DNA of 42,068 nt. Source: Pelagibacteraceae bacterium AG-410-N23. Lineage in GTDB: Bacteria > Pseudomonadota > Alphaproteobacteria > Pelagibacterales > Pelagibacteraceae. Location of the stretch: positions 1-42,068 of the forward strand of contig QCKW01000008.1 of NCBI GenBank assembly GCA_003215055.1, read 5' to 3'. Each line of letters opens with the position of its first letter. The stretch's first letter is position 1. The notes under the pieces are model-generated. The model searched no databases and was not told the origin of the DNA. It saw nothing but the letters and a program-made list of their open reading frames with translations. The position numbers and the translations under genes are program-made. This document shows, piece by piece, positions 1 through 42,068 of the stretch.

Positions 1-5
1 AAATA

Positions 6-773
6 ATGAGAATTAATTTTTATGGATTAAAAGCAATTTATTTGCATGAAATGGATCGTTTTAGAAGAACATTGGGACAATCACTTTTATCTCCTGTAAT
101 ATCTACATCGCTTTATTTTATTGTATTTGGCTCTGTAATTGGTGGATATGTTCAAAAAATAGATGGGATAAGTTATGGATCTTATATTGTACCAGGTTTG
201 TTAATGTTAACATTGCTCACTCAATCAATAAGTAACACATCATTTGGTATTTTTTTTCCAAAGTTTAATGGAACGATTTACGAAATTCTAGCAGCACCGA
301 TTTCAACTTTTGAAATTGTACTAGCATTTGTAAGTGCCGGAGCAACCAAAACACTAATAGTAGGCTTTGTTATATTCTGTACATCCTTATTTTTTGTTGA
401 TGTTCAAGTTCAGTTTCCACTATTGATGATTTTCTTATTAATTTTAGTCTCTTTTACTTTTGCTTTATTTGGTTTTTTGATTGGATTAATAAGTAAAGAT
501 TTTGAACAAATGTCAATCGTGCCATCATTGGTAATAACACCTATGGTTTTTTTAGGAGGAAGTTTATATTCACTTGATATGCTGCCAGAGTTTTGGCAAA
601 TGATTACTTATTTTAACCCTGTTGTTTATCTGATTAATGGTTTGAGATATTCATTCTATGGTATTTCAGATTTTAATATTTGGATAAGTGTTGGTTTAAT
701 GGTTTTATTTTTTATAATTTGTGTTGTAGCTGTTTCAACATTATTAAAAAGGGGCTATAATATCAAATCTTAA
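6..773 (+). CDS. ABC-2 type transporter permease
   Basis: Integral membrane subunit of an ABC-2 type exporter; it would pair with an ATPase to move a lipid, polysaccharide or drug across the inner membrane. The 255 residues show about six hydrophobic segments (roughly 27-49, 60-76, 105-130, 137-162, 172-190, 228-248) and the ABC-2 hallmark re-entrant stretch with PMVFLGGSLYSLDMLP near residues 178-193, typical of the NodJ/YadH group in both length and motif. The start ATG overlaps a TAA by one base at the very left edge (TAATG), which suggests translational coupling to an upstream gene, most likely the ATPase, lying outside the window. The stop codon falls inside the stem of a terminator hairpin. 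The family is clear; the substrate cannot be told. Confidence 0.88.
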   Translation: MRINFYGLKAIYLHEMDRFRRTLGQSLLSPVISTSLYFIVFGSVIGGYVQKIDGISYGSYIVPGLLMLTLLTQSISNTSFGIFFPKFNGTIYEILAAPISTFEIVLAFVSAGATKTLIVGFVIFCTSLFFVDVQVQFPLLMIFLLILVSFTFALFGFLIGLISKDFEQMSIVPSLVITPMVFLGGSLYSLDMLPEFWQMITYFNPVVYLINGLRYSFYGISDFNIWISVGLMVLFFIICVVAVSTLLKRGYNIKS

Positions 774-797
774 CTGACCCATTTCTGGGCCAGTTAA
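770..797. terminator. Bidirectional intrinsic terminator between convergent genes
   Basis: TTAACTGACCC and GGGCCAGTTAA form an 11-base inverted repeat with one internal mismatch (A opposite C) and a 6-base loop (ATTTCT). The arm flanks are A-rich on one side and T/A-rich on the other, so it can serve the permease gene on the plus strand and aceA on the minus strand. The permease stop codon lies within the left arm. Confidence 0.75.
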
Positions 798-828
798 AAC
801 TACTAATATACAAGAGGAATTGTTTTTA

Positions 829-2104
829 TTAGAATTGTTCGGACTCTGTTGAGCCATCCATTGCTGTCGTTGAGCTTTTCCCACTACTAATTGTATTAGA
901 AACAGCATCAAAATAAGAAGTACCAACTTCTCTTTGATGTTTTACACTAGTGTAACCATCTTTTTCACGAGCAAATTCTTGTTGTTGAATTCTTGAATAA
1001 GCAGTCATCCCTTCTTTTTTTGTATTTTTCTGCTAATTCAAAAATTGCAATATTTTGAGTATGAAAACCAGCAAGAGTTATAAATTGAAATTTATATCCC
1101 ATTTTACTTATTTTATTTTGAAAAGTGGCAATTTCATCGTCTGATAAATGTTTTTTCCAATTAAATGATGGAGAACAATTATAAGCCAATAGTTTTCCAG
1201 GAAATTTTTTGTGTATAGCATCCGCAAATTTTTTAGCCTCCTCTAAATTTGGAGTTGCAGTTTCACACCAAATTAAATCTGAATAAGGAGCATAAGCTAA
1301 ACCTCTAGAAATTGCTTGATCAATACCCGCTTTTACATAATAAAAACCTTCCGGAGATCTTTCACCAGTTAAAAATGCTTTATCATTATCATCATGATCG
1401 TTTGTAATTAGTTTTGCAGCATTTGCATCTGTTCTTGCTAATATTATCAATGGAACATTAGCAATATCAGCAGCCAATCTAGCTGCTTTTAAGTTTTTGA
1501 TCATTGTTCCAGTAGGTACAAGAACTTTTCCACCCATATGACCACATTTTTTTTCACTAGCTAATTGGTCTTCAAAGTGAACACCTGCTGCACCAGCTTT
1601 TATAAATTTTTTTGCTAGCTCGAATACATTTAATGGACCACCGAACCCAGCTTCACCATCTGCAATGATTGGCAGCATATAATCAACTTTATTTTCTTTT
1701 TTCATGTCTCCATCAATTATCTCCATATGTTGAATTTGATCAGCTCTTATTAAAGCATTATTCATTGATTCAACTAATTTTGGAGCACTATCATATGGAT
1801 ATAAAGATTGATCAGGATACATTTCACCAGCACTATTTGCATCTGCTGCAACTTGCCAGCCACTTAAGTAAATTGCTTTAAGGCCAGCTTTTGCATGTTG
1901 AACAGCGTGATTTCCAGATAGTGAACCGAGGGTATTTACATATGGCTCTGAATTTAGCAAATTCCATAATTTAATTGATTGATGTTTACATAAAGAGTAT
2001 TCAATTTTTAAAGAACCTCTTAATCTTTCCACTTCTTCTGGTGTATAATCTCTCTTAATCCCTGCAAATCTTTTCAAGTCGTATGAGATATTTTCTGCAC
2101 TCAT
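829..2104 (-). CDS. aceA: Isocitrate lyase, interrupted by a +1 frameshift in an A7 run
   Basis: Isocitrate lyase cleaves isocitrate to glyoxylate and succinate (glyoxylate bypass). Visible are the [11 protein letters not shown] metal/substrate stretch (about 146-156), the catalytic KKCGH loop (185-189, Cys187), and [12 protein letters not shown]. The open frame from the start ends early at 965 with an unrelated 16-residue tail. One base removed from a run of seven T at 1015-1021 (seven A in the mRNA) lets the reading continue as [14 protein letters not shown]..., through [20 protein letters not shown] to STESEQF and a TAA at 829-831, giving a normal 424-residue enzyme. All catalytic residues precede the shift; the lost C-terminal part is conserved in the family. 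The cause may be a sequencing or assembly error, a real mutation, or slippage at the A run. It is the second gene of an operon with the 53-aa ORF and lies opposite a RamB-type regulator. Confidence 0.9.
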
Positions 2105-2164
2105 TTATAAAATCCTAACGTTAATATATTGTTGTTAAAATGAATTAAGTAGAAAGGTGAAAAA

Positions 2165-2326
2165 TTAGTTAGAGTCGTTAAGGGTCTCAACTAGATCTTT
2201 CATTCCACTTGAACCCCAATCACAATGGTCATCTCTCATGTAGATTCCTCTGCTATTATGCTTAGCTAGATCTTCATGTCTTATGATTTGAGCCTCATTT
2301 TCATTGTTTTTTAATTTTTCGTCCAT
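2165..2326 (-). CDS. 53-aa hypothetical protein upstream of aceA
   Basis: This small ORF starts at ATG 2326 (MDEKLKNNENEAQIIRHEDL) and ends in TLNDSN. It is acidic and polar, has no membrane segment, one cysteine (DDHCDWGSSGMKDLVETL), and no family I recognise. It reads in the same direction as aceA with a 60-base gap and no visible terminator, so the two are probably co-transcribed from the box-rich region 2327-2437. Composition looks like real protein (His, Trp, Cys and Gly present, unlike random AT-rich ORFs). It may be a small metabolic or regulatory partner of the glyoxylate bypass; function unknown. Confidence 0.65.
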   Translation of the reverse strand: MDEKLKNNENEAQIIRHEDLAKHNSRGIYMRDDHCDWGSSGMKDLVETLNDSN

Positions 2327-2338
2327 GTAAATTTTATA

Positions 2339-2428
2339 ATTTACAAGATTTACAAAATCTACAAAAAAGTATAAAATCCTTGTAAATGAGGGAAAATTTT
2401 TGTAAATATTAATTTACAAAATTTACAA
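2339..2428. promoter_or_regulatory. Array of ATTTACAA / TTGTAAAT operator boxes
   Basis: The intergenic region between the divergent 53-aa ORF/aceA unit and the regulator holds seven copies or near-copies of one octamer. Direct copies are at 2339-2346, 2348-2355 and 2357-2364 (third copy ATCTACAA) at exact 9-base spacing, and at 2412-2419 and 2421-2428, again 9 bases apart. Inverted copies are at 2380-2387 and 2400-2407. Copies at 2400-2407 and 2412-2419 make a perfect 8+8 palindrome with a 4-base spacer. The likely binder is the RamB-type protein encoded next to it; that link is inference from position. Confidence 0.75.
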
Positions 2429-2437
2429 ATAGAAAAT

Positions 2438-3871
2438 ATGAGTCAATTAGATTTAAAAATTGGGCCAAAAATAAAGGCTTTTAGAAGACAATTAGGACTT
2501 CAGACTAATAAACTTGCTGAGGAATTGAGTATTTCTCCCAGCTATTTAAATCTCATTGAGGGAGGAAAAAGAAAAATAGATGGAGATCTTTTACTTAAAA
2601 TTTGTGAAAAATTAAATATTGAACTTTCTCACTTAACATCAAAAACTGATATAAATCTGGAAAATACTTTATCTGAAATTCTAGATGATAAATTGTTTGA
2701 AGACTTAGATATTTTAGGTCCTGAAGTTAAAGATTTAGTAAGTACCAATCCAAAAATTGGTAAAGCAATTGTAAGATTAGGTGATATTTTAAAACAGAAA
2801 GATCACGAACTTATAAATAAAATAGAGAAAATATCTGGAAAAATTGTAGATAATAGAAAGAATTCTTTTCCTGGAGAAGTTATTTCAGATTTCCTTCAAG
2901 AAAACAAAAATTATTTCCCAAAGTTAGAGGAGTTTGCAAATAAAGTTTTTGAAAAAGTACAAAAAAATAACCGAACAAGATATATAGCTCTTTGTGATTA
3001 TCTTAAATCAGAATATGGAATAACAGTAAAAGATGTTATTCCAGAAGAAAATAAACCTTTTTCAAAAATTTATAATAAAAACAAAAAAGAACTTTTTTTG
3101 AGTGACTACAGTTCATTAGAAACTAAAAAATTGCATGCAGCAGCCCAAATAGCACAAGAGGGTGCAAATAAAGAAATCGAAGAATATTTGTCTAAATTTA
3201 CTTTTCCCTCAGATGAGTCAAAAAAATTAAGTAAAGTTGCTTTACTTAATTACTGTGGAGCTGCAATTTTAATGCCATATAAACTTTTTCATTTTGAATG
3301 TAAAAAACTAAAATATGATTTAGAGTTGTTGCAAAATACTTTTGCAACATCTTTCGAACAAGTGGCGCATAGAGTAACTTGCTTGCAAGATCCAAAATTA
3401 CCTGGAATACCATTTCATTTTTTAAGAGTAGACATGGCTGGCAATATTTCTAAAAGATTTTCATTATCCGGGATTGAAATTCCAAGATATGGAGGTGCTT
3501 GCCCAAGATGGAATGTTTATTCTGCTTTGACAAGACCAGGTGTTATACAAGCTGCTGTTAGTAAAATGTCAAATGGAGAAAAATATGTTTGCATAGCAAG
3601 AACTGTGGAAAAGGGGATTGGAAGATTTGGCCAATCTAAAAGTATTTTATCAATTGGTTTAGGTTGTGAGGCAAAATACGCAAAAGATTTTGTTTATACA
3701 GAAAATATAAATGTAAATGATAAATCTACCGAAATACCAATAGGTGTGTCATGTAGAACCTGTGATAGATTAGATTGTTCACAAAGGGCATTTCCTCCAT
3801 TACATAAAAAATTTGATGTGGATATAAACACTCGAGGTGTTTCGGTATACGTAGGTGATAAAAATGATTAA
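2438..3871 (+). CDS. RamB/ScfR-type XRE-family regulator (short-chain fatty acyl-CoA regulator family)
   Basis: The N-terminal helix-turn-helix of XRE type (about residues 10-65, with LAEELSISPSYLNLIEGGKR) is followed by a long central region related to IrrE/ImmA-like folds and a C-terminal DUF2083 domain with GGACPRWN and a cysteine-rich CRTCDRLDCSQRAFPP near the end. This is the architecture of RamB, which in corynebacteria controls acetate and glyoxylate genes including aceA, and of related alpha-proteobacterial regulators of short-chain fatty acid use. The 477-residue length is normal. It is divergent from the aceA unit across an array of ATTTACAA boxes, which strongly suggests it controls that unit and itself. 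The last codons overlap the next small gene. Confidence 0.85.
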   Translation: MSQLDLKIGPKIKAFRRQLGLQTNKLAEELSISPSYLNLIEGGKRKIDGDLLLKICEKLNIELSHLTSKTDINLENTLSEILDDKLFEDLDILGPEVKDLVSTNPKIGKAIVRLGDILKQKDHELINKIEKISGKIVDNRKNSFPGEVISDFLQENKNYFPKLEEFANKVFEKVQKNNRTRYIALCDYLKSEYGITVKDVIPEENKPFSKIYNKNKKELFLSDYSSLETKKLHAAAQIAQEGANKEIEEYLSKFTFPSDESKKLSKVALLNYCGAAILMPYKLFHFECKKLKYDLELLQNTFATSFEQVAHRVTCLQDPKLPGIPFHFLRVDMAGNISKRFSLSGIEIPRYGGACPRWNVYSALTRPGVIQAAVSKMSNGEKYVCIARTVEKGIGRFGQSKSILSIGLGCEAKYAKDFVYTENINVNDKSTEIPIGVSCRTCDRLDCSQRAFPPLHKKFDVDINTRGVSVYVGDKND

Positions 3872-4028
3872 ATTTATAATCCCAGCTGTAATAATCTTTT
3901 TGATAGTTTTGTTCTGGGAAAAAATTAGTGAATTAATTTATAAAAAATTTAAAATTAAAATTAACTACATTGCAATTCTAATATTCTTAATGATCATTGG
4001 GGTGATATTGATTTTGCTATACAATTAA
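3864..4028 (+). CDS. 54-aa two-helix membrane protein
   Basis: A short ORF beginning at ATG 3864, inside the last codons of the regulator gene, and ending at TAA 4026-4028. It has two hydrophobic stretches (about residues 3-18 and 34-52) separated by a lysine-rich hinge (SELIYKKFKIKIN), as expected for a small two-pass inner-membrane protein. The 8-base overlap with the upstream stop suggests translational coupling. No family recognised; the next gene starts 4 bases downstream. Confidence 0.6.
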   Translation: MIKFIIPAVIIFLIVLFWEKISELIYKKFKIKINYIAILIFLMIIGVILILLYN

Positions 4029-4032
4029 CCTA

Positions 4033-4302
4033 ATGAAAGACTTTGATATAAATAGTTGTGAATTAGTTAAAACTGACGATGTTTTTACACTTAAAAATGT
4101 AAATACTACTATAGGTTTCGTAAGATTTAATAAAGCTGGAGAGATAGAATATATTTTTGTAAATCCAATTTTTAGAAAAAAAGGTATTGCAAAAAAATTG
4201 TTAAAATTAGTAAGAGATAAAACGAATAAAAAAATAATATTACAAAAACCAATAAGTCCGTTAGGTTCGAAACTTTTAAGGTCTTTAGAAAAATGGAATT
4301 AA
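4033..4302 (+). CDS. Minimal GNAT-like N-acetyltransferase domain protein
   Basis: 89 residues with the core of the GNAT acetyl-CoA fold: beta strand GEIEYIFVNPIFR followed by the pyrophosphate loop RKKGIA (48-53) and helix KKLLKLVRD. The protein is shorter than a full GNAT enzyme (usually about 140 residues or more) and lacks obvious N-terminal strands, resembling the small YjdJ-type GNAT proteins. The gene overlaps the next one by 10 bases, so the two products may be made together. Substrate unknown. Confidence 0.6.
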   Translation: MKDFDINSCELVKTDDVFTLKNVNTTIGFVRFNKAGEIEYIFVNPIFRKKGIAKKLLKLVRDKTNKKIILQKPISPLGSKLLRSLEKWN

Positions 4303-4856
4303 AAAAAAAATTTAAACCAAGAATAAAAGCTAGGATCAGGAAAAATAAGCAAATTCTTTCAAAGAATATAGATAACTTTTTTGAGTGGATAAAAGGAGCA
4401 GAATTAGTAGAGCTTAAAGAATGTAATACTGATGAAGATCCTGTAAGACCTGAATTAGACAATATTTTTAGAAGAAGTTATGGAAGAAAAATTTATGGTG
4501 TAAAATATATGGGAGAAATCCATGCTGTTATGTGTTTTGCGTATACTAATGAAATTCCAAAAAATGTTGAGGAATTGGATAAGTTAAGTCATGACGCATT
4601 TTTACAAAGTGCACAAAGGGATCAAAATGTTGGTCAAATAGCTATAGCATATACAGTTTGGTCCAAAAAAAAGGGTGGTGGAAAATTGATTGTAAAAGAA
4701 GTTTTTAAAAAGATTAAAAATTCTAACCATCTTAATAGATTAGTAACTTTATCCCCTCTAACTGATATGGCTACTAAATTTCATTCAAGAAATGGCGCTA
4801 ATCTTATACAAGTAAATGAAACAACTCAAAATTTTGAGTATAAAGTTATTAAATAA
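4293..4856 (+). CDS. Hypothetical protein, possibly GNAT-like
   Basis: 187 residues, no signal peptide or membrane span. A very basic N-terminus (first 30 residues rich in Lys/Arg) precedes a mixed alpha/beta region. The order GEIHAVMCFAY, then IAIAYTVWSKKKGGGKLIVKEVFKKI, then LVTLSPLTDMATKFHSRNGA resembles a GNAT acyltransferase core, with KKKGGGK in the place of the acetyl-CoA loop, but the match is weak. It overlaps the mini-GNAT gene by 10 bases, which supports a functional pairing. Confidence 0.55.
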   Translation: MELKKKFKPRIKARIRKNKQILSKNIDNFFEWIKGAELVELKECNTDEDPVRPELDNIFRRSYGRKIYGVKYMGEIHAVMCFAYTNEIPKNVEELDKLSHDAFLQSAQRDQNVGQIAIAYTVWSKKKGGGKLIVKEVFKKIKNSNHLNRLVTLSPLTDMATKFHSRNGANLIQVNETTQNFEYKVIK

Positions 4857-4876
4857 CAATTAATTAGAAAGTTTAA

Positions 4877-5431
4877 ATGAAAAATAAAAAATTTTTTTTT
4901 ATATCGTTTTTATTTTTTTTAGGACTTTCTCAGATAATGGCAGATGAAAGAAAAAATGAACTTGATAAACTTTTCAAGGAATTAAAAAAAGATAATTCAA
5001 CTTTAGCTTTTGAAATTGAGCAAAAAATCTGGAAAATTTGGAGTACGCACCCTAAAAAAAAACAACTTACGGTAATGTTAAATAAAGGCTCTGAATTAGT
5101 AAAAAATAATCGATTAAGAGAAGCAGTAAATGTATTTACTAAAGTAATAGAACTTGATCCTTACTGGGCTGAAGCGTGGAATAAACGAGCAACAGTATTA
5201 TATTTATTGGGGGAATTTCAAAAATCACAAGATGATATTGATAAAGTATTGAAGCTTGAAAAAAGACATTTTGGTGCTCTTGCCGGACAAGGTTTGGTCA
5301 ATATACAATTAAAAAATTACGAAAAAGCAATTATGAGTTATGAGAAAGCTCAAAAAATATATCCAACAATGAAATCTCCTAAAATTATGATAAAAGAGAT
5401 AGAAGATTTAATTAAAAAACAATCAATTTAA
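4877..5431 (+). CDS. Exported TPR-repeat protein
   Basis: An N-terminal hydrophobic signal segment (residues 6-20, FFFISFLFFLGLSQI, cleavage likely near MADE) is followed by a helical domain and about three tetratricopeptide repeats from residue 65 on, for example AVNVFTKVIELDPYWAEAWN and SQDDIDKVLKLEKRHFGALA. It is probably a periplasmic protein-binding scaffold. It lies 20 bases after the preceding gene and 4 before the alcohol dehydrogenase, so it is likely part of the same transcript. Partner unknown. Confidence 0.75.
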   Translation: MKNKKFFFISFLFFLGLSQIMADERKNELDKLFKELKKDNSTLAFEIEQKIWKIWSTHPKKKQLTVMLNKGSELVKNNRLREAVNVFTKVIELDPYWAEAWNKRATVLYLLGEFQKSQDDIDKVLKLEKRHFGALAGQGLVNIQLKNYEKAIMSYEKAQKIYPTMKSPKIMIKEIEDLIKKQSI

Positions 5432-5435
5432 ATAA

Positions 5436-6593
5436 ATGAGTAAATTTAATTGGAATTATCCCACAACAATGTGGGTTGGTGAAAACAGAATTAAAGATAT
5501 TAGTTTAGCTTGCAAAACATTAACTATTAAAAAACCATTATTAGTTACTGATAGTGACTTAGTTAATTCAGAAATTGTTAAAAAAACTATAGAAAATTTA
5601 GATATGACAACTGAAGTTTATTCAAATGTCAAAGGCAACCCTACTGGGACAAATGTTGAAGAAGGAGTTAACTTTTTTAAAAAAAAAAATTGTGATGGTG
5701 TAATCGCATTTGGAGGTGGTAGCGCCTTAGATGTTGGTAAAGCTGTTGCGTTTATGACTGGTCAAACATTACCTATATGGAATTTTGAAGATGTTGGAGA
5801 TAATTGGAAAAAAGCTAATCCAGATAAAATTGCTCCAATCATTGCTGTTCCAACTACAGCTGGCACCGGTTCAGAAACAGGGAGAGCTTCAGTAATTTTG
5901 AATGAAAAAACTGGAGTTAAAAATATAATTTTTCATCCAAAATTTTTACCATCTATTGTTATTCTAGATCCTTTATTAACAGTTGAACTTCCTCCAAAAA
6001 TTACAGCAGCTACTGGCATGGATGCTCTAGCTCACAATTTAGAGGCATATTGTTCTCCAAGTTATCATCCAATGGCCGATGGTATAGCTCTAGAAGGAAT
6101 GAGATTGATTAAGAACTGGTTATTAGAAGCAGTAAAGAATGGATCAAATGTTGAGGCAAGAATGAATATGTTGACTGCAGCCAGCATGGGTTCTACCGCT
6201 TTTCAAAAAGGTTTAGGTGCTATACATTCTTTAAGCCATCCAATAAATGGTTTAAACAATGTTCATCATGGTTTATCGAACGCAATATTTATGCCTTATG
6301 TTTTAACATTTAATAAAGATGTAATTGAAAACAAAATTATAAAAGTTTGTGAGTATTTAGAAATGGAAGATAAATCATTTGATGGTTTTCTTAATTGGAT
6401 TCTAGATTTGAGAAAAAAACTAAATATACCCCATAAACTGTCTGAAGTAATTAAAGAGGAAAATTTTGAATTAGATCGATTATCAAAAATGGCTTTAAAT
6501 GATCCTTCAACAGGAGGAAATCCAAAAAAATTGACTGAAAATGATATGAAAATTTTGTATCAACACAGCATGTCTGGTGAGTTATTTAAATGA
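5436..6593 (+). CDS. Iron-containing alcohol dehydrogenase
   Basis: Group III NAD(P)-dependent alcohol dehydrogenase, 385 residues, full length. The nucleotide loop GGGSALDVGK (93-102), PTTAGTGSE (139-147) and metal ligands Asp196, His200, His264 and His278, with the active-site His268, line up with the FucO-type family. Substrate range in this family is broad (methanol, ethanol, lactaldehyde, short diols), and iron-dependent alcohol dehydrogenases have been linked to C1 and alcohol oxidation in SAR11. The stop overlaps the start of the amidotransferase-like gene by four bases (ATGA), which implies coupled translation. Confidence 0.88.
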   Translation: MSKFNWNYPTTMWVGENRIKDISLACKTLTIKKPLLVTDSDLVNSEIVKKTIENLDMTTEVYSNVKGNPTGTNVEEGVNFFKKKNCDGVIAFGGGSALDVGKAVAFMTGQTLPIWNFEDVGDNWKKANPDKIAPIIAVPTTAGTGSETGRASVILNEKTGVKNIIFHPKFLPSIVILDPLLTVELPPKITAATGMDALAHNLEAYCSPSYHPMADGIALEGMRLIKNWLLEAVKNGSNVEARMNMLTAASMGSTAFQKGLGAIHSLSHPINGLNNVHHGLSNAIFMPYVLTFNKDVIENKIIKVCEYLEMEDKSFDGFLNWILDLRKKLNIPHKLSEVIKEENFELDRLSKMALNDPSTGGNPKKLTENDMKILYQHSMSGELFK

Positions 6594-7384
6594 GCAATTT
6601 AAACATTTTAATTGTCGAAGGTAATTTGAGAGAGGAAAATCAAAATTTTTCAGAAGTAGGAATTCAAACTCATACTGAAAGTTTAAAAGATAGTTTGAGT
6701 CATTTTAATTACAATTTAAACTTTGATGTTGTAAATCCATCATCAGATAAAAACTTAAGTTTAGTCAGTGCAAAACTTTTAAATTACGATGGTTTAATTT
6801 GGGGTGGAAGCAGTCTCAACATTTATAACGATACACCAGAAATAAAGAGGCAAATTGAGTTTATGAAAGAATGTCAAAAAAAAGTTAAAAATATTTTAGC
6901 CATTTGTTGGGGTATGCAAGTAGCTGTTACAGCTGCAGGAGGAAAAGTAAAGAAAGCTAACAATTCCCATATAGGCATAGCAAACGAAATTATGTTGAGT
7001 AAAGATGGTTTAAATCATCCATTATATAAAGATAAAGATAAAAAGTTTAACTCACCAGCGTTTAACTTTGATGAAGTTGTTACGTTACCCAGCCATGGTG
7101 TTTGTTTAGCTTCCAATAGGATAAATAAGATCCAAAGTTTATATTTTAATGTAGGTGATACAAAAATTTGGGGTTTACAGTATCATCCAGAAATTACTTA
7201 TGAAAAAATGATTAGTTTAATTGAATTTAGAAAAGAAAAGTTAATTAAAAATAGAAAAGTATTTGAAAATGAGGAACAAGTTAAAAATCATGTATCTTCA
7301 ATTAAAGAAGAAATAACTGTGTCAAATAAGACACAAAGAATGGTTGAGTTGAAAAATTGGTTGGATAATATTAATAATAATTAA
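6590..7384 (+). CDS. Class I glutamine amidotransferase-like protein
   Basis: A free-standing GATase1 domain, related to the amidotransferase part of GMP synthase and to YfeJ-like proteins. Nucleophile Cys106 sits in AICWGMQ, and the His/Glu pair in QYHPEITYE (His199, Glu201) completes the triad. The oxyanion region WGGSSLNIYND (71-81) is present. The final 60 residues form a helical tail. No synthase partner lies nearby; instead it overlaps the iron alcohol dehydrogenase (ATGA), so it may form or modify an amide or glutamyl conjugate, perhaps a gamma-glutamyl compound. That is a guess. Confidence 0.75.
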   Translation: MSNLNILIVEGNLREENQNFSEVGIQTHTESLKDSLSHFNYNLNFDVVNPSSDKNLSLVSAKLLNYDGLIWGGSSLNIYNDTPEIKRQIEFMKECQKKVKNILAICWGMQVAVTAAGGKVKKANNSHIGIANEIMLSKDGLNHPLYKDKDKKFNSPAFNFDEVVTLPSHGVCLASNRINKIQSLYFNVGDTKIWGLQYHPEITYEKMISLIEFRKEKLIKNRKVFENEEQVKNHVSSIKEEITVSNKTQRMVELKNWLDNINNN

Positions 7385-7391
7385 TCAAATA

Positions 7392-8504
7392 ATGTTAAGT
7401 TACATATTACCTTTTATTATACTAATACTTATTGTCGTATTTATTCACGAATATGGACATTATTATTTTGCAAAAAAATACGGTGTAGGTGTTACAGATT
7501 TTTCTATCGGATTTGGTCAAGAAATTTTTGGATGGAACGATAAATCTGGCACAAGGTGGAAAATATGCTGGATTCCTTTAGGTGGTTATGTAAAATTTTT
7601 TGGTGATAGAAATGTTTTTTCTCAAGCAGATCAAGAAAAAATTATTAAAAAATACAATGAAGAAGATAGAAAAAAATTATTTGTTTTAAAACCTTTATAT
7701 CAAAGAGTTTTGATTGTATTTGGAGGTCCTTTAGCTAATTTCTTATTGGCTTTAGTAATATTTTTTTCAATTTATACATTTGTTGGTAAAGATTTCACAC
7801 CTGCGGTAATTAATGAAGTTCAAAAAGATAGTCCTGCAATGGCAGGTGGATTAAAGGACAGTGATATTATTTTAGAAATAGATGGCAACAAAGTGAAGAG
7901 CATAATGGATGTTTCTAAATACATTATGATGTCTACTGATGATTTTATAGATTTTAAAGTAAAACGTTCATACGACGAATTGTTACTTAAGATTAAACCA
8001 AAAATCATAATGGGCGAAGATAGCCTTGGTAATAAAATAAACAAAAGAATGGTTGGAATTAAATTAGGCGCATACAACAATGAAATAAATCATGTTAAAT
8101 TAGGTCCAGCTCAAGCAATTTATCATGCTGCTCATGAGGTGTATTATGTAAGTATTTCTTCATTGAAATATATTGGTGCAATGATATTTGGCAAAGCTGA
8201 TACCTCTCAACTCGGTGGGCCAATAAGAATAGCCAAAATTTCAGGTCAAGTAGCCGAATTTGGAATTTTAGCTTTTATCAGTATGATGGCATATATTTCA
8301 ATCAGTTTAGGATTAGTTAATTTATTCCCAATTCCAATGCTTGATGGTGGACATTTAATGTTTTATGCTTTTGAAAAGTTTTTAGGTCGTCCCTTATCTC
8401 AAAAAACTCAAGAAGGATTTTTTCGAATCGGTTTATTTTTATTGTTATCATTAATGTTCTTTACAACTTTTAATGACCTTAAAGACCTAGGATTATTTAA
8501 TTAA
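7392..8504 (+). CDS. rseP: RIP metalloprotease RseP (site-2 protease)
   Basis: Zinc metalloprotease in the inner membrane that cleaves anti-sigma factors and signal-peptide remnants within the membrane. The HEYGH zinc motif is at residues 19-23 in the first membrane helix. A PDZ domain follows (about 120-200, with PAMAGGLKDSDIILEIDGNKV), and the second metal motif NLFPIPMLDGGHL is near 310-322. Length 370 is normal for alpha-proteobacteria. It is often next to bamA or dxr elsewhere; here it follows an amidotransferase gene by 7 bases. Confidence 0.92.
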   Translation: MLSYILPFIILILIVVFIHEYGHYYFAKKYGVGVTDFSIGFGQEIFGWNDKSGTRWKICWIPLGGYVKFFGDRNVFSQADQEKIIKKYNEEDRKKLFVLKPLYQRVLIVFGGPLANFLLALVIFFSIYTFVGKDFTPAVINEVQKDSPAMAGGLKDSDIILEIDGNKVKSIMDVSKYIMMSTDDFIDFKVKRSYDELLLKIKPKIIMGEDSLGNKINKRMVGIKLGAYNNEINHVKLGPAQAIYHAAHEVYYVSISSLKYIGAMIFGKADTSQLGGPIRIAKISGQVAEFGILAFISMMAYISISLGLVNLFPIPMLDGGHLMFYAFEKFLGRPLSQKTQEGFFRIGLFLLLSLMFFTTFNDLKDLGLFN

Positions 8505-8661
8505 TTAAGTTTACTTAAGTATATAAAAGTCAATAAAATCAACACTTATTTTCAATTTTACAATATATTGTGCATAACTTTTTTTAAAACACTAAAAAAA
8601 GTCTTGATTTATCAACACTTTTGATAAGAATAGAAAATAACCTAATAAAACCGGAGCTAAA
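8505..8661. promoter_or_regulatory. Upstream region of the HU gene with two inverted repeats
   Basis: 157 bases without a gene. A perfect 12-base palindrome ACAATATATTGT lies at 8560-8571. A second perfect inverted repeat, TTATCAA-CACTT-TTGATAA, is at 8609-8627, 35 bases before the HU start. Both could be binding sites, the second one near a probable promoter. No clear -35/-10 pair with ideal spacing was seen; the RBS before ATG 8662 is CCGGAGC. Confidence 0.45.
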
Positions 8662-8937
8662 ATGAACAAAAAACAATTAGTAGTCAAGCTTTCAGGGGCT
8701 TTAAATTTGAGTAAAGCTGATGCTGAAAGAACTTTTGACACAATTACCAACACTATTTTAGACGCTTTAAAAGCTGATGACTCAGTGAAAATTGCAGGAT
8801 TTGGTACTTATAAAGTTGCTAAAAGAAAAGCTAGAGTTGGAAGAAATCCTAGAACTGGTGAGCAAATTCAAATTGCTGCATCTCAAAAGGTAAAATTCTT
8901 GCCTGCGAAAGCTTTAAAAGAAGTATTCAACAGATAA
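8662..8937 (+). CDS. hupB: HU family DNA-binding protein
   Basis: A nucleoid protein that bends DNA as a dimer. 91 residues, standard length, with helices at the N-terminus (MNKKQLVVKLSGALNLSKAD), the VKIAGFGTYKVAKRKAR strand region and the DNA-arm signature GRNPRTGEQIQI (60-71). It has its own upstream region and a perfect 13-bp terminator hairpin right after the stop, so it is a single-gene transcript and likely highly expressed. Confidence 0.93.
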   Translation: MNKKQLVVKLSGALNLSKADAERTFDTITNTILDALKADDSVKIAGFGTYKVAKRKARVGRNPRTGEQIQIAASQKVKFLPAKALKEVFNR

Positions 8938-8946
8938 TATTTTTTT

Positions 8947-8982
8947 AACAGCCTTAATGTTAATGGTAGCATTAAGGCTGTT
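8947..8982 (+). terminator. Intrinsic terminator after the HU gene
   Basis: AACAGCCTTAATG (8947-8959) pairs perfectly with CATTAAGGCTGTT (8970-8982) across a 10-base loop, followed by TTCTATATG. It begins 10 bases after the stop codon. The tail is only moderately T-rich, though the stem is strong for this AT-rich genome. Confidence 0.85.
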
Positions 8983-9076
8983 TCTATATGCAAATACTGC
9001 ATAGCCAATTTTCGTAATAAGCGTTAGTTTTTAGTTGTTATAAAAATATAAGAGTTTCCTTTAACAGGGAGGTCTT

Positions 9077-10378
9077 ATGACTAAATTATTTAAAAAAATA
9101 AGTGCACCACTTATTAGTTTAATTTTTTTATTAAACATGAGTAGTGCTGGTATGGCAGAAACAACTGTTTCTGCTGAGGTAGGGTTTATATTTAATACTC
9201 TTCTATTTCTAATTTGTGGTTTCCTGGTGATGTTTATGGCAGCCGGTTTCGCAATGTTAGAGTCAGGTATGGTTACATCAAAAAGTGTATCTGTAATCTG
9301 TGCAAAAAATATAGGTTTATTTTCAATTGCAGGAATTATGTTCTGGTTGGTTGGTTATAACTTAGCTTATGGAATTCCAGAAGGTGGATATATAGGAAAG
9401 TTTATTCCATGGTCAGATGCTAGTGCTGTAGATACTGGTTATTCAGATGGTTCAGATTGGTATTTCCAAATGGTATTCTGTGCAACTACAGTTTCTATTG
9501 TATCAGGTACTATGGCTGAAAGAATTAAACTATGGCCATTCTTCGTATTTGCTGCAATTCTTTCAGGAATTATTTACCCAATCGTAATGGGTTGGCAGTG
9601 GGGTGGAGGCTGGTTAGCAGAGTTAGGATTTTCTGATTTTGCTGGTTCAACTTTAGTTCACTCAACTGGTGGTGCAGCAGCTTTAGCAGGTGCTATCATA
9701 ATTGGACCAAGACTTGGAAGATTTATGAAGTCTGGTGCGCCGGCTCCACTTAAGCCGTTTGCAGCTTCATCAATTCCATTAGTAACAATTGGAGTGTTTA
9801 TATTATGGCTAGGTTGGTTTGGCTTTAATGGTGGTTCACAATTAGCTATGGGAACTGCTGTTGATGCAATTGCTGTATCAACTATTTTCATGAACACATT
9901 TTTAGCAGGTGCAGGTGGTGTTATTGGCGCTGCTATTATTACAAGATTACATTTTGGTAAAACAGATGTTGTCCAAATGTTAAACGGATGTATTGGTGGA
10001 TTAGTTGCAGTTACAGCCGAACCGTTAGCTCCATCACCTTTTGCAGCAATCTTAATTGGTGCTGTAGGTGGTTTAATAGTGGTTTATGGTACTAAACTAT
10101 TATTCTCATTAAAAATAGATGATGTAGTAGGTGCAATACCAGCCCACTTATTTGCAGGAATTTGGGGAACACTAATAGTTCCAGCTACAAATTCTGACGC
10201 AGTTTTCAGTTCACAGTTGATTGGAGTTTTATCAGTTAACATATTTGTGTTTGTAGTAGCTTACATTGTCTTTAGCGCTATAAAAGCAACTATCGGCCTA
10301 AGGTTAAGTAAAGAAGGTGAGACCAAAGGAACTGATGTCACTGAGACTGGAGTAATTGCATACGCAATTCGTGACTAA
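9077..10378 (+). CDS. amtB: Ammonium transporter, Amt family
   Basis: Trimeric inner-membrane ammonium channel. A signal sequence (residues 1-27, ending near GMAET) precedes eleven membrane helices. Family marks include the FMAAGFAMLESGMV stretch at about 53-66, GTMAERIKLWPF, and the pore histidine contexts STLVHSTGGAAALAG and PAHLFAGIWGT. The 433-residue length is normal. A strong Shine-Dalgarno (GGGAGG, 9067-9072) suggests high translation. No glnK gene adjoins it in this window. The gene is followed by an unusually structured 3' region (10393-10501). Confidence 0.95.
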   Translation: MTKLFKKISAPLISLIFLLNMSSAGMAETTVSAEVGFIFNTLLFLICGFLVMFMAAGFAMLESGMVTSKSVSVICAKNIGLFSIAGIMFWLVGYNLAYGIPEGGYIGKFIPWSDASAVDTGYSDGSDWYFQMVFCATTVSIVSGTMAERIKLWPFFVFAAILSGIIYPIVMGWQWGGGWLAELGFSDFAGSTLVHSTGGAAALAGAIIIGPRLGRFMKSGAPAPLKPFAASSIPLVTIGVFILWLGWFGFNGGSQLAMGTAVDAIAVSTIFMNTFLAGAGGVIGAAIITRLHFGKTDVVQMLNGCIGGLVAVTAEPLAPSPFAAILIGAVGGLIVVYGTKLLFSLKIDDVVGAIPAHLFAGIWGTLIVPATNSDAVFSSQLIGVLSVNIFVFVVAYIVFSAIKATIGLRLSKEGETKGTDVTETGVIAYAIRD

Positions 10379-10392
10379 TTGTTAACAATAAA

Positions 10393-10439
10393 GGGGCTCT
10401 CTGCTCTCTGTAAATACAGATTACTCATCAGAGAGTCCC
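10393..10439 (+). other. Stable stem-loop in the amtB 3' UTR, possible antiterminator or sRNA structure
   Basis: GGGGCTCTCTG (10393-10403) pairs with CAGAGAGTCCC (10429-10439) through 11 base pairs with a single G-U wobble; the loop has an inner CTGT/ACAG hairpin (408-419 of the 10 kb count). The left arm's first eight bases GGGGCTCT can instead pair perfectly with AGAGCCCC at 10474-10481, which forms the left arm of the downstream terminator. The two folds exclude each other. It may be simply a tandem terminator, or a switch or 3'-UTR-derived RNA. Confidence 0.6.
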
Positions 10440-10475
10440 GTTAAAAAATTCTTCCTCTAGTTAGTTGAATAAAAG

Positions 10476-10501
10476 AGCCCCTCCCTCAAGGGGCTTTTTT
10501 T
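10476..10501 (+). terminator. Intrinsic terminator downstream of amtB
   Basis: Stem AGCCCC (10476-10481) and GGGGCT (10490-10495) with an 8-base loop TCCCTCAA and a T tract to 10501. Upstream A-rich flank (AAAAG) allows it to work for the convergent minus-strand gene too, whose stop is at 10504. Confidence 0.9.
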
Positions 10502-10503
10502 AT

Positions 10504-11550
10504 TTAAGGTGTATTTTCTTCCCAAATTTTTTTCCAGTCAAAATTTGGAGGCAAACCATATATTGAGTTAATATTTGTAGCATGCATTGCTAATGATGGA
10601 ATTGGTGATAAACAATATTCTTTTTCGTAAATTTTATGTAAATTTAATTCCATAGGGTGATGTCTTTTTGTACCCATTAATTTAAGATCATTTAAATATT
10701 TCATTATCATTTTTTTACTTGTTAAAAATGTTATCAAACTTTCATTGATTGTTCTCCAATGTCTCATATTTCCAAAAAATAATTTTGTATTATCTATGGT
10801 AGAGTATAAATAAGGATAATCTGCAGGACATAAAAACAATTCTCTATTTAGCTGTGAACTTATTTTTTCATACGAAAAAAGCATTTCTGTTATAGCGTCA
10901 GTCGTGTGTATATAGTCATCTTCTAAAAAATAGAATAAATCTGAGTTTTCGTTTTCAGCAATTTGAATAGATTTAAGGATATTCCTCATATTTGAAATCA
11001 TATTTTTTGATATTCCTTTTCCCTCTATATCTGTTTCACTAATTTCGTTAATAAATTCATTTTCATTAATATTAATTAATTTTGTCTCAATATCTGTAAT
11101 GTTTAGAATTTCATTTATTTGTGTAAGACTTTTCTCATTTGATTTATCATCAGTAATAAATATTTTTATTTTTAAATCTTTAAAACTACTTCTTGCTAAC
11201 TCACATGATTTGATTACAGATTTTATTGTTCTTAGAGTGTATTCAATTTTTGGTGCATCAAAAATTCTCTTTTTGCTTTGATCCAGCATTACTTGATCAT
11301 TATCTTTATCACCAAAAGTGTAAGATCTAATTATTATTGATAAACTATTAATTTTATTTGTTATTTTAGTACTACCTAAAGGTACAGTAATAGATTTCTC
11401 TCCACTTTTACTTAAATTTTCACTTATAAGTGTGTTAGTTCCTGGGATTTTTAAGTTAGCTTGATCTATTATTTCATAACCAAACTTTCTTACAATTTTT
11501 GCTATAAATTTAGAAAAAAAATTTTTTTTATTGATAGTTTTGTTTTTCAT
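10504..11550 (-). CDS. Glycosyltransferase-like protein (probable GT-A fold)
   Basis: 348 residues without a signal peptide. After a basic N-terminal segment (KFIAKIVRKFGYEIID, similar in feel to linkers seen before sugar-transferase or FkbM methyltransferase domains) comes a region starting SLSIIIRSYTFGD near 67. The sequence IKIFITDDKSNEKS (about 125-138) and DLFYFLEDDYIHT, with EDD as a likely metal-binding DxD equivalent, suggest a nucleotide-sugar-dependent transferase. The C-terminal part (MRHWRTINESLITFLTSKK) is not assigned. It would act in surface polysaccharide synthesis. The gene is monocistronic, convergent with amtB. Confidence 0.5.
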   Translation of the reverse strand: MKNKTINKKNFFSKFIAKIVRKFGYEIIDQANLKIPGTNTLISENLSKSGEKSITVPLGSTKITNKINSLSIIIRSYTFGDKDNDQVMLDQSKKRIFDAPKIEYTLRTIKSVIKSCELARSSFKDLKIKIFITDDKSNEKSLTQINEILNITDIETKLININENEFINEISETDIEGKGISKNMISNMRNILKSIQIAENENSDLFYFLEDDYIHTTDAITEMLFSYEKISSQLNRELFLCPADYPYLYSTIDNTKLFFGNMRHWRTINESLITFLTSKKMIMKYLNDLKLMGTKRHHPMELNLHKIYEKEYCLSPIPSLAMHATNINSIYGLPPNFDWKKIWEENTP

Positions 11551-11598
11551 AAAAAAAAATATTGTTATATATTAATATTTATCTTAAATATTATATAA

Positions 11599-11982
11599 AT
11601 GAAAATAACATCTTCATCAGAATTAGTAGATAAAGCTTTAAAAGAGATAAAAACTATAACAATTGATGAAGCGCACTCAAGAATGATAGAGGGTAAGTCA
11701 AATATAATTGATATAAGAGATATAAGAGAGCTTCAAAATGAGGGAAAAGTTGAAGGAGCAGTTCATATACCAAGAGGCATGCTTGAATTTTGGCTGGACC
11801 CTGAAAGCGCATACTTCAAAGAAGGAAAATTAGATTTAAATAAAGAAATGGTATTATTTTGTGCTGGGGGACTTAGGTCTGCACTAGCGGCTAAAACTTT
11901 AAAAGATATGGGATTTGAAAAAGTATCTCATATTGATGGAGGTTTTGGAGCAATCAGACAAAGTAAGTTTAAAATTGTTTAA
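11599..11982 (+). CDS. Rhodanese-like domain protein
   Basis: A single rhodanese domain of 127 residues. SNIIDIRDIRELQNEGKVEGAVHIPRG is the CH2-type N-terminal motif; the active-site loop is CAGGLR with Cys88. Likely a sulfurtransferase or persulfide carrier in the cytoplasm. It is divergent from the glycosyltransferase-like gene over 48 AT-rich bases and overlaps the convergent DsbA-like gene by four bases. Confidence 0.85.
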   Translation: MKITSSSELVDKALKEIKTITIDEAHSRMIEGKSNIIDIRDIRELQNEGKVEGAVHIPRGMLEFWLDPESAYFKEGKLDLNKEMVLFCAGGLRSALAAKTLKDMGFEKVSHIDGGFGAIRQSKFKIV

Positions 11983-12557
11983 GAATTATATTCATCAAGA
12001 GCGTAATCAAGTCTATCTTGCCCCCAAAATAATTTATTATTTACAACAAACGTTGGTGCACCAAAAACATCATTATTAAACGCTAAGCTAGTTAGGTCTT
12101 TTAACTTATTTTTAATTTTAATTTCTTTAATTCCTTCATTAAATTTTTTTTGATCAATTTCACATTGGGACAATATTTTTTTTAAATTCTCTTCTTTTGA
12201 AATGTCGATATTATCTTTCCAATAAGCATCAAAACAACAATCTATAAATTTTTCTCTCTTATTTTCATCAATAAAAAGAAATCCTCTCATTAAATATAAT
12301 GAATTAATTGGAAATTTTTCATTCCACTTAAAAGGGATATTATTTTTTTCAGAGATTAATAAACAATCATTTTTCATATTTTTCATTTTTCTTTCATTAA
12401 ATGCAGGAGCTGTTATGCCACCAAGATTATGTAGACCACCCAATAAAATTGGTTTGTAGTTAAAATTATTTCTTTTATTTAATTTAATGATTTGTTTATG
12501 AGCTATGTAGGAATATGGGCTTATAAAATCAAAATAAAAATCTATAGATTTAGTCAT
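11979..12557 (-). CDS. 2-hydroxychromene-2-carboxylate isomerase / DsbA-family protein
   Basis: Kappa-class glutathione-transferase-like thioredoxin fold. The N-terminus IDFYFDFISPYSYIAHKQ contains the FDxxSPYSY motif with the catalytic serine of HCCA isomerases, and the C-terminus FGAPTFVVNNKLFWGQDRLDYA is diagnostic. 192 residues, normal length. The family isomerises naphthalene-type catabolites or acts as a glutathione-dependent oxidoreductase; the real substrate here is unknown. It overlaps the ABA4-like gene upstream by 8 bases, so the two are coupled. Confidence 0.85.
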   Translation of the reverse strand: MTKSIDFYFDFISPYSYIAHKQIIKLNKRNNFNYKPILLGGLHNLGGITAPAFNERKMKNMKNDCLLISEKNNIPFKWNEKFPINSLYLMRGFLFIDENKREKFIDCCFDAYWKDNIDISKEENLKKILSQCEIDQKKFNEGIKEIKIKNKLKDLTSLAFNNDVFGAPTFVVNNKLFWGQDRLDYALDEYNS

Positions 12558-13023
12558 AAAGATTTATACTTTTGGTATAAAAAATTCTTATCAACCAATA
12601 AAAAAACAAACCAATAGGACCAATTAAGTAAGTAATTACAAGTGGGATTGATACTAAAATTTTATTTATTGAGAGTTTTTGGGAGTCTCTGACTATCCAG
12701 CCTCCAGTAAATAAATTGATCGATATAAAATGGATCCAAAACATCATAAGATATGATCTATCTGTAAATAAATCAGATAAACGATCAATACCAAGATAGA
12801 GACTGAAGTTATTTATAAAATCATATGAGTTTAAATATGATTTATATAAAATAAAAACGTAGGAACCGCTCAAAATTAAAATTGGAAATATTGATGTTAC
12901 ATAATATCTTGAAAGATTTGAATTTGGAAAAAAAATTAGTATTAACCAGAATGGTAAAACACCCAAATTCACCCAATAGTAGAGCATTTCTAATGTGAAA
13001 TAATTATAAATTTCTTCGATCAT
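12550..13023 (-). CDS. ABA4-like (DUF4281) membrane protein
   Basis: 157 residues with four hydrophobic segments. The segment FWIHFISINLFTGGWIVRDSQKL followed by IPLVITYLIGPIGLFFYWLIR matches the ABA4-like family, which in plants is needed for neoxanthin formation and in bacteria is uncharacterised. Overlaps the start of the DsbA-like gene (8 bases). Confidence 0.75.
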   Translation of the reverse strand: MIEEIYNYFTLEMLYYWVNLGVLPFWLILIFFPNSNLSRYYVTSIFPILILSGSYVFILYKSYLNSYDFINNFSLYLGIDRLSDLFTDRSYLMMFWIHFISINLFTGGWIVRDSQKLSINKILVSIPLVITYLIGPIGLFFYWLIRIFYTKSINLYD

Positions 13024-13051
13024 TTAAAAATATATTATATTAAATCTACTC

Positions 13052-13615
13052 ATGATTCCTATAAGAAATAAAAAAAAAACTTTAGAGGTTACAGTTGAGG
13101 AAATGAGAAATTTTGCATTTACTTATGTAGAAAAATATGCACCTTCAAAACAACAGCTTAAAACTTACTTATTAAAAAAATATCTTAAAACATCGGTTCC
13201 TAATGTAAAAAAACAAGACATTACCAATTTAATTGAAATTGTTCTTTCAGATTTAGAAAAAAATAGATTTATTAATGATAAATTTTATTCTGAAAGTAAG
13301 GCTAAAAGCATGATTCAAAGAGGAAATTCGATTAACAAAATTCGAAGTTATTTAATTGGCAAAGGAATAAATGATAAATTTATAACAGATACAGTAAATA
13401 ATATTAGAGATAAAAATTCAGACCAAGATTTTTTTTCAGCAATAAAGATTTGTAAAAAAAAAAGAATAGGTCCAGCTCGGACCGAAGATAATAGATCATT
13501 ATTTTATAAAAAGGATATTTCTTTATTAGCAAGAAATGGATTTGATTTTGAAACTTCAAAAAAAGTTATGGATATAAAAAAAGAAGACTTTCTTAAAATT
13601 ATAAAATTACTTTAA
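13052..13615 (+). CDS. recX: RecX family regulatory protein
   Basis: Modulator of RecA filaments. 187 residues with the RecX helical repeats, for example FAFTYVEKYAPSKQQLKTYLLKK, DLEKNRFINDKFYSESKAKSM and KIRSYLIGKGINDKFI. The C-terminal part (LLARNGFDFETSKKVMDIKK) is the third repeat. It is located away from recA, which is common in alpha-proteobacteria. The last 9 bases overlap the convergent 47-aa ORF. Confidence 0.82.
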   Translation: MIPIRNKKKTLEVTVEEMRNFAFTYVEKYAPSKQQLKTYLLKKYLKTSVPNVKKQDITNLIEIVLSDLEKNRFINDKFYSESKAKSMIQRGNSINKIRSYLIGKGINDKFITDTVNNIRDKNSDQDFFSAIKICKKKRIGPARTEDNRSLFYKKDISLLARNGFDFETSKKVMDIKKEDFLKIIKLL

Positions 13616-13750
13616 TTTTTTATCTTTTTCTTTTTTTACTAAATAATTAATTTTGTTTTTAATGTAGTTTTTTACCATCACGAATACAATTAATCCAAAA
13701 ATAGAGACCGAAACAATAATAATTAGTATAATTCTTAATTGTTCATCCAT
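13607..13750 (-). CDS. 47-aa single-pass membrane protein
   Basis: Starts at ATG 13750, sharing one base with the stop of the CysQ-like gene (TAATG), a typical coupled start. One hydrophobic helix (about residues 6-25, RIILIIIVSVSIFGLIVFVM) is followed by a lysine-rich cytoplasmic tail (KKEKDKKLK). No family recognised. It is the third member of a stack with DUF3553 and CysQ-like genes. Confidence 0.6.
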   Translation of the reverse strand: MDEQLRIILIIIVSVSIFGLIVFVMVKNYIKNKINYLVKKEKDKKLK

Positions 13751-14523
13751 TATAAGATATTCTTACTTTTTAAAATTAAACTTGGATTTTTAAAATCTTT
13801 TTTTCCATAAAAAATTTCATTTCCCTCAAAATCAGTAACTTTTCCACCAGCATGTTTTAGTATTGCATGACCAGCAGCTATATCCCATTCGCAAGCTCTT
13901 GGTTCAGCTACATATCCATCAAACTCTCCAGAAGCGATTACACAAAATTTTAACGAACTTTTCATTCTCACATATTCTTTAACATTTAACTCTTTGTGAA
14001 TTTTTTCAATTTCAGGTTTGATTTTTTTTGAATAAGAAACAAATTTAATCTTGTTTTTATCAAAATTATTTTTCTTATTTAGTTTAACTGGTTTTCCATC
14101 AATTAGTTCAAATGCAAAAGTATTTCCATAAGAATAAAACATTCTTTTTTTTGCTGGAGCATAAATTAAGCCTGCTACAGGTTGCTTATCAATTATAAGT
14201 CCAGCATTAATAGTGAATTCATCAAGACTATTTATATAATCGTAAGTTCCATCAATTGGATCTATTAACCAAAAATCATTTAGATTTTTTATTGATTTAT
14301 TATCTGAGGTTTCTTCTGAAACAATTGGAATATGAGGAGTTAATTCATTAATTTTTTTTGTAATAATTTTATTTACTTCTATATCACCATTACTTACGGG
14401 CGTATTGTCAGATTTAATTTCTTTTGTAAGACCACGATTTCTTAGTTCTAACGAAACTTTACCAGCATGTAAAAAAGTATCTATTAAACTTTCAACAGTT
14501 GTTTGTATATTAATTTTGGTCAT
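13750..14523 (-). CDS. cysQ: CysQ-like 3'(2'),5'-bisphosphate nucleotidase / inositol monophosphatase family
   Basis: Mg-dependent phosphatase that most likely hydrolyses 3'-phosphoadenosine 5'-phosphate to AMP. Motifs: PIVSEETSDN (about 80-89), WLIDPIDGTYDYIN (metal-binding DPIDGT) and CEWDIAAGHAILKHAGG. Length 257 fits CysQ (about 246-270) as well as general inositol monophosphatases; the DPIDGT context with EETSDN favours CysQ. It overlaps the DUF3553 gene by 14 bases and the 47-aa ORF by one base. Confidence 0.82.
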   Translation of the reverse strand: MTKINIQTTVESLIDTFLHAGKVSLELRNRGLTKEIKSDNTPVSNGDIEVNKIITKKINELTPHIPIVSEETSDNKSIKNLNDFWLIDPIDGTYDYINSLDEFTINAGLIIDKQPVAGLIYAPAKKRMFYSYGNTFAFELIDGKPVKLNKKNNFDKNKIKFVSYSKKIKPEIEKIHKELNVKEYVRMKSSLKFCVIASGEFDGYVAEPRACEWDIAAGHAILKHAGGKVTDFEGNEIFYGKKDFKNPSLILKSKNIL

Positions 14524-14686
14524 TTAATTTTATAAGCTCAATATTTTCTGCATTAATCACTTTTTTTCCTACATTTTCAAAATTAACTGTAATCTTTTGT
14601 TTTATTATTGATTGAACTTGGCCGATTCCCCATTCTTTATTGTTTGGATTATAAACTTTGTCACCTGGTTCAAAATCAAAAATCAT
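14510..14686 (-). CDS. DUF3553 family small protein
   Basis: 58 residues beginning [20 protein letters not shown]. The pattern 'GDKV..P....WGIGQVQSI....[13 protein letters not shown]' matches the DUF3553 family of small SH3-like beta proteins found in alpha-proteobacteria. It starts at ATG 14686 and overlaps the CysQ-like start by 14 bases. It lies antisense to the in-frame extension upstream of mnmA, which argues that mnmA starts later. Confidence 0.78.
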
Positions 14687-14727
14687 TTAACTTAACTTAT
14701 ATTAGAATTAAGTATAAATACCATCAA

Positions 14728-15846
14728 ATGAATAATGAATTAAATTCTATTGGACTAAACAAAAAGCCTACAGATACAACTGTTGTTGTAGCGATGTCTG
14801 GAGGAGTTGATTCATCAACGGTTGCAGGAATGATGAAAAAAGAGGGCTATAAAGTTATTGGTATTACTTTAAAGCTATATGATGATGGAAAAGAAGTAGC
14901 AGCTTCAAAACAATGTTGCTCTGGCCAAGATATAATGGATGCAAAACGTGTAGCTCAAAAATTAAATATTGACCATAAAATTTTATATTATCAAAATAAA
15001 TTCAAACAAGGTGTTATAGATAATTTTATTGAAAGTTATTCAAAAGGAGAAACACCAATACCTTGTGTTCAATGTAATCAAACAGTTAAATTTAAAGATT
15101 TACTTGAAGTGTCTAAAGATTTAAAGGCCGATGCAATGATAACTGGCCATTATGTTAAAAGTATCACCTCAGATAATCAAACTAGCATGTACAGAGCAAT
15201 TGATGAAAATAGAGATCAAAGCTATTTCTTATTTAATACAACAAAAGATCAATTGAATTATTTAAGATTTCCGCTCGGTGGATTATTAAAAAATGAAACG
15301 AGAGAAATTGCAAAAAATTTGAATTTGAATGTTGCAGATAAACCAGATAGTCAAGATATTTGCTTTGTACCAAATGGTGATTATGCATCTGTAATTCGAA
15401 AATTTAGACCTGAGTCTTTACAGAGAGGAAATATAAAAAACTTAGAGGGAAAAGTGATTGGTGTACATGATGGTATTATTAATTTTACAATTGGTCAGCG
15501 AAAAGGAATTAAAGTTTCAGACAGTGAAGCTTTGTATGTTCTTAAAATTGATTCTGAAAAGAATGAAATAATTGTTGGACCCAGAGAAAAATTAGGAAAA
15601 AAATCTATTTCATTAACAAATTTAAATTTATTAGAAGATAAATCAGTTTTTAATAATGAAATTTATGTAAAAGTAAGATCAACAGGAAAGCTTCTTGAAG
15701 CTAAAATTAATCTTCATCAATCCAATAGCGCAGATGTAAATTTAAAAGTTTCTGAAGATGGTATCTCGCCCGGTCAAGCTTGTGTTTTTTATAAAAGAGA
15801 TGATTTAGGTTATAAAGTTTTAGGTGGTGGATGGATTAAGAGCTAG
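14728..15846 (+). CDS. mnmA: tRNA-specific 2-thiouridylase MnmA
   Basis: ATP-dependent sulfur insertion at C2 of wobble U34 in tRNA Lys/Glu/Gln. From ATG 14728 the protein is 372 residues: PP-loop SGGVDSS at 24-30, catalytic Cys in [11 protein letters not shown], second Cys in [12 protein letters not shown], and C-terminal beta domains ([18 protein letters not shown]). The frame stays open back to 14608, but those 40 residues carry no family homology and lie antisense to the DUF3553 gene, so 14728 was chosen. The stop overlaps the convergent membrane protein gene by 11 bases. Confidence 0.93.
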
Positions 15847-16549
15847 TTTTTTTCCACATTAAAAATGTAAGTAAATAAAAAGTGATAATTCCTAAAAAGT
15901 AATCCCATTCCAAAGCATGTTTAAAAAATTTTAAATTAAATCCTAAGAATTCATTACCCGGTAAGCTAATAATAGGTACACTTATTAAAGCAACAATAAT
16001 TAAAACAGATACTAAAATTAATTTGAGTTGTAATATTTTAGGATTAATGAAATTTTGTAATTTTTCTTTGAAAGAGTAAAATGTTGCTACAAGGTAAGCT
16101 TGTGCCACTAATTCAAAGATAATAAATGATAAAAGTATTACTCTTCTAAAAAGTTTATAAAAGTCGTTATCAAACTTTATACCAAGAAATATTGAGTGAA
16201 TTGTCAAAGCTATTGCTGACGCAACTCCAAAATAAAAAAGTTTATTAATATATTTGTGATCTTGATTAAAAAATTTAATTATATTTCTATTATATATCCA
16301 ATATTTAATTAACAGAAATGATGTTAAAAACATACCAGGTTTAAATATCAACCATGATGGGTAAGGTCTTGCTGTTCTACTTATGGATGCACCTCCATCT
16401 AAGTATGGAAAGGTATTATGAATAATATCTTCTTGGTTTGGGAATAAGCTATGAAACTGAGTTATTAATATTAAACAAGCATTAATAGTAACAAAAGGGA
16501 TTATAAAAATCCATATGCTAATGGATTTAGCTTTACTTATTTGTTCCAT
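15836..16549 (-). CDS. Six-helix membrane protein, possibly Frag1/DRAM-like
   Basis: 237 residues with about six hydrophobic helices. The loop after helix 1, [32 protein letters not shown], resembles the conserved luminal/periplasmic loop of Frag1/DRAM/Sfk1 proteins (P-x-S-D-x-G like), but the similarity is modest. Function unknown. It follows the 27-residue basic peptide gene by 5 bases and is likely co-transcribed with it. Confidence 0.5.
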
Positions 16550-16554
16550 TGAAG

Positions 16555-16638
16555 TTATTTTTTCTTGTTTTTCTTTCTAGCTCTTCTTTTTTTAGACCCC
16601 ATTTTTCTTCGGCCTCTATGTTTCTTTGGATATCCCAT
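16555..16638 (-). CDS. 27-residue highly basic peptide, possible ribosome-associated protein
   Basis: ATG 16638 is preceded by a strong Shine-Dalgarno (AAAGGAAAAA). The product begins MGYPKKHRGRRKMGSKKRRA and ends in KNKKK: 16 of 27 residues are Lys or Arg. This composition recalls tiny ribosomal proteins such as bTHX or the AURKAIP1/COX24-type bS22 peptides, with 'RRKMGSKKRRARK' being most similar to the latter, but I cannot assign it. It is 5 bases upstream of a membrane protein gene in the same direction. Confidence 0.6.
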   Translation of the reverse strand: MGYPKKHRGRRKMGSKKRRARKKNKKK

Positions 16639-16712
16639 TTTTTCCTTTAGTTATAATTTAATTGAAATTATGCTTGGGATATAGCATTGTCCGGAAGAGT
16701 TATCAAATATTT

Positions 16713-17888
16713 ATGTCAAAATCTTTTAAGACATTTTTAAAACACACAGCTAAAGATTTCCATAATCAGTCTGTTAATCCTCCAGTTGTAAGAGCATCGA
16801 CTATTATATTTAAGTCAATGCAACACATAAGAAAAACTCAAGTTAAAGCAAAAAAAAATCCAACAGGTGGACATTATGATTATGGAAGACAAGGGACTTC
16901 TACCACATATATTTTGCAAAAAATTTTAACTAAATTAGAGGAGAGTTATCACGTATTCACTACACCAACAGGTTTTGGTTCTGTATTTTTAGCCATCTTT
17001 AGCGTTGTTAGACCAGGCGATGAAATTATTGCAGCAGATCCAGTATACAGTCCTACAAGAATTTTAACGCAAGATTTTCTAAAACAATTTAATATTAAAA
17101 CTATCTTTTATAATCCAAGTGATCTTAAAACTTTAGAGAAAAATATAACAAAAAAAACAAAATTAATCTTTGTTGAAAATCCAGGAAGTAATACTTTTGA
17201 TTTTCAAGATCTTGGAAAAATAATTTCTATAGCAAAAAAAAATAAGATTTTGACTGCTATGGATAATACTTGGGGTACTCCCTATTATTTAAAACCTATT
17301 AAACTAGGTTTTGATATGGCTATAGTTTCAGCTACAAAATACTACTCAGGACATTCAGATGTTATGGGAGGAAGTTTAGCAGTCAATAAAAAAGTTTTTC
17401 CAAAGGTAAAAGAAGCAGAAAAGATTACAGGTTTAAGACTTGGACCAGATGATGCTTATTTAATAACAAGAGGTCTAAGAACTTTAGATGTAAGGCTAGA
17501 TAGACATAGAGAAAATGCAAAAAAAGTTGCTGCCTTTTTATCTAAAAATAAAAAAATTAAATTACTTTATCCTTTTAAGAAAGACTCGCACAACTTTAGA
17601 ATGTGGAAAAAATATTATTCAGGGGCCTCTGGCTTGATGGGACTAAAAATAAAATCAAAAAATATAAATTCTGTAAGAAGATTTGTTAATTCTTTAAAAC
17701 TCTTTGGATATGGATATAGTTGGGGTGGATTTGAAAGTTTAGCACTACATCAAGAATTTAGAGAAACTGGAAAAAGAAAATATATGAATTTACCTAAAGA
17801 CGAACATCTTGTAAGATTACACATTGGACTTGAGGATCCAAATGACTTAATTGCAGATATCAAACAAGCATTAAGACATTTAAAATGA
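16713..17888 (+). CDS. metC: Cystathionine beta-lyase (PLP, Cys/Met metabolism family)
   Basis: Fold-type I PLP enzyme that cleaves cystathionine to homocysteine, pyruvate and ammonia. Key parts: HYDYGRQGTSTTYILQ, TPTGFGSV, the Asp in AMDNTWGTPYY, PLP lysine Lys209 in SATKYYSGHSDVMGG, and C-terminal SWGGFESL. 391 residues from ATG 16713, which is the usual MetC length; the open frame upstream to 16662 adds 17 residues without homology. The stop overlaps the MFS gene start (ATGA). A gamma-synthase or desulfhydrase activity cannot be excluded. Confidence 0.88.
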   Translation: MSKSFKTFLKHTAKDFHNQSVNPPVVRASTIIFKSMQHIRKTQVKAKKNPTGGHYDYGRQGTSTTYILQKILTKLEESYHVFTTPTGFGSVFLAIFSVVRPGDEIIAADPVYSPTRILTQDFLKQFNIKTIFYNPSDLKTLEKNITKKTKLIFVENPGSNTFDFQDLGKIISIAKKNKILTAMDNTWGTPYYLKPIKLGFDMAIVSATKYYSGHSDVMGGSLAVNKKVFPKVKEAEKITGLRLGPDDAYLITRGLRTLDVRLDRHRENAKKVAAFLSKNKKIKLLYPFKKDSHNFRMWKKYYSGASGLMGLKIKSKNINSVRRFVNSLKLFGYGYSWGGFESLALHQEFRETGKRKYMNLPKDEHLVRLHIGLEDPNDLIADIKQALRHLK

Positions 17889-19105
17889 TATCAGAAAAAT
17901 TTTTTCATTCAAAAACTGCAGTTATAACTTTGTTTGCTGCATGTTTTGTTGTTTTAATCTCTTTGGGGGTAAGGCAAGTTTTTGGTTTATTCTTCATTGA
18001 TTTCAATGAAAGTTTGAAAATTAGTAATACTGCATTTGGATTTGCTATTGGAATACAAATGTTAATGTGGGGTTTAACTGGTCCAATCTTTGGAGCATTG
18101 GCTGATAAATATGGTGGTCATGTAGCTATAATCTCCGCATTCATATTTTATACTTTGGGTATATATTTTTTATATACAGGTCCAAACACTGGAATTTATT
18201 TTCAAATTCATATGGGTTTATTGATTGGAATAGGTCTTGGAGGTACTGCAATAAGTATCCCAATGTCAGTAGTTGGTAAACATTTCCCACTTTCCACAAG
18301 AACTATTGCGATGAGCATTGTAACCGCCATTGGGTCATTTGGTTATTTTCTTTCACCAATTTTTACCACTTATTCTTTAAATGAATATGGTTGGAATTAT
18401 ACTTTATTCATATTTACTTTATTTTTAATAACGGGTTTGGTTGCTGCTTACTTTGTTAGATCGCCATCTGAAATTGAAAGTGTAGAAAAAACTTCTGATC
18501 AATCATTTAAAGAGGCCTTGACCGAAGCTTTCAAAACTAAAAGTTATATTTTACTAGTATCAGGGTTTTTTGTTTGCGGTTTTCATATTACTTTAGTTGG
18601 AACCCATGTACCAAAATACGTTATAGATAGGGGTTTAGAGGATTGGACTGCTGCTGCTATTTTATCGTTAATTGGTCTATTTAATATTTTTGGTTCATTG
18701 TTGAGCGGATATCTTTCAACAAAAATGAGTAAAAAAATTATTCTTAGTACAATTTATTTCTTGAGGGGTATTTCTATTGTTCTTTTTATATTTACGCCAG
18801 CAACAAATATTAGTGCATTTTTATTTGGAGCGAGCTTTGGTTTTCTATGGCTTTCAACAGTTCCAGCTACAAGCGGAATAGTAGCACATATGTTTGGCAC
18901 AAAATATTTAGGCATGTTGTACGGGATAGTTTTTTTAAGTCATCAAATAGGATCTTTTTTTGGTGCTTATTTGGGAGGTTTGTTTCATGATCTGTATGGT
19001 TCATATGACTATGCGTGGTATTTAGCAATTGCTTTATCTGTTTTCGCAGCAATAATACATTTGCCAATTAAAGAAGAACCAGTTTTAAGATTAAAAATAG
19101 AATAA
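17885..19105 (+). CDS. MFS transporter
   Basis: A 12-helix major facilitator of 406 residues with GALADKYGGHVAI as the inter-helix 2-3 motif (about residues 73-85) and GTKYLGMLYGIVFLSHQIGSFFGAYLGG in the C-half, as in oxalate/formate antiporter-like and monocarboxylate-like MFS proteins. It overlaps the metC gene by four bases. The substrate may be a monocarboxylate or an amino-acid-derived acid; this is inference. Confidence 0.85.
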   Translation: MISEKFFHSKTAVITLFAACFVVLISLGVRQVFGLFFIDFNESLKISNTAFGFAIGIQMLMWGLTGPIFGALADKYGGHVAIISAFIFYTLGIYFLYTGPNTGIYFQIHMGLLIGIGLGGTAISIPMSVVGKHFPLSTRTIAMSIVTAIGSFGYFLSPIFTTYSLNEYGWNYTLFIFTLFLITGLVAAYFVRSPSEIESVEKTSDQSFKEALTEAFKTKSYILLVSGFFVCGFHITLVGTHVPKYVIDRGLEDWTAAAILSLIGLFNIFGSLLSGYLSTKMSKKIILSTIYFLRGISIVLFIFTPATNISAFLFGASFGFLWLSTVPATSGIVAHMFGTKYLGMLYGIVFLSHQIGSFFGAYLGGLFHDLYGSYDYAWYLAIALSVFAAIIHLPIKEEPVLRLKIE

Positions 19106-19106
19106 A

Positions 19107-20258
19107 TTGAACAAAAAAAATCAATTAGCCGATATTCATAATTCTAGAAAACCCTATATTATTTACAAATCGGGTAAGGGATTTGATTTGTACACAAATT
19201 TTTCAAAAAAAATTATTTTAAATAACAAAAATATTAAAAGTTTTTTAACAAAAAAAAATAAAAAGAAATCAAAAAGTACTGACCTTTTTATTGGTTTTTT
19301 TGGATATGAGTTATTAAATAATCTTATTGAAGTTAAAGTTCCCAAACAAAAGAATTTAAACTTTCCAAAAGGGATTTTTTATAAACCAGAAAAGAAAATT
19401 AAACTTAGTAATAATTTAAATTATAATTTTGAAAATTTTAAATCGGGAAACTTTAAAATAAATATTAATAGAAAAAATTATACGAAAATATTTAATAAAT
19501 TTAAGAAAAAAATAAAAAGTGGTGAAACATACCAAATCAAAATTTGCACTAAATATAAAACAAAGTCTAAAATTAATCCGTTAGATTTTTTTTCAAGGTT
19601 ATCTAATACTAATCTTGCTCCAGAGGCTTTTATGATTAAAGATGATAATTACTCAATAATTAGTTGTTCACCCGAAAATTTAATTACAAAAAAGGGGAGA
19701 AATATATCTACAAAACCAATAGCCGGGACTGTAAAAAAAACTAAGAAGTTAAATAAAATAAAAGCATTAAATTATTTTAGAAAAAATTTAAAAGAAACCA
19801 AAGAGCATAATATGATTGTTGATATGGAAAGAAATGATTTATCAAGAATTTGTAAAGTGGGTACTGTAAAATTATCTAAACAAAAAATCGTAGAAGAATA
19901 TAAAGACCTTTTTCATTATGTAAGCCTCATCAAGGGAAAATTAAAAAAAAATATAAATAATTTTGAAATAATTAAAGCAATGATGCCAGGTGGTTCAGTT
20001 GTTGGGTGCCCAAAGATAAATACGCTTAATCTTTTAAATAATCAGGAAAAAGAAAATAGGAATATTTATACAGGTAGTTTTGGTTACATAAAATTCAATG
20101 GTGATATGAGATTTAATATAATTATACGATCAATTTTAAATTTTAAAAATATATCTGAAATTTCAGTTGCCTCAGGTGTTGTTGTCGACAGTAACGCCAA
20201 TCATGAATTTAATGAGAATTTTCTTAAAGCTAAAGCGTTAATAGATTTATTTAAATGA
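19107..20258 (+). CDS. pabB: Aminodeoxychorismate synthase component I-like (chorismate-utilising)
   Basis: Chorismate-binding domain enzyme of 383 residues, starting at TTG one base after the MFS stop. Motifs: SGETYQIKICTKY, ISCSPENLI, KPIAGTVKK, EHNMIVDMERNDLSRIC, PGGSVVGCPK and GSFGYIKFNGDMRFNIIIR. The PIAGT variant lacks the covalent-intermediate Lys found in PIKGT of E. coli PabB; PIAGT is normal for TrpE and for a second subclass of PabB. Adjacent pabA- and pabC-like genes favour the folate (p-aminobenzoate) role over tryptophan. Lys-rich N-terminal part reflects base composition. Confidence 0.8.
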   Translation: MNKKNQLADIHNSRKPYIIYKSGKGFDLYTNFSKKIILNNKNIKSFLTKKNKKKSKSTDLFIGFFGYELLNNLIEVKVPKQKNLNFPKGIFYKPEKKIKLSNNLNYNFENFKSGNFKININRKNYTKIFNKFKKKIKSGETYQIKICTKYKTKSKINPLDFFSRLSNTNLAPEAFMIKDDNYSIISCSPENLITKKGRNISTKPIAGTVKKTKKLNKIKALNYFRKNLKETKEHNMIVDMERNDLSRICKVGTVKLSKQKIVEEYKDLFHYVSLIKGKLKKNINNFEIIKAMMPGGSVVGCPKINTLNLLNNQEKENRNIYTGSFGYIKFNGDMRFNIIIRSILNFKNISEISVASGVVVDSNANHEFNENFLKAKALIDLFK

Positions 20259-20812
20259 TTTATGTAATTGACCATAACGACTCCTTTACTCATAATGTGG
20301 TTCATCAATTTGCTTTATTTGATAAGGTTGAGTGTGACAACTATGATAAAGTTAGTGAAAATAAGATTAAGCAAGCATCAACAATAATTTTTTCACCTGG
20401 ACCAGGTAATCCAAAAAATTATCCGATTACTTCAAAAATTTATAAAAAATTTAAAGGTAAAAAAAAAATCATAGGGATTTGTTTAGGATTTCAACACATT
20501 CTATTTTGTGAAGGTGCAAAAATTGTTGAACAAAAAAAAATTTATCATGGTTTTCAATCAAATGTAAAAGTAATCACTAATAAATCTTTATTCAAAAAAG
20601 GAAAAATATTTAAAGTTGGCAGGTATCATTCTTTAAAATTAAAAGAACCTTTCAAATCTTATAATTTTGAGATAACTATGAGATGTTTAAATTCAAAAGT
20701 CGCAATGGCATTTGAAAATAAAATGGAAAAAATATATGGATTTCAATTTCACCCAGAATCTTTTTTAACTATCAATGGTAACTTACTTATTAAAAAAATC
20801 TTATCAGCTTAA
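20255..20812 (+). CDS. pabA: Aminodeoxychorismate/anthranilate synthase glutaminase component
   Basis: Class I amidotransferase that supplies ammonia to the PabB-like partner. 185 residues with IDHNDSFTHNV at the start, FSPGPGNP, nucleophile Cys in IGICLGFQHI, and QFHPESF near the end. The ATGA overlap with the pabB-like gene supports a 1:1 complex. TrpG is the alternative name, since these proteins often serve both enzymes. Confidence 0.85.
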   Translation: MIYVIDHNDSFTHNVVHQFALFDKVECDNYDKVSENKIKQASTIIFSPGPGNPKNYPITSKIYKKFKGKKKIIGICLGFQHILFCEGAKIVEQKKIYHGFQSNVKVITNKSLFKKGKIFKVGRYHSLKLKEPFKSYNFEITMRCLNSKVAMAFENKMEKIYGFQFHPESFLTINGNLLIKKILSA

Positions 20813-21554
20813 AGACTTAAAACAAATAGAGTTCCAAGATCTTTGGGGAGATCATGGAATTTTTACAACAATGTGGATTTTTGGCAAACCAGCAAAAATT
20901 TTATTCTTTGATAATCATTTAAAAAATTTAATTTTATCTTTAAAAAAATATCAAATAAAAAAGAAATCTTTAAAATTAGATATTTTACAAATAATTAATA
21001 AAAATTTATCTAAAAAAAGAAAATATAATCATCTATTGAGAATTGCTGTAAATAAGAAAATTATTTCAATATCTTTAAGAAAAAGAGTTAAACCAAAATT
21101 AAATTTTAATTTGAAGTTAGTAAAATTAAAAAGAAAAGAACCAGAATTTAAAAATCTTGAATACAAAAAAATTTTATCTTATTTATCCAAAATTGATAAC
21201 TCCAAATCAGATATTGCATTGGTATCCAATAAAAAATTATTAGAAACTGGAACTTCAAATTTATTGTTTATTAAAGATAAAAAATTTTTTACTCCAAAAA
21301 AAGATTATTATGAAGGAAATACTTATAAATTTTTTAGAACAAAGATAAAAGGAATAACAAAAAAAGATATCTTATTAAAAGAGATTAAGAATTATGATGA
21401 AATCTTACTTTTAGGTTCTGGTAAAGGTGTCGCTTCAGTTAGAACTATTCATGAGATAAAATGGAAAAGAAAGAATTTGAAAAATTTTAGAATTCTTTCA
21501 AAATATTATGATCATGCAATAAAGAAATGTAATTCTTATAGATTTCAAAAATGA
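20775..21554 (+). CDS. pabC: Aminotransferase class IV, probable 4-amino-4-deoxychorismate lyase
   Basis: PLP fold-type IV enzyme, 259 residues. WGDHGIFTTMWIFGKP is the family's start, NLEYKKILSYLSKI holds the probable PLP lysine in the LKxLNRL-like position, LLETGTSNLLFIKD is the conserved glutamate loop, and a glycine-rich LLLGSGKGVASVRTI follows. Releases p-aminobenzoate and pyruvate from aminodeoxychorismate. The start at 20775 overlaps pabA by 38 bases; no better in-frame start lies before the conserved block. A branched-chain or D-amino-acid aminotransferase is possible but the pabB-pabA context argues for PabC. Confidence 0.75.
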   Translation: MVTYLLKKSYQLKDLKQIEFQDLWGDHGIFTTMWIFGKPAKILFFDNHLKNLILSLKKYQIKKKSLKLDILQIINKNLSKKRKYNHLLRIAVNKKIISISLRKRVKPKLNFNLKLVKLKRKEPEFKNLEYKKILSYLSKIDNSKSDIALVSNKKLLETGTSNLLFIKDKKFFTPKKDYYEGNTYKFFRTKIKGITKKDILLKEIKNYDEILLLGSGKGVASVRTIHEIKWKRKNLKNFRILSKYYDHAIKKCNSYRFQK

Positions 21555-21949
21555 AAGACCCAAATAACCCTTGTTTATTTTGTGATATTAAGAAAAGTGG
21601 ATCTGCTTATGAAAATGAATTAGCTTACGCAAGTTATGACTCTTATCCTGTTACAGAACATCATTGTTTAATAATTCCTAAAAGACATATAAAAGATTAT
21701 TTTGATTTATCTAATGATGAATTAGTTGCTTGTAATGAACTTATTCAAATTATAAAAAAGGAAATTACAAAAAAAGATCCGACTGTTAAAGGATTTAATT
21801 TAGGAACAAATATTGGAAAAGTTTCTGGTCAATCAATCTTACATTGTCATCTACACCTGATTCCCCGTAGAGAAGGGGATGTTGATAATCCTCAAGGTGG
21901 AGTGAGGTCTGTGATCCCAAATAAACAACACTATAAAAGAAATAAATAG
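21551..21949 (+). CDS. HIT family protein
   Basis: Nucleotide hydrolase or transferase with the histidine triad HCHLHLIPR (about residues 97-105) and an N-terminal CLFCDIKKSGSAYEN zinc-type motif. 132 residues. The stop/start overlap with the pabC-like gene (ATGA) suggests the same transcript. Members include Ap4A hydrolases and Hint-like enzymes; substrate unknown. Confidence 0.88.
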   Translation: MKDPNNPCLFCDIKKSGSAYENELAYASYDSYPVTEHHCLIIPKRHIKDYFDLSNDELVACNELIQIIKKEITKKDPTVKGFNLGTNIGKVSGQSILHCHLHLIPRREGDVDNPQGGVRSVIPNKQHYKRNK

Positions 21950-21967
21950 CTTGTTATTAATGACAAA

Positions 21968-21996
21968 TTGACCCTAGTTTGAGGTTGCACTATAAA
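21968..21996 (+). promoter_or_regulatory. Sigma70-type promoter for aprMBA
   Basis: TTGACC at 21968-21973 and TATAAA at 21991-21996 with exactly 17 bases between, 55 bases before the aprM start. It is the clearest -35/-10 pair in the window. An RBS AAAGGCGGA precedes ATG 22052. Confidence 0.65.
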
Positions 21997-22051
21997 TTCA
22001 ACTATATATAAAACTTAAAAAATTAATTCAAAATTTAAAAAAAAGGCGGAA

Positions 22052-22846
22052 ATGTTAAGTAACAATCCATTTTCAATTTTATCTGAAACAATCTCACCCT
22101 TTGCAATGCAGTCTTTTATTATTGCGATGGTTTTGTTGATTGCAATTGGAACAATCATACAAATGATACATCATAAAAATCTTACTTACTTTTTAAATAA
22201 TGCTAAAAAAGCAAAACTTTCTGCCACAAAAAAGTTAGGTGTAGGAGAAAAAGTTTCTGTAATTGCCAAAACAACAGTTGTTGATATTGGAACAACCTCT
22301 GAATTAGGTTTTGGTAAAAGAAGACTTGCTCATGTTCTTGGAATGTATGGAACTATTTTGTTCTGGGTTTCCTCAGCCATGTTAGTTTTTTGTTATACAG
22401 GTGCTGATAAATCAAATTCAGAAACTTGGTCAATGCTTTGGCATGCTGGAGCAATCTTAACTTGTATAGGTGGATATTGGTTTTGGTTTTTTTTAAGAGT
22501 TGATGTATCTGCAGAGGCACATCCTTGGTATAGAATTATTAAAGCAGATTTATTTGTTCTAGCTTTACTAGCTTGTGCAACTTTTGGATTAGCATGGTCT
22601 TATACTCAATTTAATGGTCAAGTAACTTTATCATTTTTATTTTTAATTTTGTTTGTAGCAGCTAATCTGATTTTATTTGGAGGCGTTTATTGGTCTAAAT
22701 TTGCTCATATGTTTTATAAACCTGGAGCAGCAATACAAAAAAATTTAGCTGAAGCTGATGGTTCAAGGGATAATTTACCTCCCCCAGCAGATGCGCCTGA
22801 GCAATTTGGCTTAGGTATAAAAAGAGAAGAGCCAAAACATTATTAA
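22052..22846 (+). CDS. aprM: APS reductase-associated membrane anchor AprM
   Basis: 264-residue membrane protein with about five helices (19-39, 94-115, 129-149, 166-185, 191-213) and histidines at 94, 131 and 157 that could bind heme. It lies immediately upstream of aprB and aprA, the order aprMBA known for one lineage of sulfur-oxidising APS reductases that lack Qmo. It would carry electrons from AprBA to quinone. The assignment comes mainly from position and topology. Confidence 0.82.
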   Translation: MLSNNPFSILSETISPFAMQSFIIAMVLLIAIGTIIQMIHHKNLTYFLNNAKKAKLSATKKLGVGEKVSVIAKTTVVDIGTTSELGFGKRRLAHVLGMYGTILFWVSSAMLVFCYTGADKSNSETWSMLWHAGAILTCIGGYWFWFFLRVDVSAEAHPWYRIIKADLFVLALLACATFGLAWSYTQFNGQVTLSFLFLILFVAANLILFGGVYWSKFAHMFYKPGAAIQKNLAEADGSRDNLPPPADAPEQFGLGIKREEPKHY

Positions 22847-22879
22847 TGTGTTATTAAAAAAAGGAGAAAAATAAAAATT

Positions 22880-23350
22880 ATGTCAACTTTTGTATACATG
22901 ACAAGATGTGATGGATGTGGTCACTGTGTAGATATTTGTCCATCAGATATTATGCACATAGATGAAAATATTAGACGTGCAAAAAATATTGAACCAAACT
23001 TTTGTTGGGAGTGTTATTCTTGTGTAAAAGCTTGTCCTAATCATGCAATAGATGTTAGAGGTTACGCTGATTTTGCACCGATGGGTCACAGTGTAAGAGT
23101 AAGAAGAGAAGAGGAGAAAGGTACTATTTCTTGGAAAATTAAATTTCGAAATGGAACTGAAAAAAATTTTGTATCTCCAATTACAACTAAACCTTGGGGA
23201 AAATTTATTCCTAAACTTGCAGAAGGCGATACACCAAATCAGGGTGAAATAAATTCTCAAAGATTATATAGTGAACCAGAAGGATTAAATACCAATCAAG
23301 AATTACCATCGGTACCAAAAGAGTCTTTTAAAAAAGGAGTTTATTATTAA
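22880..23350 (+). CDS. aprB: Adenylylsulfate reductase beta subunit
   Basis: Ferredoxin-like electron-transfer subunit. Two 4Fe-4S sites are visible: Cys10-13-16-20 in RCDGCGHCVDICPSD and Cys42-45-48-52 in CWECYSCVKACPN. The remaining 100 residues form the beta-sheet arm that wraps AprA. 156 residues is normal. RBS AAAAGGAG; the stop overlaps the aprA ATG by one base. Confidence 0.93.
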   Translation: MSTFVYMTRCDGCGHCVDICPSDIMHIDENIRRAKNIEPNFCWECYSCVKACPNHAIDVRGYADFAPMGHSVRVRREEEKGTISWKIKFRNGTEKNFVSPITTKPWGKFIPKLAEGDTPNQGEINSQRLYSEPEGLNTNQELPSVPKESFKKGVYY

Positions 23351-25209
23351 TGGCTAAACATAAAACCCATTATGAAGAATGTGATGTATTAGTTGTCGGT
23401 GGAGGAATGGCAGGCACAGGTGCTACTTTTGAAGCAAGACATTGGGGAAGAGACTTAAAAATTATTTGTGTAGAAAAAGCTAATATCGATAGAAGTGGTG
23501 CTGTTGCTCAAGGATTATATGCAATTAATTGTTATATGGGTATGCAATGGGATGAAAATCAACCAGAGGACCATGTAAGATATGCACGAAATGATTTAAT
23601 GGGAATGGTTAGAGAAGATTTAGGTTATGACATGGCAAGACATGTAGACTCTACAGTTCATATGTTTGATGAGTGGGGTCTTCCAATGATGAAGAATGAA
23701 AAAACAGGAAGATATTTAAGAGAAGGTAAATGGCAAATAATGATCCACGGTGAAAGTTATAAGCCAATTGTTGCTGAGGCTGCAAAAAAATCTGCTGATA
23801 AAATTTATAATAGAATTATGGTTACTCATCTTTTAATGGATGAAGCTAAAGAGAATAGAATCGGTGGTGCTGTAGGTTTCAACATGAGAACGGGTGACTT
23901 TCATGTGTTTAGAGCAAAAACAGTGATCGTTGCAGCAGGTGGGGCTTCACATATTTTTAAACCGAGAGCAGTTGGAGAAGGAATGGGAAGAACTTGGTAT
24001 GCACCATGGAGTAATGGTTCAGCTTATGCTTTACCAATAGCAGCAGGTGCAAAAATGACACAAATGGAAAACAGGATTGTATTATGTAGATTTAAAGATG
24101 GTTATGGCCCTGTAGGAGCATATTTTTTACATCTAAAAACTTATACGCAAAATGCCAATGGTGAAAATTATGAGAAGAAATGGTATGAACAAACAAAAGA
24201 GTTAGTTGGAGAATATATTGATCACCATCCAACCCCAACATGTTTAAGAAATCACGCATTTATTCAAGAGGTAGCTGCAGGTGGTGGACCAATCCACATG
24301 GTAACTAAAGAAGCTTTTCAAGATCCACATTTAGAGACAGTAGGTTGGGAAAACTTTTTAGGTATGACGGTTGGTCAAGCTGTAGTTTGGGCTTCTCAAA
24401 ATATAGATCCTAAATACACAAATCCAGAATTAACAACTTCAGAGCCATATGTAATGGGTTCACATGCTACATGTTCTGGTGCATGGGTAAGTGGTCCTGA
24501 AGATTTATCTCCACCTGAATATTTCTGGGGATACAATAGAATGTTGACTATTGATGGTCTATTTGGAGCTGGTGATACGGTTGGAGGAAGTGCTCATAAG
24601 TTTTCATCTGGTTCTTTCACTGAAGGTAGATTAGCTGCAAAAGCAGCAGTTAAATATATTCAAGATCAAAAAGCTGAAGGTATTAATGTTTCAGATAAGC
24701 AATGTGATGATTTCAAAAAAGCTGTCTATAAACCTCTAGAAACATATACTGTTTCTCAAAATGAAATTACAGGTGGAACAGTTTCTCCTAGTTATATTTC
24801 ACCTATTCAAGGTTTACAAAGACTGCAAAAAATTATGGATGAGTACGTTGGCGGAATCACTTCTAATTACATGACCAATGGCAACATGCTAAAAAGAGCT
24901 TTAGAGCTTTTAGATTGGCTTCAAGAGGATTTAGAAAAGGTTGGAGCTGAAGATTATCATCAATTGATGAGAGCTTGGGAACTCAAGCATAGAACTTTAA
25001 CTTCTCAATGTGTAACTGAACATACATTATTTAGAGAAGAAACTCGTTGGCCAGGTTATTACTATAGAGGTGATCATATGAAGCTAGATGATGATAATTG
25101 GCACTGTTTAACAGTTTCTAGACGAGATCCTAAAACCGGCAAGTTCTCTATGGAAAAAGTACCTGTTTACCATATTGTTGATGAAAAAGAAAAGAAGAAG
25201 GCTTCCTAA
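23350..25209 (+). CDS. aprA: Adenylylsulfate reductase alpha subunit
   Basis: Flavoprotein that interconverts APS with sulfite and AMP. The FAD loop is VLVVGGGMAGTGA (14-26). AINCYMGM, the substrate-channel stretch IVLCRFKDGYGPVGAYFLHLKT, and GDTVGGSAHKFSSGSFTEGR near the FAD C-terminal contact are all AprA signatures. 619 residues, normal. In aerobes with aprMBA but no dissimilatory sulfite reductase the direction is sulfite to APS. The neighbouring sulfite-releasing Xsc and SuyAB enzymes provide a source of sulfite. Confidence 0.95.
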   Translation: MAKHKTHYEECDVLVVGGGMAGTGATFEARHWGRDLKIICVEKANIDRSGAVAQGLYAINCYMGMQWDENQPEDHVRYARNDLMGMVREDLGYDMARHVDSTVHMFDEWGLPMMKNEKTGRYLREGKWQIMIHGESYKPIVAEAAKKSADKIYNRIMVTHLLMDEAKENRIGGAVGFNMRTGDFHVFRAKTVIVAAGGASHIFKPRAVGEGMGRTWYAPWSNGSAYALPIAAGAKMTQMENRIVLCRFKDGYGPVGAYFLHLKTYTQNANGENYEKKWYEQTKELVGEYIDHHPTPTCLRNHAFIQEVAAGGGPIHMVTKEAFQDPHLETVGWENFLGMTVGQAVVWASQNIDPKYTNPELTTSEPYVMGSHATCSGAWVSGPEDLSPPEYFWGYNRMLTIDGLFGAGDTVGGSAHKFSSGSFTEGRLAAKAAVKYIQDQKAEGINVSDKQCDDFKKAVYKPLETYTVSQNEITGGTVSPSYISPIQGLQRLQKIMDEYVGGITSNYMTNGNMLKRALELLDWLQEDLEKVGAEDYHQLMRAWELKHRTLTSQCVTEHTLFREETRWPGYYYRGDHMKLDDDNWHCLTVSRRDPKTGKFSMEKVPVYHIVDEKEKKKAS

Positions 25210-25224
25210 TCATTTAGGTTAACA

Positions 25225-25575
25225 ATGGACCTTTTGGCAAAATCAGACGATGAGATTTTTGCAATAGCTAAACCTTTCTGGGAAAATTTAGTGAAAGCAT
25301 CGAATATGAAGGATTATGGTGGCTTTACTAGAGATTTTTCAACACAAATGTTATTTGGAGCGAACGAGGTAGAGCTAGGCAAACAATGGGCTAACAACAA
25401 GATTATTACAAACCTAAACGAAACCTATGAACCTTTTGGTACCTTAAGAAGAGGAGAGCATATCACTGTATTGATTAAACAAACCAATAAAGAGATACCA
25501 GGAGAATTTTTAGGTAGACTAGTTTTAGGAGTTGAGGATGGTGAAATCAAGGTCTTTGGAGCTACAATTTACTAA
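25225..25575 (+). CDS. 116-aa hypothetical protein after aprA
   Basis: Starts 15 bases after aprA in the same direction. 116 residues, soluble, no cysteine, with an alpha+beta pattern: helix AKSDDEIFAIAKPFWENLVKASN then GGFTRDFST..., and strands GTLRRGEHITVLIKQTN, FLGRLVLGVEDGEIKVFGATIY. This could be an NTF2/SnoaL-like cone fold, but I see no definite family motif. As the fourth gene of the apr transcript it may be a sulfite-oxidation accessory protein. Function unknown. Confidence 0.7.
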   Translation: MDLLAKSDDEIFAIAKPFWENLVKASNMKDYGGFTRDFSTQMLFGANEVELGKQWANNKIITNLNETYEPFGTLRRGEHITVLIKQTNKEIPGEFLGRLVLGVEDGEIKVFGATIY

Positions 25576-25645
25576 TTAAAAAAAGTTCTCTCTTATTCAA
25601 TTAAAGTTTGACAATTTTAATAGTGGGTGTATTGAAGAATTATAG

Positions 25646-25780
25646 ATGCACCTTTCAAATATAAAAATCCCTCAAAAAATTTTAAATAAAAAAACAACAT
25701 TTATTAAGACTGGGATTTTTTCGGCTATAGCTGCTTGTTGGGGAGTAATTTTACTTGGAACTTTTATAACTTTTAAATAA
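25646..25780 (+). CDS. 44-aa single-pass membrane protein upstream of the TauE-like permease
   Basis: ATG 25646 to TAA 25778-25780. A basic N-terminus (MHLSNIKIPQKILNKKT) is followed by one helix rich in small residues (IFSAIAACWGVILLGTFITF). This is a typical short inner-membrane protein. It lies between the apr block and the sulfite exporter-like gene, 26 bases before the latter. No family recognised; could be a subunit of a nearby membrane enzyme. Confidence 0.55.
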   Translation: MHLSNIKIPQKILNKKTTFIKTGIFSAIAACWGVILLGTFITFK

Positions 25781-25806
25781 GTAATATTTTTAGTTTTTAT
25801 TATTAA

Positions 25807-26892
25807 ATGGAAGTTTTTTTACCTATAGCTCAAGTTTTTGTAAGTCCAATAGAAATTCTTTTATTAAGTGCGCTTGTTGGAGTTCTCTCAGGTCTATTTG
25901 GAGTTGGTGGGGGGTTTTTAATGACACCATTTTTAATTTTTTTAGGTGTTCCACCTGCATACGCAGTAGCAAATGAAGCTAATAATATTTTAGCAACTTC
26001 AGTCTCTGGATCTACTACTCATTGGTTAAAAAATACTTTGGATTATAAAATGGGTTTTATGATTGTGATTGGAGGGTCTATAGGAACAGCTTTAGGTATC
26101 TATACTTTTAGTTATTTTAAAGGGATTGGAAAAATAGATACAGTCATTTCTTTGGCTTATATGTACATACTTGCAATAATTGGAACTTTAATGCTAGTCG
26201 AGAGTTTAGGAGAAATTGATAAAGCTAAAAAAAATGTTGTAGAAAGAAAAAAATTACACGTTCATTATTGGATACACGGTCTTCCTTTCAGAATGAGATT
26301 TCCAAAATCTAAATTGTATGAAAGTATATTTACACCAATAATAATCGGTTTATTAGTTGGTTTTATAGCTGCTATTATGGGCATAGGTGGGGCTTTTATT
26401 TTAGTTCCTGCAATGATTTATATTATTAAGATGCCAACAAGATTGGTTCCAGGAACTTCTTTATTTGTAACTATTTTTGTAAGTGTAATAGTTACTTTTT
26501 TGCATTCGTTTAATTACGGTTCAATAGATTTAATGTTAGTTTTATTATTAGTAGTTGGATCTATTGTTGGTGTTCAAGTTGGACAAAAACTAGGAGAACA
26601 AATAGATAGTTCTGGATTAAAAGCATTATTAGCAATCTTGTTATTAATTGTTGGTATAGCGATTGCTTATGATACTTTTTTTGCAGAGGAAATTCAAAAA
26701 GAGGTAGTTAAAATAGCAAACAAGGATTTAAATTTCTTCTCAAGATTTATCAAAGATTTTTCAAAAGATATGCCATTCTTTTACGGATTATTTTCAATTT
26801 TATTTGCAGTTATTCTTGGGATTAGTGCTGCATTCATTAGAAGATTTTTATCTAGTCTGAGAAAAAAATATTTAGTAAAACCCGCAAAATAA
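25807..26892 (+). CDS. TauE/SafE (TSUP) family permease, probable sulfite exporter
   Basis: 361 residues in two homologous halves of the TSUP family: GVLSGLFGVGGGFLMTPFLIFLGVPPAYAVA (about 25-55) and GLLVGFIAAIMGIGGAFILVPAMIYIIKMPTRLVPGTSLF (about 181-220), with eight or nine membrane helices overall. A hydrophilic loop (135-165) is longer than usual. In taurine and sulfolactate degraders a TauE-type protein exports sulfite; the adjacent suyAB, xsc and apr genes support that use here. It is convergent with suyB with a two-base gap. Confidence 0.8.
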   Translation: MEVFLPIAQVFVSPIEILLLSALVGVLSGLFGVGGGFLMTPFLIFLGVPPAYAVANEANNILATSVSGSTTHWLKNTLDYKMGFMIVIGGSIGTALGIYTFSYFKGIGKIDTVISLAYMYILAIIGTLMLVESLGEIDKAKKNVVERKKLHVHYWIHGLPFRMRFPKSKLYESIFTPIIIGLLVGFIAAIMGIGGAFILVPAMIYIIKMPTRLVPGTSLFVTIFVSVIVTFLHSFNYGSIDLMLVLLLVVGSIVGVQVGQKLGEQIDSSGLKALLAILLLIVGIAIAYDTFFAEEIQKEVVKIANKDLNFFSRFIKDFSKDMPFFYGLFSILFAVILGISAAFIRRFLSSLRKKYLVKPAK

Positions 26893-26894
26893 TT

Positions 26895-28061
26895 TTAAGC
26901 GCTTCTATAAAGTTTAGTCATCACAAATTCCCTATGACCTAAGGCTTCTGCGCAAGTTAATCTACCATTTGCAACTTTTAAAGTTGTTTCAATAAGTTTG
27001 TCACCTGCTTGTGACATGTTCATTTCTCTAGAAAGAATTTTTGATACATCACAATCAATATGTTCCCCCATTCCTTTTACTGTCAATGGGTTTGCAGTCA
27101 ATTTTACTACTGGTTCAATTGGGTTGCCTACAATATTTCCTTGTCCTGTTGGAAATAAATGAATATTAAAGCCTGCTGCTGCTTGAAGAGTTACGCATTC
27201 TGCTGCAGCTGACGAAGTATCCATGAAATATAAACCTTTTCCTTTTTTTGGTTCTTCAGCTGGCTCTAAAACATCAACAAATTTACAGTTTCCAATTTTT
27301 TGAAAATTTCCAAAAGCTTTTTCTTCAATAGTAGTCAAACCACCTGCAATATTTCCTGCAGTTGGTTGACTTTCAGAAAGATCATCTGTTGCTTCTTTAA
27401 GAATAAAATCATTATATGAACTCCATGTTTTCATAAATTTGTCTGATGCTTCTTTAGTTGCTCCCCTAGTGGCACAAACCTTTTCAGCTCCAGTTAATTC
27501 AGATGTTTCACCAAAACACAAATGAACTCCTAATGGCTCAAGTTTATCCATTAAGTTTCCTACAGTTGGATTTGCTGCTAATCCTGAAGTTGTATCTGAT
27601 TCACCACATTTGACAGATATCCAAAGATCACTTATTGGACATTCTTCTCTCTGTTTTTCTGATGCCCACATCACAAACTCTTGTGCTTTTTTTGAAGCCT
27701 TCATTACAGTACCAATATCACCTGTTCTTTCTATGTGAAAACCCTCAACAGGTTTTCCAGTTTTTGCAATACCATCTACAATTTTTTTTGTCCATTTAGG
27801 TTCTATTCCTATCACAATAACAGCAGCTACATTTGGATTGCTTCCCGTTCCAATCATCGTTCTAAAATGTAATTCTAAATCAGCACCAAATTGAAGTCTT
27901 CCATATGAGTGTGGCAAGGCAATAGTCCCTTTGATGTTATTAGCTACTGCTTCCGCACAAGCGTTTGAAATGTCATCTACTGGAAGAATTATTACATGAT
28001 TTCTAGTACCCGCTCTTCCATTTTCTCTTTTATAACCTAAAAAACTTTTTGGAATTTCCAT
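26895..28061 (-). CDS. suyB: (2R)-sulfolactate sulfo-lyase subunit beta
   Basis: UxaA/altronate-dehydratase-like large subunit that eliminates sulfite from (2R)-3-sulfolactate to give pyruvate. From ATG 28061 it is 388 residues, the SuyB length, and opens [20 protein letters not shown]. SuyB-like landmarks are [44 protein letters not shown] and the C-terminus [14 protein letters not shown]. The frame is open to 28109; MSK at 28088 overlapping suyA is an alternative start. A sugar-acid dehydratase is less likely because the small subunit is separate and xsc is adjacent. Confidence 0.88.
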
Positions 28062-28065
28062 ATCC

Positions 28066-28350
28066 TTACCATTTCTTTGTTTTGACATTGTGAACATGAA
28101 CATGTTCACCTTTTTTAATTGATTTGACTACTTTACCAATATCATGACCGTATTTTAAAATTGTATCTCCCTCTTTGAGGTCTGTCATTGCAATTTTATG
28201 ACCCAATGGAATTTCATCTACTGATTGAATATTGACTGTACTGTCATTTTCCATAATCCAGCAAGAGCAATCTTGTTTTGGGGTAATTTTTTCAACAACA
28301 ATAACGCCAACATTGTCCTTTTGGTCGTGAATTATAATGTCTGTAGCCAT
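28066..28350 (-). CDS. suyA: (2R)-sulfolactate sulfo-lyase subunit alpha
   Basis: 94-residue SAF-domain subunit that partners Suy[42 protein letters not shown] and [14 protein letters not shown] are as expected for SuyA. The stop lies 5 bases before the likely suyB start. It is first in a two-gene transcript divergent from xsc; the shared intergenic region is only 107 bases. Confidence 0.88.
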
Positions 28351-28457
28351 ATATAGTGTCGAAATGTTTATTTGAATTTCGTAAAAACTTATATATTAAT
28401 CGCAAAAATTAACAATTAAATTTTAAAAATTCGTTCTAATTTAGAAAGGTTCTATTA
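28351..28457. promoter_or_regulatory. Divergent suyA-xsc control region
   Basis: 107 AT-rich bases between two oppositely directed sulfonate genes. The inverted repeat CGAAAT (28360-28365) ... ATTTCG (28376-28381) with a 10-base spacer is near the suyA side and could be an operator; A/T-rich sequences resembling -10 boxes occur but no standard pair is clear. The xsc RBS is GAAAGG at about 28444. Confidence 0.4.
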
Positions 28458-30239
28458 ATGACAAAAATGACAACAGAGGAAGCTTTTGTAAAAGTTTTAC
28501 AAATGCACGGCATTGAACATGCTTTTGGTATTATAGGTTCAGCATTTATGCCAATCTCAGATATTTTCCCCGATGCTGGAATAACTTTTTGGGATGTTGC
28601 TCATGAAACAAATGGTGGATTAATCGCTGATGGTTACACGAGATCTACTGGAAAAATGTCGATGGTGATAGCACAAAACGGACCAGGTATAACTGGACTA
28701 GTAACACCAATTAAAACTGCTTACTGGAATCATACGCCCCTATTATTAGTAACACCTCAAGCTGCGAATAAAACAATGGGTCAAGGTGGATTTCAAGAAG
28801 TTGAACAAATGAATTTATTTAAAGATATGGTTTGTTATCAAGAAGAGGTTAGAGATCCATCAAGAATGGCAGAAGTTTTAAATAGAGTTATTGAAAAGGC
28901 AATTAGAGGCTCAGCGCCAGCACAAATAAATGTTCCAAGAGATTATTGGACACAAGTAATCGATATAGAATTACCACCAATTGTTCGATTAGAAAGACAA
29001 GGTGGAGGTGCTGATGCAATTTCAAAAGCGGCAGATTTATTATCTAAAGCAAAGTTCCCAGTAATTTTATCTGGAGCAGGTGTGGTAATTGGAGGAGCAA
29101 TTGAGGAAACAAAAAAACTTGCTGAAAAATTAGACTCACCAGTTTGTTCTGGTTATCAACACAATGATAGTTTTCCAGGAAGTCATCCTTTAGCGGTTGG
29201 ACCTCTTGGTTATAATGGATCAAAAGCTGCAATGGAATTAATTTCAAAAGCAGACGTTGTCTTAGCTTTAGGCACAAGATTAAATCCTTTTTCTACTCTT
29301 CCAGGATATGGAATTGATTATTGGCCAAAAAAAGCAAGCATAATCCAAGTAGATATAAACCCAGATAGAATTGGTTTAACTAAAAAGGTAACAGTAGGAA
29401 TAAGTGGGGATGCAAAATTAGTCGCGCAACAAATTTTTGATAAATTATCTTCAAATGCTGGAGATATAGATAGGCAAAAAAGAAAAGATCTTATTCATCA
29501 AACTAAATCTGCATGGTTACAAAAATTATCAAGCTTAGATCACGAAGACGATGATGAAGGAACAGTTTGGAACAAAGAAGCAAGAGAAAGAGATAAAGAT
29601 AGAATGTCTCCTAGACAAGCTTGGAGAGCAATCCAAGCTGGTATGCCAGAAGATGTAATTATCTCAAGTGATATCGGGAACAATTGTGCAATAGGAAATG
29701 CCTATCCCACATTTGAAAAACCAAGAAAATATTTAGCGCCAGGTTTATTTGGACCTTGTGGTTATGGTTTCCCATCAATCTTAGGAGCAAAAATTGGATG
29801 TCCTGATACACCTGTAATTGGTTTTGCAGGAGATGGTGCATTTGGAATTAGCATGAACGAAATGAGCTCTTGCGCAAGGGAAGAGTGGCCTGCAATTACA
29901 ATGGTAATTTTTAGAAATTATCAATGGGGCGCAGAAAAAAGAAATACTACTCTTTGGTTTGATAATAATTTTGTTGGAACTGAGTTAGATCCAGAATTAA
30001 GTTATGCTAAAGTAGCTGATGCCTGTGGTTTAAAAGGAGTTACAGTCAGAACGATGGAAGAAACAACAGCAGCAATTAAACAATCTTGTGAAGATCAAAA
30101 GAAAGACATTACAACCTTTATTGAAGTAATTCTTAATCAAGAACTTGGTGAACCGTTCAGAAGAGATGCAATGAAAAAACCAGTTAAAGTTGCTGGCATC
30201 AATAAAGCTGACATGAAGAAACAACCTTCTTTGGTTTAG
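28458..30239 (+). CDS. xsc: Sulfoacetaldehyde acetyltransferase
   Basis: ThDP enzyme converting sulfoacetaldehyde and phosphate to acetyl phosphate and sulfite, the central step of taurine and isethionate breakdown. 593 residues, standard. HETNGGLIADGYTRSTGK holds the catalytic glutamate in the N-terminal domain; NVPRDYWTQVID and the ThDP-binding GDGAFGISMNEMSS (from about 458) continuing to FRNYQWGAEKRNTTLWF are Xsc-specific relative to acetolactate synthase. The gene product would feed sulfite to AprBA or the TauE-like exporter and acetyl phosphate to Pta; no pta gene is in this window. Confidence 0.93.
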   Translation: MTKMTTEEAFVKVLQMHGIEHAFGIIGSAFMPISDIFPDAGITFWDVAHETNGGLIADGYTRSTGKMSMVIAQNGPGITGLVTPIKTAYWNHTPLLLVTPQAANKTMGQGGFQEVEQMNLFKDMVCYQEEVRDPSRMAEVLNRVIEKAIRGSAPAQINVPRDYWTQVIDIELPPIVRLERQGGGADAISKAADLLSKAKFPVILSGAGVVIGGAIEETKKLAEKLDSPVCSGYQHNDSFPGSHPLAVGPLGYNGSKAAMELISKADVVLALGTRLNPFSTLPGYGIDYWPKKASIIQVDINPDRIGLTKKVTVGISGDAKLVAQQIFDKLSSNAGDIDRQKRKDLIHQTKSAWLQKLSSLDHEDDDEGTVWNKEARERDKDRMSPRQAWRAIQAGMPEDVIISSDIGNNCAIGNAYPTFEKPRKYLAPGLFGPCGYGFPSILGAKIGCPDTPVIGFAGDGAFGISMNEMSSCAREEWPAITMVIFRNYQWGAEKRNTTLWFDNNFVGTELDPELSYAKVADACGLKGVTVRTMEETTAAIKQSCEDQKKDITTFIEVILNQELGEPFRRDAMKKPVKVAGINKADMKKQPSLV

Positions 30240-30286
30240 TTTCTTAAGATCTTTAAAATAGCAATCAATTATCGTATTCTTCTCTT

Positions 30287-31591
30287 ATGGAAGTGATAAA
30301 TGATAATACTTGTAGTTGGATTAATGATCTAACTCCGAGGAACAATATTCAAACAATTTCATCTGATTTAGATTGTGAGTGGTTAATTGTAGGTGCTGGT
30401 TATACAGGATTATCTGCTGCAAGAAAATTAGGTCAATTATATCCAAATCATAAAATATTATTAGTCGATGCTCAGTTAGCAGGTGAGGGAGCAAGTTCAA
30501 GAAACTCAGGTTATCTAGTTGATACAACACTTAATGATGGTTTTACCTCCAATAAAGAATTGGATAATTATAAAAAAAAAGCAGACATTTACAAATTAGG
30601 AATAGAAGCCGTTAAAAGATTTGTCAAAGAGCATCAGGTAGATTGTGATTGGAATAAATGTGGAAAGTATTTTGCTTCATCAAAGGAAGAAGATAAAAAA
30701 ATTCTTGAGAATTTTTCTGCTACTTTATCTAAATTAGGTTTTGAGCATTATTTATTGTCAAATAAAGAGCTTAAAAAAAGATTAGGTACAAATTTTTACA
30801 ACATCGCTCTTTATACAAAGGGAGGAATTTTGCTACATCCAGGCAAATTGGTAAGAGCTATGGTCGATACATTGCCTAAAAATGTCAGCCTTTATGAAAA
30901 TTCCTCGTTATTAAATTGGAAAAAGATAAATGATACTGTCATTTGTAATTTTAAAAATGGATCTATAAAAACCAAAAAAATTATCTTTGCTACAAACGGA
31001 TTTCTAAAATCTATAGGAATTAAATATAATTATAATTTTCCTATTACTTTAACAGCAAGTATGACCAGATCATTAACAGATGAAGAGTTCAAGTCAATTG
31101 GTCAACCAAAAGAGTGGGGAGTGTTACCAGTTAGACCCATGGGGGCTACTATCAGAATGACTAAAGATAGGAGAATTTTAATTAGAAACACTGCAGAAAT
31201 TTATAACCCTTATAAAATGCCTCAATCTGAATTAGATAAAAGATCATTTAAACAAAAGATAGGAATTAAAAAAAGATTTCCACAATTACCAGATAATATT
31301 ATTCAATCAACGTGGTCTGGAATAGTTTCAAGAACTAGAAATAGTTCTCAAATTTTTGAAAAAATAAATGAAAATATATTTGTTGCAGGTTGTTATAATG
31401 GTTCAGGCATTGGAGTTGGAACTTTATTTGGCGAACAAATAGCAATTAAAGCAAGCAATGAAAATACAAAAGAAATTGAAATTATTGAAGCTAGAAATAA
31501 ACCTACATGGCTTCCTCCAGATCCATTTTTAAGTTTAGGTGTCAAAGCTAGACTTTTATATGAACGATTTAGAGCAAAGACCGAAATATAA
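30287..31591 (+). CDS. FAD-dependent oxidoreductase (DAO family), possibly taurine dehydrogenase large subunit-like
   Basis: 434 residues with the dinucleotide loop WLIVGAGYTGLSAARKLG (32-49), ASSRNSGYLVDT (69-80) that binds the flavin, and the C-terminal GCYNGSGIGVGTLFGEQIA flavin contact. This is the glycine-oxidase/sarcosine-oxidase-like DAO family. Placement 47 bases after xsc makes a sulfonate amine oxidase such as TauY (taurine to sulfoacetaldehyde) an attractive reading, but no TauX-like partner is evident and other amine substrates are possible. Confidence 0.7.
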   Translation: MEVINDNTCSWINDLTPRNNIQTISSDLDCEWLIVGAGYTGLSAARKLGQLYPNHKILLVDAQLAGEGASSRNSGYLVDTTLNDGFTSNKELDNYKKKADIYKLGIEAVKRFVKEHQVDCDWNKCGKYFASSKEEDKKILENFSATLSKLGFEHYLLSNKELKKRLGTNFYNIALYTKGGILLHPGKLVRAMVDTLPKNVSLYENSSLLNWKKINDTVICNFKNGSIKTKKIIFATNGFLKSIGIKYNYNFPITLTASMTRSLTDEEFKSIGQPKEWGVLPVRPMGATIRMTKDRRILIRNTAEIYNPYKMPQSELDKRSFKQKIGIKKRFPQLPDNIIQSTWSGIVSRTRNSSQIFEKINENIFVAGCYNGSGIGVGTLFGEQIAIKASNENTKEIEIIEARNKPTWLPPDPFLSLGVKARLLYERFRAKTEI

Positions 31592-31708
31592 TTTGCACGT
31601 TAGAATTGAATAATTATAAATTAATCAAATATTTATTATAATATTTAGATAACTCAAATCAAACACACATCATATATTTTAAACTAACTAATATTGTTAT
31701 TTTAAGAT

Positions 31709-32800
31709 ATGAAAAAGAAAATAAAGATTTCAAATATCAAATCTCTTATCCCTAAGAATATAGGTTTAGAAAAGATAAAGCTTAATCCAGCAAATTTAAT
31801 TAAGAACACAAAAGAAAAAATAGAAGATTACTATACAACTTTAAAAAAAGAACGAGATAAAGAAAAAAAGAGACTAGATAAAAAAAGAAAACTAGATGAA
31901 AAAAAAGAATTACAAAAAGAAAAAAAACAGGCTCAGAAAGATAGACTAAATAAAATTAGAGAGGAAAAACGTCAAATATTAGCACAGAAGAAATTAATAT
32001 CAGACAATGAAAAGCAAGTTAGAAAAAATGAGGAAAAAAGAAAAAAAGTAGAGGCAAAAAGAATCAAAATTGAACAACAAAAATTAAAAGATGAAGAGGC
32101 AAGAAAATTAAGAGAAGATGCTCAAAGATTAAAGGAAGAAGAGCAGAGACTGAAAATGCTTGAAAGACAAAGAGTTAGAGAGGAAAAAATAAAGATAAGA
32201 GAAGAACAGATTAAAGCTAAAGAAATTGAGAGACAGAAAATTAGAGAGGAAAAAGAGAGAGAAAGACAAGAAAAAATTAGATTGAATGAAATCGAACGGC
32301 AAAAAAGATTAGATGAGGAGCAAAAAATTAGAGAAGCAGCCAGAAAATTAAAATATGAGGAAGAAAAATTAAGAGAAACTGAAAATAGACTGAGACAATT
32401 GGAAATTGAAAGACAACAAGAAATTGAAAGACAATTATTAAAAGAACAAGCAGAACAAAGAGCTAAAGAAGAGGAGTTAAAGATAAAAGAGGAAAGAATA
32501 AAAGCTGCAGAACAAGAGAGAATACAAAGGGAAAAAGAGCAAAGGGAAAAAGAGGAAGAATTAAGAAAAGAAGAGGAAACAAGAAAAAGAATTGAAGAGG
32601 AAAAGGAAATTGCTTTAAAACAAAAAGCTGAAGAAGAAGAGAGAATTAGAGAAGAAAATCGAAGAATTAAAGAATGGGAAGATAAATTTGATCAAGAGCA
32701 ACAAAAAAAAGAAGAGGAATTAATCAAGAAATTTTATAGTGACAACTCTTTAGAAGAAAATGTTAAAACTGATGATAGTGAAGAAAATAAAAATAGTTAA
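31709..32800 (+). CDS. Large charged coiled-coil protein, function unknown
   Basis: 363 residues, of which positions about 45-340 are an almost unbroken heptad-like run of Glu, Lys, Arg and Gln (for example EEEARKLREDAQ-type repeats and EKIRLNEIERQKRLDEEQ). It has a short basic N-terminal region containing SLIPKNIGLEKIKLNPANLI and an acidic C-terminus. There is no membrane anchor, signal peptide or cysteine. The single long helix would span tens of nanometres if continuous. It could be a structural or nucleoid/cell-envelope tether; composition may be exaggerated by AT-rich codon bias. Stop abuts the convergent phosphomannomutase. Confidence 0.7.
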   Translation: MKKKIKISNIKSLIPKNIGLEKIKLNPANLIKNTKEKIEDYYTTLKKERDKEKKRLDKKRKLDEKKELQKEKKQAQKDRLNKIREEKRQILAQKKLISDNEKQVRKNEEKRKKVEAKRIKIEQQKLKDEEARKLREDAQRLKEEEQRLKMLERQRVREEKIKIREEQIKAKEIERQKIREEKERERQEKIRLNEIERQKRLDEEQKIREAARKLKYEEEKLRETENRLRQLEIERQQEIERQLLKEQAEQRAKEEELKIKEERIKAAEQERIQREKEQREKEEELRKEEETRKRIEEEKEIALKQKAEEEERIREENRRIKEWEDKFDQEQQKKEEELIKKFYSDNSLEENVKTDDSEENKNS

Positions 32801-34255
32801 TTAAATTTTTTGATCATATTCTCCAATTTTTCCAGTTTTTTGAAGAATTTCATCTATAAATTTAAAAATTTTATTTTTTCTATCATTTGAGGTTGGGCTT
32901 TCTACAACAACAACTAGCGAGGGTTTGTTTGAAGAAGCTCTGATTAATCCCCATGATCCATCTTCAAAAGAAAATCTTATTCCATTAACAGTTAGTATTT
33001 CTTTTATTTCTTGATTATCTATTTTAATTTTTTCATTTTTAATTTTATCAAAAATATTAGTTACATCATCAACAACTTTATATTTTTCTTCATCTTTACA
33101 ATATGGTGCCATTGTCGGTGATTGAAAAGTTTTTGGTAGTTCATTTAATATTTCACTAATTTTTTTATCTTGTTTATCTAAAAGATGACATACTTGAATA
33201 GCTGAATTTATTCCATCATCATATCCATACCCCAAAGGTTGATTGAAAAAGAAATGTCCACTTTTTTCAAATCCTGCTAAAGCTTTTTCATCGTTGACTT
33301 TTCTTTTAATGTGTGAATGTCCTGTTTTCCAATAGATAGTTTTACATTTATTTTTATTTAAGATTTTATCGTTTGAGAAAAGTCCAGTCGATTTTACATC
33401 AACTATAAATTTTGAATTTTGATATGATAATGATAAATTTCTAGCAATCAATAAACCGATCTTGTCAGAAAATATTTCATTACCTCTGTTATCAATGACC
33501 CCAACTCTATCTCCATCGCCATCAAATCCAAATCCAATATCTGCATTATTTTCTTTCACAGATTTTGAAATTTCATGAAGCATTTTTAAATCTTCAGGAT
33601 TTGGATTATATTTTGGAAACGTCCAATCTAGATTACAATCTAATTCAATTACATCACAACCAATTCCTCTTAAAATATCTGGTGCAAAAATACCAGCTGT
33701 TCCATTTCCACAAGCTACAACAGCCTTGATTTTTTTATTAATTTTATTTTTTGTAATTAAATCTTTTTTATAAATTTCTTGAAAATTTTTAATGTTTTTG
33801 CAATGACCTTTACCAAGTTTAAATTGCATATTTAAAGTTATATCTTTTAGCTCTTTCATTTCATCCGGAGCATGAGTTAAGCCTTTTTTGATCCCCATTT
33901 TGACTCCAGTCCAACCATTCTCGTTATGACTTGCAGTTATCATTGCCACTGCATCAGCATCTAAGTTAAATTGTGCGAAATAAACCATTGGGGATAATGA
34001 CAATCCTATATCTTCAACAAAGCATCCGGTCGAAATTAATCCCTCTTTTAAAGCTGATTTAATTTCTTCACTGTAAGATCTGTAATCATGTCCTATTATT
34101 ACTCTTGGATTATTTTTTTTTGTATTATTTATAATTTGTGTTCCTAACCCTTTACCAAGATTCGTTATACCAAGCTGATTTATGTCTTTTTCGTACAACC
34201 ATCGAGCGTCATATTCTCTAAATCCGTAAGGATTTATTTTTAAATTTTCTGACAT
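32801..34255 (-). CDS. Phosphomannomutase/phosphoglucomutase
   Basis: Alpha-D-phosphohexomutase of the AlgC/ManB type, 484 residues. Active-site phosphoserine is Ser109 in ITASHNENGWTG; the Mg loop is FDGDGDRVGV with Asp245, 247 and 249; the sugar-binding loop GFEKSGHFFF and the phosphate-binding region RASSNKPSLVVVVES close the domain order. Supplies mannose-1-P or glucose-1-P for envelope polysaccharides. Monocistronic; divergent from the ribonucleotide reductase genes. Confidence 0.9.
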   Translation of the reverse strand: MSENLKINPYGFREYDARWLYEKDINQLGITNLGKGLGTQIINNTKKNNPRVIIGHDYRSYSEEIKSALKEGLISTGCFVEDIGLSLSPMVYFAQFNLDADAVAMITASHNENGWTGVKMGIKKGLTHAPDEMKELKDITLNMQFKLGKGHCKNIKNFQEIYKKDLITKNKINKKIKAVVACGNGTAGIFAPDILRGIGCDVIELDCNLDWTFPKYNPNPEDLKMLHEISKSVKENNADIGFGFDGDGDRVGVIDNRGNEIFSDKIGLLIARNLSLSYQNSKFIVDVKSTGLFSNDKILNKNKCKTIYWKTGHSHIKRKVNDEKALAGFEKSGHFFFNQPLGYGYDDGINSAIQVCHLLDKQDKKISEILNELPKTFQSPTMAPYCKDEEKYKVVDDVTNIFDKIKNEKIKIDNQEIKEILTVNGIRFSFEDGSWGLIRASSNKPSLVVVVESPTSNDRKNKIFKFIDEILQKTGKIGEYDQKI

Positions 34256-34333
34256 TTTGTTAATTACTTACCTTTTTTTTGATTTTTTTATTGATATTTT
34301 TTTTGTCACGTTCTATAAATGTTCTATTGATTT

Positions 34334-34380
34334 GTTGTTTATATAGTGTATCAAATCAAAGCGCATACAACATATAGTTG
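34334..34380 (+). promoter_or_regulatory. Tandem NrdR-like boxes upstream of nrdA
   Basis: Two 16-base sites resembling the NrdR box ACACTATATATAGTGT: 34334-34349 (right half TATAGTGT matches 8 of 8) and 34365-34380 (ATACAACATATAGTTG, 11 of 16; it is also part of the near-palindrome ACAACATATAGTTGT at 34367-34381). The centres are 31 bases apart, three helical turns, which is the usual NrdR spacing. Located 34-80 bases before the nrdA start in a 158-base divergent region with no gene. Confidence 0.7.
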
Positions 34381-34413
34381 TTTTCGCAAAATAACAGTAT
34401 AAAATACTAAATT

Positions 34414-36354
34414 ATGAATAAAATTCTATCGCAGGCCCTGAAGAAAGCTGTCTCTGAATATAGCCCAGAAATCAAAGACGTTCCAAAAGTCAGTAGACCT
34501 GATCTTTTCTCTTTAAGTAATGAAACTGAACTTTTTCAGAATGATAGAGGAATTATAATTAAAATCGATCGTTCTCGTGATGCAAATTTAACTGATTTTG
34601 GTAAAGCAACTTTAAAAGACAGATATCTTGGTCACAATGAGTCTTTTCAAGACTTATTTGCACGTGTTGCAAGTTCTTATGCAGATGACAATTTACATGC
34701 ACAAAGAATTTATAATTATATAAGTAATCTCTGGTTCATGCCAGCAACGCCAGTTTTATCTAATGGAGGAACAAAAAGAGGGTTACCAATTTCATGTTTT
34801 TTAAATGAAGCTTCAGATAGTTTAGGTGGTATTTTAGATCTTTGGAGTGAAAATGTATGGTTAGCTGCAAAAGGTGGTGGTATTGGAAGCTACTGGGGTA
34901 ATTTAAGATCTATTGGTGAAAAAATTGGTAAAGTTGGAAAAACTTCTGGAATAATTCCTTTTATTAAAGTGATGGATTCTTTAACAATGGCGATTAGCCA
35001 AGGGTCTTTAAGAAGAGGTTCTGCAGCTTGTTACCTTCCAGTTGATCATCCAGAAATAGAAGAGTTTATTGAAATGAGAAGACCCACAGGAGGAGACCCT
35101 AATAGAAAAGCATTAAATTTACATCATGGTGTTTTAGTTTCAGACGCTTTCATGCGTGCTGTTGAAACTGATGAACAATGGGCATTAAAAAGTCCAGCTG
35201 ACGGAACAGTTCAACAAACTATATCTGCTAGAAATTTGTGGATTAGATTACTTACAGCTAGAATAGAAACAGGTGAACCATATATAATCTATATTGATAC
35301 TGTTAATCGATTAATTCCTCAACATCATAAGCTTGCTAATTTAACAGTTAAAACATCTAACTTATGTAGCGAAATAACTTTGCCTACAGGTATTGATAAA
35401 GATGGGAGAGATAGAACAGCTGTTTGTTGTTTATCTTCATTAAATTTAGAAAAGTATGATGAATGGAAAGATGATCCAGATATGATTGAAGATGTTATGA
35501 GGTTTTTAGATAATGTTTTATCAGATTTTATTAACAAAGCTCCAGATCAATTTAAAGACGCAAAATATTCTGCTGAAAGAGAGAGAAGTGTGGGATTAGG
35601 AGTTATGGGATTTCATTCATTTTTACAAAAAAATAAAATTCCACTTGAGTCTGTAATGGCTAAATCTTGGAATAAAAAAATATTTAAACAGATCGATGAG
35701 CAAGTTAATAAAGCTTCAAAAATTTTAGCTGATGAAAGAGGAGCCTGTCCTGACGCAGACGAATATGGTTTTAAGGAAAGATTTTCTAATAAAACAGCAA
35801 TTGCTCCGACTGCTTCAATTTCAATTATTTGTGGCGGTGCTTCACCAGGAGTAGAACCTATAGCTGCAAATAGTTATACACACAAAACTTTGTCAGGATC
35901 TTTCAATGTTAGAAATAGATATTTAGAAGAAATTTTAGAAAGTCACGGTAAAAACGATGATGAAACATGGTCTACTATTACAACAAATCAAGGATCTGTT
36001 TCACATCTGAATTTTTTAACAGATTTAGAAAAAGATGTTTTTAAAACTGCTTTTGAATTAAATCAACAATGGATTATAGAACTAAGCGGAGACAGAACAC
36101 CATTTATCTCTCAAGCTCAGTCAGTTAATTTATTTTTACCCGCTGATGTTCATAAAAAAGAATTACATAGAATTCATTTTGATGCATGGAAAAAAGGTCT
36201 TAAAAGCCTTTATTACTGTAGGTCAAAATCAATTCAAAGAGCTGAAAATATTAATGATGCAAAATCAACCGATATTACAGCCAATGTATATAAATCTAAA
36301 AATCAACAAACAAACGAAGAACCAGAATACGAGGAGTGTTTATCATGTCAGTAG
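34414..36354 (+). CDS. nrdA: Ribonucleoside-diphosphate reductase alpha subunit, without ATP cone
   Basis: Catalytic subunit of class I ribonucleotide reductase. 646 residues; the radical cysteine is Cys318 in TSNLCSEI, the redox pair is Cys128 (PISCFLNE) with Cys338/339 (AVCCLSSLNLE), and C-terminal CLSC provides the dithiol arm. The usual 90-residue N-terminal ATP-cone domain of NrdA (about 760 residues in E. coli) is missing and is not in nrdB either. Catalytic residues are complete, so the enzyme should work. The stop overlaps the nrdB start. Confidence 0.93.
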   Translation: MNKILSQALKKAVSEYSPEIKDVPKVSRPDLFSLSNETELFQNDRGIIIKIDRSRDANLTDFGKATLKDRYLGHNESFQDLFARVASSYADDNLHAQRIYNYISNLWFMPATPVLSNGGTKRGLPISCFLNEASDSLGGILDLWSENVWLAAKGGGIGSYWGNLRSIGEKIGKVGKTSGIIPFIKVMDSLTMAISQGSLRRGSAACYLPVDHPEIEEFIEMRRPTGGDPNRKALNLHHGVLVSDAFMRAVETDEQWALKSPADGTVQQTISARNLWIRLLTARIETGEPYIIYIDTVNRLIPQHHKLANLTVKTSNLCSEITLPTGIDKDGRDRTAVCCLSSLNLEKYDEWKDDPDMIEDVMRFLDNVLSDFINKAPDQFKDAKYSAERERSVGLGVMGFHSFLQKNKIPLESVMAKSWNKKIFKQIDEQVNKASKILADERGACPDADEYGFKERFSNKTAIAPTASISIICGGASPGVEPIAANSYTHKTLSGSFNVRNRYLEEILESHGKNDDETWSTITTNQGSVSHLNFLTDLEKDVFKTAFELNQQWIIELSGDRTPFISQAQSVNLFLPADVHKKELHRIHFDAWKKGLKSLYYCRSKSIQRAENINDAKSTDITANVYKSKNQQTNEEPEYEECLSCQ

Positions 36355-37361
36355 CAGAGAAAATCAAAGTAGAGAATAAAGAGATAATTCAACCTAAAAA
36401 GATGGGGTTACTAGTTGAAAACCCTGTTTATAAACCGTTTAGATACCCATGGTGTTATGATGCATGGTTGACTCAACAAAGAATACATTGGTTACCAGAA
36501 GAAGTTCCACTAGGAGATGATGTTAGAGATTGGCAAAAAAATCTGTCTCAATCAGAAAAAAATTTATTAACTCAAATATTTAGATTTTTTACTCAAGCCG
36601 ATGTTGAAGTTAGTAATTGTTATTTAAGACATTATACAACTGTGTTTAAACCTACAGAAGTGTTGATGATGATGACTGCTTTTGCATCGATGGAAACAGT
36701 TCACATAGCAGCATACTCTCACTTATTAGATACAATAGGCATGCCTGAGTCTGAATATTCTGCTTTCATGAAATATAAAGAGATGAAAGATAAATATGAT
36801 TATATGCAAGACTTTAATGTTAATTCAAAAGAAGATATTGCAAAAACTGTTGCCGTTTTTAGTGCATTTACTGAAGGGTTACAATTGTTTGCGAGTTTTG
36901 CAATTCTTTTAAACTTTCCTAGACATAATAAAATGAAAGGAATGGGTCAAATAGTAACTTGGTCTGTTAGAGATGAAACACTTCATTGTAATTCAATGAT
37001 AAGAGTTTTTAAGGAATTCATAAAAGAAAATCCTGAAATATGGACACCTAAATTAAAAAAAGAACTTTATGAAGCTTGCAGAACTATTATTGAACACGAA
37101 GATGCTTTTATAGATCTTGCTTTTGAAATGGGTCCAATGGAAGGATTAACAGCAAAAGAAGTTAAAGACTATATAAGATTCATTGCTAACAGAAGATTAG
37201 ATCAACTCGGGTTAGAGCCAATTTATAAAGTAGAGAAAAACCCTCTTGGTTGGTTAGATACTATGTTGAATGCAGTTGAACACATGAATTTTTTTGAAGG
37301 TCGTGCAACAGAATATTCTAAAGCATCGACGCAGGGTACTTGGGTTGAAGCATTTAGTTAA
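36345..37361 (+). CDS. nrdB: Ribonucleoside-diphosphate reductase beta subunit
   Basis: Metal/tyrosyl-radical subunit. QADVEVSNCYLRHY gives the first ligands, ASMETVHIAAYSH the E-x2-H-x3-Y set including the radical tyrosine, and SVRDETLHCNSM the last Glu/His. About 338 residues from ATG 36345, which overlaps the nrdA stop by 10 bases; an in-frame ATG at 36336 is the longer option. Likely translated in fixed ratio with nrdA and regulated by NrdR through the upstream boxes. Confidence 0.93.
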   Translation: MSVAEKIKVENKEIIQPKKMGLLVENPVYKPFRYPWCYDAWLTQQRIHWLPEEVPLGDDVRDWQKNLSQSEKNLLTQIFRFFTQADVEVSNCYLRHYTTVFKPTEVLMMMTAFASMETVHIAAYSHLLDTIGMPESEYSAFMKYKEMKDKYDYMQDFNVNSKEDIAKTVAVFSAFTEGLQLFASFAILLNFPRHNKMKGMGQIVTWSVRDETLHCNSMIRVFKEFIKENPEIWTPKLKKELYEACRTIIEHEDAFIDLAFEMGPMEGLTAKEVKDYIRFIANRRLDQLGLEPIYKVEKNPLGWLDTMLNAVEHMNFFEGRATEYSKASTQGTWVEAFS

Positions 37362-37366
37362 TTCAT

Positions 37367-37996
37367 TTGAAATATAAAAAATATTTTAGAAAAACAAGTC
37401 TAAAACAAAAAAGTGATGGTGCTTTTTTTTTAGAGGAAATAAAAAGAAAAAAACCTAAGTTTTTTTTGGAAGTAGGAGTGTTTCATGGTGTAACAGCTAG
37501 AAATGTTTGTGAATTACTTTTTGAAATACATAACCATGATTTTAAATATATAGGTTTGGATTTATTTAAAAAAAATCAAGAAAATGAATCTGAAATAATT
37601 CCAAATACAAATTTTTCAAACCCATTCAAACAAATTTATTTTAAGTATATTAAAAGACAAGATCCTTACACTATAGAAGCTGTTGAGGATTTATTAAAAA
37701 AATTCAAAGAAAATATTCATCTAATCAAAGGTAATTCAAATACAGTATTAAAAAAAATAGATATGTCAAAAATAGATTATGTCTTTTTAGATGGTGGACA
37801 TGATTATGAAACTGTTAAAAATGACTTAAATTGTTGTAGTGAGGTTGTTGATAATAATGGTACAATTTTATGTGATGACTATAACTTGTCTTATGCACCG
37901 GGAGTAAAAAAAGCTATTGAAGAATTTGTTGAAGTAAAAAATTATAGTTTTGAAATTTTACACAATTCAAGATTTGTTAGAATTGAAAAGAAGTAA
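37367..37996 (+). CDS. Class I SAM-dependent methyltransferase
   Basis: 209 residues with FFLEVGVFHGVTARNVCELL (SAM-binding motif I, about 32-51), KYIGLDLF (motif II) and DYVFLDGGHDYETVKNDL, ending in GTILCDDYN; this is the methyltransferase_24 type common in glycan or lipid tailoring. The start is an apparent TTG at 37367, 5 bases after nrdB, with no Shine-Dalgarno I would trust, so the N-terminus is uncertain. Substrate unknown. Confidence 0.75.
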   Translation: MKYKKYFRKTSLKQKSDGAFFLEEIKRKKPKFFLEVGVFHGVTARNVCELLFEIHNHDFKYIGLDLFKKNQENESEIIPNTNFSNPFKQIYFKYIKRQDPYTIEAVEDLLKKFKENIHLIKGNSNTVLKKIDMSKIDYVFLDGGHDYETVKNDLNCCSEVVDNNGTILCDDYNLSYAPGVKKAIEEFVEVKNYSFEILHNSRFVRIEKK

Positions 37997-37997
37997 G

Positions 37998-39122
37998 TTA
38001 TCTTTGATTTAATTGAACAACTTTTCTATGTTGATTACCTTTATAACTAGCCAAAGGTCTAATTAATTTATTTGCTGCATGTTGCTCCATGATATGAGCC
38101 GACCAACCTGTTATTCTTGAAATTACAAAAATTGGAGTGAAGAAATCAGTATCAAAACCCATTAAATGATAAGTTGGGCCGGTAGGATAATCCACGTTTG
38201 GATGAATATTTTTTCTGTCTATCATGACTTTTTCAACAATGTCATAAATTTTTTCGAATTTTTTATCTTTTTTAATTTTCGCCACTTTAGCAAAGTATTT
38301 TCTCATTGTTGGAACTCTAGAGTCACCAGATTTATAAACTCTATGACCAAATCCCATGACTACTTCTTTTTTATCTAAAGCGTTATTAATCCATTTAAGA
38401 GCGTTGTTAGGTGACTTAATCTTATTCATCATATGCATCACTTCCTCATTAGCACCACCATGAAGAGGACCCTTCAAACTCGCTATTGCTCCAGTAATAG
38501 CACCATGTATATCTGATAAGCTACTAGTTATAGTTCTTGCTGTAAATGTAGATACATTAAAACTATGTTCTGCATATAGGATTAAAGACACATCAAAAGC
38601 TTTTACTATTTCTTTTTGAGGAACTTTTCCAAAACACATATAGAAAAAATTTTCAGCAATATTTAAATTTTTTTTGGGTTTAATAATATTTTTACCTTTT
38701 CTTAATCTATAAAAAGCAGCTAAAGCTGTAGGTGTTTTAGCTAAAATTCTTATAGCCTTACGCATGTTTGCTTCTGGTGATGAGTTGACTGTTTCTTTGT
38801 CTTCGAGACCCATTACACTTACTGCTGTTCTTGCAACATCCATTGGATGAGATTTTTTAGGTATCTTCTTTAAAATAGAATAAAGATCTTTTGATAAATC
38901 TCTGTTATTTCTCTCTTCTTTTTCAAATTTTCTTAGTTCAATAGTATTTGGAAGATCTTTGTTTAAAATTAAATAAGCTACCTCTTCAAATTTACAATAT
39001 TCACATAAATCTTGAGCAGCATATCCTCTATAAGTAAGAGAATTAATTTCAGGCATAACTTTGGAAACTTCTGTTTCATCAACCACTATCCCTAATAAAC
39101 CTTTTTTTATTTCATCACTCAT
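37998..39122 (-). CDS. prpC: 2-methylcitrate synthase
   Basis: Citrate-synthase-fold enzyme joining propionyl-CoA and oxaloacetate. 374 residues; active-site His221 in GPLHGGANEE and His260 in GFGHRVYK, with the aspartate in DTDFFTPIF. Short bacterial type as in PrpC rather than the 430-residue hexameric citrate synthase. Assigned to the methylcitrate cycle because it follows prpB with a one-base overlap (TAATG). Some side activity with acetyl-CoA is expected. Confidence 0.88.
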   Translation of the reverse strand: MSDEIKKGLLGIVVDETEVSKVMPEINSLTYRGYAAQDLCEYCKFEEVAYLILNKDLPNTIELRKFEKEERNNRDLSKDLYSILKKIPKKSHPMDVARTAVSVMGLEDKETVNSSPEANMRKAIRILAKTPTALAAFYRLRKGKNIIKPKKNLNIAENFFYMCFGKVPQKEIVKAFDVSLILYAEHSFNVSTFTARTITSSLSDIHGAITGAIASLKGPLHGGANEEVMHMMNKIKSPNNALKWINNALDKKEVVMGFGHRVYKSGDSRVPTMRKYFAKVAKIKKDKKFEKIYDIVEKVMIDRKNIHPNVDYPTGPTYHLMGFDTDFFTPIFVISRITGWSAHIMEQHAANKLIRPLASYKGNQHRKVVQLNQR

Positions 39123-40018
39123 TATTCATGACCTTCAGTATCAAAGTTATATATTTTTTCGTCTAAACTATTATATTTTTCGTAATCAACAAGTTCATAT
39201 AATCTTTTTCTAGTTTGCATTTTATCAATAATATTGTTTTGGTGTCCATTTGCATAAATGTCTCTTAATCCATCTTCAACATTTTTCATTGCTAATCTTT
39301 GAGTTGTGACTGGATAAATAACAATATTATAACCAAATTTTTCTAGTTCTTTATAATTAAATAATTTAGATTTTCCAAATTCTGTCATGTTCGCGAGTAA
39401 GTAGCATGATAGATCTTTTCTAACTCTCTCGAAATCTTTTTCATTTTCTAAAGCTTCTGGAAAAATTATCTCAGCACCTGCATCAACATAAGCTTTACAC
39501 CTATCAATCATTTTATCAATTCCCTCTACACTTTTAGCATCAGATCTTGCAATGATTTTAAAATTTTTATCTTTTTTAGCAGCCACACATTCTTTAATTT
39601 TTTTTACCATTGCTTCTGTTGTAATCAATTCTTTATTATCTAAGTGACCACATCTTTTTCTTTCTATTTGATCTTCTAAATGAACAGCACTAATTCCAAA
39701 CTCTTCAAAAGTTTCAATTGTTTCTTTGCATGACTTAAATCCAGTATCTATATCAACAATTGTCGGTAGATTAGTTACTCTTGAAATTAAATATGATCGA
39801 GTACTTACATCTTGTAATGTTGTTAAACCAATATCAGGAAAACCAAGATCATTTGCCATTACACCACCTGAAACATAAACAGCATCATAACCAATTTCTT
39901 CAATTAGTTTTGCAGTTAATGGATTATAAGCACCTGGAACTCTTAAAATTTTATTTGACTTCAGTTTTTTTACAAAGTCTTCTCTTTTTTGTTTTGGTTC
40001 TTTTTCCACAAAGTGCAT
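39122..40018 (-). CDS. prpB: 2-methylisocitrate lyase
   Basis: Cleaves 2-methylisocitrate to pyruvate and succinate. 298 residues, with metal ligands in VDIDTGF (Asp89, Asp91), catalytic KRCGH (Cys123 in the ERKRCGHLDNKE loop) and the ARSDAKS strand. The KRCGH motif and length separate it from isocitrate lyase. TAATG overlap with the prpD stop and prpC start: one transcript. Confidence 0.92.
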   Translation of the reverse strand: MHFVEKEPKQKREDFVKKLKSNKILRVPGAYNPLTAKLIEEIGYDAVYVSGGVMANDLGFPDIGLTTLQDVSTRSYLISRVTNLPTIVDIDTGFKSCKETIETFEEFGISAVHLEDQIERKRCGHLDNKELITTEAMVKKIKECVAAKKDKNFKIIARSDAKSVEGIDKMIDRCKAYVDAGAEIIFPEALENEKDFERVRKDLSCYLLANMTEFGKSKLFNYKELEKFGYNIVIYPVTTQRLAMKNVEDGLRDIYANGHQNNIIDKMQTRKRLYELVDYEKYNSLDEKIYNFDTEGHE

Positions 40019-41520
40019 TAAAAAATTCCCTTTTTAAAATTTCTTTTAATCTTATTTTTTTTAACCTCTAAATTTAATTTATCTAATTGACCTGCTTTTA
40101 GTTTTTTAAGATTTTGTACCACTTTTAAAAATCTATCACTTTCTTTTTTATTCAATATATTTTCTGTTAGTGTTAAAAATTTGTTAATATAATTTTTTCT
40201 TTTAAAAGGACGTGTTCCATAAGGATGAGCATCAGCAACACCTTGTTCTTCAGTGATTTTTTTACCATTTTTAAGGGTTATTACTACCCTAGCTCCAAAA
40301 GCTTTTTTTCTTGGATTTTGATCATGATATCTTCTTGTCCATTTCTTATCTTCATGAGTTTTTATTGATCTCCAAATTTTTATTGTACTTTTTCTTTTAG
40401 CTCTTGCTTTTGTGTAAGATTTTACATGGTGCCAAGTACCATCCTCTAACGCTACTGCAAATATATACATTATTGAGTGATCCAATGTTTCTCTACTAGC
40501 ATTAGGATCCATTTTTTGAGGATCATTTGCACCAGTGCCGATTACATAGTGGGTATGATGACTAGTGTAGATGTCTATTTTTTTTATTTGGTTTAAATTT
40601 TGAACTTTCTTTTTAAGTTTTTTGGCTAAATCAATTAAAGCTTGGGATTGATATTCAGCTGAATACTCTTTTGTGTATGTTTCAAGTATTGCTTTTTTTG
40701 TTTCTCTTTTTTTTGGAAGAGGAACTTTGTACAAAGCTTTTTTACCATCCAGAATTCTTGCAATTACACTATCTTCTCCTTCATAAATTGGACTAGGTGC
40801 ACCTTCACCACGCATAACTCTATCAACAGCTTCAATTGCAAGTTTACCAGCATGTGCAGGTGCATAAGCTTTCCAACTTGAGATTTCTCCTTTTCTAGAT
40901 TGTCTAGTAGATATCGTTGTGTGTAATGCTTGTTGAACTGCTTGATAAATTGTTTCAGTATTTAGTTTTAACATCGAGCCTATTCCAGCGGCCACACTTG
41001 GACCTAAGTGGGCTATATGATCTACTTTATGTTTATGTAAACAAATTCCTTTAACTAAATTAACTTGAACTTCGTAGGCAGTTATAATTCCTTTTAAAAG
41101 ATCTAAACCACTTTTTTTATTTTGTTGTGCAACACTTATCAGTGGGGGAATATTATCTCCTGGATGGCTGTAATCTGCAGCTAAAAAAGTGTCATGAAAA
41201 TCAAGTTCTCGTACAGCTGTTCCATTTGACCAGGCAGCCCATTCACAATCAAATTTTAATTTACTATTAACTCCAAATAATGTTGCACCATTAATTCTAG
41301 AATGTTTCAAAGCCATTTCTCTTGATGAAATTACTGACTTTCTATTCAAGGATGCAATTGCAACAGAGGCATTGTCAATAATTCTATTAATTACCATTTC
41401 TATAGCATCTTTATTAAGCTTTGCATTGTCACTCGCAATCTCAGCAATTTTCCATGCAAGTTGTTTTTTCTTCGGTAAATGAATTTTAGATGGATAAACT
41501 TTTACTTTATGAATAATCAA
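40018..41520 (-). CDS. prpD: 2-methylcitrate dehydratase (MmgE/PrpD family)
   Basis: Dehydrates 2-methylcitrate to 2-methylaconitate. 500 residues, in the PrpD range, with [59 protein letters not shown] and the C-terminal [22 protein letters not shown]. It begins with TTG at 41520, preceded by AGGAGTTATT at the usual distance. First gene of the prpD-prpB-prpC operon. No acnD, prpF or prpE is in this window; activation of propionate and hydration to methylisocitrate must be done elsewhere, e.g. by aconitase. Confidence 0.9.
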
Positions 41521-41574
41521 AATAACTCCTAATTCTCGAAATTGTTTTTAATAGTTAAAAAAAAATAATCAATA

Positions 41575-42068
41575 TTAAAGATATTTTAATACAATTTTTT
41601 CAATACCAACAAAGTCTTTTACTAGATGATTATGATATATTTCAGTTATATTTTTTTCTGTATAACCATCTTCTAATAATATAACAGGCATACCAGCATT
41701 TTTCGCTGCATTAGCATCTGTCTCACTATCACCGATCATTAAAGATTTTTTGATATCGCCACCTAGTATTTCAACAACTGAGGTTAAATGTCTTGGATCA
41801 GGTTTGCAATATTCAAAAGTGTTGTGACCTGCAACATATTCAAAAAAATCATAAATACCAATTTTTTTTAATAAATCGATTGCTAAATGTTCTTGTTTGT
41901 TAGTGCAAACACCCATTGAAATTTTTTTCTCTTTACACCAAAATAAAAATTCTTTTACACCATTTATAAGAGTACTCTCATTAACAATATTTTTTCCATA
42001 AAAGTCTACAAAATCATTGACCATTTGTTTTTTTATTTTTTCATCTTGTACTTTACCAAATTCTTTTT
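41575..42068 (-). CDS. gph: HAD-superfamily phosphatase, phosphoglycolate-phosphatase-like, truncated by the window edge
   Basis: The frame stays open from the stop at 41575 to the window edge (the ATG at 42024 is internal: KEFGKVQDEKIKKQ precedes it without a stop), so the N-terminus with the DxDxT motif lies outside. Visible are the threonine motif VCTNKQEHLA, the lysine in CKPDPRHLT and the acidic motif MIGDSETDANAAKNAG. This is the Gph/PGP type that removes phosphate from 2-phosphoglycolate. The symbol is a family-level guess. Confidence 0.8.
   Translation of the reverse strand, partial: KEFGKVQDEKIKKQMVNDFVDFYGKNIVNESTLINGVKEFLFWCKEKKISMGVCTNKQEHLAIDLLKKIGIYDFFEYVAGHNTFEYCKPDPRHLTSVVEILGGDIKKSLMIGDSETDANAAKNAGMPVILLEDGYTEKNITEIYHNHLVKDFVGIEKIVLKYL

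Follow-up and report, generated by a model that had tools for sequence, protein, structure and literature searches.

An extra base in an A/T run splits the isocitrate lyase gene of a Pelagibacteraceae assembly, probably through a homopolymer error

The isocitrate lyase gene (aceA) of Pelagibacteraceae bacterium AG-410-N23 is situated on the minus strand at positions 965–2104 of the window, i.e., the whole stretch of 42,068 bp that was analysed (GenBank contig QCKW01000008.1), and appears there as a frameshifted open reading frame (ORF) of 379 amino acids, assigned by its match to the Pfam family ICL (PF00463) and by comparison with isocitrate lyases in the PDB. Read from 2104 to 965, it consists of 363 native residues, ending with FELAEKYKK, and 16 foreign ones. 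The mRNA possesses a run of seven A at 1015–1021 (T7 on the plus strand), as read directly from the sequence, and the last 61 native codons (EGMTAYSRI to STESEQF) lie at 829–1014 on the same strand in another frame, with the stop at 829. Without the insertion the enzyme would comprise 424 residues, 61 of which are lost through A7. PF00463 is matched in both frames, in the upstream one at 1361–2074 and 1013–1360 (197.5 and 132.3 bits) and in that of the tail at 832–1032 (31.4 bits), all scores exceeding the cut-off of 26 for membership in the family. These matches and the end of the ORF at 965 bear out the original prediction that one extra base breaks the frame and that removal of one A restores it down to STESEQF at 829; the predicted loss of the C-terminus stands as well, except that it amounts to 61 residues and not to 60.

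The upstream ORF contains EKKCGHMGG and with it KKCGH, which we take to be the catalytic motif of isocitrate lyase. The tail aligns to the C-terminal ends of the solved isocitrate lyases in the PDB comparison, and according to structural work this C-terminal segment closes over the active site. As assembled, aceA does not carry this segment complete and in frame, its final 61 residues being out of frame, and the truncated product should be inactive.

Upstream of aceA, a divergently oriented gene with an open frame (2438–3871, plus strand) encodes a RamB-like regulator of acetate metabolism, its score against the RamB family NF038139 (363.6 bits) being under the curated cut-off of 700 for that family. 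Between the two genes, at 2349–2429, there are four TTTACAAA/TTTGTAAA sites (starts at 2349, 2399, 2413, and 2422); between 2 and 5 of them occur in each of 56 further loci whose upstream sequence is long enough. The same intergenic part of the window also contains, at 2165–2326 on the minus strand, an ORF of 53 residues that is highly conserved (matches in 93 of the 103 loci given) and matches no NCBIfam or Pfam family. Malate synthase, the other enzyme of the glyoxylate bypass, has an open frame in the same genome.

Concerning selection, only a handful of changes are specific to the aceA branch of this genome, and pairwise comparisons with eight relatives were used in their place. For the 63 codons starting at the site these gave pN values of 0.013–0.027 and pS values of 0.23–0.47, and for the body of the gene pN values of 0.017–0.047 and pS values of 0.50–0.61. 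Judged by these values, the tail is still evolving as a protein, and its low pN rules out an old pseudogene. The earlier statement that the gene shows no old decay is supported by pN and pS of the tail and by the upstream sites, which are present in the numbers usual for the relatives. The low pN of the tail, the kept upstream sites, and the open malate synthase gene are compatible with an error as well as with a mutation of very recent date.

For the comparison of the run, 109 loci outside the window were gathered by a DNA search and a protein search (best 80 matches kept), two collections that may overlap. In 103 of them aceA was alignable, and 101 covered the site; 98 of these 101 sequences are distinct, one being from Anoxybacillus and the rest from SAR11 relatives or relatives without a name. 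All of the 101 covering loci are one base shorter at the run; 51 of them have precisely A6 following the TAC/TAT codon, and none has A7. The comparison with other SAR11 aceA genes proposed along with the original prediction thus came out in its favour; the closest relative is 88% identical to the window in the DNA search, such that none of the covering loci belongs to the same strain. Furthermore, all 72 loci examined (L034–L107) have aceA in a single frame, two of them being cut by a contig end (L074 and L100), with L101 and L104 omitted as divergent. One covering locus (L063) fails the open-frame check, presumably through the start of its alignment; aceA is in one frame there, too.

To place the lesion among others of the assembly (36 contigs, 923 kb in total, 79.8% complete), 442 kb, made up of the window and 20 further stretches, were compared with the genes from 1.2 Mb of a closed relative (G012) at an identity cut-off of 50%, giving 346 matched genes and 339 kb of covered coding sequence. 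In five genes the frame is broken at an A/T run, in each case by an insertion of one base: aceA, rpoB (T9 for T8; L152, about 14795–14799), pheT (A9 for A8; L147, about 3973–4028), ddl (A10 for A9; L138, about 1574–1617), and a TauC-like ABC permease gene (T8 for T7; L140, about 1416–1471), whose match scores under the cut-off of its family. By length of the uninserted run, one frameshift occurred at length 6 (1220 A/T runs), one at 7 (649), two at 8 (329), and one at 9 (136); the A6 of aceA thus represents the length with the fewest frameshifts per run. A sixth frameshift row (R728) was dropped, since its shift is opposite and its ORF, beside rpoB, was judged spurious, and two more rows of R728 were dropped likewise. 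Five internal-stop rows were left uncounted (one in ddl, one at the match end in the gene after rpoB, R1058, apparently an ORF lying over ribosomal RNA, and two at match ends).

The relatives support these insertions to a varying degree. All covering relatives are shorter by one base, both at the rpoB site (25 of 25; 28 loci given) and at the permease site (15 of 15; 19 loci given). At the pheT site the lengths vary, with a difference of −1 in 12 of 28 rows and other values in the remainder, and likewise at the ddl site (−1 in 5 of 15 rows, no difference in 3, other values remaining), such that the insertions in pheT and ddl rest on the frames found and not on the run lengths of relatives. Family searches in the assembly (about 80% complete) revealed no second rpoB, pheT, or ddl over the cut-off, only the split gene; weaker matches to the ddl family fall in long open frames and are, by their look, presumably other ATP-grasp proteins. 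Cells die without the beta subunit of RNA polymerase, phenylalanyl-tRNA synthetase, or D-Ala-D-Ala ligase. The same lesion is therefore present in genes that cannot be lost, their insertions have to be errors or to be rescued, and the same cause suffices for aceA.

Run-associated frameshifts are also found in other SAR11 assemblies, with 4 in 509 kb and 1 in 290 kb of other loci, 2 in four further genomes (252 kb), and 1 in G012 (334 kb). The density in these samples is lower, determined with a stricter identity cut-off (60% vs. 50%). The frameshifts are located in L069, L085, L087, L097, L237, L305, and L321 and near 185570 in G012. Judged from the G012 counterparts, the affected genes include those for a CysS-like synthetase, a TldD/PmbA-like protease, a cyclopropane-synthase-like methyltransferase, a carbonic-anhydrase-like protein, and a nucleotidyltransferase; in L085, it is the regulator adjoining aceA that is frameshifted at a run. 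In G012, one of five frameshift rows was counted, in a gene of 361 amino acids that looks like mraY, while visual inspection excluded four as divergent or as start-region misfits and eight internal-stop rows were left uncounted. Across the samples taken, the census yields about 0.3 to 1.5 frameshifts for every 100 kb of coding sequence covered, and the density in the genome studied is ordinary. One further row, from G009, holds no run and was not counted: a short GC-rich inverted repeat interrupts a gene there (L312, about 14372–14414) in an otherwise AT-rich genome, and the repeat may represent either a small palindromic element or a chimera from amplification.

Each of the run-associated frameshifts in the SAR11 assemblies was read base by base, and 13 of 13 are insertions. 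Artificial changes were detected about equally in both directions (+1 in 215 of 266 trials, −1 in 198 of 257), such that detection does not cause the insertion-only pattern. No established technical cause that would bias the outcome towards insertions is known to us.

Of the three causes offered by the original prediction (an assembly error, a recent knock-out, or a slippery site), the splitting of rpoB, pheT, and ddl by +1 at A/T runs in the same assembly makes error the best supported. Most likely, the extra A was introduced at an A/T homopolymer by faulty amplification, sequencing, or assembly, and aceA is not broken in the organism. The run would have gained one A at one of these steps, and the living cell would have an intact aceA and a normal isocitrate lyase of 424 residues. 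From the contig pattern, the completeness, and the isolate codes of the neighbours, we infer that the genome was obtained by amplification from a single cell, the matches from the protein search being titled mostly with AG- or AH- isolate codes, which we take to be single-cell codes, and a share of them being labelled MAG. We likewise infer that the insertion was missing from the original cell. For a marine single-cell workflow, 3.0 indels per 100 kb are given on benchmark cultures (PMC6122165, PMC11247762), which, if applicable, would lead to about 10 in 339 kb. On the other side, with a completeness of about 80%, a second gene copy could sit in the missing part. WGA-X reads are described as containing deletions a little more often than those from the other amplification method (PMC5519541), which does not predict insertions. 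Among the titles listed in a literature search, none dealt directly with homopolymer errors of MDA.

A very recent, real +1 slippage mutation in the cell or its clone, knocking out isocitrate lyase and hence the glyoxylate bypass, is a rather unlikely, though possible, explanation that is not needed. The gene is known to be dispensable in many bacteria. A MutS_V match was found in 0 of 37 genomes of the same order, this one included (16 of them at least 90% complete), and in 11 of 14 controls; with no MutS found, real replication slippage in runs should be common. Equally, mutS and mutL are described as missing from the single-cell genomes of two deep-sea SAR11 subclades (PMC12374537). However, the identical lesion affects rpoB, pheT, and ddl of the same assembly, which are hardly real knock-outs, such that an error process at an adequate rate is needed already, and the extra base is missing from every other locus covering the site.

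It is very unlikely that SAR11, in which no MutS was found, truly carries +1 insertions at A/T runs in essential genes (rpoB, pheT, and ddl here, the CysS-like and mraY-like genes in relatives), with the polymerase or the ribosome often restoring the frame and aceA as a mild case. Slightly less credence still is given to a real A7 at which slippage of RNA polymerase restores the frame in part of the aceA messages, as in insect endosymbionts, where frameshifted genes at long poly(A) runs have 12–50% corrected transcripts (PMC5009743). A/T runs are numerous in this genome, and the aceA tail is under selection; however, the run is short and not conserved among the covering loci, and repair at A7 requires a one-base deletion in transcription, the rarer event in runs. 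Slippage in runs is described as mostly adding bases to the message, no restored frame being reported in that study (PMC5574713); it would thus mend missing bases and not extra ones. Rescue would accordingly favour −1 lesions, whereas all run-associated lesions observed are +1, and the earlier reading as a slippery site is disfavoured. A conserved programmed frameshift that regulates isocitrate lyase has nothing in its favour beyond the run itself and is rejected as next to impossible, as the extra base occurs in no other covering locus and aceA is in a single frame in all 72 loci checked for it.

With an error as the preferred explanation, A7 is a true reading of the assembled sequence but most likely no trait of the organism itself. 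In SAR11 assemblies, a frameshift at an A/T run can pass for a pathway loss, and in the present case the glyoxylate bypass should not be counted as lost; the census may serve as a rough yardstick for such frameshifts. Should the insertions turn out to be real, SAR11 would offer a free-living case for testing frame rescue in the absence of mismatch repair.

The situation found in aceA resembles homopolymer indels in single-cell (MDA or WGA-X) assemblies in that one-base changes at A/T runs are scattered over unrelated genes, including essential ones, and in that the frameshift density is of the same order as the published indel rate, whereas the present changes are insertions only and the single-cell origin is deduced. 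With the poly(A)-tract frameshifts of Buchnera and Blochmannia it shares a genome rich in A/T runs, a frameshift at poly(A), and a downstream frame under selection. Despite this similarity, there are some clear differences: the run in aceA is only A7, its base is extra and not missing, and it is present in one assembly only and known here from DNA alone.
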